Of a DNA stretch of 64,000 nucleotides, positions 1 through 64,000 are shown one piece after another (positions within the stretch are counted from its first letter, which is position 1; every line of letters starts with the position of its first letter). Position numbers and translations under genes: made by a program. The notes under the pieces are model-generated. The model searched no databases, was not told where the DNA came from, and was given only the letters and a program-made list of their open reading frames with translations. This stretch comes from Serratia nematodiphila DZ0503SBS1 (GTDB taxonomy: Bacteria > Pseudomonadota > Gammaproteobacteria > Enterobacterales > Enterobacteriaceae), in the NCBI RefSeq assembly GCF_000738675.1, contig NZ_JPUX01000002.1:496001-560000 (forward strand). The letters are read 5' to 3'.

Positions 1-1
1 C

Positions 2-3000
2 GCCTGGTGGGCCGAGCGCACCCGATTGTGCAACGGTTACGGGCCGACCGAGGCTTCCATTGCCACTTCGCTGTGCGAGTATCGTCCCGGCGTTCCCTGG
101 AACTGCATTGGCAAACCGCTGAAAAACTACCGTTGCCACATCCTTGATCTCCACCATAATCCACTGCCGGTCGGTTTTGAGGGCGAACTGTGCATCGCCG
201 GCAGCGGCCTGGCGCACGGTTACCTGCATCAAGAGGCGCTGAGCGCAGAGAAGTTCATTATCTGTCGGCTGCCGTATATGGCGGCCGAAGAGCGTCTTTA
301 TCGAACCGGCGACATCGCCAAATGGGACGAACAGGGCAACATTATTTTCGTCGGCCGCCGTGATCACCAGGTGAAGATACGCGGAGTGCGCATCGAGATG
401 GGAGAAGTGGAAAGCGCCGTCCGCAGTCATCCACTGGTTGAAAGCGCCTGCGTGGTCGCTCGCAGCCAGCCCTCGGGCAAAATTCTCGCCGCCTTCGTGC
501 AACCCGCTTCGCCTGAGCTGACGATCGACGCGCTGCGTCACGCGTTGGTCACACTGCTCCACCCCGCCGCGATCCCCAGCGTCTTTATTTTCTTGCCGGC
601 GCTGCCGCTGACCATCAATGGCAAGATCGCCCGCCAACAGTTGGAAAACTGGCCACTGGATGAGCGGAATGAGCGCCTGACGCCGCCGGAAACCGAAACG
701 GAGGCCATTCTCGAGCGCATCGTGGCCAACGCGATCGGCTGTCCGCAAGCCGACGTCACCCAGGAGTTCATCAACCTGGGCGCGCACTCGCTGACAATGA
801 GCAAAATCGTCGCGCTCGTCGCACGCGATCTTTGCTGCCACCTGAGCATCGCCGATCTGTTCCGCCACAATACGGTGCGCAAACTGGCCGAATATATCGA
901 GAATAAGGCCGTTGCCGCAGAGCGCGCCATCGCGATCTGCGACGAACGCCGCGCGCCGCTCAGCCCACAGCAGAACCTGCTTTGGTACCTGAGCGCATTG
1001 AATCCTGACGATTGCAGTTACAACCTGCCGCTGGCGATAGACATCCAGGGCCCGCTTGATCTGGGGCGCTTTGAGCAGGCGATCAATTTTATTTATGAAA
1101 AACATGAAAGCCTGCGCACTCGTTTCAGCGAAACCGACGGTGTCGCCTATCAGTTGGCAGAACCGCATACCCCGATTCGCCTTGCCGATCACTGGGTGGA
1201 CGGCCAAACGCTGTCGGCAGAAAAGTGGGTGCGCCAACTGTGTGCCACGCCTTTCGACATCACCGCTCGCCCGCCGCTGGTGCTTCGGCTGGTCCAGTAT
1301 CATCAGCAGCACCATGTTTTGATTTGGGTAAAACACAACATTATTACCGACGCCTGGAGCGAACAACTGATCCTTAACGATCTGTGGCAGCGCTATAACG
1401 AGCTTGACGATCACCACGGCTTGGACGCACCGCAACCGCAGATTCAAACTATCGACATCGTCAATAGCGGCATCGCGTCACCTGCGCCGGCGGATGTCGC
1501 TTATTGGCAACAGCAACTGCAAGACTGCCGCGAACTGGACTTCCCGCTGGATAAACCGCGCCCGCTGATGCCGACGCACGCCGGAGAGCGCATCCATTAT
1601 CAGCTGCAGCCTGACGTGGCCGGTCTGCTGGCGTCACGAGGCAAAGCGCTGGGCGCCACGCCTTTCGCCTTGCTCTGCGCGGCATTAAGTTTGCTGCTCA
1701 GCCGTTATACCCAGCAGCAGGATATCGTCATCGGCACCGCCATCGCAGCGCGGGATAACCTGGATCAGGCGCAGGTCAGCGGCTTCCACGTCAATACCGT
1801 ACCGCTGCGTATCCGACTGAGCGAACAGGACACTCTGGCCGGACTGATCGGTAACATGATGGAAACCTGCATCGGCGCCTACCAGCATCAGCAGCTCTCC
1901 TTCGACCGGATCTTGCACCAGATCGAATACGAACGGATGTCGAACAAAAATCCGTTATTCCAGATCATGGCTATCCTGCAGAACGCCGGTGACGTATGCC
2001 AACAAAACCTGCGCGATTGCACGCTGCATCGCTTGCCGCTTTCGTCCGGCTTCTCGATGTTCGATATGACCTGGAACTTCAGTGTGGAACAGGACGCCGT
2101 CGCCATCGAGCTCGATTACGCCAGCGAACTGTTTTATCCCGCCAGCATGCAAATGCTGTTGGACAACTATCAGCAAACGCTGCGGCAACTGCTCACCCTG
2201 CCGGCCAATACGGCGCAGCTTGCCCTCAACCCGCTATGCGAACGGGAACAACATTGGCTGCAACAGTTGGCCGTCAACGCCGACGCAGGTTCACGTGACT
2301 CGCTGCTGATGCACATTGGCCGGTTGGCGCATACTCAGCCTGACAGCCTCGCCGTCAGCTGCGAACGGCAACAGTACAGCTACCGTCAGCTGTGGGCGCA
2401 GTCTGAGCGCGTCGCGCATGCATTGCTGCGCATCGACAGCCGGCCTTTCTCGGTCGGCGTCATGATGGAGAAAAGTTGCCACGTCGCCGTGCTCCTGCTC
2501 GGCGTGCTGAGAGCCGGCAAACACTACGTGCCGATTGACGTACACTACCCGGCCGACCGCGTGAGCTACATGATCGAGAACGCGCAAGCCCGGTTGCTGG
2601 TGACCGATGGTGAGCCAGAGCAAGGTTGGGCCAGTCCCGCCGTCGGTTTCGACTCGCTGGTTTCTCATCCTGCAGCGGCCGACGCGTTGCCGATCCCAGC
2701 CGACGATACGCTGGCCTACATCATGTACACCTCAGGCTCAACCGGTAACCCCAAAGGGGTGATGATCACGCACGGCAACCTGAACAATTTCACCAACGAC
2801 TTCGTCGGACGGCTGGCGCTGAGCGCGCGCGATAAGGTGCTCAGCCTGACCAGCATCAGTTTCGATATTTTTGGGTTGGAACTTTTCTGCTCGCTCGCCG
2901 GCGGCGCGCACGTCACGCTGTGTCCACGAGAAACCGCCATGGATCCGGTCAAGCTGTATCACTTTATCGAGCGACAGCAGCCCAGCGTGATTCAAGCGAC

Positions 3001-4042
3001 ACCTACCGTCTGGAGTACCATCGCCCACCATCTGCCGGCGGCGAGCCAACGCCCCCTGACCGTGCTATGCGGCGGCGAGAAGATGCCGGCGGCCCTATTG
3101 ACGCAATTGCGACGCATCGCGACACGGGTGCTGCAGGTGTATGGCCCGACGGAAACCACCATCTGGTCGACCTGCGCCGATCTGACTCACGAAGGCGCAA
3201 GCGACTGTATCGGCACGCCGATCCAGAAGACTGAGGTTCTGGTCATGGATCAGGCCGGCAACCCGCTGCCAAGCGGCGCATTTGGTGAGCTGTGGCTGGG
3301 CGGCGCAGGGGTATCGCCGGGGTATTGGCGCAACCCGACGCTGAGCGATAAGGTCTTTCTACGGCGTCAGGCGTTCGGCGCCGAGCGCTATATGTACCGC
3401 ACCGGCGACATTGTGCGTTTTAATCGACAGGGGCAGCTGGAGTATCTCGGCCGGAACGATCACCAGGTCAAAATTCGCGGCCACCGTATTGAGTTGAGCG
3501 AAATCGATCTCAGTCTATCGTCCCTCGACAATATCGAGCGGTCACTCAGTTTAATTGTCGGTGAAGGCCAGCAGGCCCGCATCGTCAGCTACCTGCAGTT
3601 AACGCCGGGCGAAGAGCTGAATGAAAAAGCGGTACGCACGGCGCTGAAAGCCCGTTTGCCGAATATCATGATCCCGTCCGGTTTTGTGGTGCTGTCGGCC
3701 TTCCCGCTCACCAACAACAACAAAATCGACATTCGTCGGCTGCCAGCGCCGGAAACCCGCTACTCGGCTTCCGAAGCGGACTACACGCCTGCGGCCAACG
3801 AGGCGGAAAGCGCCATGCAGCATATCTGGCAACAAGTATTGTCGCAGACGCAGATCAGCGTCTGCGACAGCTTCTTCAGCCTGGGTGGAAATTCACTGCA
3901 GATCCCGCAGCTGCTGCACGCCATTCGTCAACAGATGGGCGTCTCGCTGACTATCCGCGAATTCATCATGCACAGCCAGATCCGCGAACTTACCGCTCTG
4001 GCCTTGAGCAAAACTGCCGAGGTCGCCGATGAAACGCATTGA
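2..4042 (+). CDS. Non-ribosomal peptide synthetase, 3' part (A-T-C-A-T), 5' end outside window
   Basis: The open frame runs in from the left edge; 1346 residues are visible and the true start lies upstream. Domains in order: end of a first adenylation domain, entering at core A5 (YGPTEAS near 45-70), with A7 YRTGD, A8 VKIRGVRIE and A10 NGK; a carrier domain with LGAHSL (Ser codon 788-790); a condensation domain at about 950-2270; a complete adenylation domain at about 2300-3760 (A3 YTSGSTGNPKG, A5 YGPTETT, A7 YRTGD, A10 NNNK); and a final carrier with LGGNSL (Ser codon 3893-3895). No thioesterase or reductase domain follows. Specificity residues of the second A domain read D-I-L-Q-L-G-V-I-W-K, close to the known glycine code. 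The condensation motif at 1334-1354 is HNIITDA instead of HHxxxDG. The stop overlaps the next gene by 14 bases. Confidence 0.96.
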   Translation, partial: AWWAERTRLCNGYGPTEASIATSLCEYRPGVPWNCIGKPLKNYRCHILDLHHNPLPVGFEGELCIAGSGLAHGYLHQEALSAEKFIICRLPYMAAEERLYRTGDIAKWDEQGNIIFVGRRDHQVKIRGVRIEMGEVESAVRSHPLVESACVVARSQPSGKILAAFVQPASPELTIDALRHALVTLLHPAAIPSVFIFLPALPLTINGKIARQQLENWPLDERNERLTPPETETEAILERIVANAIGCPQADVTQEFINLGAHSLTMSKIVALVARDLCCHLSIADLFRHNTVRKLAEYIENKAVAAERAIAICDERRAPLSPQQNLLWYLSALNPDDCSYNLPLAIDIQGPLDLGRFEQAINFIYEKHESLRTRFSETDGVAYQLAEPHTPIRLADHWVDGQTLSAEKWVRQLCATPFDITARPPLVLRLVQYHQQHHVLIWVKHNIITDAWSEQLILNDLWQRYNELDDHHGLDAPQPQIQTIDIVNSGIASPAPADVAYWQQQLQDCRELDFPLDKPRPLMPTHAGERIHYQLQPDVAGLLASRGKALGATPFALLCAALSLLLSRYTQQQDIVIGTAIAARDNLDQAQVSGFHVNTVPLRIRLSEQDTLAGLIGNMMETCIGAYQHQQLSFDRILHQIEYERMSNKNPLFQIMAILQNAGDVCQQNLRDCTLHRLPLSSGFSMFDMTWNFSVEQDAVAIELDYASELFYPASMQMLLDNYQQTLRQLLTLPANTAQLALNPLCEREQHWLQQLAVNADAGSRDSLLMHIGRLAHTQPDSLAVSCERQQYSYRQLWAQSERVAHALLRIDSRPFSVGVMMEKSCHVAVLLLGVLRAGKHYVPIDVHYPADRVSYMIENAQARLLVTDGEPEQGWASPAVGFDSLVSHPAAADALPIPADDTLAYIMYTSGSTGNPKGVMITHGNLNNFTNDFVGRLALSARDKVLSLTSISFDIFGLELFCSLAGGAHVTLCPRETAMDPVKLYHFIERQQPSVIQATPTVWSTIAHHLPAASQRPLTVLCGGEKMPAALLTQLRRIATRVLQVYGPTETTIWSTCADLTHEGASDCIGTPIQKTEVLVMDQAGNPLPSGAFGELWLGGAGVSPGYWRNPTLSDKVFLRRQAFGAERYMYRTGDIVRFNRQGQLEYLGRNDHQVKIRGHRIELSEIDLSLSSLDNIERSLSLIVGEGQQARIVSYLQLTPGEELNEKAVRTALKARLPNIMIPSGFVVLSAFPLTNNNKIDIRRLPAPETRYSASEADYTPAANEAESAMQHIWQQVLSQTQISVCDSFFSLGGNSLQIPQLLHAIRQQMGVSLTIREFIMHSQIRELTALALSKTAEVADETH

Positions 4043-4841
4043 GGTGTACCACCAAGGGCGTTGTCATCACCTTGACCACCGAGAGCCGCTGCGGCTCTCG
4101 GCCAGGCTGGACTTCGCCGATAACTCAACCAACCTTTATGGTGTGGCCCCCGCCGACTCGGCGCCGCTGAGTTACGGTGATACCGTCGCCAGCGTGCGTC
4201 ATGGCGGGGTCTGCAACGCCGAGCGCATCAGCCTGGTGCCGCACTGCCATGGTACGCACACCGAATGCATCGGCCATATTCTTCCTGAAACGCACAACGT
4301 GGCTGATTTGCCGCTTGAACCGTTCATCGCCGCCACCCTGATTCGCGTCAGGCCGCAGCGAGCGGACGCGACCGCGGAAAGCTATAACGCCAGCGCTGTC
4401 TGCGAAGACTGGCTGATTACCCGGGCGGCGCTCGATGACGCATTGGCGCCGTTGTCGGGCGACTACCTGCAGGCTTTGGTGATTGCGATCGAGGCGCCGA
4501 GCGAATTCCGCGCCGCGTCCTGCGCGCCCTACTTCAGCCATCAAGCCTTGGCGCGCATCGTCGAACTCGGCGTCCAGCATCTGTTGGTGGACATTCCGTC
4601 GATCGACCGACTATACGACGGCGGACGCATGGACAACCATCGCCGTTTTTGGGGGCTTGAGGCCCCCGACAGGCCGCAAGAAGGGCGCAAATACGCCTCC
4701 GTGACCGAGCTGATTCAGGTTCCCGCGCAGGCCACGGCGGGACACTATTTTCTGACCATTCAACTGCCGGATCTGAGCGGGGATGCCCTTCCCAGCCGGC
4801 CCATCTTATTTTCGTTTTCTACAGGGAAAGTGACATCATGA
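4029..4841 (+). CDS. Cyclase-family hydrolase, probable kynurenine formamidase
   Basis: 270 residues of the metal-dependent cyclase/KynB superfamily. The metal-binding signature HCHGTHTECIGH lies near residues 73-84. Family members hydrolyse N-formyl-L-kynurenine to L-kynurenine and formate. Because the very next gene is tryptophan 2,3-dioxygenase, that activity is the natural inference here. The start overlaps the NRPS stop by 14 bases and the stop overlaps the next start by 4 bases (ATGA), so translation is coupled along the operon. Its place inside a synthetase operon suggests it makes a precursor rather than serving general tryptophan catabolism. Other cyclase-family activities on different amides cannot be excluded from sequence alone. 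Confidence 0.87.
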   Translation: MKRIEVYHQGRCHHLDHREPLRLSARLDFADNSTNLYGVAPADSAPLSYGDTVASVRHGGVCNAERISLVPHCHGTHTECIGHILPETHNVADLPLEPFIAATLIRVRPQRADATAESYNASAVCEDWLITRAALDDALAPLSGDYLQALVIAIEAPSEFRAASCAPYFSHQALARIVELGVQHLLVDIPSIDRLYDGGRMDNHRRFWGLEAPDRPQEGRKYASVTELIQVPAQATAGHYFLTIQLPDLSGDALPSRPILFSFSTGKVTS

Positions 4842-5575
4842 ATTACGCCAGCTATCTGCAGCTAAACCAGCTGCTGTCGCTGCAACAGCCAGCCTCGCCG
4901 TCTGCGGAACACCGCAATGAAAACTTGTTTATCATCACTCATCAAACCTACGAGCTCTGGTTCAAGCAGCTGATCGATGAGCTTCATCTGGCGATCGCGC
5001 AGATCGAAGAAGGAGATATACCGGCGGCGATCGAAACGATGACGCGCGTCAATGCCATTACCCAAACCGTGGTGAATCAGATCGCCGTGATTTGCACGCT
5101 GAAGTTTCACGAATTCCAGCGTTTTCGCAGCTATCTCGGCACCGCCAGCGGTTTTCAATCCTACCAGTTCGCCGGCATAGAAGCGCTGCTCGGCAAGGAA
5201 AATCCGAAAAAACTACAGCAGTATCAGGGTGATGAAGAGGCACAGCGCCGATTGGCGGCTATCATCCAACCGGTTTCACTATGGCAGGCAATACGCGGCC
5301 ATTTGATGCGTCTCAATGACCAGCCCAATCAGGCGGCGCGGGGCTTCGACGACATCATCAGGCAATCGCTGACGCGTTCGAGCTGCGAGTCGCTGCTGCT
5401 CAATCAACTGCTGGATTTGGATTCACTGCTGCAGGAGTGGCGTTACCGCCATGTGAAACTGGTGGAACGTACTATCGGGCAGCGGAAAGGTACCGGCGGT
5501 TCATCGGGTTCGGACTATCTGAAATCTACGCTGTTCACGCCGATCTTCGATGAATTGTGGAACGCCATCAACTGA
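4838..5575 (+). CDS. Tryptophan 2,3-dioxygenase
   Basis: 245 residues. The haem enzyme opens the indole ring of L-Trp with O2 to give N-formylkynurenine. Family hallmarks are all present: FIITHQTYELWFKQL near residue 32, FRSYLGTASGFQSYQF near 96, and the C-terminal YRHVKLVERTIG with the axial haem His, followed by GTGGSSGSDYLKST. It is somewhat shorter than the usual 270-280 residues but has both ends of the fold. The ATG overlaps the stop of the formamidase gene (ATGA). Known antibiotic clusters such as daptomycin and actinomycin carry dedicated copies of this enzyme to supply kynurenine or its derivatives; the same role is inferred here. No kynureninase gene is visible in the window. Confidence 0.94.
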   Translation: MNYASYLQLNQLLSLQQPASPSAEHRNENLFIITHQTYELWFKQLIDELHLAIAQIEEGDIPAAIETMTRVNAITQTVVNQIAVICTLKFHEFQRFRSYLGTASGFQSYQFAGIEALLGKENPKKLQQYQGDEEAQRRLAAIIQPVSLWQAIRGHLMRLNDQPNQAARGFDDIIRQSLTRSSCESLLLNQLLDLDSLLQEWRYRHVKLVERTIGQRKGTGGSSGSDYLKSTLFTPIFDELWNAIN

Positions 5576-5590
5576 ATGCGTTCCTTAACG

Positions 5591-5614
5591 CCAAGGAAGC
5601 TCAGGCTTCCTTGG
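5591..5614 (+). repeat. Perfect 10-bp inverted repeat between dioxygenase and thioesterase genes
   Basis: Two perfect 10-base arms, CCAAGGAAGC and GCTTCCTTGG, flank a TCAG loop. No T-run follows on the plus strand, so it is not a classical terminator. It lies 16 bases after the dioxygenase stop and 24 bases before the likely thioesterase start. It may act as an mRNA-stability or partial attenuation element that lowers expression of the last gene. Confidence 0.6.
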
Positions 5615-5638
5615 CCTCCTGAAAATACGGATTTCGCC

Positions 5639-6406
5639 ATGCATTGCACCCACTTCCCCAACGCCCCACGCAGCTTGAAACCGCTGACGCCAGGGCGCCA
5701 GGGCAGCCTGCGGCTGATCGCTTTTCCTCATGCCGGCGCCGGCGCCACTGCCTTTCAGGGGTGGAGCCCCTCGTTGCATCAGGACATCGAACTCTATGCC
5801 GTGCAATACCCCGGTCGAGAGGAGCGGGCAAACGAAGCGCCGCTCTGTCACCCCCAATCACTCATCAATCAACTGATGCCGGCACTGCAGCCACTGCAGG
5901 ACAAACCGCTGATCTTTTTCGGCCACAGTCTTGGCGGACGGGTTGCGCTGGCGTTAGCGACAGCGCTGCCTCAGCCGCCGCTGCAGTTGATCATTTCCGC
6001 CAGTTCATCGCCCTTCCTGGCGCGCCACAGTGCGTTGCTGAGAATGCCGCGTGCCGCTTTGTTGAACGCGCTATGTGCCGGCGAGGGTCTGGATGCGTCG
6101 CTCATCGGCGACAGCGCGCTGCTCGATTACTATCTGCCGCTGATCCGTGCCGATCTGATGCTGTCCAGCCAATTGCTTTTTCCTGAGCAGCCGGGTTACC
6201 CCGCCCCGCTGGCGATGTTTTATGGTGAAAACGACGAGCTGATCGATCGGCAGGATTTGCTCGACTGGCGCCGGATCGCGCAAGGCGATTTTCAGCAGCG
6301 CACTTTTGCCGGCGGACATATGTATATCACCACGCAGCGCGACGCCGTGATAGCCGGCATTCACCAGTTGCTGGCAGGCCACCTGAGTGAACCAGCCAGC
6401 ATATAG
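5639..6406 (+). CDS. Type II thioesterase (alpha/beta hydrolase)
   Basis: 255 residues from the chosen ATG at 5639. An upstream in-frame ATG at 5576 abuts the dioxygenase stop but would add 21 residues spanning a hairpin, so it is less likely; neither start has a good Shine-Dalgarno site. The N-terminal strand carries FPHAGAGA, the nucleophile elbow is GHSLGG near residue 98, and FAGGHMYI near the C-terminus supplies the catalytic His. These stand-alone enzymes remove wrong or stalled acyl groups from carrier domains. Because the neighbouring synthetase ends in a carrier domain without its own thioesterase, this protein could also take part in product release; that is inference. Confidence 0.9.
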   Translation: MHCTHFPNAPRSLKPLTPGRQGSLRLIAFPHAGAGATAFQGWSPSLHQDIELYAVQYPGREERANEAPLCHPQSLINQLMPALQPLQDKPLIFFGHSLGGRVALALATALPQPPLQLIISASSSPFLARHSALLRMPRAALLNALCAGEGLDASLIGDSALLDYYLPLIRADLMLSSQLLFPEQPGYPAPLAMFYGENDELIDRQDLLDWRRIAQGDFQQRTFAGGHMYITTQRDAVIAGIHQLLAGHLSEPASI

Positions 6407-6409
6407 CCG

Positions 6410-7573
6410 TCAGGCGTTTTCACTCTCAGGCATCGCCAGACGACGCTCGTTGTGCACCACCCGCCACGCCAACAGCAGCACGCAGAGGCTGCAGAGCGAC
6501 AGCACGGCGCCCAGGTGCTGCGAAAGCCCCGCCAACACCAAGCCACCGCCGAGCATCAGGTAATACATCAGGCCAAGGATGGCGCCGGCGGTGCCCATGC
6601 AGTCTTTATAATGGCGCAGCGCGCGCGCCAGAATATTGGGAATGGCGATGCCGTACGCCATCACCACCAGCATCATCGGCAGAACGAACCACAAGCTCCC
6701 TTCCAGCAGCAGTACCAGCAGGCCGCCGATCAGCGATAATCCGCAGGCCAGCATCAACAGTGCGGGGAACAACCAGTGCTTACCGATCAAAAACTTGTTG
6801 ATCGCCGCGCCGATGCCCACCCCGGCCGCCAACACCAAACCGGTATAACCGAACCACTGCGCCGGCAGCGCCAACGCCGAGAAGTGGAATGGCGCCAGCT
6901 GGTAATAGCTGAACATGCAAATATTGAACAACGCCACCAACAGCGCGCTGAGCCAAATATCCCCGTCCTTGACCATCCGTCCCAGCGTGCCGAAAAATGA
7001 ATTCTTCACCACCTGTTGCGGACGCGTCTCCGGCAGTTGCCAACCGGCATAGCCCAGCAACAGCGCCGCCAACAGCGCCAAACCGCCGAACACCCCCTGA
7101 TAGCCCCAATAGTGAGTCAGCACTGCGCCGCTCAACACGCCAACCGCCGGGCTGATCGCCATGGCGATCCCCATCACCGAGAACACCCGCGCCAATTCAT
7201 AACCGTCGAAGCGATCGCGAATCGCCGTTTGCGTCCCGACCGAACCGACCGCCGCGCCAAAGGCGGCCAGCACCCGCGCGGCCAGCAGCACGCTGAAGCT
7301 GCCGCTGAACAGCGCAACGAGAGAAGCCAGCAGATAGAGCGTCAGCCCGGCCAAAATGGTGGGACGGCGTCCGATGACGTCGCACATCCGCCCCCATACC
7401 ACCACGCCCAGCGCAAAGGCGAAAAAGTAGCAAGAGAGCGTTTGCGCCGCCATCTCCGCACTGACCCGGAAACCGTGCGCAATATGCGTCAATGCCGGGC
7501 TATAGATGGTCTCCACCACCTGGGGAAACATCATCATCGACGTCGCCAACGTCAGCGTCAGTTTACGTTGCAT
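6410..7573 (-). CDS. MFS drug-resistance transporter, Bcr/CflA type
   Basis: 387 residues with twelve predicted membrane segments and the loop-2/3 signature GRMCDVIGRRPTILAG of proton-coupled drug exporters. The start ATG at 7573 is preceded by AGGA at good spacing; a longer frame reaching 7624 lacks such a site. The stop is only 3 bases from the thioesterase stop, so the two genes converge. It is transcribed divergently from an AraC-type regulator. Position beside a peptide synthetase operon suggests it exports the product or provides self-resistance, but the subfamily also contains general exporters, so the substrate is unknown. Confidence 0.88.
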   Translation of the reverse strand: MQRKLTLTLATSMMMFPQVVETIYSPALTHIAHGFRVSAEMAAQTLSCYFFAFALGVVVWGRMCDVIGRRPTILAGLTLYLLASLVALFSGSFSVLLAARVLAAFGAAVGSVGTQTAIRDRFDGYELARVFSVMGIAMAISPAVGVLSGAVLTHYWGYQGVFGGLALLAALLLGYAGWQLPETRPQQVVKNSFFGTLGRMVKDGDIWLSALLVALFNICMFSYYQLAPFHFSALALPAQWFGYTGLVLAAGVGIGAAINKFLIGKHWLFPALLMLACGLSLIGGLLVLLLEGSLWFVLPMMLVVMAYGIAIPNILARALRHYKDCMGTAGAILGLMYYLMLGGGLVLAGLSQHLGAVLSLCSLCVLLLAWRVVHNERRLAMPESENA

Positions 7574-7672
7574 AACAGATCCTGTAGCCAAGAATAGGCT
7601 GCACAAGGTAGCATCTGGTCCCATCGCCGATTACAATATAAAAGACAATAAATTTACAAAATCGGACAGACT

Positions 7673-8440
7673 ATGGCGTGGCTTCAGGCGCAGGACAGTT
7701 TTAATCCGGATACGCTCGACAACGAGGTGCTCGGGATCGCAGCCGAACTGGCGCAGCACGACTCGGGCACGCATTGGCATGACAGGGGGCAGTTGCTGTT
7801 CTGTCAGCAAGGCAGCATGCGCATCACGCTCAACCAAAGCATCTGTATGCTGCCGCCGGGCAGAGTCGCCTGGATCCCGCCGCAGGTGGCTCACCGCGTT
7901 CAGGTCAACGGCGTCGTCGGCTACCGTTCGCTTTATCTCGACGCCGATCGCTATGCCTGTCTGCCTGCGCAGCTTGCCGTACTGACAGCCTCGCCGCTGC
8001 TGCGCGAGGTGTTGGAACGCATCGCGTTCGCCGCCTTCGACACCGACTGGCAGCATGGGCCTTACGCCAATATTCTGGCGGTCTGCCTGGACGAGATCGC
8101 CGCCGCGCCGCGCGAACTGACGCTGCTGCCGCTGCCCAGCGACCGCCGCCTGCGCCATCTGGCCAATCTGGACATGCTTCCGCCGCTGCACGAGCTATCG
8201 CGCTATAGCGGCGCTTCCGAGAAAACCATCAGCCGGATTTTCCGCCGTGAAACCGGGCTCGGTTATCAACAATGGCGTCAGCAATGGCGCCTGATCAAAG
8301 CGATAGAGATGCTGGCCGCAGGGCTGAGCCAATCCGACGTCGCCGGTCGGCTGGCGTTTTCCAGCGACAGCGCCTTCGCCACTTTTTTCAAGAATATGGC
8401 GGGCTGCCCGCCGAGGGCGTATATGGAGAGAAGAAAGTAA
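7673..8440 (+). CDS. AraC-family regulator with N-terminal cupin (NimR-like)
   Basis: 255 residues. The N-terminal half contains a cupin-like ligand pocket (HDSGTHWHDRGQLLFCQQG, then LPPGRVAWIPP), and the C-terminal 100 residues hold the double helix-turn-helix (LHELSRYSGASEKTISRIFRRE; SQSDVAGRLAFSSDSAFATFFK). This arrangement is that of NimR/YeaM, which controls a divergent MFS exporter gene. The same divergent layout with the transporter gene, separated by 99 bases, suggests this protein controls that exporter in response to a small molecule. Whether it also controls the synthetase operon cannot be told from this window. Confidence 0.87.
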   Translation: MAWLQAQDSFNPDTLDNEVLGIAAELAQHDSGTHWHDRGQLLFCQQGSMRITLNQSICMLPPGRVAWIPPQVAHRVQVNGVVGYRSLYLDADRYACLPAQLAVLTASPLLREVLERIAFAAFDTDWQHGPYANILAVCLDEIAAAPRELTLLPLPSDRRLRHLANLDMLPPLHELSRYSGASEKTISRIFRRETGLGYQQWRQQWRLIKAIEMLAAGLSQSDVAGRLAFSSDSAFATFFKNMAGCPPRAYMERRK

Positions 8441-8502
8441 GACGCCGTTTAAAACGGCAACGCTGACAAAAGGCGTTGATTCAGAGGAGAAAAGCGACGG
8501 CG

Positions 8503-8538
8503 GGAACGGCGCCCCGCGACAAGCGAGAGCGCCGTTCC
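8503..8538 (-). terminator. ushA: Stem-loop downstream of ushA
   Basis: GGAACGGCGC and GCGCCGTTCC form a 10-bp perfect stem 10 bases past the ushA stop, read on the minus strand. A moderate T-rich stretch follows (CGCTTTTCTCC). Likely the ushA terminator. Confidence 0.5.
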
Positions 8539-8547
8539 GCGACGCTT

Positions 8548-10199
8548 CTAGCGATACACGATTTCGCCCTTCGGTTCGTAAGCCGCCGCATCCAGCGGCG
8601 AGTGTTTCTCGATGTATTGCTTCAGCACCTCGGCGTCGATAAAGCCGGTGTTGACGTAGCTCGGCAGCCCGTCCAGCTTCGGATAGCCGTCGCCGCCCAG
8701 CGCGTTGAAGTTCAGCGTCGCCATGCGGTAAGTTTTATCCGCCTGCAGCGGCTGGCCGTTGATCTTCACCTCGCTGACGCCCTTGCCGTCCGCCACCAGG
8801 CTGACGTTGGCGAACTGGGCGTAGGCGCCGGAATCCGGCTTCATGTTGGCCACCACCGCCAGGTACTGCTCAACCTCGCTGCCTTTCATATCGACATGCA
8901 CCAGGGTGTTGCCGAACGGCTGCACCTTGAGCACATTCTTGTAGGTGATATCGCCGCTTTCAATCGAATCGCGCACCCCGCCGCCGCTCATCACGGCGAA
9001 GTCGGCGTCGGCGCGCTCCCTCTGCGCGGCCAGCATCACCCGCGCCAGGTTGGTCTGCACGAAGCGCACCTTGCTGCGGTCGCCTTCAAGCTTGCCGTTG
9101 ACGCTGCCGATCTTCACGTCCAACTGCGCCTTGCCCTTATCCTGGAACGGCGTAAGCAGCTTCATCATGGCCGGATCTTCCGCAATCTGCCGGGTGTAGT
9201 ACACCCGCTCGCTGGTGCCGTCCGCTTTCTCCACTTTCTTCTTCAGGTTCACCGGGATCAGCTGATAATGCACCAGCTTCAGCTCGCCGTTGCGGAATTC
9301 GAAGTCGGCGCGCCCCACGTATTTGCCCCACTCGTGCGCCTGCACGATCCAGGTGCCGTTCTGGCGATCCGGCGAGCACGGCGTGCCCGGCACATAATCC
9401 GCCTGTTTGCGGTTGTCGCCGGCCATGCACACCGGATCCTGCGAGTGGCCGCCGACGATCATGTCGAGATATCCGGCCGGCAGGCTGCGCGCCATTTCTA
9501 CGTCGCCCGGCGCGTTAGAGCCGTGTTCGCCGTTGTCATAGTGCCCCATGTGGGTGGCGGCGATAATCACGTCCGGCTTCTCGTCCTTGCGCAGTTGCTC
9601 CACCACCTGCTTCGCTTCCTGCGCCGGCACGCGGAACTCCATGTCGGTGAAGTACTCCGGATTGCCTATCTTGGCGGTGTCGTCGGTCGTCAGGCCGATC
9701 ACGGCAATCTTGATACCCTGTTTGTCGAACAAGGCGTAAGGCTTGAACAGGCGCTGGCCTGTGCTTTTCTGGTAGATGTTGGCGGACAAGAGCGGGAAGG
9801 TCGCCCACTTCTCCTGCTGGCGCAGCACGCTCAGCGGGTTGTCGAATTCGTGGTTGCCGATCGCCATCGCGTCGTAACCCACCAGGTTCATGCCGCGGAA
9901 GTCCGGCTCGGCGTCCTGCAGATCCGATTCCGGCACGCCGGTGTTGATATCGCCGCCGGACAGCAACAGCAGGCTGCCGCCCTGCGCCGCCACTTCGCGG
10001 CGAATGCCGTCCACCAGGGTTTTCTGCGCGCCCAGACCGTATTCACCGTGATCGTTCTGCCAGAAGTGACCGTGATGATCGTTGGTATGCAGAATGGTGA
10101 TGGCGTAGGTCTTATCCTTTTCCCAGGCACTGGCGGCCCCGACAGCAGCGTCAGGGATACGGCCAACGCGCATGCGGTGGTTTTCAGCGAAAAACGCAT
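8548..10199 (-). pseudogene. ushA: UDP-sugar hydrolase/5'-nucleotidase UshA, frameshifted in the signal peptide
   Basis: The frame ending at 8548 encodes the mature enzyme from AWEKDKTYAITILHTNDHHGHFW to the C-terminus. It contains the metallophosphoesterase motifs (HTNDHHGH, GGDINTG, AIGNHEFD) and the nucleotidase C domain (MSGGGVRDSIE, FGNTLVHVD). The expected periplasmic signal peptide, starting MRFSLKTTACALAVSLTLL at 10199, is in a different frame. At the CCCC run 10137-10140 one base is missing compared with what would join the two (TCG GGG GCC GCC). As written, translation from 10199 goes out of frame after about 20 residues, and a start at 10173 would give an unexported protein. UshA degrades extracellular nucleotides and UDP-sugars in the periplasm. 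Either a real null allele or a homopolymer base-calling error. Confidence 0.9.
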
Positions 10200-10377
10200 G
10201 GCGGATCTCCGTGTATTAAATGGCTTTTATGATGAGGGCGAAATTGTAGCGCGAATTAATGACAGCTGATTTCAATTTTTTGCGATGTGAGTCTGATTAT
10301 TTCAGATATGGTAAAAATTGAACGCCCTGCCTAAGATGTCATCTCTGTGCTCAACAACTTATCAGGCTAATAATAAT

Positions 10378-11598
10378 ATGACCGACAGTAGCCAAAGCGC
10401 GATGCCGCCCGCCAAGGGCAGTACGGTAAAGAGGACCGCTTTCTCCATCCTCGGCGCCATCAGCGTGTCTCACCTGCTCAACGATATGATCCAGTCGCTG
10501 ATCCTGGCGATTTACCCGATCCTGCAAGCCGATTTCCATCTCAGCTTCGTGCAGATCGGCATGATCACCCTGACCTATCAGCTAACGGCTTCGCTGCTGC
10601 AACCGCTGATCGGCTATTACACCGATAAACACCCGCAGCCTTACTCGCTGCCGATCGGCATGGGCTTTACCCTGTCCGGCCTGCTGCTGCTGTCGGTGGC
10701 GAGCACCTTCCCACTGGTGCTGCTGGCGGCGGCGCTGGTGGGCACCGGCTCATCAGTCTTCCACCCGGAATCCTCGCGCGTGGCGCGCATGGCCTCCGGC
10801 GGGCGGCACGGCCTGGCGCAGTCGCTGTTCCAGGTCGGCGGCAACTTCGGCAGCTCGCTCGGCCCGCTGCTGGCGGCGCTGATCATCGCGCCTTACGGCA
10901 AGGGCAACGTCGCCTGGTTCTCGCTGGCGGCGCTGCTGGCGATCGTGGTGTTGCTGCAGGTCAGCAAGTGGTATCAACATCAGCATCGGGCAACTAAAGG
11001 GCAGCCGAAAAGCCCGTCGCTGCTGAAACCGCTGCCAAAACGTACCGTTGCCTACTCGCTGGGCATCCTGCTGGTGCTGATTTTCTCCAAATACTTCTAT
11101 CTGGCCAGCATCAGCAGCTATTACACCTTTTATCTGATACATAAGTTCGGCGTTTCGGTGCAGAATGCCCAAATTCACCTGTTCTCCTTTCTGTTTGCGG
11201 TAGCAGCAGGCACCATTATCGGCGGGCCTCTTGGCGACAAGATAGGGCGTAAATACGTAATTTGGGGCTCTATTCTCGGCGCTGCGCCGTTTACCCTTGT
11301 TTTACCCTATGCATCCCTCTATTGGACCGGCATTTTGACGGTGATCATCGGGGTTATTCTCGCCTCGGCGTTCTCCGCCATTCTGGTCTACGCTCAGGAG
11401 CTGATCCCCGGTAAAGTGGGCATGGTTTCCGGCTTATTCTTCGGTTTTGCTTTCGGTATGGGCGGGTTAGGTGCGGCAGTTCTTGGTTATGTCGCCGATT
11501 TGACCAGTATCGAACTGGTCTACCAAATCTGTGCTTTCCTGCCACTGATCGGCATTATTACCGCGCTACTGCCCAATATGGAGCATAAAGCGCAATAA
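10378..11598 (+). CDS. fsr: Fosmidomycin resistance MFS transporter
   Basis: 406 residues, the same length as E. coli Fsr. An inner-membrane drug exporter with SHLLNDMIQSLILAIYP in helix 1 and GIGTGSSVFHPE-like GTGSSVFHPESSRVARM in the fourth helix region, both typical of Fsr. ATG 10378 gives the family N-terminus MTDSSQS; a TTG 60 bases upstream is in frame but adds an unsupported extension. It is divergent from ushA as in E. coli. Confidence 0.95.
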   Translation: MTDSSQSAMPPAKGSTVKRTAFSILGAISVSHLLNDMIQSLILAIYPILQADFHLSFVQIGMITLTYQLTASLLQPLIGYYTDKHPQPYSLPIGMGFTLSGLLLLSVASTFPLVLLAAALVGTGSSVFHPESSRVARMASGGRHGLAQSLFQVGGNFGSSLGPLLAALIIAPYGKGNVAWFSLAALLAIVVLLQVSKWYQHQHRATKGQPKSPSLLKPLPKRTVAYSLGILLVLIFSKYFYLASISSYYTFYLIHKFGVSVQNAQIHLFSFLFAVAAGTIIGGPLGDKIGRKYVIWGSILGAAPFTLVLPYASLYWTGILTVIIGVILASAFSAILVYAQELIPGKVGMVSGLFFGFAFGMGGLGAAVLGYVADLTSIELVYQICAFLPLIGIITALLPNMEHKAQ

Positions 11599-11610
11599 CC
11601 CCGCTGTCTG

Positions 11611-11638
11611 CCCGGATGAAATTATTTATTCATCCGGG
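11611..11638 (+). terminator. Stem-loop after fsr
   Basis: CCCGGATGAA pairs with TTCATCCGGG around an 8-base loop, 13 bases past the fsr stop. Only a short T-stretch follows, so it is a weak or stabilising terminator. Confidence 0.5.
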
Positions 11639-11843
11639 TTATCCTACGGATAAATCAATGTTATTTGGTTTATCTGCCACAAAACCCCCTCATTGCCATG
11701 CCTTAAGTGAAATCCTCTGCTTTTTTACAAAAAAGGCCAAATTAGCCAAGCAAGCCGCGAACAAATGCAATAAACTAAATGTATCTTTTCGTAACTTTGT
11801 TGCGTTTCTCCCGTGCCGCGATGCATAGCCAGAAGGAGTATGG

Positions 11844-13535
11844 ATGCATAATTCAACACCGCTCATCACCACCATCGTCGGAGGGTTAGTACTCGCCTTC
11901 CTCCTCGGCATGCTGGCGAACCGCCTGCGCATCTCCCCTCTGGTGGGGTATCTGGCCGCAGGGGTGCTCGCCGGCCCGTTCACCCCCGGTTTCGTCGCCG
12001 ACACCTCACTGGCGCCGGAACTGGCGGAAATCGGCGTTATCCTGTTGATGTTCGGTGTTGGCCTGCACTTCTCTTTGAAAGACCTCCTCGCAGTAAAATC
12101 TATCGCCATTCCCGGCGCCGTGGCGCAGATAGCCGTCGCTACCCTGCTCGGCATGGGGCTGTCCAAGCTGCTCGGCTGGGATCTGATCTCCGGTCTGGTG
12201 TTCGGCCTCTGCCTCTCCACCGCCAGCACCGTGGTGCTGCTGCGCGCCCTGGAGGAACGGCAACTGATCGACAGCCAGCGCGGGCAAATCGCCATCGGCT
12301 GGCTGATCGTCGAAGATTTGGCGATGGTGCTGACGCTGGTATTGCTGCCGGCCTTCGGCAATATGCTGGGCAATGACAATGCCAGCAGCAGCCAGTTGCT
12401 GATGGAGCTGGCGCTGACCATCGGTAAAGTCATCGCCTTCATCGCGCTGATGATCGTGGTCGGCCGCCGCCTGGTGCCGTGGATCCTGTCGAAAACCGCC
12501 AGCACCGGCTCGCGCGAGCTGTTCACCCTGGCGGTATTGGCGCTGGCGCTCGGCATCGCCTACGGCGCGGTGAAGCTGTTCGACGTCTCCTTTGCGCTGG
12601 GCGCCTTCTTCGCCGGCATGGTGCTGAATGAGTCCGAGCTGAGCCACCGCGCGGCGCACGACACTCTGCCGCTGCGCGACGCGTTCGCGGTGCTGTTCTT
12701 CGTCTCGGTTGGCATGCTGTTCGATCCGATGATCGTGATTAACGAACCGCTGGCGGTGCTGGCGACGCTGGCGATCATCGTGTTCGGCAAATCCGCCGCC
12801 GCGTTCCTGCTGGTGAAAATGTTCGGTCACTCCAAGCGCACCGCGCTGACCATTTCCGCCAGCCTGGCGCAGATCGGCGAGTTCGCCTTTATTTTGGCGG
12901 GCCTCGGCATCGCGCTCGGCATGATGTCGGAGCACGGCCGCAATCTGGTGCTGGCCGGCGCCATTCTGTCCATCATGCTCAACCCGCTGTTGTTCACTCT
13001 GCTGGAACGCTATCTGGCCAAAACCGAAACCATCGAAGAGCAAATCCTCGAAGAGGCGGTGGAAGAAGAGAAACAGATCCCGGTGGATATGTGCAATCAC
13101 GCGCTGGTGGTCGGCTACGGCCGCGTCGGCAGCCTGCTGGGCGGCAAACTGGCCGAAGCAGGCATCCCGCTGGTGGTGATCGAGAACTCCCGCCCGCGGG
13201 TGGAAGCGTTGCGCGAACAGGGTATCAAGACGGTGCTGGGCAACGCCGCCAATCCGGAAGTGATGGATCTGGCTAGGCTCGACTGCGCGCGCTGGCTGCT
13301 GCTGACCATCCCGAATGGCTACGAGGCCGGTGAGATCGTCGCCTCGGCGCGCACCAAGCGGCCGAACATCGAGATCATCGCCCGCGCCCACTACGACGAT
13401 GAAGTGGCCTACATCACCGATCGCGGCGCCAATCAGGTGGTAATGGGCGAACGCGAGATCGCCAACAGCATGCTGAACATCCTGCAGCTGGACACCCTGA
13501 GCGAAGAAGAAAAAATGGGCGGCTGCCCGATCTGA
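11844..13535 (+). CDS. ybaL: Monovalent cation:proton antiporter YbaL (CPA2 family)
   Basis: 563 residues. The N-terminal two thirds is a membrane Na+/H+-exchanger domain (about twelve segments, with GYLAAGVLAGPFTPGF and GLCLSTASTVVLLRALEE). The C-terminal part from about residue 415 is a TrkA-N nucleotide-binding domain (VVGYGRVGSLLGGKLAEAG) for ligand gating. Close relative of KefB/KefC; YbaL's own physiology is not well established. The second of two neighbouring ATGs (11844) is chosen because AAGGAG sits 5 bases upstream. The acidic linker EEQILEEAVEEE before the nucleotide-binding domain is conserved in E. coli YbaL. Confidence 0.95.
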   Translation: MHNSTPLITTIVGGLVLAFLLGMLANRLRISPLVGYLAAGVLAGPFTPGFVADTSLAPELAEIGVILLMFGVGLHFSLKDLLAVKSIAIPGAVAQIAVATLLGMGLSKLLGWDLISGLVFGLCLSTASTVVLLRALEERQLIDSQRGQIAIGWLIVEDLAMVLTLVLLPAFGNMLGNDNASSSQLLMELALTIGKVIAFIALMIVVGRRLVPWILSKTASTGSRELFTLAVLALALGIAYGAVKLFDVSFALGAFFAGMVLNESELSHRAAHDTLPLRDAFAVLFFVSVGMLFDPMIVINEPLAVLATLAIIVFGKSAAAFLLVKMFGHSKRTALTISASLAQIGEFAFILAGLGIALGMMSEHGRNLVLAGAILSIMLNPLLFTLLERYLAKTETIEEQILEEAVEEEKQIPVDMCNHALVVGYGRVGSLLGGKLAEAGIPLVVIENSRPRVEALREQGIKTVLGNAANPEVMDLARLDCARWLLLTIPNGYEAGEIVASARTKRPNIEIIARAHYDDEVAYITDRGANQVVMGEREIANSMLNILQLDTLSEEEKMGGCPI

Positions 13536-13547
13536 GGCACCGCGCAT

Positions 13548-13582
13548 AAAAAAAGGTCCGGCATGCCGGACCTTTTCTTTTT
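13548..13582. terminator. Bidirectional terminator between ybaL and gsk
   Basis: An 18-base perfect palindrome (13555-13572) is flanked by A7 on the left and TTTTCTTTTT on the right, giving a hairpin with a T-run on either strand. It serves the convergent genes ybaL and gsk. Confidence 0.85.
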
Positions 13583-13589
13583 CAGCGGG

Positions 13590-14894
13590 TTAACGCTCCC
13601 AGTAGGACTCTTCCAGGCTGTCTTCCCGCTCCGGCAGGCCGCGCGTGAGGCGTGGCGAATGCTGGTTCAACACCTGGTAGCTGACGCGGTTGGCGTATTT
13701 GCACACCTGCGCCAGGGAGGAGTAGGTCAGGTAACTGCGCACATGCTTGCTGGAGTTCGGCACGTTGTGGCGGTGATAGCCGTTGGCGGCGATATCGTGC
13801 AGCAACGCCGACAGCGCGCCGTCGCCGGCGCCGTTGGTGTTCATGATCTTCTCCGGCCCGCCCATATACGGCGCGATATGCGAATAAACGCGCAGCGGAT
13901 TTTCACAGTGCTCGCGGCGCATGGCGCGACTGAACTCGTAGCGGTTGAACTCGGCGATATGCCCCGGCAGCAGCGGGTGCTGGGTCTGGCGCTTATTGGC
14001 TTCTTCGGTGTAGCCCGCCATATACAGGCCATTCGGCCCGGCGGTGCACAGCACCAGATCCACCCACTCCAGCGCCATGTCCGAGGCGGTCAGCGGATCG
14101 CTCAGCCCGGTCAGCTCCAGCGCTTCGTCTTCGTTCATCGCCAGAATCGTCACATTTTCCTTCAGGAAGTCGCGCCACCACTGCGGGTTGTCGGCAATGA
14201 CGTACTTGGTACCCAGGGTCAGCACCACCGGCACATCGTGTTTTTTGGCGTACTCGATCGCCTGCAGGGTAGCGTCCTTTATCGGCTCCCCTTCCTTGCA
14301 GCGCACCAGGTAAGAACTCAGCACCAGCGCCGACGCGCCGGCGATCACCTCTTCAGGAATGCTTTCCGGGCGCAGCTGGTTCATCTGGCCGGGGTTGATG
14401 GCGAAGGTGCGCTCGCCGCTTTCGCCGATCAGCGTGAAACAGCGGCCGATGGCGCCATCAACGCCCTGCAAATAGTTAAGATCGGTGCGGCTGGAGGTAT
14501 TGCACAGATAACGGTAGGCGTAGCTGCCGATTTTCACGTTGCTGCACATCACGCCGAGCAGCACCGAACGGTCGTCCGCCAGCACCGAATAGTTGTGCAT
14601 GGTATTGCCGATGGTGCCGCCGGCGAACTGATGGGTGACCAGGTTGTTTTCATTCAATTCCTGATACAGCGCCTCGGCGACGTCGTCTTCGATCACCAAA
14701 GAGTGGCCCAGGCTCAGGCCGTAACGCTGGACAAAAGCATCGTCCACTTTTGCCTCGATATCCACCAGCGTCTGGTCGATGCCGACAATATACGAGGTGC
14801 TGATTTCACTTTCGGGCTGGACCTGCTGCAGAAGCGGATCGCGGGCGCTCACCGGAAAATAGTGTTTGGACTTGCGTTTACCAGGAAATTTCAT
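13590..14894 (-). CDS. gsk: Inosine/guanosine kinase
   Basis: 434 residues, the E. coli length. A PfkB-family ribokinase fold with the C-terminal catalytic signature NTNGAGDGALSAL near residue 355 and GGTIGNTMHNYS in the substrate region. It phosphorylates guanosine and inosine to GMP and IMP in purine salvage. Next to hemH, as in related enterobacteria; the E. coli aes gene that lies between ybaL/gsk and hemH is absent here. Confidence 0.97.
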   Translation of the reverse strand: MKFPGKRKSKHYFPVSARDPLLQQVQPESEISTSYIVGIDQTLVDIEAKVDDAFVQRYGLSLGHSLVIEDDVAEALYQELNENNLVTHQFAGGTIGNTMHNYSVLADDRSVLLGVMCSNVKIGSYAYRYLCNTSSRTDLNYLQGVDGAIGRCFTLIGESGERTFAINPGQMNQLRPESIPEEVIAGASALVLSSYLVRCKEGEPIKDATLQAIEYAKKHDVPVVLTLGTKYVIADNPQWWRDFLKENVTILAMNEDEALELTGLSDPLTASDMALEWVDLVLCTAGPNGLYMAGYTEEANKRQTQHPLLPGHIAEFNRYEFSRAMRREHCENPLRVYSHIAPYMGGPEKIMNTNGAGDGALSALLHDIAANGYHRHNVPNSSKHVRSYLTYSSLAQVCKYANRVSYQVLNQHSPRLTRGLPEREDSLEESYWER

Positions 14895-14985
14895 GTGATT
14901 GGCGGTGGTGACGGTTTAACAAGCGGAGAATGTTAACACATCCCCGCCCGATCACGATGCACCTAAATAGACAGATTATGGATGA

Positions 14986-15948
14986 TTACAGACGCTGCGC
15001 CACCAGCTGCTGCATCATGTCGATATGCGCCGGCTCGTCGTTCAGCGCCGAGATATATTCAAACTTCTCGCCGCCGGCCTTGAGGAAGATCTCGCGGTTC
15101 TGCTCTTTGATCTCTTCCAGCGTTTCCAGGCAGTCTGCCGAGAAGCCGGGGCAAATCAGTTGAATGTGCTTCACGCCCTGCGCCGGCAATCCCTTCAGGG
15201 TTTCATCGGTGTACGGCGTCAGCCACGGCTCGCGGCCGAAGCGCGACTGGTACGTCATCATCACCCGCTCCGGCGCCAGCGGCAGCGTGGCGCTCAGCGC
15301 ACGCAGCGTATCCTCGCAGCGCTGCGGGTAGTCGTCACCGAGCCGCGCATAGCGCTTGGGGATGCCGTGGAACGACAACACCAGCCGGTCCGGCTGGCCG
15401 TGCTCGGCGAACGAGCGCTCCACGCTTTGCTGCAGCGCGGCGATATAGGCCGGGTGTTCGGCGTAATCGCGAATGAAGGCCACAGAAGGCAAGCGGCGAT
15501 AGCCTTTCAGCACCCGCGCCACGCCATCCCATACCGCCGCGCTGGTGGAACAGGAATATTGCGGATAGAGCGGCAGCACCACCAGGTTGGTCACGCCCTG
15601 CGCCAGCAGCTTGTCGATGGCTTCCGCCAGGCTTGGCGAACCGTAGCTCATGCCCAGCTCCACCGGCGTATTCGGCATGCGCGCCGCCAGCGCCCGCTGT
15701 TGGCGGCGGCTGTACACCAACAGTGGCGAGCCCTCTTCCATCCACACCGACTGATAGAGTTTCGCCACGCGCGGCGAGCGGATCGGCAGGATCGCGCCGT
15801 TGAGGATCGGCCACCAGATCAGCGGCGCCGTGTCGACCACGCGATCGTCACTGAGGAATTCCTTCAGATAGCGTTTGACCGCCGACGAGGTCGGCGCATC
15901 TGGCGTGCCCAGGTTCACCAGCAATACGCCGTGTTTCTCTTGCTTCAT
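14986..15948 (-). CDS. hemH: Ferrochelatase
   Basis: 320 residues, equal to E. coli HemH. It inserts Fe2+ into protoporphyrin IX, the last step of protohaem synthesis, at the inner face of the membrane. Signatures include [12 protein letters not shown] at the start, [13 protein letters not shown] containing the active-site His, and [15 protein letters not shown]. The start at 15948 is preceded by AGGGGA with 6-base spacing; a longer in-frame extension to 16011 is not supported. Confidence 0.97.
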
Positions 15949-16067
15949 CTCAGTTCCCCTCATTTCCTTTCCGGCCGGCATTCCGTTCTGGGTCGGGATG
16001 TCAGCAGCCATTAATGCCGGCTATTGTAACGGAAAAGTCCTGCATCGAAACCGATAACAGCAACAGG

Positions 16068-17231
16068 CTATGCCTGTGGGCTTCTTCCCTGCGCCAGCTG
16101 CCATACCGCCGCCACGTTGCGCGCCGTCACCTGCAGATTGCGATCGGCGCCCGCCAGCGCTTCTTCCAGCGTCACAATGCGATCGAGCACCGAAAACGCC
16201 GCATCGATGCCGTGTTGATGCACCACCGAATAATCCGGCGTCAGGCTGCCGGCGATGGCGATCACCGGCACGCCATAACGCTTGGCCACCCGCGCCACGC
16301 CGATCGGCGTTTTGCCGTGGATCGACTGGCTATCCAGCCGCCCTTCTCCGGTGATCACCAAATCTGCATCGCGCACCGCCTCATCCAGGCGCAGGGTTTC
16401 AGTAACGATCTCGATGCCCGGCCGCAAGCGCGCGTCGAGCATGCCGAGCAGCGCCGCCCCCATGCCGCCCGCCGCGCCCGCCCCTGGCTGGGCCAGCACG
16501 GCACGGCCGGTTTCCCGTTCCAGCAGCTCGCCGTAGTGATGCAGCGCCGCATCGAGCTGCGCCACCATCTCTGGCGTCGCCCCCTTCTGCGGCCCGAATA
16601 CCGCCGACGCGCCCTTTTCGCCGCACAGCGGGTTATCGACGTCGCAGGCGGCGGTCACGCTCACCCGTTGCCAGCGCATATCCAGCCCTGCGAGATCGAG
16701 GTGCGCCAGCTGCGCCAGCGCCGCGCCGCCCACCGGCAGCGGGCGACGATCCTTATCCAGCAGTTTAACGCCCAGCGCCTGCATCATCCCGGCGCCGCCG
16801 TCGTTGGTGGCGCTGCCGCCGATGCCGAGAACGATCGCCTTTACGCCGCGATCCAACGCCGCCAACATCAGTTCGCCGGTGCCGTAACTGGTGGTGATGC
16901 GCGGATCGCGCCGATCGGGCGGCGCCAGATGCAGCCCGGAAGCGGCGGCCATTTCAATCACCGCGGTTTCGCCATCGCCCAGCAGGCCATAGAATCCCTG
17001 CACCGGCTCCCCCAGCGGCCCGGTGACCGTCACCTGGACGATTTCGCCGCCGGTGGCCGCCACCATCGACTCCACCGTCCCTTCACCGCCATCCGCCATC
17101 GGCAGCTTCACGTAGTGCGCCTGCGGATAAATCTGACGGAATCCCCGCTCGATGGCGTCGGCGACGCCGAGCGCGCTCAGGCTCTCTTTGAAAGAATCCG
17201 GAGCAATAACCACTTTTTTCAGCGTTTTCAT
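16068..17231 (-). CDS. garK: Glycerate 2-kinase
   Basis: 387 residues of the GarK/GlxK glycerate kinase family: VVIAPDSFKESLSA at the N-terminus, PMADGGEGT near residue 46, GIGGSATNDGGAGMMQALG near 128 and ITGEGRLDSQS near 290. It phosphorylates D-glycerate to 2-phosphoglycerate, feeding glycolysis. ATG 17231 has AGGA at 6-base spacing; a GTG one codon earlier is possible. It follows the GntP-type permease gene by 9 bases and is presumably cotranscribed with it. GarK versus GlxK cannot be separated with certainty without comparison. Confidence 0.92.
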   Translation of the reverse strand: MKTLKKVVIAPDSFKESLSALGVADAIERGFRQIYPQAHYVKLPMADGGEGTVESMVAATGGEIVQVTVTGPLGEPVQGFYGLLGDGETAVIEMAAASGLHLAPPDRRDPRITTSYGTGELMLAALDRGVKAIVLGIGGSATNDGGAGMMQALGVKLLDKDRRPLPVGGAALAQLAHLDLAGLDMRWQRVSVTAACDVDNPLCGEKGASAVFGPQKGATPEMVAQLDAALHHYGELLERETGRAVLAQPGAGAAGGMGAALLGMLDARLRPGIEIVTETLRLDEAVRDADLVITGEGRLDSQSIHGKTPIGVARVAKRYGVPVIAIAGSLTPDYSVVHQHGIDAAFSVLDRIVTLEEALAGADRNLQVTARNVAAVWQLAQGRSPQA

Positions 17232-17240
17232 CACTGTTCC

Positions 17241-18506
17241 TTATCCCGCCAGGTTAAATACGCCAAACATCAGCGCCGAGATTGCTGCAATGGTGAACCC
17301 CACCAGCGTTTCATACGGCAACAGCTTGAGCCGCTCGTGCACCGCCATATTGACGCTGCCGCCGGTGGCGTGGAAGAAACTGCCGTGCGGCAGGTGATCC
17401 AGCACCGTGGCGCCCGCGTGGATCATCGCCGCGCCGGCCAGCCCGCTCACCCCCAGTTCCAGCAGCGTGGAGCTGAACACCCCGGAGGCGACGGCGGTGC
17501 CGGCGGTGGTCGACGCGGTCGCCATCGACATCAGCGCGCCGGACAGCGGCGCCAGCAGCCAGGCCGGCAGCCCGGTATGCGTCAAACCGTTAATCAGGAC
17601 ATCCTTCAGCGCCGAGTTGGCGATAATGCCCGCCAATGTGCCGGTGCCGAGCAGCATGATCGCCACCGGCGCCATGCGCGACAGGCCGGAGACCATGAAC
17701 TGATTGCACTGGCGAATGCGCCCCATCAACAGCGCGCCCGCCAAACCGCCGGCCGGCAACGCGATCAGCGGATCGACGGCGATCCCGGCGATCGGCCGCA
17801 GCGACAGCAGCAGGATCGCCACCAGTGGCGCGCTGATCGCCGCCGCGAAGCCCGGCCGCGCCCCTTCGGCATGCTGAGTCAGCTCTTCGGCCATCACCTT
17901 GCTGCCTTTATCGCTCAGGCGGCGCGCCAGCAGATAGGCCACCACCAGGCCGCACAGCCCCGGCACGATGCCGGCCATCATCACCGAGGTGAGCGGCACG
18001 TGGAAATTGTCCGCCGCCGCGATGGTGTTCGGGTTGGGCGACATCACGTTGCCGGCCTTGCCGCCGCCGATCATCGCCAGCAGGATCGCCGCGCGTGAAA
18101 TGCCGGCCTTCTGGGCGATCGACAGGGCGATCGGCGCGACGGTGATCACCGCCACGTCGATAAACACCCCCACCGCCGTCAGGATCAGTGTAGCTACCGC
18201 CAGCGCCAGCAGCGCGCGGGTTTCGCCCACCTTGCGCACGATAGTTTCGGCGATGGTGTGCGCCGCGCCGGATTCGATCAGCACCCCGGCCAGCACCCCC
18301 GCCGCCAGAATGCGCATCACGGCGTTGGTGATGCCCTGCGCCCCACCGATCATCAGCGTCACGGTCTGCACCAGATCGGCGCCGCCGCACAGCCCGCCCG
18401 CCAGTGCGCCGGCGATCATGCCGTAAGCCGGCGGCACCTTGCGTAGAATCAGGACGATGGCGACGGCTAACGCCACCAGCGCCCCCAGAGTGGATACGGT
18501 TGTCAT
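17241..18506 (-). CDS. GntP-family permease, probable glycerate or related acid transporter
   Basis: 421 residues, highly hydrophobic, with GntP-family features such as MIGGGKAGNVMSPNPNTIAAA and the conserved C-terminal LDHLPHGSFFHATGGS. Members carry gluconate, glycerate and similar hydroxy acids with protons. It lies between a CdaR-type activator and a glycerate kinase, so glycerate is the most likely substrate (inference). ATG 18506 is chosen because GGAG lies 9 bases upstream; the longer frame to 18581 encodes an unlikely N-terminus. Confidence 0.9.
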   Translation of the reverse strand: MTTVSTLGALVALAVAIVLILRKVPPAYGMIAGALAGGLCGGADLVQTVTLMIGGAQGITNAVMRILAAGVLAGVLIESGAAHTIAETIVRKVGETRALLALAVATLILTAVGVFIDVAVITVAPIALSIAQKAGISRAAILLAMIGGGKAGNVMSPNPNTIAAADNFHVPLTSVMMAGIVPGLCGLVVAYLLARRLSDKGSKVMAEELTQHAEGARPGFAAAISAPLVAILLLSLRPIAGIAVDPLIALPAGGLAGALLMGRIRQCNQFMVSGLSRMAPVAIMLLGTGTLAGIIANSALKDVLINGLTHTGLPAWLLAPLSGALMSMATASTTAGTAVASGVFSSTLLELGVSGLAGAAMIHAGATVLDHLPHGSFFHATGGSVNMAVHERLKLLPYETLVGFTIAAISALMFGVFNLAG

Positions 18507-18625
18507 TGTTGTTTTCTCCGTGGTTGATGTGCAGGCCAACATATCCCGCGCGCCCGGCGTTGACCTGAGGGAAAACAACAAAAAATCGCCGGGGGAACGG
18601 CGCGGAATTTGTGGGTTGGCACAAC

Positions 18626-19759
18626 TCAGTCGTGCATCAGCATGCCGATATACAACCGCAGAGAGTCGGTTAATTGATTGATTTTCATGCCGGTTATGGC
18701 TTCGATGCGCTGCAGGCGATAGCGCAGGGTATTGACGTGAATATGCAGCTGCGCGGCGGCCTGCGTCTGATCACAATTCTGCGAAAAATAGTGGCGCAGC
18801 GTGGCGCGCAGCACGCCTTTTTCATCCTGTTCGCCCAGCTTCCGCCAGGGGCGCCCCAGCTCTTGCGCGCGCCAGTCCTCTCCCAGATCGCACAGCAGCG
18901 ACGGCAACGGATAGTCGTGGTAGAACAGCGTGGCGTGACGCAGTTTCAGGCGCTGCGCCATTGCCTGGGTGGCGCGCGCCGTCAGGCTGGAGCGGTAGGC
19001 GCTTTGCGGATCGTCGTAGAAACCGCCGACGATCAGCCGCACCCGAAAACGGTGTTTAAGCTGGTTTTGCAGACGCTGCGCCTGTTGGCGCTCCAGCTTC
19101 AGGCTCCACTCACCTTGCGCCATGCAGGCCGGGCGCAGCAGGGTCATTTCATTGAAGCCGGTAATGGCGATCAACGCATCGCGCTGGGTGGCCTCCAGCT
19201 CCGCCAACAGTTCGCGCAGCAGGTGCGGCTGCGCCTCTTGCAGTTCGACGATCCACACGATGCGCGCCTGGCGCAGGTCCAATCCCAGATACGCCGCCAT
19301 CGCTTCCAGCGATGCCGTGTTCGGCTGCGGCTGCAGCAGCTGGTTCGCCAGCTCTTCCCGGTAGCGCTTTTCCCACTGATGCTGATCCAGCAGCGCCGCC
19401 TGCTCCACCATCATCTCCGCCGCCATCTTGACCAGCTCGGCGTAGGCGCGCACCTCGGCCGGCTCGCCGGAAATGCCGATCACTCCCACTCGCTGGTTAC
19501 GAAAGCTGAACGGCAGGTTGATGCCGGGCCGCACCCCTTTCAGATGCTCGGCGGTGGCGCGATCGATCTCTACCACCCGATTCTCCGCCAACGCCAGCAC
19601 CGCGCCCTCATGGCGCTGAAACAGACGCTGCGGATTGCCGGAGGCGATGATCACGCCGTTGCTGTCCATCACGTTGACGGAATGGCTGATGATGCCCATC
19701 GCCCGCTGGACGATCTGGCGCGCGGTGGCTTCCGCCAGAAGAATGGTTTGTCTGAGCAT
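18626..19759 (-). CDS. cdaR: CdaR-type sugar diacid regulator
   Basis: 377 residues. The N-terminal putative diacid-binding domain contains HSVNVMDSNGVIIASGNPQR and the ligand region GVRPGINLPFSFRNQRVGVIGISG. The C-terminal PucR-type helix-turn-helix reads FSQNCDQTQAAAQLHIHVNTLRYRL. In E. coli, CdaR responds to glycerate and activates garP, gudP and gar genes. Here it is immediately upstream of the permease and glycerate kinase genes in the same direction, which supports a compact glycerate-response unit. GGGAG lies 6 bases before the ATG. Confidence 0.93.
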   Translation of the reverse strand: MLRQTILLAEATARQIVQRAMGIISHSVNVMDSNGVIIASGNPQRLFQRHEGAVLALAENRVVEIDRATAEHLKGVRPGINLPFSFRNQRVGVIGISGEPAEVRAYAELVKMAAEMMVEQAALLDQHQWEKRYREELANQLLQPQPNTASLEAMAAYLGLDLRQARIVWIVELQEAQPHLLRELLAELEATQRDALIAITGFNEMTLLRPACMAQGEWSLKLERQQAQRLQNQLKHRFRVRLIVGGFYDDPQSAYRSSLTARATQAMAQRLKLRHATLFYHDYPLPSLLCDLGEDWRAQELGRPWRKLGEQDEKGVLRATLRHYFSQNCDQTQAAAQLHIHVNTLRYRLQRIEAITGMKINQLTDSLRLYIGMLMHD

Positions 19760-19874
19760 GCCCGGCTCCCTGCTGAGGGTGAAAACGCAGGCTTGTTATA
19801 CGCCATTTGGCGCGGGCGATTAACGGGCACGGTTGCAACAAGCCGCCGCGATCACAATTTGACGGCAAAACGGC

Positions 19875-19904
19875 AAAAAAAACGCCGGGCCACGGGCCCG
19901 GCGT
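19875..19904 (-). terminator. adk: Terminator of adk
   Basis: ACGCCGGGCC pairs with GGCCCGGCGT around a 3-base loop, followed on the minus strand by eight T residues. It lies 20 bases past the adk stop. Confidence 0.85.
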
Positions 19905-19924
19905 CATGCACGATGCGCTTGCGA

Positions 19925-20596
<672 letters not shown>

Positions 20597-20716
20597 TTAT
20601 AAAATTGCGAAAACGCTCAACGATACCATTTCAGGGGGGGCAGGCTCAAGGCGCGCGAAGGAAATCGATTGCGGAATGTGCAAAAAAACCGACGAACAAA
20701 AGGCGAGAAAAGGCGG

Positions 20717-20760
20717 GGAAAAACCGAAAATGCGCCCCTAACGGTGCCGTTAAGGGCGCA
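20717..20760 (-). terminator. htpG: Terminator of htpG
   Basis: GCGCCCTTAACG and CGTTAGGGGCGC form a long stem with a four-base loop, followed on the minus strand by ATTTTCGGTTTTT. Eleven bases past the htpG stop. Confidence 0.85.
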
Positions 20761-20771
20761 TATCTTCAACT

Positions 20772-22643
20772 TTAGGCGGACAGCAACTTGTTCATGCGGC
20801 GGATGAACAGGTTCGGATCCTCCAGCGTGCCGCGTTCAGCCAGCAGCGCCTGATCCAATAACAGGTCGATCCATTCGGCGAAATGTTCGTTATCGCCCAC
20901 GTCAGATGCGCGTTTGACCAGAGCATGTTCCGGATTAAGCTCGAAAATGTACTTCACTTCCGGCGCCTGCTGACCGGCGGCGGCGAACAGCTTGGCCATC
21001 TGGGTGCTCATTTCGTCGGCGTCGGTTACCACGATCGCCGGCGTATCGGTCAGGCGGTGCGTCAGGCGCACATCCTTCACGCGATCGCCCAGCAGGGTTT
21101 TCACGCGTTCGATGAACGGTTCCAGTTGCTTCTCGGCGGCCTTCTGCTCTTCGGTTTCATCCGCCAGTTTATCCAGCGCTTCATCCGCCTTGCTGACCGA
21201 TTGGAACGGCTTGCCGTCGAACTCGGTCAGGTAGCTCATCATCCACTCGTCGATGCGATCGGACAGCAGCAGCACTTCGATGCCTTTCTTGCGGAACAGC
21301 TCCAGGTGCGGGCTGCTCTTGGCCGCGGCGTAGCTGTCGGCGGTGATGTAGTAAATCTTCTCCTGCCCTTCCGCCATGCGGCCGACGTACTCTTCCAGCG
21401 ATACGGTCTGCGCCGAGCTGTCACCGTGGGTAGAGGCGAAGCGCAGCAGTTTGGCGATCGCTTCCTGGTTACCGTTGTCTTCCGCCGGGCCCTCTTTCAG
21501 CACCAGACCGAACTGCTGCCAGAATTTCTGGTAGCCTTCGGCGTCGTCTTTGGCCAGCTTATCCAGCATCTGCAACACGCGCTTGGTCAGCGCGCCGCGC
21601 AGGTTTTGCGTCACACGACTGTCTTGCAGGATCTCGCGCGATACGTTCAGCGGCAGATCGTTGGAATCGATCAGGCCGCGCACGAAGCGCAGATAGTTCG
21701 GCATGAACTGCTCGGCGTCGTCCATGATGAACACGCGCTGCACGTACAGCTTCAGGCCGTGCTTGTGATCGCGGTTCCACATGTCCCACGGCGCCTGCGC
21801 CGGGATGTACAGCAGGCTGGTGTATTCCTGCTTGCCCTCAACCCGGTTGTGGCTCCAGCTCAGCGGATCGGTGAAGTCGTGGGCGATGTGTTTGTAGAAC
21901 TCTTTGTACTCTTCGTCGGTCACGTCAGCCTTGCTGCGGGTCCACAGGGCCTGCGCCTTGTTGATCTTCTCCCAGGTGACGGTGTCGTCTTCTTCGTTTT
22001 TGCTTTCGATCTCCACCGGCAAGGCGATGTGATCGGAATATTTGCCGATCACCGAACGCAGGCGCCAGGCGTCGAGGTACTCATCTTCGCCTTCGCGCAG
22101 ATGCAGGGTGATTTCGGTGCCGCGGGTCTCTTTGGTGATGTCGGCGATGGTGTAGTCGCCTTCGCCGGCGGACTCCCAGAACACGCCTTCGTCATCGGCG
22201 GCGCCGGCGGCGCGGGTGCGCACGGTCACTTTGTCCGCCACGATGAACGCCGAGTAGAAACCGACGCCGAACTGGCCGATCAGTTGGCTGTCTTTCGCCT
22301 GATCGGAACCGATGGATTCCAGGAACGCTTTAGTGCCTGACTTGGCGATGGTGCCGAGGTTTTCAATCACTTCTTCGCGGCGCATGCCGATGCCGTTGTC
22401 GGCGATGGTCAGGGTGCGCTGCTCTTTATCGAAGGACAAACGTACGCGCAGCTCGCCGTCGCCGGCGTACAGCTCCGGCGCGGACAGGGCGCGGAAGCGC
22501 AGCTTGTCGGCGGCGTCAGAGGCGTTGGAAATCAGCTCGCGCAGGAAAATTTCTTTGTTGGAGTACAGCGAATGGATCATCAAATGAAGCAGCTGTTTTA
22601 CTTCAGACTGGAACCCGCGGGTTTCTTGACCTTTCATACTCAT
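20772..22643 (-). CDS. htpG: Chaperone HtpG (bacterial Hsp90)
   Basis: Up to 623 residues: ATP-binding GHKL domain (residues about 1-230, with [19 protein letters not shown] and [11 protein letters not shown]), middle domain and C-terminal dimer domain. A stress chaperone that cooperates with DnaK. Two ATGs two codons apart (22643 and 22637) are possible: the first has GAGG at 6-base spacing, while the second gives the E. coli N-terminus [14 protein letters not shown] heat-shock promoter lies upstream. Confidence 0.97.
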
Positions 22644-22690
22644 TGATTACCTCAAAAGACAATGGCTACCAAAATCGAACAATGAGAATC

Positions 22691-22719
22691 AGATGAGGGT
22701 CAGGGTATTGTTTTTCAAG
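22691..22719 (-). promoter_or_regulatory. htpG: Sigma-32 heat-shock promoter of htpG
   Basis: On the minus strand CTTGAAA (22713-22719) is separated by 13 bases from CCCTCATCT (22691-22699), matching the RpoH consensus CTTGAAA/CCCCATnT. About 50 bases upstream of the htpG start, as in E. coli. Confidence 0.8.
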
Positions 22720-22741
22720 CGGACGGCGGGATTTTTTTGGC

Positions 22742-22769
22742 AAAAAACAATGGGGCCGGGCGGCCCCAT
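22742..22769 (-). terminator. recR: Terminator of the dnaX-ybaB-recR operon
   Basis: ATGGGGCC pairs with GGCCCCAT around GCCC, then TGTTTTTT on the minus strand. Located 12 bases past the recR stop and before the htpG promoter. Confidence 0.85.
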
Positions 22770-22780
22770 CCGGGAAAACA

Positions 22781-23385
22781 TCAGAACTTGATGGCGTGGC
22801 GCCCGGCCAGCGAATGCGACAGCGTGGTGCCATCGACCATCTCCAGCTCGCCGCCCACCGGCACGCCGTGGGCGATGCGGCTGGCGAGCACGCCATACTG
22901 GCCGCACATCTCGGCGATATAGTTGGCGGTCGCCTCCCCTTCCACCGTCGGGTTGGTGGCGAGGATCACTTCGGTGATGCTTTCCTTTTCCAGCCGTTGC
23001 TCCAGGCGATCCAGACCGATATCGCCCGGCCCGATGCCGTCCAGCGGCGACAGATGCCCCATCAGCACAAAGTAGCGCCCGGCGAACTGGCCGGTCTGCT
23101 CGATGGCGTGGATATCCGCCGGGCTTTCCACCACGCAAATTTGGCCGTTTTGCTGGCGGCGCGGATTGGCGCAGATGGTGCAGACGTCCTGCTCGGTGAA
23201 GGTGCGGCAATCGGCGCAGTGGCCGATCTCCGACATCGCGCGCGTCAACGCCTGCGCCAGGCGCATGCCGCCGCTGCGATCGCGCTGCAGCAGCTGAAAC
23301 GCCATGCGCTGCGCCGATTTCGGGCCGACGCCCGGCAGGCAGCGCAGCGCCTCCATCAGGGATTCAAGGAGCGGGCTGGTTTGCA

Positions 23386-23386
<1 letters not shown>
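22781..23386 (-). CDS. recR: Recombination mediator RecR
   Basis: 201 residues. Helix-hairpin-helix ([17 protein letters not shown]), C4 zinc finger (CADCRTF...CTICANP), and a Toprim domain ([16 protein letters not shown]). With RecF and RecO it loads RecA onto gapped DNA. Its ATG overlaps the ybaB stop by one base, so the two are translationally coupled. Confidence 0.98.
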
Positions 23387-23730
<344 letters not shown>

Positions 23731-23756
23731 CTAGGGCCGCGCACCTCGCGCGGCGT

Positions 23757-25715
23757 TTAAAGGGGGCGAATACTCTCTTCATCCAGATCCGCGTCGAAGA
23801 ATCGGCGCAGCGTCTGAATGTTGGTATCCGCTTCGATGGACTGGCGCGCCTGCGCCAGCTTTTCTTCATAGATGGCTTGTCGCCACTCCAGCGGGGTGCG
23901 CCCCGCCGGATTATCGTCCTCCACCACGGTCAGCTCAATCGGGCCGCCGTACAGCTCACCGAGCGCGTCGGCCAGCGTCTTCTGCGCCGAAGGCGAATTC
24001 AGATGGCGCTGCGAAGACCGCAGATGGAGGTTAATTTTGCCCGGCTCCGGCTGCTGCTTGAAGGCGTTCAACGCCAGCTGCTGCACCAATTTCGGGATCT
24101 TCAGCTTATCGATTTCTGCCGCCCAGGCATCGCGCTCCAGCGACTCCACCACCAGCTTGGCGGCCAGCTCCGGCGTTTTCTCATGTTCCAACGCCGTGCG
24201 CAGCGCTTTCGGCGTCGCCAGCGGTTCCGGCGCCGCTTCCGGCTCGGTTTGCGCGCGCCAGCGATAGGCTTCCGGTTTCGCCGGTTTTTCCGGCACCTTC
24301 TTCTCCGCCAGGCGCTGCTGGCTGCGCTCGGTCACCGAAGCCAAACGCCCCAGCGCCGAGTTTGCCGGCCGCGCTATTCCTGGCGCCGCCGGCTCATTCT
24401 TTTTTGGTGTGGATGCCCCCTGCTGCCGTTGCAGCTGGGACCGCGCTTTCAACAGCTGGGCGGTGGCATCCGGTAAAGGGGCCGATGATTGTCGCTGCGG
24501 CGCGGCCGGCTGCCCTAGCGGCGGCGGCGCGTCCTGAAACTGCGGCGGCTGTGGCGATGCGGCCTGCTGCGGCTGCGCCATCGGCGCCGGCGCGGTCTGC
24601 ACCAACGCCACCGGCTCCGGGATCACCGCTTTCGGGTGAAACGCCAGCGCGCGCAGCAGGGTCATCTCAACCCCCATGCGGCGATCCGGCGCATAGGCCA
24701 ACTCTTTGCGGCCCACCAACAGCGTCTGGTAGTAAAGTTGCACATCGGCCGGCGGCAGGGTGCGCGCCAGCTCGCGCAGCCGTTGCTCCACGGCAGCGTA
24801 GTGGTTGTCGAGCATCGAAGGCAACAGCTGCACCATCGCAATGCGATGCAGCAGCGCCAGCGTCTCCACCAGCAAGTTTTCCCAGTCCACGCCGCGCGAA
24901 GCGGCCTGCGCGACCTGCGCCATCACCTTTTCGCCGTCGGCGCTGACCAGCGCTTCGAGGATCGCCAGCGGCTGCTCGTCATCGAGCGTGCCGAGCATCT
25001 GGCTGACGGTAGCGGCGGTCACCTGCCCCTGCCCCATGGCGATCGCCTGATCGGTCAGGCTCAGCGCGTCGCGCATGCTGCCGTCGGCGGCGCGCGCCAG
25101 CAGCTGCAGCGCACGGGCGTCGCTGGTGATCTGCTCCGCCGTCAGCACCGTTTCCAGCTGCTGACGGATCTGATCGACGTCCAGCGCTTTGAGGTGGAAC
25201 TGCAGACAGCGCGAGAGAATGGTCACCGGCAGCTTTTGCGGATCGGTGGTGGCCAACAGGAATTTGACGTGCGGCGGCGGCTCTTCCAGCGTCTTCAGCA
25301 ACGCGTTGAAGCTGTGGCGCGAGAGCATGTGCACTTCGTCGATCAGGTAGACCTTGAAGCGGCCGCGCGCCGGCGCGTACTGGACGTTGTCCAGCAGATC
25401 GCGGGTATCTTCCACCTTGGTTCGGGAAGCGGCGTCGATCTCGATCAGATCGACAAAGCGCCCCTGCTCGATCTCGCGGCAGTTGTCGCATTGGCCACAT
25501 GGCGTGGCGGTGATGCCGGTTTCACAGTTCAGGCCTTTGGCCAGCAAGCGGGCGATGGTGGTTTTCCCCACGCCGCGCGTGCCCGAGAACAGATAGGCGT
25601 GATGGATCCGCCCCAGTGAGAGGCCGTTGGCCAGCGCGGTCAGGACATGTTCCTGGCCGACCACGTCTGCGAACGTTTGAGGGCGCCACTTACGGGCGAG
25701 AACCTGATAGCTCAT
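23757..25715 (-). CDS. dnaX: DNA polymerase III tau/gamma subunits
   Basis: 652 residues for tau (E. coli 643). Walker A GTRGVGKTTIARLLAK, four-Cys zinc module (CETGITATPCGQCDNC), DEVHMLSR Walker B. The proline- and alanine-rich linker and the C-terminal polymerase/helicase-binding domains follow. It is the ATPase of the clamp loader. A slippery A AAA AAG at codons 437-439 with downstream hairpin should give the shorter gamma subunit of 440 residues. Followed closely by ybaB and recR in one operon. Confidence 0.98.
   Translation of the reverse strand: MSYQVLARKWRPQTFADVVGQEHVLTALANGLSLGRIHHAYLFSGTRGVGKTTIARLLAKGLNCETGITATPCGQCDNCREIEQGRFVDLIEIDAASRTKVEDTRDLLDNVQYAPARGRFKVYLIDEVHMLSRHSFNALLKTLEEPPPHVKFLLATTDPQKLPVTILSRCLQFHLKALDVDQIRQQLETVLTAEQITSDARALQLLARAADGSMRDALSLTDQAIAMGQGQVTAATVSQMLGTLDDEQPLAILEALVSADGEKVMAQVAQAASRGVDWENLLVETLALLHRIAMVQLLPSMLDNHYAAVEQRLRELARTLPPADVQLYYQTLLVGRKELAYAPDRRMGVEMTLLRALAFHPKAVIPEPVALVQTAPAPMAQPQQAASPQPPQFQDAPPPLGQPAAPQRQSSAPLPDATAQLLKARSQLQRQQGASTPKKNEPAAPGIARPANSALGRLASVTERSQQRLAEKKVPEKPAKPEAYRWRAQTEPEAAPEPLATPKALRTALEHEKTPELAAKLVVESLERDAWAAEIDKLKIPKLVQQLALNAFKQQPEPGKINLHLRSSQRHLNSPSAQKTLADALGELYGGPIELTVVEDDNPAGRTPLEWRQAIYEEKLAQARQSIEADTNIQTLRRFFDADLDEESIRPL
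24364..24415 (-). promoter_or_regulatory. dnaX: Programmed -1 frameshift element in dnaX
   Basis: On the minus strand a heptamer A AAA AAG (24405 to 24399) sits in the correct frame (CCA AAA AAG AAT GAG). After slipping, the next codons are GAA then TGA (24396-24394), so gamma ends in KKE as in E. coli. An AGGGGG Shine-Dalgarno-like stimulator lies about 10 bases before the heptamer. A GC-rich hairpin (24364-24393, arms GCCGGC and GCGC) begins a few bases after it. All three E. coli components are preserved. Confidence 0.85.
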
Positions 25716-25807
25716 TAATACCGGAGAAGTCGAGGAATCTGGAGGGTCATGCTAACACAGCCCCGCGGCGATCCGCGAGGCCGTTGTGCCCAAGGGGCAA
25801 TGCCGCA

Positions 25808-26359
25808 TCAATGGCCGGCGAAGTCCACCAGGCAGTAGCAATCGATGCCCAGCTTGTTCAGACGCGCTTCCCCGCCCAGATCCGGCAGGTTGATGATGAA
25901 CGCGGCGTCGTTCACTTCACCGCCCAGACGGCGGATCAGTTTGGTGGTCGCTTCGATGGTGCCGCCGGTCGCCAGCAGATCGTCCACCACCAGCACTTTG
26001 TCACCCGCGGTGATGGCATCGGTGTGGATCTCCAGCTTGTCGGTGCCGTACTCCAGCTCATAGCTTTCGCTGAGCGTGGCGCGCGGCAGTTTGCCCGGTT
26101 TGCGCACCGGCACGAAACCGACGCCCAGCGCCAGCGCGACGGGCGCGCCGAACAGGAAACCACGCGCTTCGGTACCCACCACCTTGGTCACGCCCGCTTC
26201 GCGATAGCGCTCAACCAGCAGCTCGATGCTGGCGGCATAGGCCAACGGGTTTTCCAGCAGGCTGGTCACGTCGCGGAACAGGATGCCCGGCTTCGGATAA
26301 TCCGGGATGGTTTTGATACTGTCTTTAATAAACTGAAGCTGCTGCGCAGTAGCGGTCAT
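25808..26359 (-). CDS. apt: Adenine phosphoribosyltransferase
   Basis: 183 residues, the E. coli length. PRPP-binding loop [13 protein letters not shown] and substrate motif [11 protein letters not shown]. Converts adenine plus PRPP to AMP. The start at 26359 gives [15 protein letters not shown], matching the family; the frame continues to 26557 without homology. A 278-base leader separates it from ybaN; it contains the apt promoter region but no clear further gene. Confidence 0.97.
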
Positions 26360-26637
26360 AATTGTTGCCTGATAAAACTGCCTGAAAACCGGCGCGCCGC
26401 TCACCCGCCGCCCCCGGGAGAAACACACCGGAGAAGAAATGGCAGGCGATCCGCGCACGAAAACGCCCAAATCTATGCAAACTGGCGGACAAATGCAACT
26501 CTCCCCTGCATCTTTCAACCCGCAGCGTTGTTGACTGCACGCATTCCCCCCGGTCACTTACCTAAGTAAGCTTCCGGGGATGCCTGCGTTTGTCGCCTGG
26601 CTGCGGCTTGAAAGCTATTGAGGAGTGTAAGGTACAA

Positions 26638-27018
26638 TCAGCGCTGTTTTTGTTGCGGCAGGTCAATAACCGGCAGACGCAGCATAAAGGTCAGCAAAAT
26701 GGCCAGCATCAGCAGCAACAGCCCGCGCACCCACCAGATTTTCACCAGCCACAGCGAACAGGCGAAGGTCAGCACGATCACCAGCACAGCCTTCCACTTC
26801 GCCCCCGGCGGCAGCGCGCGATGCTGCTGCCAATGGCGCAGATAAGGGCCAAACCAGGAACGGTACAGCAGCCAGTGATGAAAGCGCGGCGAAGAGCGGG
26901 CGAAGCACCAGGCGGCCAATAGCAGGAACGGCGTGGTCGGCAGCAGCGGGAGCACCACGCCCAACGTCGCCAGCACCACCGCCAACCAGCCCAAAATGAT
27001 CAATAACCCACGCGTCAT
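26638..27018 (-). CDS. ybaN: DUF454 inner-membrane protein YbaN
   Basis: 126 residues with three or four membrane segments and the DUF454 signature LGVVLPLLPTTPFLLLAAWCFARSS. Function unknown. Located upstream of apt and divergent from priC, as in E. coli. Confidence 0.93.
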   Translation of the reverse strand: MTRGLLIILGWLAVVLATLGVVLPLLPTTPFLLLAAWCFARSSPRFHHWLLYRSWFGPYLRHWQQHRALPPGAKWKAVLVIVLTFACSLWLVKIWWVRGLLLLMLAILLTFMLRLPVIDLPQQKQR

Positions 27019-27152
27019 GCGGCTCTTCGCTCCTCAATCGGTTGCGGCCTACTGTAGCATCGGCGCCGCGCCGGCGGAATATGCATGCGGCGCTTGTTTC
27101 ACAACAGCATCGCGGGCAAGCTTACGCCTGTTGAAATCAAGAGGGAGCTTAT

Positions 27153-27689
27153 GTGAGCACTCAGCGTCTATTACAGGTGTTGGCACAGCAGATCGCGGCG
27201 CTGGCGGCCGAAGTGACCCCGCGCGGCGACGTTCCGATCCCGCAGGCGCGCTTCGACGCCGCCCTGTTCGCCAATCGCGGCACGCGGCTGCGCGACTACC
27301 TGGCCGAGGTGGAGAAGAATTTCGCCCAGCTGCAAAGCGCCGCCAACGACAACCGCACCAGCCAGGTGGCCTTTTTGGCCGAAAAACTGGTGGCTCAGAT
27401 CGCCGCCCTGCAGCGCGAGCTGGCGACCCAGGCGCTGCGGCGCAAGAACCAGCCGAAAGAAGCCCCCGAGGCCGATCTTTACCACAAGCTGGCCGAGCAT
27501 CAGGACTACGAACGCCGGCTGATCGCCATGATTCAGGATCGGGAAAGCCTGCTCGGCCGCCAAACCACGCTGGCGGCGCAGCAAAAACTGCAGCACGAGC
27601 TGGCGGCGCTGGAGGGGCGGCTGATGCGCTGTCGTCAGGCGTTGGCGCGCATCGAGCGCAATATCGAGCGCAAAGAAAACGGTTTTTGA
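27153..27689 (+). CDS. priC: Primosomal replication protein PriC
   Basis: 178 residues starting at a GTG after GAGGGAG. Largely helical, with the family's charged C-terminal segment (LMRCRQALARIERNIERKE). PriC restarts collapsed replication forks by loading DnaB with PriA/Rep. Order ybaN-priC-rsmS-mscK matches E. coli. Confidence 0.93.
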   Translation: MSTQRLLQVLAQQIAALAAEVTPRGDVPIPQARFDAALFANRGTRLRDYLAEVEKNFAQLQSAANDNRTSQVAFLAEKLVAQIAALQRELATQALRRKNQPKEAPEADLYHKLAEHQDYERRLIAMIQDRESLLGRQTTLAAQQKLQHELAALEGRLMRCRQALARIERNIERKENGF

Positions 27690-27795
27690 AGATTTATCAC
27701 AATATTTTAATGATTATTCCCGGTTGCGCGCCGGGTTCACTATACTCTGCCGGTATGCGAGTTATTCATCCCATTAATTAATAAGCGCAGGTGCT

Positions 27796-27975
27796 ATGTC
27801 TCTGGAAAACGCCTCACCCGAACTGCAGCTGGCGGTAGACTTGATTTACCTGCTGGAATGCAACGAGATCGATCCGGTCACCGCACTGGCGGCGCTGGAT
27901 ATCGTCAAACGGGATTATCAGGAAAAGCTGCAGCGCGCCGGCGTCACCTCGCCCTATCTGCCCGCCGGACAGTAA
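27796..27975 (+). CDS. rsmS: RsmS/YbaM small regulatory protein
   Basis: 59 residues beginning [20 protein letters not shown] and containing [13 protein letters not shown], the conserved core of E. coli YbaM. RsmS is known in pectobacteria as a regulator of secondary metabolism and virulence. It lies 106 bases after priC and ends in a strong hairpin. Easily missed because of its length. Confidence 0.93.
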
Positions 27976-27977
27976 CC

Positions 27978-28010
27978 AGGGACAGCGCCGCGCTGTCCCT
28001 TTCGTCTTTC
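27978..28010 (+). terminator. rsmS: Terminator after rsmS
   Basis: AGGGACAGCG and CGCTGTCCCT form a perfect stem with a 3-base loop, followed by TTCGTCTTTC, three bases past the rsmS stop. It lies between convergent rsmS and mscK. Confidence 0.75.
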
Positions 28011-28015
28011 AACGT

Positions 28016-31000
28016 TCATAAGCCCGCCGTCTGGCCGCCGTCGTCCGGCGACAGCGTTCTTTTCACTTCCTGCACTTCGTTGCCCTGCTGGTTATGCAGA
28101 TACACCTCCAGCTGGTTGAAAGCGATGTCGATGTCGTTTTCCCGGCACAGGCGGTCGATTGAGCGGTTCAGTTCATCCACCGTGTAGCTGCGATCGCGCA
28201 GTTCGCGCACATAGAGCCGCAGCTCGTGATCCAGCGTGCTGGCGCCGAAGTTGAGGAAGAACACCTGCGGTTCGGGATCGGTCATCACCCGCGGGTTGTC
28301 GTGCGCCGCCTGCAGCAACACCTTTTTCACCTTGTCGAGATCGGAGCCGTAGGCCACGCCGACCTTGATCAGCACGCGAGTGATGGTGTCGGACAGCGAC
28401 CAGTTGATCAGCCGCTCGGTGACGAACGCCTTGTTCGGAATGATCACCTCTTTGCGATCGAAGTCGGTAATGGTGGTGGCGCGAATGCGGATCTTGCTGA
28501 CCGAACCGGAGAAGGTGCCGATGGTGATGGTATCGCCGATGCGGATCGGGCGTTCGAACAGAATGATCAGGCCGGAGACGAAGTTGGCGAAGATCTCCTG
28601 CAACCCGAAGCCCAGCCCGACCGTCAGACCGGCGGCCAGCCATTGCAGTTTGTCCCAGGAAACGCCGAGCGATCCCAGCGCAACCACGGCGCCCACGGCG
28701 GTGATCAGGTAAGTGAGCACGGTGGTGATGGCATAGGACGCCCCCTGCCGCAGCTGCAGCCGCGACAGCACCACCACCTCCAGCAGACCAGGCAAGTTGC
28801 GGGTGAGCACGTAGGCGACGATCACTGCGGCGATCGCCACCATCATGTTGCCCAGCGTCACCGCCTGCGCCACGCTGCTGCCCGCCACGGTGCTGGTGTA
28901 ATGCCACAGCGTGATGCTGTCCAGATAAGCGATGACCGTCACCAGATCCGACCAAATGGCATAGAAGGCGCTGGCGAAGATGGCGAACAGCACCAGGGTG
29001 GTCAGGCGCAGCGACTGCTGGTTGATCTGATCGAGCGCCAGCGGCGGCTCTTCCACCACCGGTTCACCGCCTTCGGCCCCCTCTTTCGCCACGTTTTGCC
29101 GCCGCGCCAACGCGCGCCGGTAGGCCAGACGCCGCGCCGCCACGCTCAGACCACGCAGCGCGGTCAGGTACACGATATTCCACAGGAAAAACAGATACAG
29201 GCTGTCTATCCAGCGGCTGGCCAGTCGCAGCGTGGTATAGAAGTAACCGGCGAACATCAGCCCCAGCAGGATCAGCGGCGTGGCGGCGATGGCTGTAACC
29301 ACCATCAGCCGCACGGCGTGCGAGCCCTTTTCGCGCCAGCTGTCGCGACACAGCGGGAACACCAGCACCGCGAGCAGCGCCAGCGTCAGCATCACCACGA
29401 TCTGGCCGATAACGTCTTCCACCAGGCGCAGCGGCGCTTTTTCGCCCAATACCGACCAGAAGATCAGCGGCTGCAGCGCCAATCCCAGCCGCAGCGTCTG
29501 CCGGCGGTAATGCGCGCACAGATTGGCGCCGAAGTTGAAATGCCGCTCGGCAATGCCGCCCGGTTTCAGCATCCGATAGCTGAAGCCGAAGACCAGCCAC
29601 GACAGCGCCAGCTGCTGCGACAATGCCCAGATAAAGTCGCTGATGCCGAAATCGGCGCGATACATCCAGAAACCGACGCCAAGCAGCAGCGCGGCGCCGG
29701 GCAATACCTTCAGCGAGGTCAGCGCGATGGCCTTCGGCGTATGCAGTTGGCCGTCGCGCTTCAGTTGCCCCACATCGTTGGCCAGCTTTTGTAAATGGTT
29801 GTCGATCAGCCGGTAGCGCCAGCGCAATACCCCGATCGCCAATAGCATCGGGATCAGGAACACCAGCGCATTCAACCCGCCCTGCAATAGCTTGCCGCCG
29901 TCGAATTTGATATCGAGCCCGGCGAGCTGATCGCGCACCGCCTCCGGCATCGCCTTAACCCACGCCAGATCGACCGGCTTGTTGCTGTTGACCCAGAAGA
30001 TCTGCTGGGTCAGCGTATCCTGCAACGAACCGTAGACGCTGGTCAGCTGCTGCTGATTGATCTGCAGGTTGATCGACAACGACAGCTGGTTGCTGAGCTG
30101 TTTGTTCAGCTGATCCAACAGTTCGCGGCGCATATCGACGATCTCGTTTAACGCGTCGATCACCTCCGGGCCGGCCTTTTCCTTGCTTTCGGCCACCAGC
30201 TGGTTGATGTAATCCTCGCCCTTGAACAGATCGTCGCGTTGCTGATTGATATCGAACTGCTCCAGCCGCAGATCGGCGATGCGCGTATCCATATCCGCCA
30301 ACAGCGTGCCCTGCGGCAGGCTCTGCTGCTGCTGATACAGGATGCGCGACAACACCAGGCTGCCCTTCAGCACCTGGATCTGCTCTTTCAGGTTACGCTC
30401 CGCCTGCAGCCCGCGATCGAGCCAGTTCTTGACCCGAATGTTCTGCTGGAACAGGGTGTTGCTCTCTTCGGTGGCGGCGATCAGCCGCTGGCTCAGCTGG
30501 CGGTTGACATCCAGCTGCTTGCTGACCAGCTGATCGTGCTGGATATCGGTGGCGTCTTCCGGGTTTTGCGCCTCTTTGGCGGTCTTTTCAGACAGCGTCA
30601 AACGTTTGCTGTTGACGATCTCCTGCAGCAGCTGCACTGACCGATCCAGCGCGTCGATATGCGCCGTGGTGTAGTCGCGCTGCTTTTGCAGCAGATCCTG
30701 CAGCGTGGTATTGGCTTCCAGACTTTTGCGCTGCAGCTCAAGCTGTGCGTTGAGCAACGCCTGCTCGGTGGTCAGCATCACCTGCTGGCTGTTGCGCAGC
30801 GAATCTTGCCCCGGCGTCTGGCCGCTGAGCTGACTGCGGATCTCCTGCAGGCGCTGCGAGGCGGCGTACATGGTGCTTTGTACCCGTTCGGGCTGGGTTT
30901 GCAGCGACACCAATTGGCTGTTGTAGGTGGAGAGGCTCTCCTGCGCGCTTTGCAGCTCGTCGAGCGTTTGATATAGCCGGCTTTCCAGTTGGCGCAGCGA

Positions 31001-31405
31001 CAGCGGCAACAGCGCAGCGCGCGCCGCCGCATTGTCCACCGGCTGCTTCAGCGCATCCAGTTCGGCAGTGACCTGACTGAGCTTCGTCGGCGCCTGCTGC
31101 ACCTGCTGTTTAAGCTGCGCGGCGTCTTGCCGGTTGCGCTCGAGGGCATCCAGCAGTTCCAGCGTGCGGGTCAAATCCTGTTGGGACAGCTTTTCGACCG
31201 GCGTCAGGGCTTTTTGCTTGTTCAGCGTTTCCAGCTGGCTTTGCACGTCGCTGCGCTGCGGCAGATCGCCGTTCAGCGCCGCCTGCGCCGGAAAGATGAA
31301 CGCGCAAATAAGGAAAAAAAGGCGTGTCGCGGCGGCGATGCGCCGCCGACATGCGCCGACAAACGAGAGCGGCGCCAGAGAAGGCAGAGTCAACCAGCGA
31401 TGCAT
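28016..31405 (-). CDS. mscK: Potassium-dependent mechanosensitive channel MscK
   Basis: 1129 residues. N-terminal signal segment, a long periplasmic coiled-coil region (about residues 45-480, rich in Q and L), a set of membrane helices, and a C-terminal MscS pore and beta domain with GFGLQEIFANFVSGLIILFERPIRIGDTITIG near residue 955. MscK opens on membrane tension in high external K+. Length and order fit E. coli KefA/MscK. Confidence 0.97.
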   Translation of the reverse strand: MHRWLTLPSLAPLSFVGACRRRIAAATRLFFLICAFIFPAQAALNGDLPQRSDVQSQLETLNKQKALTPVEKLSQQDLTRTLELLDALERNRQDAAQLKQQVQQAPTKLSQVTAELDALKQPVDNAAARAALLPLSLRQLESRLYQTLDELQSAQESLSTYNSQLVSLQTQPERVQSTMYAASQRLQEIRSQLSGQTPGQDSLRNSQQVMLTTEQALLNAQLELQRKSLEANTTLQDLLQKQRDYTTAHIDALDRSVQLLQEIVNSKRLTLSEKTAKEAQNPEDATDIQHDQLVSKQLDVNRQLSQRLIAATEESNTLFQQNIRVKNWLDRGLQAERNLKEQIQVLKGSLVLSRILYQQQQSLPQGTLLADMDTRIADLRLEQFDINQQRDDLFKGEDYINQLVAESKEKAGPEVIDALNEIVDMRRELLDQLNKQLSNQLSLSINLQINQQQLTSVYGSLQDTLTQQIFWVNSNKPVDLAWVKAMPEAVRDQLAGLDIKFDGGKLLQGGLNALVFLIPMLLAIGVLRWRYRLIDNHLQKLANDVGQLKRDGQLHTPKAIALTSLKVLPGAALLLGVGFWMYRADFGISDFIWALSQQLALSWLVFGFSYRMLKPGGIAERHFNFGANLCAHYRRQTLRLGLALQPLIFWSVLGEKAPLRLVEDVIGQIVVMLTLALLAVLVFPLCRDSWREKGSHAVRLMVVTAIAATPLILLGLMFAGYFYTTLRLASRWIDSLYLFFLWNIVYLTALRGLSVAARRLAYRRALARRQNVAKEGAEGGEPVVEEPPLALDQINQQSLRLTTLVLFAIFASAFYAIWSDLVTVIAYLDSITLWHYTSTVAGSSVAQAVTLGNMMVAIAAVIVAYVLTRNLPGLLEVVVLSRLQLRQGASYAITTVLTYLITAVGAVVALGSLGVSWDKLQWLAAGLTVGLGFGLQEIFANFVSGLIILFERPIRIGDTITIGTFSGSVSKIRIRATTITDFDRKEVIIPNKAFVTERLINWSLSDTITRVLIKVGVAYGSDLDKVKKVLLQAAHDNPRVMTDPEPQVFFLNFGASTLDHELRLYVRELRDRSYTVDELNRSIDRLCRENDIDIAFNQLEVYLHNQQGNEVQEVKRTLSPDDGGQTAGL

Positions 31406-31505
31406 GATTTAGCTTCGGATCGGTTAAGAAGCCTGAAGATTATCACGACAGCCGGCAGGCAACGAACAACAAAAGCGTTGCCGGTGATGTCCCATTGTCG
31501 CGAAA

Positions 31506-31859
31506 TCAGAAAGTCAGCACTTTCTCCGCAGCCAGCGTCCACTGCGCCAGCTCGACCAAGGTGCCGATCGCCACGCCGTCCGCCAGCGGCAAACGGCTGA
31601 CGCCGCGCGCGTCGGCGCAGGTCTTGCACAGCTTGACCGGCACCTGCTGCGCGGTGAGGATTTCCAGCATCTGCTGCAGGTGGTACCCCTCGTGCGGCTG
31701 CTGCCCGGCCAGCCCGGCCACCACCGCATCGGACATCAGAAACAGCCGCAGATCGAGACTGCTCTGCTGCTCTTTCATGGCGATGGCCAACCGCAGCGCA
31801 TTGAACAAGGATTCGTGGCCATAGGCGGCGCCGTTGGCGATGAGAACGACTGATGACAT
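31506..31859 (-). CDS. DsrE/YchN-family protein
   Basis: 117 residues, the length of E. coli YchN, with N-terminal VVLIANGAAYGHESLFNALRLAIAM and DLRLFLMSDAVVAGLAGQ, followed by CKTCADARG. The DsrE/F family contains sulfur-relay and YchN-type hexameric proteins; two neighbouring Cys (CKTC) may be redox-active. It begins 11 bases after acrR on the same strand with AAGGAG in front, so it is probably co-expressed with the pump repressor. E. coli has no such gene between acrR and mscK. The start at 31859 is chosen by its ribosome-binding site. Confidence 0.85.
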   Translation of the reverse strand: MSSVVLIANGAAYGHESLFNALRLAIAMKEQQSSLDLRLFLMSDAVVAGLAGQQPHEGYHLQQMLEILTAQQVPVKLCKTCADARGVSRLPLADGVAIGTLVELAQWTLAAEKVLTF

Positions 31860-31870
31860 GAAATCTCTCC

Positions 31871-32554
31871 TTATAAAGGCAGGGAGCCGGCGTTGGACGG
31901 TGCTGCCGTCGGCATATCGGATCTGAGGCGCAAGGTGGGGCAAAACTGCAGCATCTCCAAAAACGCATCCACCAGCGCTTCGGCTTCAGCCCGCAGATCG
32001 AAACTTTCCGGCATAAACAGCCAGTTTTCCAGCAGGCCGGTGATATAACCGCGCAGGATGATCGCCGCGCGACGAGTGTGCAGATCGGCCGGCAATTGCC
32101 CGTGGTGAATGCAGTTGTACAGCACCGCTTCGATGCGTTCGTAACCGGCGAGGTACAGCACCTTGCGCGAATCCAGCAGCGGCATCATTTCACCGACAAA
32201 CTCGCATTTGTGGAATATAATTTCCATCAACGCCCGCCTGCGGCCGTCTTCAACCGTAGACGTCAGAATGTAAATCAGAATTTCCCGGATAACCCGCAGT
32301 GGATTATCGGGAAACTTTGCCTGATACTCTGTTTCGAGCTGGTCAATTTTCGGCTCGGTAGATTCCCAAACTTCATTAAACAGGTCTACCTTATTCTTGA
32401 AGTGCCAGTAAATGGCTCCACGCGTAACCCCAGCAGCGGTGGCAATATCTGTCAGTGACGTTGCAGCAACGCCACGTTCAGAGAACTCTCTCACCGCAGC
32501 ATCGAGGATTTGCTGTCGGGTTTCTTGCGCCTGCTGTTTGGTTTTTCGTGCCAT
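31871..32554 (-). CDS. acrR: Multidrug efflux repressor AcrR (TetR family)
   Basis: 227 residues, slightly longer than E. coli (215) at the C-terminus. Helix-turn-helix [24 protein letters not shown] at residues 31-54, then an all-helical ligand domain with [15 protein letters not shown]. It represses acrAB and itself, being released by drugs. Divergent from acrA across 142 bases that hold its operator. Confidence 0.97.
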
Positions 32555-32582
32555 GGCATTGTTATTTAGGGGGAGTGTGATT

Positions 32583-32606
32583 TACATACATTCGCGAATG
32601 TATGTA
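32583..32606. promoter_or_regulatory. AcrR operator
   Basis: A perfect 24-base palindrome with 12-base arms (left arm TACATACATTCG), between acrR and acrA. The E. coli AcrR operator has the same outer arms with a slightly different centre. Binding would control both divergent promoters. Confidence 0.85.
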
Positions 32607-32696
32607 CCATAGCACGCACATATAATTAACGCAGCAATGGGTTTTAAAGCTTGTGATCCATTGATCATTTTAAAATCGGACACTTGAGGTTTTTCT

Positions 32697-33884
32697 ATGA
32701 ACAAAAACAGAGGGTTAACGCCTCTGGCGGCCGTTCTGATGCTTTCAGGCAGCTTAGTGCTAACAGGATGTAACGATAAAGAAACCCAACAGCAAGGTGC
32801 CCAACAACAGGCACCTGAAGTGGGCGTAGTCACCTTGAAGGCCGAGCCTCTCAACATCACTACCGATCTTCCTGGCCGCACCGCTGCGTATCGTATCGCC
32901 GAAGTTCGCCCTCAGGTCAGTGGCATCATCCTGAAGCGCAACTTCGTCGAAGGCAGCGATATCAAGGCCGGGACGTCTCTGTACCAAATCGATCCCGCAA
33001 CCTATCAAGCCAGCTACGACAGCGCGAAAGGCGATTTGGCCAAAGCACAGGCCAGCGCTTCCATCGCACGCGTGACGGTAAACCGCTACAAGCCATTGCT
33101 GGGTACCAGCTATATCAGTAAGCAGGACTACGACAACGCCGTCTCCACGCTGCAGCAAGCGGATGCCGCCGTGGTGGCCGCCAAGGCCGCCGTCGAAACC
33201 GCGCGCATTAATCTGGCGTACACCAAAGTGACCTCCCCGATCTCTGGCCGCATCGGCAAATCCGCCGTGACCGAAGGCGCGCTGGTCAGCAACGGCCAGG
33301 CGACCGCCCTGTCCACCGTGCAGCAGTTGGATCCGATGTATGTCGACGTCACCCAGTCGAGCACCGACTTCCTGCGCCTGAAGCAAGAACTGGCCAGCGG
33401 CGCGCTGAAGCAGGAAAATGGCAAGGCCAAGGTGAAACTGATGCTGGAAAACGGCACCGAATATGCGCAGGAAGGCACGCTGGAATTCTCTGACGTCACC
33501 GTCGATGAGACCACCGGCTCCATTACCATTCGCGCCCTGTTCCCTAACCCGAACGATACGCTGTTGCCTGGCATGTTCGTGCGCGCCCGTCTGGACGAAG
33601 GCGTGCGCAGCGATGCGCTGCTGGTGCCGCAGCAAGGCGTCACCCGCAATCCGCGTGGTGAAGCGACGGCGTTAGTGGTCGGTGCAGACGATAAAGTTGA
33701 GCTGCGCACGCTGAAGGCGGATCAGGCGATTGGCGACAAATGGCTGGTTACCGATGGCCTGAAAGCCGGCGATCGCGTGATCGTCTCCGGCCTGATGAAA
33801 GTGCATCCGGGCGCGCAGGTAAAGGTGCAGGAAGTTGACACTCAGGCGCAAAAACAGCCGCAGTCTGAAGCGCAGAAGTCATAA
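32697..33884 (+). CDS. acrA: Efflux periplasmic adaptor AcrA (SdeX in Serratia literature)
   Basis: 395 residues. Lipoprotein signal with lipobox LVLTGC (Cys 25), beta-barrel and lipoyl halves, coiled hairpin (residues about 100-170), and membrane-proximal domain. It links the inner-membrane pump AcrB to TolC. The operon with acrB has a 17-base gap. In S. marcescens the AcrAB homologue was named SdeXY. Confidence 0.97.
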   Translation: MNKNRGLTPLAAVLMLSGSLVLTGCNDKETQQQGAQQQAPEVGVVTLKAEPLNITTDLPGRTAAYRIAEVRPQVSGIILKRNFVEGSDIKAGTSLYQIDPATYQASYDSAKGDLAKAQASASIARVTVNRYKPLLGTSYISKQDYDNAVSTLQQADAAVVAAKAAVETARINLAYTKVTSPISGRIGKSAVTEGALVSNGQATALSTVQQLDPMYVDVTQSSTDFLRLKQELASGALKQENGKAKVKLMLENGTEYAQEGTLEFSDVTVDETTGSITIRALFPNPNDTLLPGMFVRARLDEGVRSDALLVPQQGVTRNPRGEATALVVGADDKVELRTLKADQAIGDKWLVTDGLKAGDRVIVSGLMKVHPGAQVKVQEVDTQAQKQPQSEAQKS

Positions 33885-33901
33885 AAAGGAGCCTGTAATA
33901 C

Positions 33902-36900
33902 ATGGCTAAGTTCTTTATAGACCGCCCAATTTTCGCCTGGGTAATCGCCATCATCGTCATGTTGGCGGGGGTGCTTGCAATAATGAAACTGCCGATCGCG
34001 CAGTATCCCACTATTGCACCGCCGGCGGTGAGTATTTCCGCCACCTACCCGGGCGCAGATGCCAAAACGGTGCAGGATACCGTCACGCAGATTATCGAAC
34101 AGAACATGAACGGTATCGATAACCTGATGTACATGTCCTCCACCAGTGATTCCTCTGGTAGCGTCACCATTACTCTGACGTTTGAATCCGGTACCGATCC
34201 TGACATCGCGCAGGTTCAGGTTCAGAACAAACTGTCGTTGGCCACCCCGTTGCTGCCGCAAGAAGTTCAGCAACAGGGCCTGAAAGTAGAAAAATCCAGC
34301 AGCAGCTTCCTGATGGTGGCCGGCTTCGTTTCCGACGATCCGAACATGACGCAGGACGATATTGCGGACTACGTGGCGTCCAACATCAAGGATCCGATCA
34401 GCCGTTCGTCCGGCGTGGGTGAGGTGCAGCTGTTCGGTGCCCAGTACGCGATGCGTATCTGGCTGGATCCGAACAAGCTGAACAACTACCAGCTGACGAC
34501 CACGGACGTGACCTCCGCCATCACCGAGCAGAACAACCAGATCGCCGCTGGCCAGCTGGGCGGCCTGCCGCCGGTGCCGGGGCAGCAGTTGAACGCCTCG
34601 ATCATCGCGCAGACCCGTCTGACTTCGCCGGAAGAGTTCGGCAAGATCCTGCTGAAGGTGAATACCGACGGTTCCCAGGTGCGCCTGCGCGACGTCGCTC
34701 ACATCGAGCGCGGCGCGGAAAGCTATGCCGTTACCGCGCGTTATAACGGCAAGCCTGCCGCCGGCCTGGGTATCAAACTGGCAACCGGCGCCAACGCCTT
34801 GAACACCGCCAAAGGTGTGAAAGACGAGCTGGCCAAGATGGAGCCATTCTTCCCGCAAGGGATGAAAGTGGTTTATCCGTACGACACCACCCCGTTCGTT
34901 AAAATCTCCATCAACGAAGTGGTGAAAACGCTGATCGAAGCCATCATCCTGGTGTTCCTGGTGATGTATCTGTTCCTGCAGAACTTCCGCGCGACGCTGA
35001 TCCCAACCATCGCGGTGCCGGTAGTACTGTTGGGGACCTTTGCGATACTCGCGGCGTTCGGCTTCTCGATAAACACCCTGACGATGTTCGGCATGGTGTT
35101 GGCGATCGGCCTGCTGGTGGATGACGCCATCGTGGTGGTGGAAAACGTCGAGCGCGTCATGTCCGAAGAGGGGCTGCCGCCGAAAGAAGCCACCCGTAAA
35201 TCGATGGGCCAGATCCAGGGCGCGCTGGTGGGCATCGCCATGGTGCTGTCAGCGGTATTCGTGCCGATGGCGTTCTTTGGCGGCTCAACCGGCGCCATCT
35301 ATCGCCAGTTCTCGATCACCATCGTGTCCGCGATGGCGCTGTCGGTGCTGGTGGCCTTGATCCTGACGCCGGCGCTGTGCGCCACCCTGCTCAAACCGAT
35401 CCCGAAAGGCGATCACGGGGTTAAAACAGGCTTCTTCGGCTGGTTTAACCGCATGTTCGAGAAGAGCACGCATCACTATACCGACAGCGTGGGCAACATC
35501 CTGCGCAGCACCGGCCGCTATCTGATCATCTACCTGCTGATCGTGGTTGGCATGGGCCTGCTGTTCCTGCGCCTGCCTTCCTCGTTCCTGCCGGACGAAG
35601 ATCAGGGCATCCTGTTGACCATGGTGCAGTTGCCTGCCGGCGCCACCGAGTCCCGCACCAACAAAGTGCTGGAAGAAGTCTCTGACTACTTCCTGAACAA
35701 GGAAAAGGACAACGTGGTTTCGGTGTTTACCGTCGCGGGCTTCGGCTTCAACGGTAACGGCCAGAACAACGGCTTGGCATTCGTCAGCCTGAAAGACTGG
35801 GGCGAGCGTCCGGGGGCCGGGAACAAGGTCGAAGCGATCGCCGGTCGCGCCATGGGCGCCTTCTCACAGATTAAAGAAGGCCTGGTGTTCCCGTTCAACC
35901 TGCCGGCGATTATCGAACTCGGTACCGCAACCGGCTTCGACTTCGAGCTGATTGACCAGGGCGGCCTGGGGCACGAAAAACTGACCGAAGCGCGTAACCA
36001 GCTGTTGGGCATGGTTGCTCAGCATCCGGATGTGCTGGTGGGCGTGCGCCCGAACGGCCTGGAAGATACCCCGCAGTTCAAACTGATCGTCGATCAGGAG
36101 AAAGCCAAGGCGTTGGGTGTCAGCATCACCACCATTAACAGCACGCTGAGCACCGCGCTGGGTGGCTCGTACGTCAACGACTTCATCGACCGCGGTCGTG
36201 TGAAGAAGGTGTACGTACAGGCCGAAGCGCCGTTCCGCATGCTGCCGGAAGACATCAACAAGTGGTACGTGCGCGGTACCAGCGGCCAGATGGTGCCATT
36301 CTCCGCCTTCTCCTCGGCGAAATGGGAATACGGCTCACCGCGTCTGGAACGCTATAACGGCTTGCCGTCGATGGAAATTCTGGGCCAGGCCGCACCGGGC
36401 AAGAGTACCGGTGAAGCGATGAACCTGATGGAACAGCTGGCGTCCAAACTGCCAAGCGGCATCGGTTACGACTGGACCGGCATGTCCTATCAGGAACGTC
36501 TGTCGGGCAACCAGGCGCCGGCGCTGTACGCTATCTCGATTCTGGTGGTGTTCCTGTGTCTGGCGGCGCTGTATGAAAGCTGGTCCGTGCCGTTCTCGGT
36601 CATGCTGGTATTGCCGCTGGGGGTTATCGGTGCGTTGTTGGCCGCGACAATGCGCGGCATGAACAACGACGTGTACTTCCAGGTAGGGCTGCTGACTACC
36701 ATTGGTCTATCGGCGAAGAACGCCATCCTGATCGTGGAATTCGCCAAAGACCTGATGGAAAAAGAAGGCAAAGGCCTGATCGAGGCGACATTGGAAGCAG
36801 TGCGTATGCGTCTGCGTCCAATCCTGATGACGTCCCTGGCCTTCATCCTCGGGGTTCTGCCGCTGGTTATCAGCAGCGGTGCGGGCTCCGGCGCACAGAA

Positions 36901-37048
36901 CGCGGTTGGTACCGGCGTTATGGGCGGGATGATCACCGCTACCGTCTTGGCGATCTTCTTCGTACCGGTGTTCTTCGTGGTGGTTCGCCGCCGCTTCAGC
37001 AAGAAGAACGAAGACCTGGAACACAGCCATCCGGTAGAGCACCACTGA
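33902..37048 (+). CDS. acrB: RND multidrug efflux transporter AcrB (SdeY)
   Basis: 1048 residues, with twelve membrane helices and two large periplasmic loops. It begins [17 protein letters not shown]. The proton-relay pair DD lies in [18 protein letters not shown] (near residue 407), and the second half holds [17 protein letters not shown] with the coupling Lys. A trimeric proton-driven pump of wide substrate range. Shine-Dalgarno AAAAGGAG precedes the ATG. Confidence 0.98.
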
Positions 37049-37081
37049 TCGCTCAGTGATGTGAGCTCCACCCGATAATCG

Positions 37082-37110
37082 AAAGGCCGCGCATGCGGCC
37101 TTTTTCTTTT
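37082..37110 (+). terminator. Terminator of acrAB
   Basis: AAAGGCCGC and GCGGCCTTT around GCAT, then TTCTTTT; 34 bases past acrB. Confidence 0.85.
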
Positions 37111-37200
37111 GCTTCAGCAGGTTAATGCAAACCGTTCTCATTAATTCGCTCGTGAGTGCAATTTACGCTTGATCATGATGCCAGGTCGGCGCATAATTAT

Positions 37201-37215
37201 TGTTATAATATAACA
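37201..37215. promoter_or_regulatory. Zur box upstream of rpmE2
   Basis: TGTTATAATATAACA is a perfect odd palindrome matching the enterobacterial Zur consensus core. It overlaps the AT-rich promoter 19 bases before the rpmE2 start. Zn-loaded Zur would shut the operon; zinc starvation opens it. Confidence 0.85.
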
Positions 37216-37233
37216 TTGCATGAGAAGACCATT

Positions 37234-37488
37234 ATGAAACCCGGCATCCATCCCGATTATCGCACCGTGGTGTTCCACGACGTCAGTGCCAATGCCTACT
37301 TCAAAGTGGGATCGACCATCAAAACCGATCGCACTATCGAACTGGACGGCGAAAGCTGGCCGTATGTCACCCTCGACGTCTCTTCCGCTTCGCATCCGTA
37401 TTACACCGGTAAGCAGAAAGACTATTCCAAAGAAGGCAGCACGGCGCGCTTCCAGCAGCGCTTTGGCCGCTTTATCGGCAATAAGTAA
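37234..37488 (+). CDS. rpmE2: Ribosomal protein L31 type B (zinc-independent)
   Basis: 84 residues beginning [19 protein letters not shown], the family start; a longer frame from 37156 is not homologous. It lacks the CxxC zinc-binding motif of L31A. It replaces the zinc-containing L31 when zinc is short, releasing Zn from ribosomes. First gene of the Zur-boxed pair with rpmJ2. Confidence 0.97.
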
Positions 37489-37500
37489 CAAGGAAACCCC

Positions 37501-37641
37501 ATGCAGGTATTGAGTTCATTGCGTTCGGCGAAAAATCGCCATCCGGATTGCAAAGTCGTGCGTCGTCGTGGCCGCATCTATGTGATCTGTAAAAGCAATC
37601 CGCGATTCAAAGCGGTACAGGGACGTAAGAAAAAGCGTTAA
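37501..37641 (+). CDS. rpmJ2: Ribosomal protein L36 type B
   Basis: 46 residues, [20 protein letters not shown], ending in [10 protein letters not shown], nearly identical to E. coli YkgO. It lacks the full four-ligand zinc ribbon of L36A. It starts 12 bases after rpmE2 with AAGGAAA in front. Co-regulated alternative ribosomal protein. Confidence 0.96.
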
Positions 37642-37662
37642 CTCCCAAGTGTCATCTGTCGC

Positions 37663-37696
37663 AAAGCCCCGTTGCTGCTCAACGGGGCTTTTTTTT
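37663..37696 (+). terminator. Terminator of rpmE2-rpmJ2
   Basis: GCCCCGTTG and CAACGGGGC with a 5-base loop, followed by eight T residues. Confidence 0.92.
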
Positions 37697-37748
37697 ATGG
37701 CGAGAAAGTGCCTGCAAGCTGCCCCCCACCCGCGGGCGGGGGCAGAGA

Positions 37749-38627
37749 TTACTTCATGCTGCTCAGCAACGTGTCGACATTGTGTTTGAACGCCTGCTCA
37801 TAGGTGGCCGCCGGGCCGCCAGCGCGGGAGAGCGCTTCAGGGTACAGCTCGCCGCCCGCCTTGGCGCCGGTGGCGGCGGCAATCTGCTTCACCAGCCGCG
37901 GATCGGTCTGGTTTTCGATAAAGTAAGCGTTAACCTTCTCCTGTTTAATCTGCTTAATCAGGCTCGCCACGTCGCTGGCGCTGGCTTCCGCTTCGGTGGA
38001 AAATCCGACCGGGGCAAGGAAGGTGACGCCATACTCTTGTCCAAAGTAGCCAAAAGCATCATGGCTGGTCAGCACCTTACGTTTCTGCGGCGGCACTGCG
38101 GCGAACTGGGTTTTGGCCCACAGATCCAGCTTTTGCAGCTGCTGAATGTAGTCGGCGCCGCGCTGGCGAAAATAGTTGGCATCCTCAGGATCGGCGGCGA
38201 TCAGGGCGTTCATCACGTTGGTGGCGTACTGCACGCCGTTTTTCATGCTGTTCCAGGCGTGAGGATCGGTAATCGGTTTTCCATCCTCTTCCATCTGGCG
38301 GGTGTTGATGCCCTGTGAAGCGGTGATCACCTGCCCTTTATAACCCGAAGCATTGACCAGGCGATCGATCCACCCTTCCAGCCCCAGGCCGCTGACAAAT
38401 ACCACATCAGCCTGAGCCAGCTTCTTGCCGTCCTGCGGTGAAGGCTCGAAACTGTGCGGATCGCCATCCGGCCCCACCAGCGTGCTGACCTTGACGTGAT
38501 CGCCGCCCACCTGCTTGACGATATCTCCGAGAATGGAAAAGCTGGCGACGGCGTCGACAGTCTTCGCCATCGCCAATGGGCTGGCCAGCAGAGCAGCTAC
38601 CGCCAGCGATATAGGTAAACGTTTCAT
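37749..38627 (-). CDS. Zinc-type ABC transporter substrate-binding protein
   Basis: 292 residues with signal peptide (MKRLPISLAVAALLASPLAMA) and cluster A-I metal-binding fold. Probable metal ligands are in DPHSFEPSPQD (His 60s), DPHAWNS (His 130s) and SHDAFGYFGQEYG. There is no long His-rich loop of the classic ZnuA type, so AztC-like or Mn-type members are alternatives. The Zur box before the operon makes zinc most likely. AAGGAG precedes the ATG at 38627. Last gene of the ABC operon. Confidence 0.9.
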   Translation of the reverse strand: MKRLPISLAVAALLASPLAMAKTVDAVASFSILGDIVKQVGGDHVKVSTLVGPDGDPHSFEPSPQDGKKLAQADVVFVSGLGLEGWIDRLVNASGYKGQVITASQGINTRQMEEDGKPITDPHAWNSMKNGVQYATNVMNALIAADPEDANYFRQRGADYIQQLQKLDLWAKTQFAAVPPQKRKVLTSHDAFGYFGQEYGVTFLAPVGFSTEAEASASDVASLIKQIKQEKVNAYFIENQTDPRLVKQIAAATGAKAGGELYPEALSRAGGPAATYEQAFKHNVDTLLSSMK

Positions 38628-38651
38628 ATTTTCTCCTTGCAAATGGCACTC

Positions 38652-39509
38652 TCAACGGCGCGCAAAGGCGTAAATGCCTCCGCGCGTTCCAAACAGGATC
38701 GAGACAAAAAAGAGGATGCTGGCGCTGAGCACGATCGCCGGGCCGGCGGGAAGCGAAGCGTGATAGGACCACACCAGCCCAATCAGACTGGAAAGCGCGC
38801 CGATGCCCATCGCCGTCGCCAGCGTCTGCGGCAGATTGCGCGCCCAGAAGCGCGCGCTGGCGGCGGGCAACATCATTAACCCAACCGACATCAGGGTGCC
38901 GAGGATCTGGAATCCCGCCACCAGATTGACCACCACCAGCGACAAAAACAGGCCGTGGATCAGCGCCAACCGGCGCGGCGCGTTAACGCGCAGGAAAGTG
39001 ACGTCGAAGGATTCGATAACCAGCGCGCGGTACAGCGCCGCCAGCGCCAGCAGCGAAACCGAGGCGATCGCACCGACCATCAGCATCGCCTGCGCATCCA
39101 CCGCCAGGATCGAACCGAACAACACGTGCAGCAGATCCACGCTGGAACCGCGCAACGAGACCAGCGTGACCCCCAGCGCCAGTGAGCCCAGATAGAATCC
39201 GGCGAAGCTGGCGTCCTCTTTCAGCGGCGTGCGGCGGCTCACCAGGCCGGACAGCATCGCCACCGCCAGCCCGGCGATAAAGCCGCCTACGCCCATCGCC
39301 ACCAGCGACATGCCGGAAATCAGATAACCGATCGCCGCGCCGGGCAACACCGCGTGGGACAACGCATCCCCAACCAAGCTCATGCGGCGCAGCAACAGAA
39401 ACACGCCCAGCGGGGCTGCGCTGAGCGACAACGCCAGGCAGGCCATCAGCGCGCGGCGCATAAAACCGAAAGAGAGAAAAGGATCGATAAGCCCATGCAA
39501 TAGCATCAT
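38652..39509 (-). CDS. Zinc/manganese ABC transporter permease (ABC-3 family)
   Basis: 285 residues with eight or nine membrane segments, signature RRMSLVGDALSHAVLPGAAIGYL for contact with the ATPase, and GSILAVDAQAML mid-protein. It overlaps the ATPase stop by 4 bases (ATGA). The N-terminal FGFMRRALMACLALSLSAAPLGVFLLLRRMSL part resembles AztB-type zinc permeases as I recall them. Confidence 0.91.
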   Translation of the reverse strand: MMLLHGLIDPFLSFGFMRRALMACLALSLSAAPLGVFLLLRRMSLVGDALSHAVLPGAAIGYLISGMSLVAMGVGGFIAGLAVAMLSGLVSRRTPLKEDASFAGFYLGSLALGVTLVSLRGSSVDLLHVLFGSILAVDAQAMLMVGAIASVSLLALAALYRALVIESFDVTFLRVNAPRRLALIHGLFLSLVVVNLVAGFQILGTLMSVGLMMLPAASARFWARNLPQTLATAMGIGALSSLIGLVWSYHASLPAGPAIVLSASILFFVSILFGTRGGIYAFARR

Positions 39510-40219
39510 GGCGTCACCGCCCGCAGATCCGGCAGCCGGTCGGCGGCGTGATACCTCGGCACCTGTTCCAGCACTTGCTCGGCCGCGCCCCAGTGGCAAG
39601 CCTGCGGCGTCAGCAACAGCGCCTGCGGAAAATGCTCGGCGACCATCGACATATCGTGCAGCACGGCGATCACCGTTTTCCCCTGCCGGTGCAGTTGCGC
39701 GATCGCCTGCAGCAGGATCTGCGTGGTGGCGCTGTCGATACCGGTGAAAGGTTCATCCAGCAAAATCAGCGGCGCCTGTTGGACCAGCAGGCGTGCAAAC
39801 AACACCCGCTGCAGCTGGCCGCCGGAGAGCTCGCCCACCGGGCTGTGCGCCAGCGCACTCATGCCGACGCTCGCCAGCGCCTCATTAACCTGGCTCGCCG
39901 CATGCTTGTTCATACCGCCGAGCATGCCGCTTTGCGGCCAACAGCCCATCGCCACCAGATCGCTTACCGCGATCGGGAACTGCCGATCCAGCTCCGCCTG
40001 CTGCGGTAAGTAAGCTCTGCGCGGCGGCTTTCCGCCGCTGAAATTCAGGCTGCCGCCCATCGGCGGTAACAAACCGGCGAGCGCTTTCAGCAATGTCGAT
40101 TTTCCGGCCCCATTGACGCCCACCACCGCGGTTAACGAACCGGCGGTAAACTGCCCGCTCAGCGGCGGGAAAAGCGGCGTGGCGCCATAGCCTAGCACCA
40201 GCTGACGCAGCATGATCAT
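39506..40219 (-). CDS. Zinc/manganese ABC transporter ATP-binding protein
   Basis: 237 residues. Walker [16 protein letters not shown], signature VGELSGGQLQRVLFARLL, Walker B PLILLDEPFTGID. First conserved gene of the importer operon. Start options are 40219 (MIMLRQL) and 40213 (MLRQL); the first overlaps by ATGA with a possible upstream small frame. About 165 bases further upstream lies a Zur-like box, suggesting induction by zinc shortage. Confidence 0.91.
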   Translation of the reverse strand: MIMLRQLVLGYGATPLFPPLSGQFTAGSLTAVVGVNGAGKSTLLKALAGLLPPMGGSLNFSGGKPPRRAYLPQQAELDRQFPIAVSDLVAMGCWPQSGMLGGMNKHAASQVNEALASVGMSALAHSPVGELSGGQLQRVLFARLLVQQAPLILLDEPFTGIDSATTQILLQAIAQLHRQGKTVIAVLHDMSMVAEHFPQALLLTPQACHWGAAEQVLEQVPRYHAADRLPDLRAVTP

Positions 40220-40368
40220 GGCAGCGATACCGCCCAAAAGATGCCGAGCCACAGCAGAGCCAGCAGCACAACGGCCCCCGCACAACGCGCGGCAGCGGAG
40301 GTGGTGAACAACGAATTCAGTGACGGCGCGGCGCCATGTCGTGAAGTGGGAATCAATGTGATGACCAA
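40216..40368 (-). CDS. Possible small membrane protein ahead of the zinc importer
   Basis: A 50-codon frame from TTG 40368 (or TTG 40356) to TGA 40216 ends with a hydrophobic stretch (AGAVVLLALLWLGIFWAVSLP) predicted as one membrane helix. Its stop overlaps the ATPase ATG as ATGA, the coupling used within the rest of this operon. No ATG start or good Shine-Dalgarno is seen, so coding status is uncertain. It fills most of the leader between the Zur box and the ATPase gene. Confidence 0.35.
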   Translation of the reverse strand: MVITLIPTSRHGAAPSLNSLFTTSAAARCAGAVVLLALLWLGIFWAVSLP

Positions 40369-40383
40369 AATGATGGGTTAATG

Positions 40384-40398
40384 GTTACAATATAACAT
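40384..40398. promoter_or_regulatory. Zur-like box upstream of the zinc importer operon
   Basis: GGTTACAATATAACA matches the perfect box at 37201 (TGTTATAATATAACA) at 13 of 15 positions. It is placed to control the minus-strand ABC operon. Confidence 0.7.
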
Positions 40399-40624
40399 CA
40401 CAACAACTGCCGTAGCTCAAGCTAGGGCGCGACAATAATGCAACGGAACGTAACAATCCCTAGCACAGCGGATCTCCCCCCCGTCCTCCTTACAAAACCC
40501 AGGGATATTTCCATTCGGTTGGAATGTTGGCGTAAGGTAAAGAACAGCGGTAAATCGAAAAATTTACCGACGAGGGCGGAAAAGGAGTAAGATAAGCAGA
40601 TAACATTGTTGTTGGCCGAGATTA
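40399..40624. other. Intergenic leader of the 117-residue gene
   Basis: No gene is evident. The segment contains a perfect 8-bp stem with 6-base loop at 40548-40569 (CGGTAAAT and ATTTACCG) and an AAAAGGAG at 40580-40587 that has no start codon within range. The hairpin may lie in the 5' leader of the next gene. Otherwise nothing recognised. Confidence 0.5.
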
Positions 40625-40978
40625 ATGCTTGTTACCCTTGCCTGTAACCTGGACGTCAACGCACTTTCTGTTAAAAAATTAAAGAAAGTGGTTCATGACA
40701 ATATTGCGGAGTTAGTGCCGGCGCTGACCAGCGGACTCAGCTTTTATTCTGAAAGCGCACGCTATGCCGAAGATTCATTAGAAATACTTGATATAGTGCA
40801 GCAAGGTGACAGCGATTATTCAATGAGTTATCGTTATAAGTGGGGCATTTTTAATGCCTGCCTGGATATCAACAGCGAAGATATCATCAACGACAGCGTC
40901 CGGTTTCGAGTGACGGCGCGGGGTTTAATCTTCGACATCATTGATAACTCACGCCCATCAACTGCGGATGAATTGTAA
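40625..40978 (+). CDS. Hypothetical cytoplasmic protein upstream of tomB
   Basis: 117 residues, acidic, no signal peptide or membrane segment. I do not recognise a family. Visible features: N-terminal MLVTLACNLDVNALSVKKLKK and central SESARYAEDSLEILDIVQQGDSDYSMSYRYKWGIF. No alternative in-frame start exists before a stop at 40601. It precedes tomB-hha by 158 bases in the same direction and shares their lower GC. A functional link with the Hha/TomB pair is possible but unsupported. Confidence 0.7.
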   Translation: MLVTLACNLDVNALSVKKLKKVVHDNIAELVPALTSGLSFYSESARYAEDSLEILDIVQQGDSDYSMSYRYKWGIFNACLDINSEDIINDSVRFRVTARGLIFDIIDNSRPSTADEL

Positions 40979-41136
40979 GTTTAAGTAATAACTACAGGCC
41001 AAACGCGAAAAAATGATTTATATTCATTTTACGGGAAGTTTATTTAACCACCGTTAAGCTGCCTCCGTTCATGATGTAAATCAGCTTACTCACATAGTGT
41101 TATCACACCGCAATTAAGACTTACGGAGGGGATGAT

Positions 41137-41505
41137 ATGGATGAGTATTCGCCTAAGCGACACGACATTGCTCAGCTCAAATTCTTGTGCGAAAATTTGT
41201 ATGATGAAGGTATCGCTACCCTGGGAGACAGTCATCATGGGTGGGTCAACGATCCGACGTCCTCCGTCAACCTGCAGCTTAATGAGTTGATCGAACATAT
41301 CGCTTCGTTTGTGATGAGTTATAAAATTAAATACATGGACGAATCTGACCTGTCGGAGTTAGTCGAAGAATATCTCGACGATACCTATACGCTGTTCAGC
41401 AGCTATGGTATCAATGATTCCGACCTGCGCCGCTGGCAAAAAACCAAGGCGAGATTATTCAGAATGTTCTCAGGAGAGGACATCTGTACGACAATGAAAA
41501 CTTAG
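41137..41505 (+). CDS. tomB: Hha-toxicity attenuator TomB
   Basis: 122 residues starting MDEYSPKRHDIAQLKFLCENLYDEGI, the conserved TomB/YmoB N-terminus, with GDSHHGWVNDPTSSVNLQLNELIEHIA in the middle. CGGAGGGG precedes the ATG. TomB (YmoB in Yersinia) counteracts Hha, reportedly by oxygen-dependent modification of Hha. Transcribed with hha 49 bases downstream. Confidence 0.96.
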   Translation: MDEYSPKRHDIAQLKFLCENLYDEGIATLGDSHHGWVNDPTSSVNLQLNELIEHIASFVMSYKIKYMDESDLSELVEEYLDDTYTLFSSYGINDSDLRRWQKTKARLFRMFSGEDICTTMKT

Positions 41506-41554
41506 GGGATAATTATTCCCAAGCTATTTTACGGTTATTAAACTAAAGGCCACC

Positions 41555-41758
41555 ATGACTAAAACCGACTATCTGATGCGTTTACGTAAATGCACCACGA
41601 TTGATACTCTCGAACGTGTTATTGAGAAAAATAAGTACGAGCTTTCCGATGATGAACTGGAGCTGTTTTACTCAGCGGCAGATCATCGTCTGGCAGAGCT
41701 CACCATGAACAAACTGTATGACAAAATCCCCACCTCCGTTTGGAAATATGTCAGATAA
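41555..41758 (+). CDS. hha: Haemolysin-expression modulator Hha/YmoA
   Basis: 67 residues, [30 protein letters not shown], almost unchanged from E. coli Hha and Yersinia YmoA. It has the conserved Cys 18 and C-terminal WKYVR. It binds H-NS and tunes silencing of AT-rich, virulence and osmoregulated genes. Confidence 0.97.
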
Positions 41759-41773
41759 TCAGCCCCCAACGCG

Positions 41774-41795
41774 TTGAGCCGATGCTTTTATCGGC
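41774..41795 (+). terminator. hha: Stem-loop after hha
   Basis: AGCCGAT and ATCGGCT around GCTTTT, 16 bases past the hha stop, with a short T-poor tail. Probable weak terminator. The following 230 bases to 42024 contain no recognisable gene. Confidence 0.5.
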
Positions 41796-42024
41796 TTCAA
41801 TGTTCAAGTTGAATACGTACTTTTCCTATTGACAACAAAAACGCCAACGCTTCTCTTTTCCATTGTTAATAATCATTGCCGAACGCCACTCTTAATATGT
41901 CAGATTCGCATACGCATTGTCTGCGCGGCGCCGAAGCAAAACCGACAAAGCCGCGCGGCGGTGGCCTATTTTCATGCGGCCACGGCCGATAAAAACCTCT
42001 CCTGTCAATATAAGGCCATGCGCT

Positions 42025-42549
42025 TTAGAACATGCGGCGCAGAATAGTCCGTTTGACGAAGCAGTGGTGTTTTATCACCGCCGATACATGAATCACCATC
42101 ATGGCCGATAACGCAATGCATGAATAACGGTGTGCGGCGAGAAAGAACTGATTCACCTCGAGATTATTGACCGGGCAGGGGAAATCGATAAACCCGAACA
42201 CGGCGAATCCGTTCTCCAGCATTAAAAATCCGCTAATCAGTACCAGGCAAATAAGCAGATAGAAGCAAATGTATCAGCCCTTCTCATACCCTTTCAGCAT
42301 TTCGCTATAGGGAGCCGCAGGCAGGTAAAAACGCCAGGCGAAACGAACGGCCATCAACGGCGTCAGGATCGGAGAGATGTTTTTGGCCGCAATCACTTTC
42401 AGCACGTTATTCGGCATACCGATCACTGCATAGTCATACACATCCAGCACGTTCAGCAAGAATTGATAGCACTGCAGCTCATTGAGCCGCTCATAGCTGC
42501 ACACGACCACCTTACCTTTTTCCTGAATATCCGTGCCAAAAAGTCTCAT
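42025..42549 (-). pseudogene. Decayed cytochrome b561 gene
   Basis: One reading frame of 175 codons, the length of E. coli cytochrome b561 (176), broken by a TGA at 42274-42276. The upstream piece includes VRFAWRFYLPAAP, equivalent to the post-helix-2 segment of b561. The downstream piece holds YLLICLVLISGFLML (helix 3), GFIDFPCPV and AAHRYSCIALSAMMVIHVSAVIKHHCF (helix 4). Helix 4 keeps its haem His, but the helix 2 and helix 3 ligands appear lost. The N-terminal part is barely recognisable. This reads as a single decaying gene rather than two small genes. Confidence 0.72.
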
Positions 42550-42878
42550 CGGCTCACTTGTCTCCGCACGATGAGCCGCATCACACCTACGCTTCTTTCA
42601 ACGCACATGCGCCCTTCACTCGCCCGCAAAAACATTAGAAACTATAACCATTAAAATAATTACCAAAAAATCAGAACCAGCACCACAAAATCAAAAAAAT
42701 ACAAAAATAACAACAAGTAATACATTAAATAACTTTCATCAAGCCAGAATCACCAAATTTCAACGCGGGTTGACCTGGATCATTTAGCGCCAAACAAGTA
42801 AGTAATCATAAACAAAAATCACTATATTCAACTGCTGATAGCGTCTAAAAACCTAAACCCAACCCTAAAGGAAACACG
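42550..42878. other. AT-rich intergenic region before the amino-acid oxidase gene
   Basis: 329 bases without a gene and unusually AT-rich around 42630-42760. TTGACCTGGATCAT at 42770-42783 resembles an FNR site (TTGAT-N4-ATCAA, two mismatches). About 20 bases on, TAATCAT (42803-42809) could be a -10. AAAGGA lies 8 bases before the start at 42879. Promoter assignment is tentative. Confidence 0.4.
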
Positions 42879-44819
42879 ATGACGATTGGCAGCAGCTATA
42901 ACTATCCCGCACAGCGCGCCGCACAACTGGCCGCCGCGCAAAAACTGCATACCTCCGGCGCCTGGGGCGGCCGTTATCCAAACCCGCCCGATTTGTCGTT
43001 CGATTACCGTCGGCTGGTAGAGCAAACCGGCGGTATTGCTCAGGCGACGGCGCCAGACCATAAAATCTGCATTATAGGCGCAGGCATCACCGGCCTGACG
43101 GCGGCGCGCGAACTGTATCGCTGTGGCTTCAATAACGTGACCGTCATGGAAGCGGGCGACCGCATCGCCGGCCGCCATTACACCATTACCGACGTCGCAA
43201 ACCAGGGATTGGCAACCCGCTACGCCCCCTTCGAGATGGCGGCGATGCGCATGCCTTACTTTAATCTGGCCGGAGAAACGCCTGACGATGGCTGCTCGCT
43301 GCTGGCCTACTACGCCAGTGAATTTGGGCTTTCGATTCAAGATTTCCCCAACCCCGGCACGCGATGGGTCGCTTCAACCGGCATTTACCTGCAAGAAGGC
43401 TTGGTGCACGGCGGCGCTGAACCTATCATGCAGGTATGGGTCAACCCGGATGGCACGACGCCTCCGCCGACCGCTCAACTGCAGGCGGTATTCGACAAGT
43501 GGAAGACGTTTGAAAAACTAATGGTCGACAAAGTCAGTGAAACTTATGGTTCAGACGATTGGGAGGTCATGTGGCAAGCCATTGTCGAGACCTATTCCCG
43601 CACGGCCTTCCGCGACTTTGTCAAGGCGCCGGCCATCGAGCATTGGGATCCGGAGAACCCGGGAAACTTCGGCGGGCTGGCAATGAGCGATGAAGAGTCC
43701 AACATTTTTTACTCCATCGGCTTTGGCGATGGCAGTTGGGGCGCCTTCTACGATGTTTGCACCCTCTACCCCTTGCGCACGGCGATATTCGGTTTCGGCA
43801 GCCAGCTGCAACTCATCCACGGGCGTTATGATCCAGACGGTGCCTTTAATCCCGGCCCCTTTGCCGAGGCGCTGACGCTGCCGGATGCCTATGGCCGCCG
43901 TTTTGAAGGCCCCCGCTATCGTGGGGTGCGCACGTTTGACGACTGCATGCTATTCCTGCCGCCGCAGGGCAAGGCGCTGTCGTTTTATGAGCACGCCATG
44001 CAGCGCCAGGCCGGGTTTGGCACGCAGCAGCGCGTGAAGCGCATCGAGAAGCGGGAAAACGGCATTCGCGTTCACTATACCGTGGGCGCAGACACCGCAA
44101 TGGCGTATGAAGATTTCGACTCGGTCGTGGTGACGGTGCCATCCTGGATCCTGGAAGTCGACGTGGAACTGCAAGGCTTCTCACCACAACAGTTACCGCA
44201 AACCATCACCCGCGCTTACAAAACCGCCCACTGGGAAACCAGCTGTAAAGTTTATGCGCCGTTGGATCCGACATTTTTCACCGATCCCGGCAATAAAATC
44301 CCTCAAATCCTGGTGACCGATACCTTCGTTCACGACGTTTACGCCTATCAATACAGCGTCGGCGGTTATGAAACACCCTGTATTCTTCTCAGCTATACTT
44401 GGGAAGACGACGCCACCAAGCTGGCGTCTTTCAGCGACGCCGCTCTGGTCGAAAAATGCGTGGCGGAGCTGGACCGCATCCTGTTGCGTTCACAAAATAT
44501 CGGCCAACCTATTTCGCCCTACATTCAAACTGAGCACGCGCGCGTCGTACGTTGGATCACCGAGCCGAACTCGCTCGGCTGCGCTAAGCTTTACCGCGCA
44601 GGAACCTATGCCGATGCCATGAGCCTGCTGGCCTACAACCGCGATACCGCAGCGCACTCCGGGCTCTATTTGGCCGGCGAGTCTTTCTCCGTCGATGCCG
44701 GCTGGACGGAGCCTTCGCTGCGCGGCGCCATTGATACCATCATCAATCTTTGCAACAACACCGGCGCGCACTTCAACGGCGGATTCAGCATAGAAGATTA
44801 CCCTCACTACCAAGTGTAA
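42879..44819 (+). CDS. Flavin amino-acid oxidase/2-monooxygenase (IaaM / phenylalanine-oxidase-like)
   Basis: 646 residues. The FAD dinucleotide fold is IIGAGITGLTAARELYRCG near residue 67, then MEAGDRIAGRHYT. The C-terminal GLYLAGESFSVDAGWTEPSLRGAI is the second FAD/substrate signature. LLSYTWEDDA is shared with tryptophan 2-monooxygenase IaaM and related aromatic amino-acid oxidases such as the Pseudomonas phenylalanine oxidase. Family members either oxidatively decarboxylate Trp or Phe to the arylacetamide or deaminate them to 2-oxo acids. The convergent amidase gene favours the acetamide route. No Tat or Sec signal is obvious. Exact substrate is inferred, not proven. Confidence 0.85.
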   Translation: MTIGSSYNYPAQRAAQLAAAQKLHTSGAWGGRYPNPPDLSFDYRRLVEQTGGIAQATAPDHKICIIGAGITGLTAARELYRCGFNNVTVMEAGDRIAGRHYTITDVANQGLATRYAPFEMAAMRMPYFNLAGETPDDGCSLLAYYASEFGLSIQDFPNPGTRWVASTGIYLQEGLVHGGAEPIMQVWVNPDGTTPPPTAQLQAVFDKWKTFEKLMVDKVSETYGSDDWEVMWQAIVETYSRTAFRDFVKAPAIEHWDPENPGNFGGLAMSDEESNIFYSIGFGDGSWGAFYDVCTLYPLRTAIFGFGSQLQLIHGRYDPDGAFNPGPFAEALTLPDAYGRRFEGPRYRGVRTFDDCMLFLPPQGKALSFYEHAMQRQAGFGTQQRVKRIEKRENGIRVHYTVGADTAMAYEDFDSVVVTVPSWILEVDVELQGFSPQQLPQTITRAYKTAHWETSCKVYAPLDPTFFTDPGNKIPQILVTDTFVHDVYAYQYSVGGYETPCILLSYTWEDDATKLASFSDAALVEKCVAELDRILLRSQNIGQPISPYIQTEHARVVRWITEPNSLGCAKLYRAGTYADAMSLLAYNRDTAAHSGLYLAGESFSVDAGWTEPSLRGAIDTIINLCNNTGAHFNGGFSIEDYPHYQV

Positions 44820-44869
44820 TCGCATTACATTACGCAAGGCGATCTGCCGGATCGCCTTGCGCCGTCCAC

Positions 44870-46240
44870 TCACCGCGCGGCGGCCAGGAGCTGCCGCGCC
44901 GCGTCGATCAGCAACCGATCCCTCCCTTTCGCCGCGATCAACTGACACCCCACAGGGAGCCCGTTCAGCCACCCGCACGGGATAGTGATCGCCGGCAGCC
45001 CCAGCAGATTCCATATGCTGGTCAGGCTGAGCAGTGCGTCGCGAACGCCGCAGACACGTCCGCCGAGAAACAGCGTCCGCGCATGCAACGCAGGCGCGCA
45101 AACGGGCACCGTCGGCATCAGCAGCACATCGCAGCATTCGAACACGCGCGCGAAACGGCGCGACAGCGCCTCGCGACGCGCCAGCGCACGCACATATTCC
45201 CATCCTCTGACCTCGCGCGAAGCGATGAGCCGCTGCAACACTTCGGGTTGAAAGCGCTCCGGCCACTCGGCCACGCGCTCGGCGTGCACCTCATAGGCCT
45301 CACTCTTTTGTATCTGCCCAAGAACCAGCTGCATCTCGCTTGCCCACGGGGCGATCTCGACGGCAGACGGCAACCTCCGCCCACAGGCTGCGCGCAGCCA
45401 AGCCTCCGCCAGCGCGACGACCTGCGGATCCTGCGGGCCAAAAGCCGCTGGCGGCACCCAATGCAGCCGCAGCCCAGCGACATCGGCCGCAGGCGATGGC
45501 GCATCGTCGGGCGCCAATATCGCGTAAACGGCGGCGACGTCGGCGGGAGAGCCGGCGATGATCCCCACATGATCCAGGCTGCGCGAGAGCGGAAAAACCC
45601 CCTCGGTTGAGATGGCGCCATAGCTGGGCTTAAACCCCACCGTGCCGGTCAACGCAGCGGGGATCCGCACCGAACCGCCGGTATCCGTACCCAACGCGAC
45701 GGGCACGATGCCGGCGGCCACCGCAGCGGCGCTGCCGCAACTCGAGCCCCCCGTCATTTTCGACTTGTCCCAGGGATTACGGGTCGCCCCCTGCAAAGCG
45801 CAATCGCCGGTCGGACCATAGGCAAACTCGTGCGTCGTCGTCTTACCGAGTATGATGGCGCCGGCTTTTTTTAAGGCCGCAACGCAGTCGGCGTCCTGTT
45901 CCGGCACAAAGTCCCGAAAATGCGCGGACCCCATGGTCGTTGGCATACCGGCCGTCATAATGTTGTCCTTAATGCCGACGGGCACCCCGTGCAATATGCC
46001 CAAATCCTTCCCCGCCGCTAGCAGGGTATCCGCCTCGGCAGCGCTGCGCCGGGCCTGTTCCGCGGCGATATGGGTGAAGGTATTCAGCTCAGGCTCGATC
46101 GCGGCGATGCCGGCCAACGCGTGTTCTGTCAGCTCAACCGCGCTCGTTCGCCGGCTGCGCAGCGCCTGCGCCAGCTGTTCCAGGCTTTTCCCCGCGAAAT
46201 AACCGTCTGTTAAAGCAACATTCGGAGTCGTTAGCGACAT
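44870..46240 (-). CDS. Amidase-signature hydrolase (possible arylacetamide hydrolase)
   Basis: 456 residues of the amidase-signature family. The catalytic Ser-cisSer-Lys triad is visible: Lys in GVPVGIKDNIMTAG (near 93) and the two Ser in MTGGSSCGSAAAVAAG (near 168) and GTDTGGSVRIPAAL (near 192). Families include indoleacetamide hydrolase IaaH, GatA and others. It is too short and lacks gatB/gatC context to be GatA. It converges on the flavin oxidase gene and is the last gene of a minus-strand set with a permease and a nitrilase. Substrate is inferred as an aryl- or other amide. Confidence 0.88.
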   Translation of the reverse strand: MSLTTPNVALTDGYFAGKSLEQLAQALRSRRTSAVELTEHALAGIAAIEPELNTFTHIAAEQARRSAAEADTLLAAGKDLGILHGVPVGIKDNIMTAGMPTTMGSAHFRDFVPEQDADCVAALKKAGAIILGKTTTHEFAYGPTGDCALQGATRNPWDKSKMTGGSSCGSAAAVAAGIVPVALGTDTGGSVRIPAALTGTVGFKPSYGAISTEGVFPLSRSLDHVGIIAGSPADVAAVYAILAPDDAPSPAADVAGLRLHWVPPAAFGPQDPQVVALAEAWLRAACGRRLPSAVEIAPWASEMQLVLGQIQKSEAYEVHAERVAEWPERFQPEVLQRLIASREVRGWEYVRALARREALSRRFARVFECCDVLLMPTVPVCAPALHARTLFLGGRVCGVRDALLSLTSIWNLLGLPAITIPCGWLNGLPVGCQLIAAKGRDRLLIDAARQLLAAAR

Positions 46241-46276
46241 AATGAATTCCTACAGATAAAACGATGCACGCGGCCG

Positions 46277-47476
46277 TTAATGACCGCCGCTCCCCGGCAA
46301 CAGCCCCAACGCCGGCACGATCAGCAACGTGCTGAACGCCATCGACAACACATTGCCCACATAAGGGTGAAAGTCCTTGGGCAAACGGCGAGAAAACGCC
46401 GCGGCCAAAGGAGGTCCCAACAGCGCCCCCAGCAAGGCTCCACCGACGATCGCCGTCGCGGTACCGCCGTAGGCCAACACGGCGGCCGGCGCCACCGACA
46501 CCACCGGGATGTAGGTGGGATACCAGCCTTGGGCAATCCACTGACGGCGCCAGACCACGACAGCAATCGCGGCGGCCAGCGCCTGAGCCGTCAAGATTTC
46601 CGCCAGAAGTCCGGAACCGTAAGCGGGCGACAAGGCGTTCAGCGCGGTGGCCAACAATACCCCCGCAATGAGGCCGGCGCTCGCCCACTCGTTGCCGAAA
46701 AAAGGTGATTCGGTAAAGTCCGCCAGCATCCTGCGCACGGTCCAGACCGGCCCAAAAACCTGTTCGGGAGGCAGTGCGGCGACGATCTGCGGCGCGTTGT
46801 CGTGGGTCGTCAGCCACGGCAGGCGGCGATACAGCATAAACGCAACCACGCTTCCCAACGCCATGCCGCCAACGTTGCCGATCACGCCCGGCAGCGCCAA
46901 CGGCGCAAAGACAAAATTAACCAACAACAGCGACGACGGCGTCACCAACAATGCCCCCAGCACCGCGCCAACGACGGTTATTTTCCATCCCCGGCCATAC
47001 ATCAGCACCGTCGCGGCCGGCAGTGAAACAAAGGCGACAAAGGTCGGTTGCCACCCTTGCCCGTCGCGGATCGTCCATCCCCATAACAGGTTGCTGAGCA
47101 CCAATCCCAGCGTTGAACTGAGCAGCAGCCAGGGCCACAGCCCCGTCGCATAAGAAATGGCGAACCCCTGCCATTGACTGCCCCTGCGGCACGCCCGCCA
47201 GGCCAGCGCGCCGCCAGCCAACATGCCGAGAGAGGCCAGCTCATGTTTGTAGAACGTCGCCTCGCTCATATCCCCCAGCACCCACCTCAGCCAGGCTAAC
47301 GGCGCCGGCCACTGCGCCAACATCGACGTGTAATCGGGCCAATGCGCCGTGCGCCCCACCGCCGTCGCCAGCTGCGCGGCGAGCGCCAATGCGGCCGCCA
47401 GCGCGGCGGCCGCCGCGATATTCAGCGCCACCGTCCCGCATTTTATTCCCCGGATTGAAACCGACCTGTTCTCCAT
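46277..47476 (-). CDS. Membrane protein with internal duplication, probable transporter
   Basis: 399 residues, about ten membrane helices. I do not recognise the family. The two halves resemble each other: FYKHELASLGMLAGGALAW with FFGNEWASAGLIAGVLLAT, and GWQPTFVAFVSLPAATVLMYG with GWYPTYIPVVSVAPAAVLAYG, each then followed by VGAVLGALL/VGGALLGALL and VIGNVGGMA/YVGNVLSMA. This two-fold repeat is typical of transport proteins. It lies between the nitrilase (10-base gap) and the amidase (36-base gap), so it may import their substrate. The start at 47476 has GAGG in front. Confidence 0.75.
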   Translation of the reverse strand: MENRSVSIRGIKCGTVALNIAAAAALAAALALAAQLATAVGRTAHWPDYTSMLAQWPAPLAWLRWVLGDMSEATFYKHELASLGMLAGGALAWRACRRGSQWQGFAISYATGLWPWLLLSSTLGLVLSNLLWGWTIRDGQGWQPTFVAFVSLPAATVLMYGRGWKITVVGAVLGALLVTPSSLLLVNFVFAPLALPGVIGNVGGMALGSVVAFMLYRRLPWLTTHDNAPQIVAALPPEQVFGPVWTVRRMLADFTESPFFGNEWASAGLIAGVLLATALNALSPAYGSGLLAEILTAQALAAAIAVVVWRRQWIAQGWYPTYIPVVSVAPAAVLAYGGTATAIVGGALLGALLGPPLAAAFSRRLPKDFHPYVGNVLSMAFSTLLIVPALGLLPGSGGH

Positions 47477-47486
47477 AAGGGCCGCC

Positions 47487-48386
47487 TCACCGAGGGAACG
47501 CTGGATGAATGCGATAACCCAACATCGCGTCGTAAACATCGGTGCGGCGATCGCGATGCAGGTCGTTCAGGCTGTTCCAGATTGGTGCGCTGCGGGCCGC
47601 GCACAGATCGATATCCGCATATAAAATGGTTTCATCTTCCGCCGACGCGATCGCGCCGATCGGCCAACCGTTGGTGCCGGCAATCAGCGAACACCCCAGG
47701 AAACGTTCGCCGCGATCGCTCCCCACCCGATTCGCCGCAGCGATAAAGACATTGTTGACGTGTGCGGCGGTCATCGTCAGATAAGACGCCATACAGCGGC
47801 CGGCTTCATCAAACAGCGGCGGAGGCGTCCACACCCAGTTGTTCACGCTGCAAATGATATCTGCGCCTTGCTGCGCCAACAGGCGGGGCACCTCCGGGAA
47901 CCAGATGTCCCAGCACACCAGCATGCCGATACGCCCTATCGGCGTATCGAACACCGGGAAACCCAAATTGCCTGGAGTAAACCACAGCTTTTCCAGATTC
48001 CACAGGTGCGCCTTGCGGTAGTGACCAATGAATCCGTCGGGGCCAACCAGCACGGCAGTGTCGTACAGCTGTGCGCCATCGCGCTCCGCCACGCCGGCGA
48101 CCAGATAAACATCGTGCTTTCTGGCGAAGTCCATCCAAACCTGAACGCTGGGGCCGTTTGGCACCTCTTCTGCATGGTCGAACGCCTCTTGCCGGTGGGT
48201 AAACAGGTATCCGGTATTGGCCAGTTCGGGTAGCACGATCAAATTCGCCCCTGCCGCAGCGGCTTGCTGCGCCAGCCCCAGCCCGTATCGCAAGTTGCGT
48301 TCGCGGTTCTCCGTGCCCACCTGCGGATCGAACTGAACGACGGCAACCCGCACCGGACTGACACACGTTTTGTTATTCTCGTTCAT
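47487..48386 (-). CDS. Nitrilase-superfamily carbon-nitrogen hydrolase
   Basis: 299 residues. The Glu-Lys-Cys triad is visible in LPELANTGY (Glu), GHYRKAHLWN (Lys) and GMLVCWDIWFPE (Cys). Members hydrolyse nitriles, amides or N-carbamoyl compounds. First gene of the minus-strand operon with the permease and amidase, opposite a LacI-family regulator gene. The start at 48386 gives MNENNKTCVSPVRVAVVQF, with a purine-rich GGGGAAAAGAG upstream; an in-frame GTG/ATG extension to 48416 enters the operator and is unlikely. Confidence 0.88.
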   Translation of the reverse strand: MNENNKTCVSPVRVAVVQFDPQVGTENRERNLRYGLGLAQQAAAAGANLIVLPELANTGYLFTHRQEAFDHAEEVPNGPSVQVWMDFARKHDVYLVAGVAERDGAQLYDTAVLVGPDGFIGHYRKAHLWNLEKLWFTPGNLGFPVFDTPIGRIGMLVCWDIWFPEVPRLLAQQGADIICSVNNWVWTPPPLFDEAGRCMASYLTMTAAHVNNVFIAAANRVGSDRGERFLGCSLIAGTNGWPIGAIASAEDETILYADIDLCAARSAPIWNSLNDLHRDRRTDVYDAMLGYRIHPAFPR

Positions 48387-48414
48387 TCTCTTTTCCCCGA
48401 TTGTTTTTATCATC

Positions 48415-48432
48415 AACCCAAACGTTTGGGTT
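48415..48432. promoter_or_regulatory. LacI-family operator, copy 1
   Basis: AACCCAAACGTTTGGGTT is an 18-base perfect palindrome 29 bases ahead of the nitrilase start. The central AACGTT is the usual LacI/GalR-family core. Confidence 0.8.
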
Positions 48433-48447
48433 AACCAATACGCCTTT

Positions 48448-48463
48448 ACCCAAACGTTTGGGT
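48448..48463. promoter_or_regulatory. LacI-family operator, copy 2
   Basis: ACCCAAACGTTTGGGT, a 16-base perfect palindrome identical to the core of copy 1, centre-to-centre 32 bases (about three helical turns). Confidence 0.8.
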
Positions 48464-48655
48464 TTGCTAGGTTTATGATCGTAAGCCAACCAAGTCAATA
48501 CGGGTTGTTGTTGTTTTGTTAAATAACGTGAGCCGCATCATGGTTAATAAATAAACAAGAGCCGTGTTGTGATCGAATTCGTGGCATGATGTCGAGGCTT
48601 GGCGGCATGCCGCCCTGCGCTGTTTCCGCCAATTCGCCCAGCCGAGAAGGAAAAC

Positions 48656-49690
48656 ATGGAGAACACCGATAAACCCATTACGCTGAAAGCGCTCGCCGCT
48701 CGCCTGGGCATGCATGTTTCCACCATTTCCCGCGTGTTGAACGGCTCGCAAGATGACGCCTCTCTGGCCGCCTCGCCGGAAACCGTGCAACGCATCAGAC
48801 AGCTCGCCGCAGAATTGAACTATCGCCCCAACCCACACGCCACCAGCTTGAAAACGCAGCGCAGCCAGGTGATTGGCGTCCTGGTGCCTCGCCTTTCCGA
48901 TCTGGTGCTGGCCACCATTTACGAGGGCATTGACGAGGCGGCGGCCAAAAACCGCATATCCACCTTTGTCTCCAATACCCACGATCGGCCGAACACGCAA
49001 CAAGAGCGCGGGGAAATGGCGCTGGCCAGGCGGGTGGACGGCCTGATCATCGGTGACGCTCACCTGACGTCGGACAATCGTTTTCTGGCGGACATCGCCG
49101 CGCGAGGCGTGCCTTTCGTGCTGGTCAGTCGGCGCGCCGGCGAGCATTGCGCCGTCACGTGCGATGACTATCTCGGCGGTGAGCTGGCGGCGCGGCACCT
49201 GATCGAGCAAGGTCATCGCCGCATCGCCGTCGTCTCCGGCGAACCCTTCGCCAGCACCGGCCTGGATAGAACAGCCGGCTTTATCCGTTACTGCCGCCAG
49301 GCCGGCATTGAAATGCCGGACGCCAACATCATCCCCAGCCATTTCGATACAGCATCCGGCCACCAGGTCGGCATTTCGCTGCTCTCCGGGCCGCGGCCGC
49401 CAACCGCCGTTTTCGCCGTCAATGACTTTCTGGCGATTGGCTTAATGGGCGCTGCGCGAGACTGCGGATTGACGCCAGGCCGCGATATCGCCATCGTCGG
49501 CTTCAACGATACGCCGCTGGCCGCTCAGTTGCCGATCGCACTGAGCAGCGTGCGCTCGCCAATGCGGGATATGGGCTACCGCGCGATGGAATTGCTGTTG
49601 AAAAAAATGAAAGGAGAAACGCCGGCGTCGCTGAAGCTCGAGCCACGGTTGGTTATCAGGGAAAGTTCGCGCGGCGTGCCTGCCCGGTAA
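48656..49690 (+). CDS. LacI-family transcriptional regulator
   Basis: 344 residues. N-terminal helix-turn-helix ITLKALAARLGMHVSTISRVLNGS with hinge NYRPNPHATSLKTQRS, then a periplasmic-binding-type effector domain (IGVLVPRLSDLVLATIYEGI; VAVVSGEPFASTGLDR-type; FAVNDFLAIGLMGAARD). Divergent from the nitrilase-permease-amidase operon with twin palindromic operators between, so it very likely represses that operon. Effector unknown. The start at 48656 follows GAGAAGGAAAAC. Confidence 0.92.
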   Translation: MENTDKPITLKALAARLGMHVSTISRVLNGSQDDASLAASPETVQRIRQLAAELNYRPNPHATSLKTQRSQVIGVLVPRLSDLVLATIYEGIDEAAAKNRISTFVSNTHDRPNTQQERGEMALARRVDGLIIGDAHLTSDNRFLADIAARGVPFVLVSRRAGEHCAVTCDDYLGGELAARHLIEQGHRRIAVVSGEPFASTGLDRTAGFIRYCRQAGIEMPDANIIPSHFDTASGHQVGISLLSGPRPPTAVFAVNDFLAIGLMGAARDCGLTPGRDIAIVGFNDTPLAAQLPIALSSVRSPMRDMGYRAMELLLKKMKGETPASLKLEPRLVIRESSRGVPAR

Positions 49691-49726
49691 TCAGGGCGAA
49701 CGATGGCGGAAAATGGGGGCCCAAAT

Positions 49727-49840
49727 GGGTGGGGACCCTGCCAGCTACATCCCGGCACACACGTCACCTGCTGCGGCTGCTTCCTTCCGGACCTGACCGA
49801 GTTCACAAGTTAGTGTTGCGGGAGAACCAACAGGGCCCCC
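49727..49840 (-). ncRNA. ffs: 4.5S RNA of the signal recognition particle
   Basis: 114 bases on the minus strand, from GGGGGCCCTGTTGG at 49840 to GGTCCCCACCC at 49727. The apical domain TCAGGTCCGGAAGGAAGCAG, with the conserved GGAA tetraloop and the asymmetric internal loop that binds Ffh, is intact. Same position next to ybaZ as in E. coli. Confidence 0.97.
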
Positions 49841-49988
49841 ATTGACGGCTTCTGTACTCCGAAGCGGTGGGCATTATCGGCGATGCCCCACCAAATAGCA
49901 AGCCAACCGGGGCCAACCGCTGTTTTCTTGCCCACCTGCATTGTGGCACACTCTTCGCCTGGGTTTTGACTCGTGCAGGAACAGCAAT

Positions 49989-50303
49989 ATGCAACCAGAA
50001 GACGCCTCTTTCAGCCAGCGGGTTTTCCATATCGTGGCCGCCATCCCGTTCGGCAAAGTCACCACTTACGGTGAAGTCGCCCGGCTGGCCGGCTCGCCGC
50101 GCGCCGCGCGTCAGGTTGGCGGCGTGCTGCGGCGTTTGCCGGAAGGCAGCGCACTGCCCTGGCACCGGGTGATCAACCGCCACGGACAGATCTCGCAGCA
50201 GGGGGAGGATTTTCAACGGCAACGGCAGGCACTGCTGGCGGAGGGGATAATTTTCGGCCCGCACAGCACGGTCGATTTCGAACGCTACGGCTGGCGCTGG
50301 TAA
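49989..50303 (+). CDS. ybaZ: Alkyltransferase-like DNA repair protein YbaZ (ATL)
   Basis: 104 residues from ATG 49989 (family N-terminus FSQRVFHIVAAIPFGKVTTYGEVA). The methyltransferase active-site PCHR is replaced by PWHRVI (Trp for Cys), the hallmark of ATL proteins, which flag O6-alkylguanine for nucleotide excision repair instead of removing the alkyl group. Confidence 0.95.
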   Translation: MQPEDASFSQRVFHIVAAIPFGKVTTYGEVARLAGSPRAARQVGGVLRRLPEGSALPWHRVINRHGQISQQGEDFQRQRQALLAEGIIFGPHSTVDFERYGWRW

Positions 50304-50306
50304 AAC

Positions 50307-50341
50307 AAAACAGCCTTTGGCCGAAGCGCAAAGGCTGTTTA
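50307..50341. terminator. Bidirectional terminator between ybaZ and ybaY
   Basis: AACAGCCTTTG pairs with CAAAGGCTGTT, with flanking A- and T-rich tails on both sides. Confidence 0.75.
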
Positions 50342-50367
50342 TTTCATCTTGCTGTACCGCAGTAAGT

Positions 50368-50859
50368 TTACTGCATGGCGGTTGGCGCAGCCTGAATCGG
50401 CACACCCTGAACCGGAACCAGCAGCAGATCGGCGCGGGTGCCGTTGCGGTTAACCACTTCCTGGATGGTGTCGGTAATGAACATCAGGCGCCCGTTGACC
50501 GTCACCGCCGCGCTCAGAATGATGCGCGCATTCGGTTGGATGTCGGACGGGTTGTACGGCAGCGTAAAGCTGAATGGCGCCTGCTGCCCTTCAGTACGCA
50601 CCGCGCGCTGTGCAATCACTTTGGACGGCGCATCTGCCAGCGAAGCGTCAGAGAGGGTGACCGTCAGTACGGCGTCCGGCGGCAGCGCAATGCGCTGACG
50701 TATATTAACCGAACCTGTCACCGCCGGGCCCTGAATCTGCGTTTGCGCAGCCGCCGGGTTACCGGCCGTCTGTGTAGGCACATCGGCACTCTTTTGCGCG
50801 CATCCTGCCAGCGTGATCGTCAGTGCCGCAGCACCGCCTACGATTTGCCAGAGTTTCAT
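50368..50859 (-). CDS. ybaY: YbaY-family glycolipoprotein
   Basis: 163 residues. Lipoprotein signal with lipobox LAGC (Cys 20), a linker rich in A, Q and T, then the YbaY beta domain (TGSVNIRQRIALPPDAVLTVTLSDASLADAP and FSFTLPYNPSDIQPNARI). Outer-membrane lipoprotein of unknown role. GGAGACC precedes the ATG. Confidence 0.93.
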   Translation of the reverse strand: MKLWQIVGGAAALTITLAGCAQKSADVPTQTAGNPAAAQTQIQGPAVTGSVNIRQRIALPPDAVLTVTLSDASLADAPSKVIAQRAVRTEGQQAPFSFTLPYNPSDIQPNARIILSAAVTVNGRLMFITDTIQEVVNRNGTRADLLLVPVQGVPIQAAPTAMQ

Positions 50860-51090
50860 GGATCGGTCTCCTTTTTTATTATCAACATGTTGGTGGCTTT
50901 CACCACCTCACCTATTAAACCTAGCACAAAACACTGATAAATCCACTTTACCCCGCCTATTAATCACTTAAACAGCCCAAGGCGTCCATGATTAAGAGCA
51001 TTCTCATCGGCCCCTTAACGCAAAATGTTGACGCCGCGCCGTGATATTCCGCACACTGCGCAAAATGATTATTAGAAAGGTAACAACTTT

Positions 51091-51954
51091 ATGAGCCAGG
51101 CATTGCAAAACCTCCTCGATCTGCTGGATCTGGAGAAAATCGAAGAAGGGTTGTTCCGCGGTCAGAGTGAAGATCTGGGACTGCGCCAGGTGTTCGGCGG
51201 GCAGGTGGTCGGCCAGGCGTTGTACGCCGCCAAACAGACGGTGCCGGACGAACGCAGCGTGCATTCGTTCCACAGCTACTTCCTGCGCCCGGGTGACAGC
51301 AGCAAGCCTATCGTTTACGACGTGGAAACCCTGCGCGACGGCAACAGCTTCAGCGCGCGCCGCGTCAGCGCCATCCAGCACGGCAAACCTATCTTCTATA
51401 TGACCGCCTCCTTCCAGAGTCCGGAAGCGGGTTTCGAGCATCAGAATCTGATGCCGGACGTGCCGCCGCCAGAGGGGCTGCTGTCTGAATCAGAGATCGC
51501 CCAGAAGCTGGCGCATATGCTGCCGGAAAAAGTGCGCGAAAAATTTATCGGCCAGAAGCCGATCGAAATGCGCCCGGTGAAATTCCATAACCCGCTGAAA
51601 GGCAGCGTGGAAGAACCGCATCGCTACGTGTGGTTCCGCGCCAACGGCAGCATGCCGGACGATCAGCGCATCCACCAATATCTGCTGGGCTACGCGTCGG
51701 ACTTTAACTTCCTGCCGACGGCGCTGCAGCCGCACGGCGTCGGTTTCCTCGAGCCGGGCATGCAGGTGGCCACCATTGACCACTCAATGTGGTTCCACCG
51801 TCCGTTCCGCATGGATGACTGGCTGCTGTACGCGGTGGAGAGCTCCTCTGCCTCCGGCGCACGGGGCTTTGTGCGCGGCCAGATTTATACCCGCGACGGC
51901 GTACTGGTCGCCACCACCGTGCAGGAAGGGGTGATTCGCCAACGCGACGCCTGA
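51091..51954 (+). CDS. tesB: Acyl-CoA thioesterase II
   Basis: 287 residues, double hot-dog fold. Contains [24 protein letters not shown] in the first half and [39 protein letters not shown] with the catalytic Asp region in the second. Hydrolyses medium- and long-chain acyl-CoA. Divergent from ybaY as in E. coli. Confidence 0.97.
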
Positions 51955-51969
51955 TCCGCAGCATAAAGA

Positions 51970-52000
51970 AAGGGGCGATGTTTCCATCGCCCCTTTTGGC
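51970..52000. terminator. Bidirectional terminator between tesB and amtB
   Basis: AAAGGGGCGATG pairs with CATCGCCCCTTTT around a 4-base loop, serving convergent tesB and amtB. Confidence 0.85.
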
Positions 52001-52044
52001 TTCATCATTATTTTAGTCTTTAGCGCACTGCCCTGCTTTGAGCC

Positions 52045-53331
52045 TTACTGGTTGTAGGCGCTCTCGCCGTGGCTGTTGACGTCCAGCCCCTCGCGTTCCT
52101 GCTCCTCCGGCACTCTCAATCCAACCATGGCGCCCGCGATCTTGAAGGCGATAAAGGCGGCGACGCTCGACCACACCAGCGTGATCAGCACGCTCACCAG
52201 CTGGATCCAGACCTGATGGCCCATCGTCACCCCTTCGGCGTAACCGGTGCCGCCCAGTGAAGAGGCGGTGAACACCCCGGTCAACAGGCAGCCGACGATG
52301 CCGCACACCCCGTGCACACCGAACACGTCGCAGGTGTCGTCCACTTTCAGCCATTTTTTCAGCGTCACGACGCCCCACAGGCCGGCGACGCCGCCCACCA
52401 GGCCGATGATCAACGCCCCGCCCACGCCCACGGTGCCCGCCGCCGGCGTCACTGCTACCAGCCCGGCGATCATGCCGGAGCAGGCGCCCAGCAATGAAGG
52501 CTTGCCGCGCAGCACCCACTCGGCGAAGGTCCAGGAGAGAATGGCGCCCGCAGTGGCAACCACGGTGTTGAGGAATGCCAGAGCCGCAATGCCGTTGGCC
52601 GCGCTGGCGGAACCGGCATTGAAGCCGAACCAGCCGATATACAGGATAGACGCCCCGGTAAACACCATCGGCAGGTTGTGCGGTTTGAAGGCCTCTTTAC
52701 CGAAGCCGGCGCGCTTGCCAATCAGGTAGGCGCCGATCAACCCGGCGCTGGCGGCGTTGATGTGCACCACGGTGCCGCCGGCGAAATCCAATGCGCCGTC
52801 GGCGGCCAGGTAACCGCCGCCCCACACCATGTGCGCGATCGGCAGATAAGACAGCGTGAACCACAGGATCGCGAAGATCAGCACCGCCGAGAAGCGAATG
52901 CGTTCGGCGAAGCCACCCACCACCAGCGCCACGGTGATACAGGCGAAGGAGGCCTGGAAGGCGACGTGGATCATCTGGCTGATGCTGCCGGTGACGCTGT
53001 CGATGCCGATGCCTTTCAGCATCGCCGTCTGGAATCCGCCGAACACCGCATTGCCCTCGCTGAACGCCAGGCTATAGCCATACAACACCCACAGCACGCA
53101 GACCAGCGCGAAGGTGACGGTGACCTGCGTCAGCATCGACAGCACGTTTTTGCCGCGCAGCAGGCCGCCGTAAAACAGCGCGATGCCGGGCAGCGTCATG
53201 AACAGCACCAACGCGGTGCAGATCATCATAAAGGCGTTGTCGGCCTTATCGGCGACCGCCGGGGCGGCCAGGGCCAAAGAAGGAACCAGGGTTACCGAAC
53301 TCAGGCCCAACATGGATAACAGTCTTTTCAT
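52045..53331 (-). CDS. amtB: Ammonium transporter AmtB
   Basis: 428 residues, the E. coli length. Signal peptide (MKRLLSMLGLSSVTLVPSLALA), eleven helices, twin-His pore residues in GTVVHINAASAGLIGAYL and FGVHGVCGIVG. Trimer in the inner membrane, blocked by GlnK. Start ATG 53331; an in-frame TTG two codons earlier is not preferred. Cotranscribed after glnK (35-base gap). Confidence 0.98.
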   Translation of the reverse strand: MKRLLSMLGLSSVTLVPSLALAAPAVADKADNAFMMICTALVLFMTLPGIALFYGGLLRGKNVLSMLTQVTVTFALVCVLWVLYGYSLAFSEGNAVFGGFQTAMLKGIGIDSVTGSISQMIHVAFQASFACITVALVVGGFAERIRFSAVLIFAILWFTLSYLPIAHMVWGGGYLAADGALDFAGGTVVHINAASAGLIGAYLIGKRAGFGKEAFKPHNLPMVFTGASILYIGWFGFNAGSASAANGIAALAFLNTVVATAGAILSWTFAEWVLRGKPSLLGACSGMIAGLVAVTPAAGTVGVGGALIIGLVGGVAGLWGVVTLKKWLKVDDTCDVFGVHGVCGIVGCLLTGVFTASSLGGTGYAEGVTMGHQVWIQLVSVLITLVWSSVAAFIAFKIAGAMVGLRVPEEQEREGLDVNSHGESAYNQ

Positions 53332-53366
53332 TATCAATCATCCCCATCACTTAACTGAGTTCGCGG

Positions 53367-53705
53367 TTACAGTGCCGATTCGTCGGTTTCGCCGGTGCGA
53401 ATACGGATCACGCGTTGCAATTCGGCAACGAAAATTTTGCCGTCGCCGATTTTGCCGGTGTAGGCGGCTTTGCTAATGACATCAACCACTTCATCCAACT
53501 GATCGTCGGCGATGGCGATATCGATTTTGACCTTGGGCAGGAAGTTGACGTTATATTCGGCGCCGCGATACAGCTCGGCGTGCCCTTTCTGGCGGCCAAA
53601 GCCCTTCACTTCGGTTACGGTCAACCCCTGAATGCCCACGGAGGACAAGGCCTCGCGCACGTCCTCCAGCTTGAACGGTTTGATTACCACGGTCACCAGC
53701 TTCAT
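53367..53705 (-). CDS. glnK: PII signal protein GlnK
   Basis: 112 residues. T-loop GRQKGHAELYRGAEYNVNFLPK contains Tyr 51, the uridylylation site; IGDGKIFV and RIRTGE are the PII signatures. Binds AmtB when nitrogen is sufficient. Leads the glnK-amtB operon behind a sigma-54 promoter. Confidence 0.98.
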   Translation of the reverse strand: MKLVTVVIKPFKLEDVREALSSVGIQGLTVTEVKGFGRQKGHAELYRGAEYNVNFLPKVKIDIAIADDQLDEVVDVISKAAYTGKIGDGKIFVAELQRVIRIRTGETDESAL

Positions 53706-53757
53706 ATTGCCTCTCCACGAATTAAGCCCAAACTCACCCCGGTACGCCTCATATGTA

Positions 53758-53772
53758 GCAAGGGCTGTGCCA
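53758..53772 (-). promoter_or_regulatory. glnK: Sigma-54 promoter of glnK-amtB
   Basis: On the minus strand TGGCAC-AGCCC-TTGC, a perfect -24/-12 match (GG and GC correctly spaced). The predicted start is about 12 bases downstream, 41 bases before the glnK ATG. Expected to be NtrC-activated under nitrogen limitation. Confidence 0.88.
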
Positions 53773-53865
53773 AATTTTATTTTGCATGGCGATTCAGCGG
53801 ATTAGCGAGCACGCGGGCGGCGCCGCGGCGCGGTGCAGTACCGATACCTTGAATGGGTTAAATAA

Positions 53866-53886
53866 TGCGCACTGATTTGGTGCGCG
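53866..53886. promoter_or_regulatory. Probable NtrC enhancer site
   Basis: GCGCAC and GTGCGC arms flank a 7-base spacer (TGATTTG), resembling the NtrC consensus. The centre is about 130 bases upstream of the predicted glnK start, a usual enhancer distance. Confidence 0.6.
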
Positions 53887-53983
53887 TCGCGTCGAAAAAG
53901 TGCAGAAAGGGGGCGTAGCCTGGCGGAGTTGCCTGCTTGTGGTGCGTTGTGAAAAATAAGGGCCGCGATCGCGGCCCGTGGGA

Positions 53984-55762
53984 TCAGGCGGGTTGGCTCT
54001 CGTCGCGCACCGCTTCCGCCAACTGCTCGCCCGCCAGCTGCAGCTGATACATCTGGTAGTAGCGCCCCTGCTGCGCCAGCAGCTGTTGATGGTTGCCCTG
54101 CTCCACCGCCTGGCCGCGATGCAGCACCAGAATAGAATCGGCATCGACGATCGTCGAGAGGCGGTGAGCGATCACCACCAGCGTGGTGTGCTCGCGGATC
54201 GCACGCAGCGCGCGCTGGATAGCCTGTTCGGTGCCCGAGTCGATATTGGCGGTCGCCTCGTCGAGGATCAGGATCTGCGGCGCCTGCACCAAGACCCGTG
54301 CCATCGCCAGCAGCTGTTTCTGCCCAACCGACAGGTTATTGCCCTGCTCCCCCAGCCGGGTATGGATACCCTGTGGGAAGCCACGCACCAGATCCGCCAG
54401 CTGCACCGTTTCCAGCGCCCGCCAAACGGCGTGTTCCTCGATATTGCGCCCCAACGTGACGTTGGCCAGCACCGAATCGGCGATCACCACCGGATCCTGC
54501 TGCACCATCGCCACACCCTGGCGCAGCGTGCGGTGCGACAAGCTGGAGATCGGGCGGCCATCGAGACGCACTTCTCCCTCGCTGACCGGGTAATAACCCA
54601 TCAGCAGGTTGGCCAAGGTGCTCTTGCCGCTGCCGGTGTGCCCGACCAGCGCCACGAAGCCGCGCGACGGCACCGACAGCGAAATATGCTGCAGCACCTT
54701 TTTGTCCGCGCGGTAAGCGAAGCTCAGATCGGTGATGTCGATGCGGCCGCCAGCCAACGGACTATCGTCGGTACCGTAACTCTGCTGGCTGCGATCCATC
54801 AGTTCGAAAATACGTTCGCCGGCCACCACTGCCTGCTGCAGGATCGACTGTTGTGACGTCAGCTCGATCAACGGTTCGTTCAAACGCCCCAGGTAGTTGA
54901 TGAAGGCATAGAGTACGCCGACGCCAATCACGCCTTCACCGCTGAAGCCAAACAACATCAGCAAACCGCACAGCACCAGCGCCGAAAACAGGCTGAGCAG
55001 CGGCCGCAGCAGGAAACCGTCGAGCCGCAGCGTCTGCATGCGCGCGAGATAGTGCGACTGGCTGGCGGCGCTCATGCGTTCGCCGAAGCGCACCTGCTGG
55101 CGGAATTGCTGGATCACGCCCATGCCGTTGATCACTTCGTTGAAGCCGTCGTTGATGTCCGCCAGATAACTGCGCACCCGGCGCACAATCGGCGTGCTGT
55201 AATATTGATAGATGCCCATCACCACGAACACCGCCGGGAAGATGCAGATAGCCACTAACGCCATGCGCCAGTCGAGGCTGAACATCGCCACCAGCATGGC
55301 GCCGATCAGCGCGGCGCTTTTCAGCACCGTGGAGACCACCATCACGTACAGGTCCTTGATCACTTCGGTGTCGTTGGTGACGCGCGAGATCAATTGCCCG
55401 ACCGGTTGCGTGTCGAAGGCGCTGAGCGGCTGGCGCAGCGCGGCGTCCATCACGTCGGTGCGCAGCCGCTGCACCACGCCTACCGCCGCCTGGTTGAACA
55501 GCAGCGCCTGGAAGTAATGCAGCGCCGCCGCCAGCAGCTCCAGCAGAATGTAGGCCGCCGCCAGCCCGCCGACGATCATCAGCGGCAGTTGCCCTTTGGC
55601 GACGTAATTATCGATAAAATAGCTCACCAGGATCGGCCCGGCGACTTCCGCCGCCGCCGCCACCCACAGCATCAGCACCGCCACCCCCAACGGTTTGCGG
55701 TACGGCGAACCGTAGGCCAACAGGCGCTTCAGCGTCGGCCACAGCTTTTGCACTTTATTCAT
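53984..55762 (-). CDS. mdlB: ABC multidrug exporter subunit MdlB (SmdB in Serratia)
   Basis: 592 residues. Six-helix exporter domain, then the nucleotide-binding domain with Walker [18 protein letters not shown], signature [16 protein letters not shown], Walker [13 protein letters not shown]. Forms a heterodimer with MdlA; in S. marcescens the pair was named SmdAB. The ATG at 55762 overlaps the end of mdlA by 8 bases. A longer frame upstream is only the shadow of mdlA. Confidence 0.96.
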
Positions 55763-57529
55763 CGGCCAACGCCTCCTCACCGTTTTCCGGCGCTTCGTCC
55801 AGCGCCGCTTCCAGCTGCTGATAGCGGTACATATCGCGATACCAGCCCGGCTGCGCCGCCAGCGCCGCCGGATCGCCGCGCTGCGCCACGCCGCCATGCT
55901 GCATCACCAGGATTTCGCTGGCCTCGGTTAATGCCGACAGCCGGTGTGCGCTGATGATCACCGTGCGATCTTGCCCCAGCTGCGCAGGTTGTGCAGGATC
56001 TGGTGTTCGGTACGGCCATCCACCGCCGATAGCGCATCGTCGAGGATCAGGATCTCCGCATCCAGCAGCAGCGCGCGCGCGATGGAGATGCGCTGTTTCT
56101 GTCCGCCCGACAGCATCACGCCGCGTTCGCCCACCTCGGTGTCATAGCCCTGCGGCAGCCGCAGAATGTCCTCATGGACGCTGGCCAACCGCGCCGCCTG
56201 TTCGATCTGCGCCTGCGTCGCCCCCGGATGGCCCAGTGCGATGTTGTTCGCCACGGTATCGGAGAACAGGAACGGCGTTTGGCTCACCACCGACAGCCGC
56301 GAACGCCAGTCGTCGAGTTTGACCTGCGGCAACGGCAGGCCGTGATAGCGGATCTGCCCTTGATCGACGTCGAACTGGCGCTGGATCAGCGACAGCAGCG
56401 TCGATTTGCCGGCCCCGGTCGGCCCGCACAGCCCCAGCATTTGCCCTGGTTTCAGCGTCAGCGCCACATCGTGCAGCGCCGGATGCGGGTTTTCCGGGTA
56501 GTGGAACGCGCGGATATCCACCTCCAGCACGCCGCGCCCGGCCGGCAACGCCTGCGGGCCATCCTGCACCGCCGGCGCCTCGTCGAGCAGGCTGCGGATG
56601 CGGCTGTAGGCTGCGCTGCCGCGCTCGACGATGTTGAACATCCAGGCCAGCGCCAGCATTGGCCAGATCATCAGGCCGAGGTACATCACAAAGCTGGTCA
56701 GTTGCCCGAGCGTCAGCGAACCGTTCACCACCATCCAACTGCCGCCGCCGATGGCCAACAGGTTAGACGCGCCGATGGCGATATAAATGGTCGGATCGAA
56801 GCGCGCATCCACCCGCGCCACGTGCATGTTCTTGGCCCCGGTCTGCGCCGCGACGTCGGCGAAGCGGTTGGATTGGTGATCTTCCAGCCCGAAGGCCTTG
56901 ATCATGCGGATGCTGGTCATGCTTTCCTGCGCCTGATCGTTCAGGCTGGAAAACGCCGCCTGCGCCGATTTAAAGCGCTGGTGCAGCTGGTCGCCGTAAT
57001 ATTTGATGGCGATCGCCATCAGCGGCATCGGGATTAACGCCAACACCGTCAGCTGCCAGCTGATTTGGGTGCTCATCACCACCAGCACCACCACCCCCAT
57101 CACCAGCGAATCCACCAACGTCAGCACGCCTTCACCGGCGGCGAACACCACGCGATCCACATCGTTGGTGGCGCGCGCCATCAGGTCGCCGGTGCGATGA
57201 CGCAGGTAGAACGCCGGGTTTTGTCGGCTGAGCTGGCGGTAAAAGTTTTCGCGCAGTTCGACCGCCAGCTGGTAGGAAGCGCCAAACAGCAGCACCCGCC
57301 ACACATAGCGCAGCAGATAAACGACGATCGCGGTGCCGATCATCAGCCCGAGCCAGGCCAACAGCACGCCGGTGGACATCTGTTTTTCGGTGACGCCGTC
57401 CACGATGATGCCGACCAGCTTAGGCGGCAACAGTTGCAGGATGGCGATGACGATCAGCAGCACCACCGCCCCGAGGTAGCGGCGCCACTCCCGGCGGAAG
57501 TACCAGCCGATTTGTGCAAATAATCTCAC
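55755..57529 (-). pseudogene. mdlA: ABC multidrug exporter subunit MdlA (SmdA), single-base frameshift near the 3' end
   Basis: The 5' frame (57529 to 55958) encodes the exporter domain and most of the nucleotide-binding domain: Walker [16 protein letters not shown], signature [17 protein letters not shown], Walker [14 protein letters not shown]. It then ends abnormally [12 protein letters not shown]. The missing C-terminus ([24 protein letters not shown] to ALADE) continues in another frame to 55755. Adding one base in the GC run near 55972-55976 would restore [13 protein letters not shown], matching E. coli MdlA (about 591 residues in all). As read, the H-loop His (SAHR) is lost, which should inactivate this half of the pump. 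Real mutation or assembly error. Confidence 0.9.
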
Positions 57530-57621
57530 GCAGTTTGATTCCAGGATTTTATGGGATTTGTCTCTTTTTCTGCTTCAGCAGAGCAGGATACCACCGTTGA
57601 GCCGCCCGTCCGGTTAACTTT

Positions 57622-58083
57622 TCACTCCGGCACCGGCAGCGCGGTGGTGTATTTGATTTTTTCCATGGCAAAGCTCGAGGTGACGTCAATAAGGCCCGGT
57701 ACGCCGTTCACCAGGCGCTTATAAAAGCCGTCGTAGCTTTTCATGTCCGCCACTTCGACCTGCATCAGGTAGTCGTACTCTCCTGCCATCCGGTAGAACG
57801 CCAGCACCTCGGGCATCTGGCTGGTCAGCTGCACAAACGCCTGATACCACTCGCTGCTGTGCTGCTGGGTCTTGATCAGCACGAACGCCGTCAACCCCAG
57901 GCCGAGCTTTTCATTATCCAGCAAGGCCACCCGGCCGCGGATATAGCCTTCGTCCTCCAGGCGCTTCAGCCGTTTCCAGCATGGCGTCGAAGTCAAATTG
58001 ACCGCATCGGCCAGTGCCTGCAGCGACTGGGTGCAATCTTGCTGCAGCATGCACAGCAGCTTACGGTCTGTTTTATCTAACAT
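57622..58083 (-). CDS. decR: Lrp-family regulator DecR (YbaO)
   Basis: 153 residues. Helix-turn-helix [30 protein letters not shown], then the RAM ligand domain ([32 protein letters not shown]). DecR senses cysteine in E. coli and activates detoxification genes. Start ATG 58083; a GTG three codons earlier is less likely. Divergent from the PLP-enzyme gene with palindromes between them. Confidence 0.94.
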
Positions 58084-58094
58084 AGCGGCCACCC

Positions 58095-58111
58095 GGAGAA
58101 AAATTTTCTCC
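58095..58111. promoter_or_regulatory. Palindrome in the decR/desulfhydrase intergenic region, probable operator
   Basis: GGAGAAAA-A-TTTTCTCC, 8-base arms around one base, 12 bases upstream of decR. A related pair GGGAAAA...TTTTCCC lies at 58129-58153. Likely DecR sites, by position. Confidence 0.55.
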
Positions 58112-58205
58112 CATTAGGCGATTAAACAGGGAAAATGGCAATCCTTTTTTCCCGCCGACAGGCTATGCTACGCCATAAACCAGCCCCCTATTCTGAGGCC
58201 ATATC

Positions 58206-59246
58206 ATGACAAACTCTTGGGTAAAATATGCTATCGGTGAAATAGAAGCGGATTTTCAGCGCTCCGCCGATACGCACTTGATTCGCCTGAACCTGCCGGC
58301 GTTTCCCGGCATCTGCCTGTACCTGAAAGACGAGAGCACCCACCCGACCGGCAGCCTGAAACACCGCCTGGCGCGCTCGCTGTTCCTTTATGGCCTGTGC
58401 AACGGCTGGATCACCGAGAACACCACCATCATCGAGGCCTCTTCCGGCAGCACCGCGGTGTCCGAAGCCTACTTCGCCCGTCTGATCGGCCTGCCGTTCA
58501 TCGCGGTGATGCCGTCCTGCACCGCGCGCCGCAAGGTGGAGCAGATCGCCTTTTACGGCGGCCGCTGTCACTTCGTCGATCATGCCGCCCAGATCTACGC
58601 TGCCTCCGAACAGCTGGCGAAAGAGCTGAACGGCCACTATATGGATCAGTTCACCTACGCCGAGCGCGCCACCGACTGGCGCGGCAACAACAACATCGCC
58701 GACAGCATCTTCCGCCAGATGGCGCGCGAACCTTTCCCGGTGCCGAAACACATCGTGATGAGCGCCGGCACCGGCGGCACCTCTGCCACGCTGGGGCGCT
58801 ACATCCGCTATCAGGGGCACGACACCCAATTGACGGTGGTTGATCCGGAAAACTCGGTGTTCTATGACTGCTTCCACCACGGCGATCGCACCCTGATCGG
58901 CAGCTGCGGCAGCCGTATCGAAGGCATCGGCCGCCCGCGCGCCGAGCCGTCGTTCATCCCTTCGGTGGTCGACAACATGCTGCGCGTGCCGGATGCCGCC
59001 AGCGTCGCCACCATTCACTGGCTGGAAGGCGTGCTGGGCCGCAAGGTTGGCGCCTCTACCGGCACCAACGTTTGGGGTGCGCTGCAGTTGGCGAAGCAGA
59101 TGCGGGAAAACGGCGAGCAAGGGGCGATCGTCACCCTGCTGTGCGACAGCGGCGAGCGTTATCTGGATACCTATTACAACCCGGATTGGGTCAGCAACAA
59201 CATCGGCGATCTGCAGCCGTATCTCGCGCAGCTGGCGGATTTGTAA
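58206..59246 (+). CDS. PLP-dependent cysteine synthase-family protein, probable cysteine desulfhydrase
   Basis: 346 residues, fold type II. PLP-Lys in [16 protein letters not shown] (Lys near 53), substrate loop [17 protein letters not shown] and phosphate-binding [12 protein letters not shown]. Gene pairs of this type with ybaO/decR encode inducible cysteine desulfhydrases (CcdA of Pantoea ananatis), making H2S, pyruvate and ammonia from excess cysteine. Divergent from decR with 122 bases between. Assignment as CcdA-type rests on context. Confidence 0.85.
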
Positions 59247-59261
59247 CGCCAGGCTTCGGGT

Positions 59262-59289
59262 AAAAAAAAGCCGGGTAGTCATACCCGGC
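59262..59289 (-). terminator. cof: Terminator of cof
   Basis: GCCGGGTA pairs with TACCCGGC around GTCA; A8 on the plus strand gives a T8 tail for minus-strand transcription from cof. It could also end the plus-strand gene. Confidence 0.8.
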
Positions 59290-59306
59290 CGGCTGTAAGG
59301 AGAACC

Positions 59307-60131
59307 TCATTCTTCGGGGGAATAGGTGAGGCAAGGTGAACGCAGCCAATGTTGTAAATAGTGAGCCACCGCCTGTTGTTGGCAATGGCCGATAACCGGT
59401 AGCTGCGGCAGCAGGGATTTCAGCTGCGGCAGGGCGTTGCCCATCACCACGCCGTGCCCCACCGCTCCCAGCATCTCTTTGTCGTTCATCGCGTCGCCGA
59501 ACGCCATGCAGTCGGCCATCGTCAGCCCCAGATGACGGCTCAGCCGCTCCAGCGCCGTGCCTTTGTTGCAACCGAGCGGCAGCACCTCCAGACAGTCGTA
59601 GGCGGAAAAGCACAGGTCTGCCTCGTCGCCCAATTGCGCCCGCAGCTGCACCTGCAACGCCAGCAACTCCTCATGTGGCGCGACAAAGCACACCTTGCTG
59701 TTGCCGAACGCCGGCAGACGGCGCACATCGGCCAGCTGAAAACGAAAACCGCTCAGGTGATGCGCCCGCAGCATCTCTTCCGGCACGGGAAACTCGGTCA
59801 GCCAACCTTCGTCGCGGAATACATGCATGCTGGCGCGAGTGCGCCAATGATGATGCAGCACCTCTTCGGCCACCGCCGCCGGCAGGTCGGTGGCGTGCAG
59901 CTGTTGGCCGCGGTTGTCATATACCCGCGTGCCGTTGCCGGTGATCAGGTACCCCTGCAGCCCCAGTTGCGCCATGATCGGTTGCGCATCGAGGTAGTGG
60001 CGCCCGGTGGCGAACGTCACCACCATCTCCCGCTCCACCAGCTGGTTCAGCACCGCCAGCGTTTCCGGGCCAACCCGGTGATCCGGCATCAACAGCGTGC
60101 CGTCCATATCGAAAGCTGCCAGGCGATACAT
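59307..60131 (-). CDS. cof: HMP-PP phosphatase Cof (HAD superfamily)
   Basis: 274 residues. HAD motif [11 protein letters not shown] at the start, motif [12 protein letters not shown], and a C2-type cap. Removes phosphate from thiamine-pathway HMP-PP and other small phosphates. The start 60131 has GAGG with 5-base spacing; a longer frame to 60206 is not homologous. Confidence 0.95.
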
Positions 60132-60235
60132 AAAGACCTCATGAATGTGAACACGATTACAATCACTGCAGTATGGGATGGCATTTGCGGAAGTAATAGT
60201 GAACAATTTGAGAAAACTGTTCCGGATTTCTGCCC

Positions 60236-61951
60236 ATGCGCCTGGTTCACCGCCTCAGCCAATATCAACGCCTGTATCAACAGCTCGGCAGCGCGCCGGT
60301 CGCCGTGACCATCGGCGAGCTGGCGGCGATGTTCTACTGCAGCGAACGCCATGCCCGCACGCTGGTGCAGCAGCTGCAGGATCAGGGCTGGCTGAGCTGG
60401 CATTCGCAGCCCGGCCGCGGTAAGCGCGCTCGCCTGCACTGCCTGAAAACCCCGGATGAACTGCGCGCGCAGCTACTTCAACAGCTGCTGCAACAGGGCA
60501 ATCATCAGGGGGCGCTGGAGATGGCGCAGCTCGATCCGCAGCACCTGCAGGATCTGCTCAGCCCGCATCTCGGCGGGCAATGGCAGGCCGGCAGCCCGAC
60601 GCTGCGCATTCCCTATTACCGCACGCTGGAAGCGCTCGACCCGCTCACGTTGACCGGCCGCGCCGAACAACATCTGGTGTCGACCCTGCACGCCGGACTG
60701 ACGCGCCTGATGACCGGTAACCCGGAACCGCAGCCCGATCTGGCGCACCATTGGCAGATTAGCGATCGCGGCCTGCGCTGGCGCTTCTTTCTGCGCAGCC
60801 AGCTGCGCTGGCACAACGGCGAACCGTTGACCGGCCACCAACTGCTGCAAACGCTGGAAAAACTGCAGCGCCATCCGCGCAGCCAACCCAGCCTGGCCAA
60901 CGTCGCGCGCATCAGCCTGCCGCATCCGTTGTGCATTCAGTTCGATCTACACCTGCCGGACTACTGGCTGGCCCACCGTCTGGCGGAGCTGCCTTGCCTG
61001 ATGACTCACCCGGAGCTGCCGGCCATCGGCGCCGGCCCGTTCAAGCTGACACTGAATGAGCCGCAACTGGTGCGGCTGGAACAGCACGCCGGTTATCATC
61101 TGCAGCATCCGTATCTGGATACCATCGAATACTGGATCACCCCCGATTTACCTACCGCCGGCACCTACACCAGTTGCCAGCATCCGGTGCGCATCACCAT
61201 AGGCCAGCAAGACGATTTAGCGCAGGCCCGGCCGGTGCAGCGCAGCATGAGCCTGGGCTGGTGTTATCTGGCGCTGAACCTGCGCCACGGCGTGCTGAAC
61301 GAAGCACAGGGGCAAAAGCTGCTGATGCTGATCCAGCAGTCCGGCCTGCTGAGCCATCTGCCGATCCCCAACAGTGTGATCACCCCCAGCCATGAAATGC
61401 TGCCCGGCTGGCGCATCCCCCGCCAACAGGTCGAAGAGGATGTCGCCCTGCCCGCCCGGCTGACGCTGCTGTATCGGCCGCCGGTCGAGCTGGAAACGGT
61501 GACGGCCGCGCTACAGCGGTTGCTCGCGCAGCACGGCTGCGAGCTGGAAGTGCGTTACTATGCCGGCAAGCGCTGGCAAAGCGAGGAGCAGATCGCCCAG
61601 GCCGATCTGCTGCTGGCGGACAACCTGATCGGCGAAGCGCCGGAGGCGACGCTGGAGAGCTGGCTGCGGCAGGATACGCTGTGGCGCGGCATCCTGACGG
61701 AAAGCCGCTGGCAGCAGCAACAGGATACGCTGCGGCAGATCCAGCAGCTGCAGGCGCAGCAACCGCGTTTCGCACGGCTGCAGGCCTATTATCAAAAGCT
61801 GATGGCCGCCGCCATCATCACGCCGCTGTTTCACTACCAGTATCAGATCAGCGCGCCGCCGCGCATGCATGGCGTCACGCTGACCGCCCACGGCTGGTTC
61901 GATTTTTGCCAGGCGTGGCTGCCGCCGCCGGTGGACGACGGAGCGGCCTGA
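60236..61951 (+). CDS. ybaE: YbaE, SgrR-family regulator with solute-binding domain
   Basis: 571 residues. N-terminal winged helix ([31 protein letters not shown]) followed by an SBP_bac_5-like domain ([52 protein letters not shown]). Same layout as SgrR, a sugar-phosphate-stress regulator. Ligand unknown. Its position between cof and queC matches E. coli ybaE. Confidence 0.92.
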
Positions 61952-62066
61952 ACCGAACCGCCCTGCGTCTGACGGCCCTTTCTGCTACTATTGTCGCCGC
62001 AACGCAATTTTTATCCTGCCGCCCGAATGTGTATCGGGAGAGGCCAAAGCCCAAAAAGGTGATTTT

Positions 62067-62765
62067 ATGAAGCGCGCGGTTGTCGTTTTCAGCGGTGGAC
62101 AAGACTCCACGACCTGCTTAATACAGGCATTGCAACAGTATGACGAAGTTCACTGCGTCACGTTCGATTACGGCCAGCGCCATCGCGCCGAGATTGAAGT
62201 GGCTCAAGAGCTGTCGGTAGCCCTCGGCGCCAAGGCGCACAAGGTGCTGGACGTAACGCTGCTCAATGAGCTGGCCGTCAGCAGCCTGACGCGCGACAAT
62301 ATTCCGGTTCCCGCCTACGATCCCAACCAGAAAAATGCGCTGCCGAGCACCTTCGTGCCGGGCCGCAACATCCTGTTCCTGACGCTGGCGGCGATCTACG
62401 CCTACCAGGTCGAAGCGGAAGCGGTGATCACCGGCGTGTGTGAAACCGATTTCTCCGGCTACCCGGATTGCCGCGACGAGTTCGTTAAAGCGCTGAACAA
62501 GGCGGTGACGCTGGGCATCGCCCGCGATATCCGCTTCGAAACGCCGCTGATGTGGCTGAACAAGGCCGAGACCTGGGCACTGGCGGATTATTACCACCAG
62601 CTGGATCGCGTACGCCAGGATACGCTGACCTGCTACAACGGCATCAAGGGTGACGGCTGTGGCGAGTGCGCCGCCTGCAACCTGCGCGCCAATGGCCTGA
62701 CGCAGTACCGGGCCAACCAGGCGGAAGTGATGGCGGCGTTGAAACAGAAAGCCGGCCTGGCCTGA
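62067..62765 (+). CDS. queC: 7-cyano-7-deazaguanine synthase QueC
   Basis: 232 residues. PP-loop [28 protein letters not shown], and C-terminal zinc Cys set ([19 protein letters not shown]). Converts 7-carboxy-7-deazaguanine to preQ0 in queuosine synthesis. No preQ1 riboswitch was evident in the 115-base leader. Confidence 0.98.
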
Positions 62766-62801
62766 GGGCAGTGACGGCGGCAGCCTATGCCGCCCGTGAG
62801 C

Positions 62802-63215
62802 TTACTGCGGATTCTCCTTCAGCGTGAGCGCCTCCAGGTGCTCGCGCAATTCTCCTTCGATCGGCAGCGCACGCTGCGTTTTCAGATCGACGCACACGAA
62901 AGTCAGCAGCGCGTCTGCCACCGGCGTCCCCGCCGGATCCTGCGTCACCTTTTGGCTCAGTACCCCGCTCTTGCCGTTGAGCTGCACCATCTGGCTGTCG
63001 ATACGCAGCTTATCCCCCAATACCGCCGGGCTGCGGTAATTGATATTGATGTTCACCACGATGAAAGCGATGTTGTTTTCCGTCATCCAGCGGAACCCTG
63101 GCTCGTTTTCCAGCCACTCCCAGCGCGCCTCCTCCAGAAACTCCAGATAGCGGGCATTGTTAACGTGCTGGTAGACATCAAGGTGATAACCGCGAACTTT
63201 GATAAAGGTTTGCAT
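62802..63215 (-). CDS. fadM: Long-chain acyl-CoA thioesterase FadM/YbaW
   Basis: 137 residues, hot-dog fold of the 4-hydroxybenzoyl-CoA thioesterase type: YHLDVYQHVNNARYLEFLEEARWEWL with the catalytic Asp. Start at 63215 (MQTFIKVRGYHLD) rather than the longer frame at 63287. Convergent with queC. Confidence 0.95.
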   Translation of the reverse strand: MQTFIKVRGYHLDVYQHVNNARYLEFLEEARWEWLENEPGFRWMTENNIAFIVVNININYRSPAVLGDKLRIDSQMVQLNGKSGVLSQKVTQDPAGTPVADALLTFVCVDLKTQRALPIEGELREHLEALTLKENPQ

Positions 63216-63369
63216 AGGGAACGATCGCTCCTGCCTGGTGATTACAGAAAGAGGGAGCCGCGTGGGCTCCCTCGCCCGTTTGGTCAACGCGCCAAACTGG
63301 TAAGACCTGTAAAATGTAGCAGAGGAGTCACGGCCTCAGCGCCATTTTGCCACGCAGCCGCGACCGGGA

Positions 63370-63744
63370 TCACATTTTCAGCCGGGTGCGGTTCTTCTCA
63401 AACAGCGCCGGCCCGATGCCCGGCACCTCCTGCAACTGCTCAACCTGGGTGAACGGCCCGTTCTGTTCGCGATAGCGCACGATGCCTTCCGCCTTCTTCA
63501 GGCCGACGCCGCTCAAGGCGGCGGCCAGTTGTTCGGCAGTGGCCTGATTGATGCTGACCGCCGCCTCTTCGGTTGCCTTGGTCATCACCGATTGTCCGCC
63601 ATGGCTCGCCGGTGTTGAGAGCATCGGCGCCTCGTTTTTTTCCACCGCGGCGGCCGGCCCGGCCAGGCATAACAACAGCGCGGTCAGCGCGGCGTTAACG
63701 TGACGACGGTAACCGAAAAACGCTTTTTTCTCTGAATATTGCAT
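63370..63744 (-). CDS. ybaV: ComEA-like helix-hairpin-helix protein YbaV
   Basis: 124 residues. Probable signal peptide (ALTALLLCLAGPAAAVEK) then two HhH motifs (INQATAEQLAAALSGVGLKKAEGIVRYRE and VEQLQEVPGIGPALFEKNRTRL). Periplasmic DNA-binding protein related to ComEA. Next to ppiD as in E. coli. Confidence 0.94.
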   Translation of the reverse strand: MQYSEKKAFFGYRRHVNAALTALLLCLAGPAAAVEKNEAPMLSTPASHGGQSVMTKATEEAAVSINQATAEQLAAALSGVGLKKAEGIVRYREQNGPFTQVEQLQEVPGIGPALFEKNRTRLKM

Positions 63745-63824
63745 GCTGTATCCTCCTTGTGTGTGACAGCACGGCTACCTTGCCGCGGCGGCGAATATTC
63801 AGCAATCGACGGATGTCAGATATG

Positions 63825-63855
63825 GAAAAGGCCGCGAAAGCGGCCTTTGTTTGTT
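63825..63855 (-). terminator. ppiD: Terminator of ppiD
   Basis: AAAGGCCGC pairs with GCGGCCTTT around GAAA, with TTTTCC after it on the minus strand, 35 bases past the ppiD stop. Confidence 0.75.
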
Positions 63856-63882
63856 GCACTGCGTTGCAGAAAAATGCGGCGA

Positions 63883-64000
63883 TTACTGAGGCTGTTGCTC
63901 AGCGGCGCCCATTTTGATCTTGGCTTCTTTACGCAGGCTCGCCAGCAACGAATCGAAGGAAACGCCGGTCGCGCCCTCTTCCATCTTGCCGACGAAGGTT
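63883..64000 (-). CDS. ppiD: Peptidyl-prolyl isomerase/chaperone PpiD, C-terminal end only
   Basis: Only the last 38 codons lie in the window, ending SFDSLLASLRKEAKIKMGAAEQQPQ. The identity rests mainly on its place directly upstream of ybaV in the same direction, as in E. coli; the few residues seen fit the family's C-terminus. PpiD is an inner-membrane-anchored periplasmic chaperone near the Sec translocon. The rest lies beyond the right edge. Confidence 0.8.
   Translation of the reverse strand, partial: TFVGKMEEGATGVSFDSLLASLRKEAKIKMGAAEQQPQ

Follow-up and report, generated by a model that had tools for sequence, protein, structure and literature searches.

Gene content and conservation of the cluster

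The window analyzed here, a 64,000-nucleotide stretch of the Serratia nematodiphila DZ0503SBS1 genome (G000:C2:496001-560000), cuts through a biosynthetic cluster, such that a ferredoxin gene, a gene for an AurF-type N-oxygenase, and the 5′ part of a nonribosomal peptide synthetase (NRPS) gene sit upstream, in flanking contig DNA. A first-pass annotation had described an NRPS with the order A-T-C-A-T and its 5′ end cut off, a cyclase, a tryptophan 2,3-dioxygenase (TDO), and a type II thioesterase, all in the same direction and with the first three genes overlapping. Pfam matches and open reading frames agree with this description: the in-window part of the NRPS carries two AMP-binding domains, two PP-binding domains, and one Condensation domain, the NRPS and cyclase genes overlap by 14 bases and the cyclase and TDO genes by 4, and the thioesterase reading frame begins at the very next base after the TDO stop codon. 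The leftward extension that the annotation had recommended retrieved the ferredoxin gene, the N-oxygenase gene, and the start of the NRPS gene; together with the cyclase, TDO, and thioesterase genes, an MFS gene, and an AraC gene, they make up a set of eight. The features are as follows (C2 marks contig positions; all others are positions in the window).

C2:493032-493316, left of the window: [2Fe-2S] ferredoxin, first gene of the operon
C2:493330-494265, left of the window: AurF-like diiron N-oxygenase (Pfam PF11583)
C2:494334, left of the window: ATG start codon of the NRPS
2..4042, + strand: NRPS residues 557-1902 of 1902 (end of A1, T1, C, A2, T2; no TE; Pfam, ORF)
404..625, + strand: A1 C-terminal subdomain (Pfam PF13193)
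788..790, + strand: T1 phosphopantetheine serine (LGAHSL)
947..2212, + strand: condensation domain (Pfam PF00668)
1334..1354, + strand: C-domain motif HNIITDA, replacing HHxxxDG
2327..3328, + strand: A2 adenylation domain, code D-I-L-Q-L-G-V-I-W
3818..4000, + strand: T2 carrier domain (Pfam)
4029..4841, + strand: PF04199 cyclase from a clade outside KynB, probably an N-formylkynurenine formamidase (Pfam, sequence comparison)
4242..4277, + strand: cyclase motif HCHGTHTECIGH
4838..5575, + strand: TDO of a cluster-specific subfamily (Pfam PF03301, Trp_dioxygenase)
5171..5173, + strand: TDO Ala112, at the position of the down-propionate Arg of generic TDOs (xcTDO R132, human R159)
5450..5452, + strand: proximal heme histidine, TDO His205 (xcTDO H240)
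5576..6406, + strand: type II thioesterase (Pfam PF00975, Thioesterase); translation may in fact begin at an in-frame ATG at ~5639
6410..7624, − strand: predicted MFS exporter of the Bcr/CflA type, with 7573 as an alternative start; conserved with the cluster
7673..8440, + strand: AraC-family regulator with a cupin sensor domain (Pfam); conserved with the cluster

The MFS protein scores 186.2 bits against TIGR00710, slightly below the cutoff of 200.9. All eight genes are present in six genomes (G000, G021, G029, G045, G051, and Photorhabdus bodei, in which the copy is split over two contigs). As five other genomes have the same eight genes together, the cluster is more than a chance arrangement, and all eight are under purifying selection (dN/dS of 0.045 to 0.235 between G000 and G045). 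Spread on plasmids and spread through Escherichia coli were each considered and rejected: the cyclase was unmatched in 72,556 plasmid records, where TDO matches were found only at <60% identity (99 records), and cluster DNA was unmatched in 20,395 E. coli records searched in near mode only.

The dioxygenase and cyclase genes

The TDO matches PF03301 with 167.8 bits (gathering score, 34.9; E = 5.5e-49) and falls below the NCBI equivalog TIGR03036 (199.2 bits versus a cutoff of 390.7), while the cyclase scores 20.3 bits against the curated KynB model TIGR03035, for which the cutoff is 223.05. Judged by these two equivalog-level scores, both proteins are divergent. The TDO belongs to a separate subfamily with members 53 to 99% identical and next relatives at most ~46% identical. 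In 25 aligned TDO rows, F51, H55, R117, S124, H240, and the three glycines of GTGG are invariant wherever letters exist, and the T254 position is T or S; the cluster TDO keeps the distal His, the proximal heme His, the substrate Arg R117, and the GTGGS loop. Loss of the carboxylate-binding R117 was considered and rejected: the changed residue is R132, a down-propionate contact (equated with human R159 by counting from R117/R144), and all 16 aligned subfamily members have A or D there. MarE, a TDO/IDO relative in secondary metabolism, has SLGGR as its loop (PMC12312684), and the retention of GTGGS in the cluster TDO, unlike in MarE, suggests normal dioxygenation. Another TDO encoded in the genome retains the usual Arg, and the cluster enzyme therefore looks dedicated. 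SfmD and PrnB are likewise TDO/IDO-like enzymes repurposed in secondary metabolism. Pseudomonas syringae has TDOs of the subfamily (P0011 and P0013) and cyclases (P0141 and P0145); a search for the Pseudomonas cluster context in 298 genomes, probably Pseudomonadaceae (one 16S match), gave no match at 1e-75. Two further class-level matches were set aside as generic TDOs (41 to 42% identity) with neighbors that look kynureninase-like by eye.

The cyclase had initially been called KynB-like. Its match to PF04199 upholds the broader assignment, and the narrower one fails on both the TIGR03035 score and the metal motif, since in place of the canonical KynB motif, HxGTHxDxPxH, the protein carries HCHGTHTECIGH. 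The H, C, G, T, H, T, E, G, and H of this motif are invariant across 32 aligned rows. A clade member from Microbulbifer, the one such case, is flanked by genes for 3-hydroxyanthranilate dioxygenase (238.8 bits; cutoff, 220) and kynureninase (484.8 bits; cutoff, 246.4) and itself matched no NCBIfam family; the window cyclase had no PDB sequence match, and its predicted model has a mean pLDDT of 81.6. In our reading, the window cyclase is probably an N-formylkynurenine formamidase and belongs to a clade other than KynB. The cyclase and TDO genes adjoin in Rahnella too, where no NRPS match was found within 14.4 kb (the contig starts 189 bases before an SDR gene, so an upstream NRPS is possible) and the genome gave no AurF match. 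Because they occur together in a genome without the N-oxygenase, the two genes look like a portable tryptophan-to-kynurenine pair. We rejected the cyclase clade as a general partner of TDO: of the 41 TDO-bearing genomes searched only 1 has it, and it stands near 0 of 78 generic TDO loci (fetched flanks; E, 1e-4). The retained heme and substrate residues of the TDO and the gene context of the Microbulbifer relative speak for the original proposal that the NRPS operon carries its own such pair.

The suggestion that a kynureninase or kynurenine monooxygenase might lie upstream was not borne out: Pfam places neither in the cluster, and in the whole genome no kynureninase exceeds the cutoff (best score, 18.7 versus 246.4 bits), so that no canonical enzyme of this kind would divert kynurenine to anthranilate. 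The KynB model also matched nothing in the genome; it missed the window cyclase too, and so lacks sensitivity in that range. The daptomycin, actinomycin, and pyrrolobenzodiazepine clusters, which provide kynurenine or anthranilate, have a dedicated TDO beside an NRPS, and the latter two routes use kynureninase, unlike the Serratia cluster; we know of no N-oxygenase accompanying the NRPS in any of the three.

The N-oxygenase and the peptide synthetase

The N-oxygenase and ferredoxin at the start of the operon, the glycine-type A2 code, and the altered C-domain motif were not anticipated by the first-pass annotation. The N-oxygenase scores 63.3 bits against PF11583 AurF (cutoff, 29.6) and shares the diiron Glu/His pattern at the ligand positions in an alignment of relatives; aligned pairwise with AurF, it has one Glu displaced by a single residue. 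Its BLAST scores were 184 bits with Megaera and Fischerella proteins, 163 with a Burkholderia HamC-like protein, and 130 with an Alb2-like protein (27% identical), and AurF scored 38.8 bits by phmmer, a different program that makes the comparison rough. The enzyme thus appears to be kin to the fragin- and althiomycin-type enzymes, which would place its action on alpha-amines. N-oxygenase systems resembling that of the cluster extend from Burkholderia to a plasmid of a Rickettsiales endosymbiont.

In the fragin system, HamC is reported to N-oxidize the residue loaded on the adjoining NRPS (PMC11659414), and in althiomycin synthesis Alb2 is proposed to N-oxidize a carrier-bound residue. The ham cluster of Burkholderia cenocepacia (fragin/valdiazen; HamC-HamD) and the related pvf/mgo clusters likewise have a diiron N-oxygenase directly before the NRPS. 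The ham NRPS has a similar N-terminal stretch and A-T unit with N-oxidation of a carrier-bound amino acid, and it differs in loading valine, in its terminal reductase domain, and in the heme-containing oxygenase HamA (PMC11659414); the Serratia cluster, by contrast, has a ferredoxin, genes for kynurenine, and a Gly module as its second, and it lacks a reductase. Two features, an N-oxygenase and an NRPS carrying thioester reductase, led us to take locus L130 of B. cenocepacia as ham; the record is unannotated at this place, and the NRPS start lies in two frames. The alb cluster of Serratia marcescens Db10 likewise has an MFS exporter, an N-oxygenase, an NRPS, and a type II thioesterase (PMC3445576), and it differs in having Gly first, thiazole and PKS steps, and a methyltransferase, with no tryptophan genes. 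We took locus L137 as alb from its gene order and its 2,376-residue NRPS, the length stated for Alb4 in that source, and this NRPS begins with a stretch similar to that of the Serratia cluster. An althiomycin-type Gly-Cys-Ser-Cys-Gly NRPS-PKS with a methyltransferase is not what the Serratia cluster encodes, as it has two A domains (aromatic and Gly) and no methyltransferase.

The full-length NRPS (1,902 residues) has the order unassigned N-terminal domain-A1-T-C-A2-T, with no thioesterase domain. The A1 code, D-A-W-T-I-M-G-I by script with a following A read by hand, is of the aromatic type and, set against the codes of other enzymes, matches kynurenine and phenylalanine/tyrosine about equally; A1 may load kynurenine, N-formylkynurenine, or another aromatic residue. 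The A2 code reads as glycine. The C domain is without the second His of HHxxxDG, and HNI(I/L)TDA stands in the six orthologous NRPSs inspected; condensation activity may be absent. The stretch ahead of A1 is alike in seven of seven inspected NRPSs adjoining such N-oxygenases, a weak likeness (hhalign E of 0.052 to 0.067 with single sequences, and with the Alb4 match at another place). A by-eye idea that this stretch is a formyltransferase was dropped: hhalign was not significant, and PF00551 gave no Pfam match at an E limit of 10, where HMMER filters discard most weak matches.

Predicted pathway and competing readings

The anatomy and conservation of the cluster, the TDO active-site residues, the AurF-type diiron pattern, and the glycine-type A2 code are established at the level of sequence, and with moderate confidence we propose that they belong to a small N-oxygenated kynurenine-peptide pathway. 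TDO would convert L-Trp to N-formylkynurenine and the cyclase would hydrolyze it to L-kynurenine; A1 would load kynurenine, or a close aromatic relative, onto T1; and the N-oxygenase, with electrons from the ferredoxin, would oxidize the first residue at its alpha-amine while it is carrier-bound. The HNxxxDA C domain would then join the glycine on T2 to the first residue, the separate thioesterase would serve in release or editing, and the Bcr/CflA pump and AraC protein would provide export and regulation. Because the N-oxygenase resembles fragin- and althiomycin-type enzymes, we infer an alpha-N-oxygenated kynurenyl-glycine as the product. The TDO residues, the cyclase-clade context, and the aromatic A1 code make the original expectation of a product with kynurenine or a derivative probably correct. 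A tentative and, in our estimate, unlikely elaboration is a bacterial isoxazole route, in which the alpha-oxime closes on the kynurenine ketone to give 5-(2-aminophenyl)isoxazole-3-carbonyl-glycine. Beta-keto oximes close to isoxazoles, and the oxime N-OH would lie two carbons from the TDO-made aryl ketone, hence the ring closure; if true, the route would explain why the tryptophan-to-kynurenine pair and the N-oxygenase occur together in all six genomes found to carry this NRPS.

A counterpoint to the alpha-amine step is that kynurenine also has an aryl amine, the kind of group that AurF oxidizes. Oxidation there would give a hydroxylamino- or nitro-aryl kynurenine, possibly an anthranil (2,1-benzisoxazole), which fits an enzyme that falls in PF11583, as AurF makes 4-nitrobenzoate from 4-aminobenzoate (PMC3445576); set against it are the closer HamC-like and Alb2-like scores and an NRPS N-terminal stretch of the kind found in those systems, and we consider it somewhat unlikely. 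Doubt can also be directed at the kynurenine supply itself. TDO and cyclase might have another substrate or product (carrier-bound or modified Trp, or an oxindole by mono-oxygenation), with the cyclase no formamidase, a reading to which the replacement of the down-propionate Arg in every aligned subfamily member, the poor fit of the cyclase to KynB, and the rarity of its clade would lend weight. The human R159A TDO yields ~3.7-fold more mono-oxygenated product from indolepropionate, yet it makes N-formylkynurenine from L-Trp in amounts similar to those of the wild type (both PMC12312684), and with R117 and the GTGGS loop kept and a cyclase relative inside a kynurenine-pathway gene group, this reading seems improbable. 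We judge equally improbable a kynurenine dipeptide that leaves by cyclization, which would yield a diketopiperazine, for example cyclo(Kyn-Gly) or its N-hydroxy form. N-hydroxylated dipeptides can leave in this way, and the glycine code of A2 and the lack of a terminal TE agree with it, but the separate thioesterase is retained in the six cluster genomes.

The earlier interpretation is partly supported and was right in large part, but the chemistry of the cluster would be set by its N-oxygenase. Literature searches found no description of the cluster, in line with the earlier remark that no described Serratia product with these genes was recognized, nor did they find a dedicated kynurenine supply paired with NRPS amino acid N-oxygenation; the small molecule that the cluster seems to make is of a kind not found described. 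The cluster gives a concrete, testable product prediction, and it brings to light what may be a formamidase clade distinct from KynB, along with a TDO subfamily in which a contact to the heme propionate has changed naturally.

The operon and its distribution

The window opens within the NRPS gene (C2:496001-560000, in a genome of two contigs), and the 5′ part of the operon was recovered from the left flank:

C2:493032-493316, ferredoxin, 94 aa (PF00111)
C2:493330-494265, AurF-family N-oxygenase, 311 aa (PF11583, 63.3 bits)
C2:494334 (ATG), start of the NRPS, 1902 aa, running into the window

The NRPS gene is followed by the cyclase, tryptophan 2,3-dioxygenase (TDO), and thioesterase genes and then by genes for a Bcr/CflA-type pump (opposite strand) and an AraC regulator. 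A promoter-like TTGACA-17-TATCGT sequence (L004:6902-6930) ends ~100 bases before the ferredoxin gene, in a region with 6 promoter-like sites versus 2.0 (sd 1.6) in shuffles. The operon's six genes have a G+C content of 58%, compared with 66% and 62% in the left and right flanks, respectively; ahead of the ferredoxin gene the value drops to 32%. Left of the window lies what we take, by eye, to be a prodigiosin-like (pig) cluster (L005; G000:C2:470001-486200); it is left of a copper-ATPase-like gene and of the operon described here, so that two secondary-metabolite clusters fall within ~35 kb.

We found the cluster TDO (at least 99% identity) in 3 of 30 genomes of the genus, its own included; 26 of the 30 had some TDO match, the remaining 23 of these being ordinary TDOs of 37 to 39% identity. 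An AurF search of the 30 genomes returned the same three plus a 27%-identity copy in the althiomycin-type locus of G001 (4/30 in total). At the family level (1e-60), 3 of 295 matched, namely, the window's own genome and G045 and G051, which carry other genus labels. The complete eight-gene set is present in each of L119, L120, L121, and L122 and in L007 with L128 (the two contigs of the P. bodei copy). The NRPS N terminus matched only four protein clusters in a large protein database, one representing 667 member sequences (S. marcescens) and another 179 (S. quinivorans). Against G045, dN/dS for the eight genes ranged from 0.045 (pump) to 0.235 (cyclase); of 13 comparisons with G051 and P. bodei, 12 had reached dS saturation and were left out. 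The pump and regulator genes are left of the operon in G051, versus right in the window, and integrase- or transposase-like open reading frames were seen by eye near the G051 and P. bodei copies; the eight-gene unit is therefore probably mobile.

The dioxygenase and the cyclase

Identity to the window TDO drops from 53% (P0015) to 46% or less among the 120 matches listed, the partial proteins P0016 and P0018 aside. In an alignment of 25 rows (16 subfamily, including P0016 without its N terminus, and 9 generic), the distal and proximal His, Phe51, R117, S124, and the glycines of the loop are identical wherever letters exist, and both T and S occur at T254. Where xcTDO has R132, 11 of the 16 subfamily members carry A and the other 5 carry D; all 9 generic TDOs carry R. 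The equivalent human residue by position count, R159, is reported to contact the heme down-propionate, and the same study describes R159A as giving a similar N-formylkynurenine yield from l-Trp and increased mono-oxygenation of indolepropionate (PMC12312684). The pocket thus speaks for ordinary tryptophan dioxygenation in an altered heme setting.

The G051 TDO (L120:12357-13091) has a full-length open frame with no ATG, GTG, or TTG near the expected start, where ATT may serve. G000 carries a second, ordinary TDO (L006; G000:C1:2962792-2963556) and has no kynureninase over the cutoff and no KynB match. In G005, of the same genus, a TDO-like fragment (L123:7583-9574; 29% over residues 92 to 152) adjoins, by eye, an FAD-monooxygenase-like gene.

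The window cyclase scored 20.3 bits against the KynB model and had no match among PDB sequences; with distant kin (35 to 43%), HCxGTHTExxGH is common to 32 aligned rows. Close cyclase kin and the TDO subfamily share Serratia, Photorhabdus, Rahnella, P. syringae, and Enterobacteriaceae BIT-l23, and same-sized contigs (3225, 9013, and 5286228) turn up in both lists; Pectobacterium is in the cyclase list only. Among 41 TDO-bearing genomes selected from 78 generic TDO loci, one, Microbulbifer sediminum, has a cyclase of this clade, flanked by 3-hydroxyanthranilate dioxygenase and kynureninase genes.

In Rahnella perminowiae (L008:190-4408), genes for an SDR and a PLP decarboxylase precede a cyclase and a TDO of this subfamily; among 14 genomes of the genus, one carries the cluster-type TDO. 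Since the two genes stand together there, in a genome that gave no AurF match and a 14.4-kb stretch that gave no NRPS match (the contig starts 189 bases before the SDR gene), cyclase and TDO seem to be a portable pair, which favours free-substrate chemistry from tryptophan to kynurenine. The Rahnella decarboxylase might turn kynurenine into kynuramine. P0009, a Rahnella protein near-identical to the R. perminowiae TDO, has Asp, not Ala, at position 112.

The peptide synthetase and the predicted product

The A1 code is D-A-W-T-I-M-G-I, followed by an A that was read by hand, and the A2 code is D-I-L-Q-L-G-V-I-W; both are identical across six orthologous NRPSs (ours, G051, Photorhabdus, and P0121 to P0123). 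In all six, the C domain (window 1334-1354) reads HNI(I/L)TDA, the second (catalytic) His of HHxxxDG being missing. An NRPS on plasmid pPCS109 of the Rickettsiales endosymbiont "Candidatus Megaera polyxenophila" has HNIITDG in its C domain, again HN for HH, and its second A domain likewise reads DILQ.GVIW, i.e., glycine; the locus (L131:8188-17361) also encodes an AurF-like oxygenase, a thioesterase annotated as oleoyl-ACP hydrolase, and a MATE pump.

No Pfam family matched the first 290 NRPS residues. We compared seven NRPSs beside AurF-like genes (B. cenocepacia, "Ca. Megaera," Fischerella, the althiomycin-type locus, a second P. bodei locus, G051, and this cluster), having inspected 3 of 7 AurF-like plasmid records. 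All seven have an N-terminal M..(L/I).I, six have GH.(V/I) near residue 27 (AHSV in G051), and in four LSR comes next. Because hhalign support for kinship was weak, homology of these stretches is likely, short of proof. The second P. bodei AurF-like gene (L129:3668-9120; 68% identity to the G001 Alb2-like protein) adjoins a gene for a 1424-aa NRPS.

In fragin biosynthesis, HamC is reported to oxidise valine tethered to HamD (PMC11659414); for Alb2 of althiomycin, conversion of the amino group to the oxime has been proposed, with the timing left uncertain by the authors (PMC3445576). By analogy with HamC and Alb2, the first residue, probably kynurenine, would be N-oxidised and then joined to glycine. 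A kynurenine alpha-oxime would be a beta-keto oxime, which can close to an isoxazole, a step that we infer from chemistry and not from sequence.

No description of the cluster appeared in the literature searched, which took in PMC4117218, PMC9125672, and PMC10676414 but few subscription journals, so a published product may exist. The cluster is real, conserved, and coherent, it is a new combination of known parts, and the prediction of its product is specific and testable.
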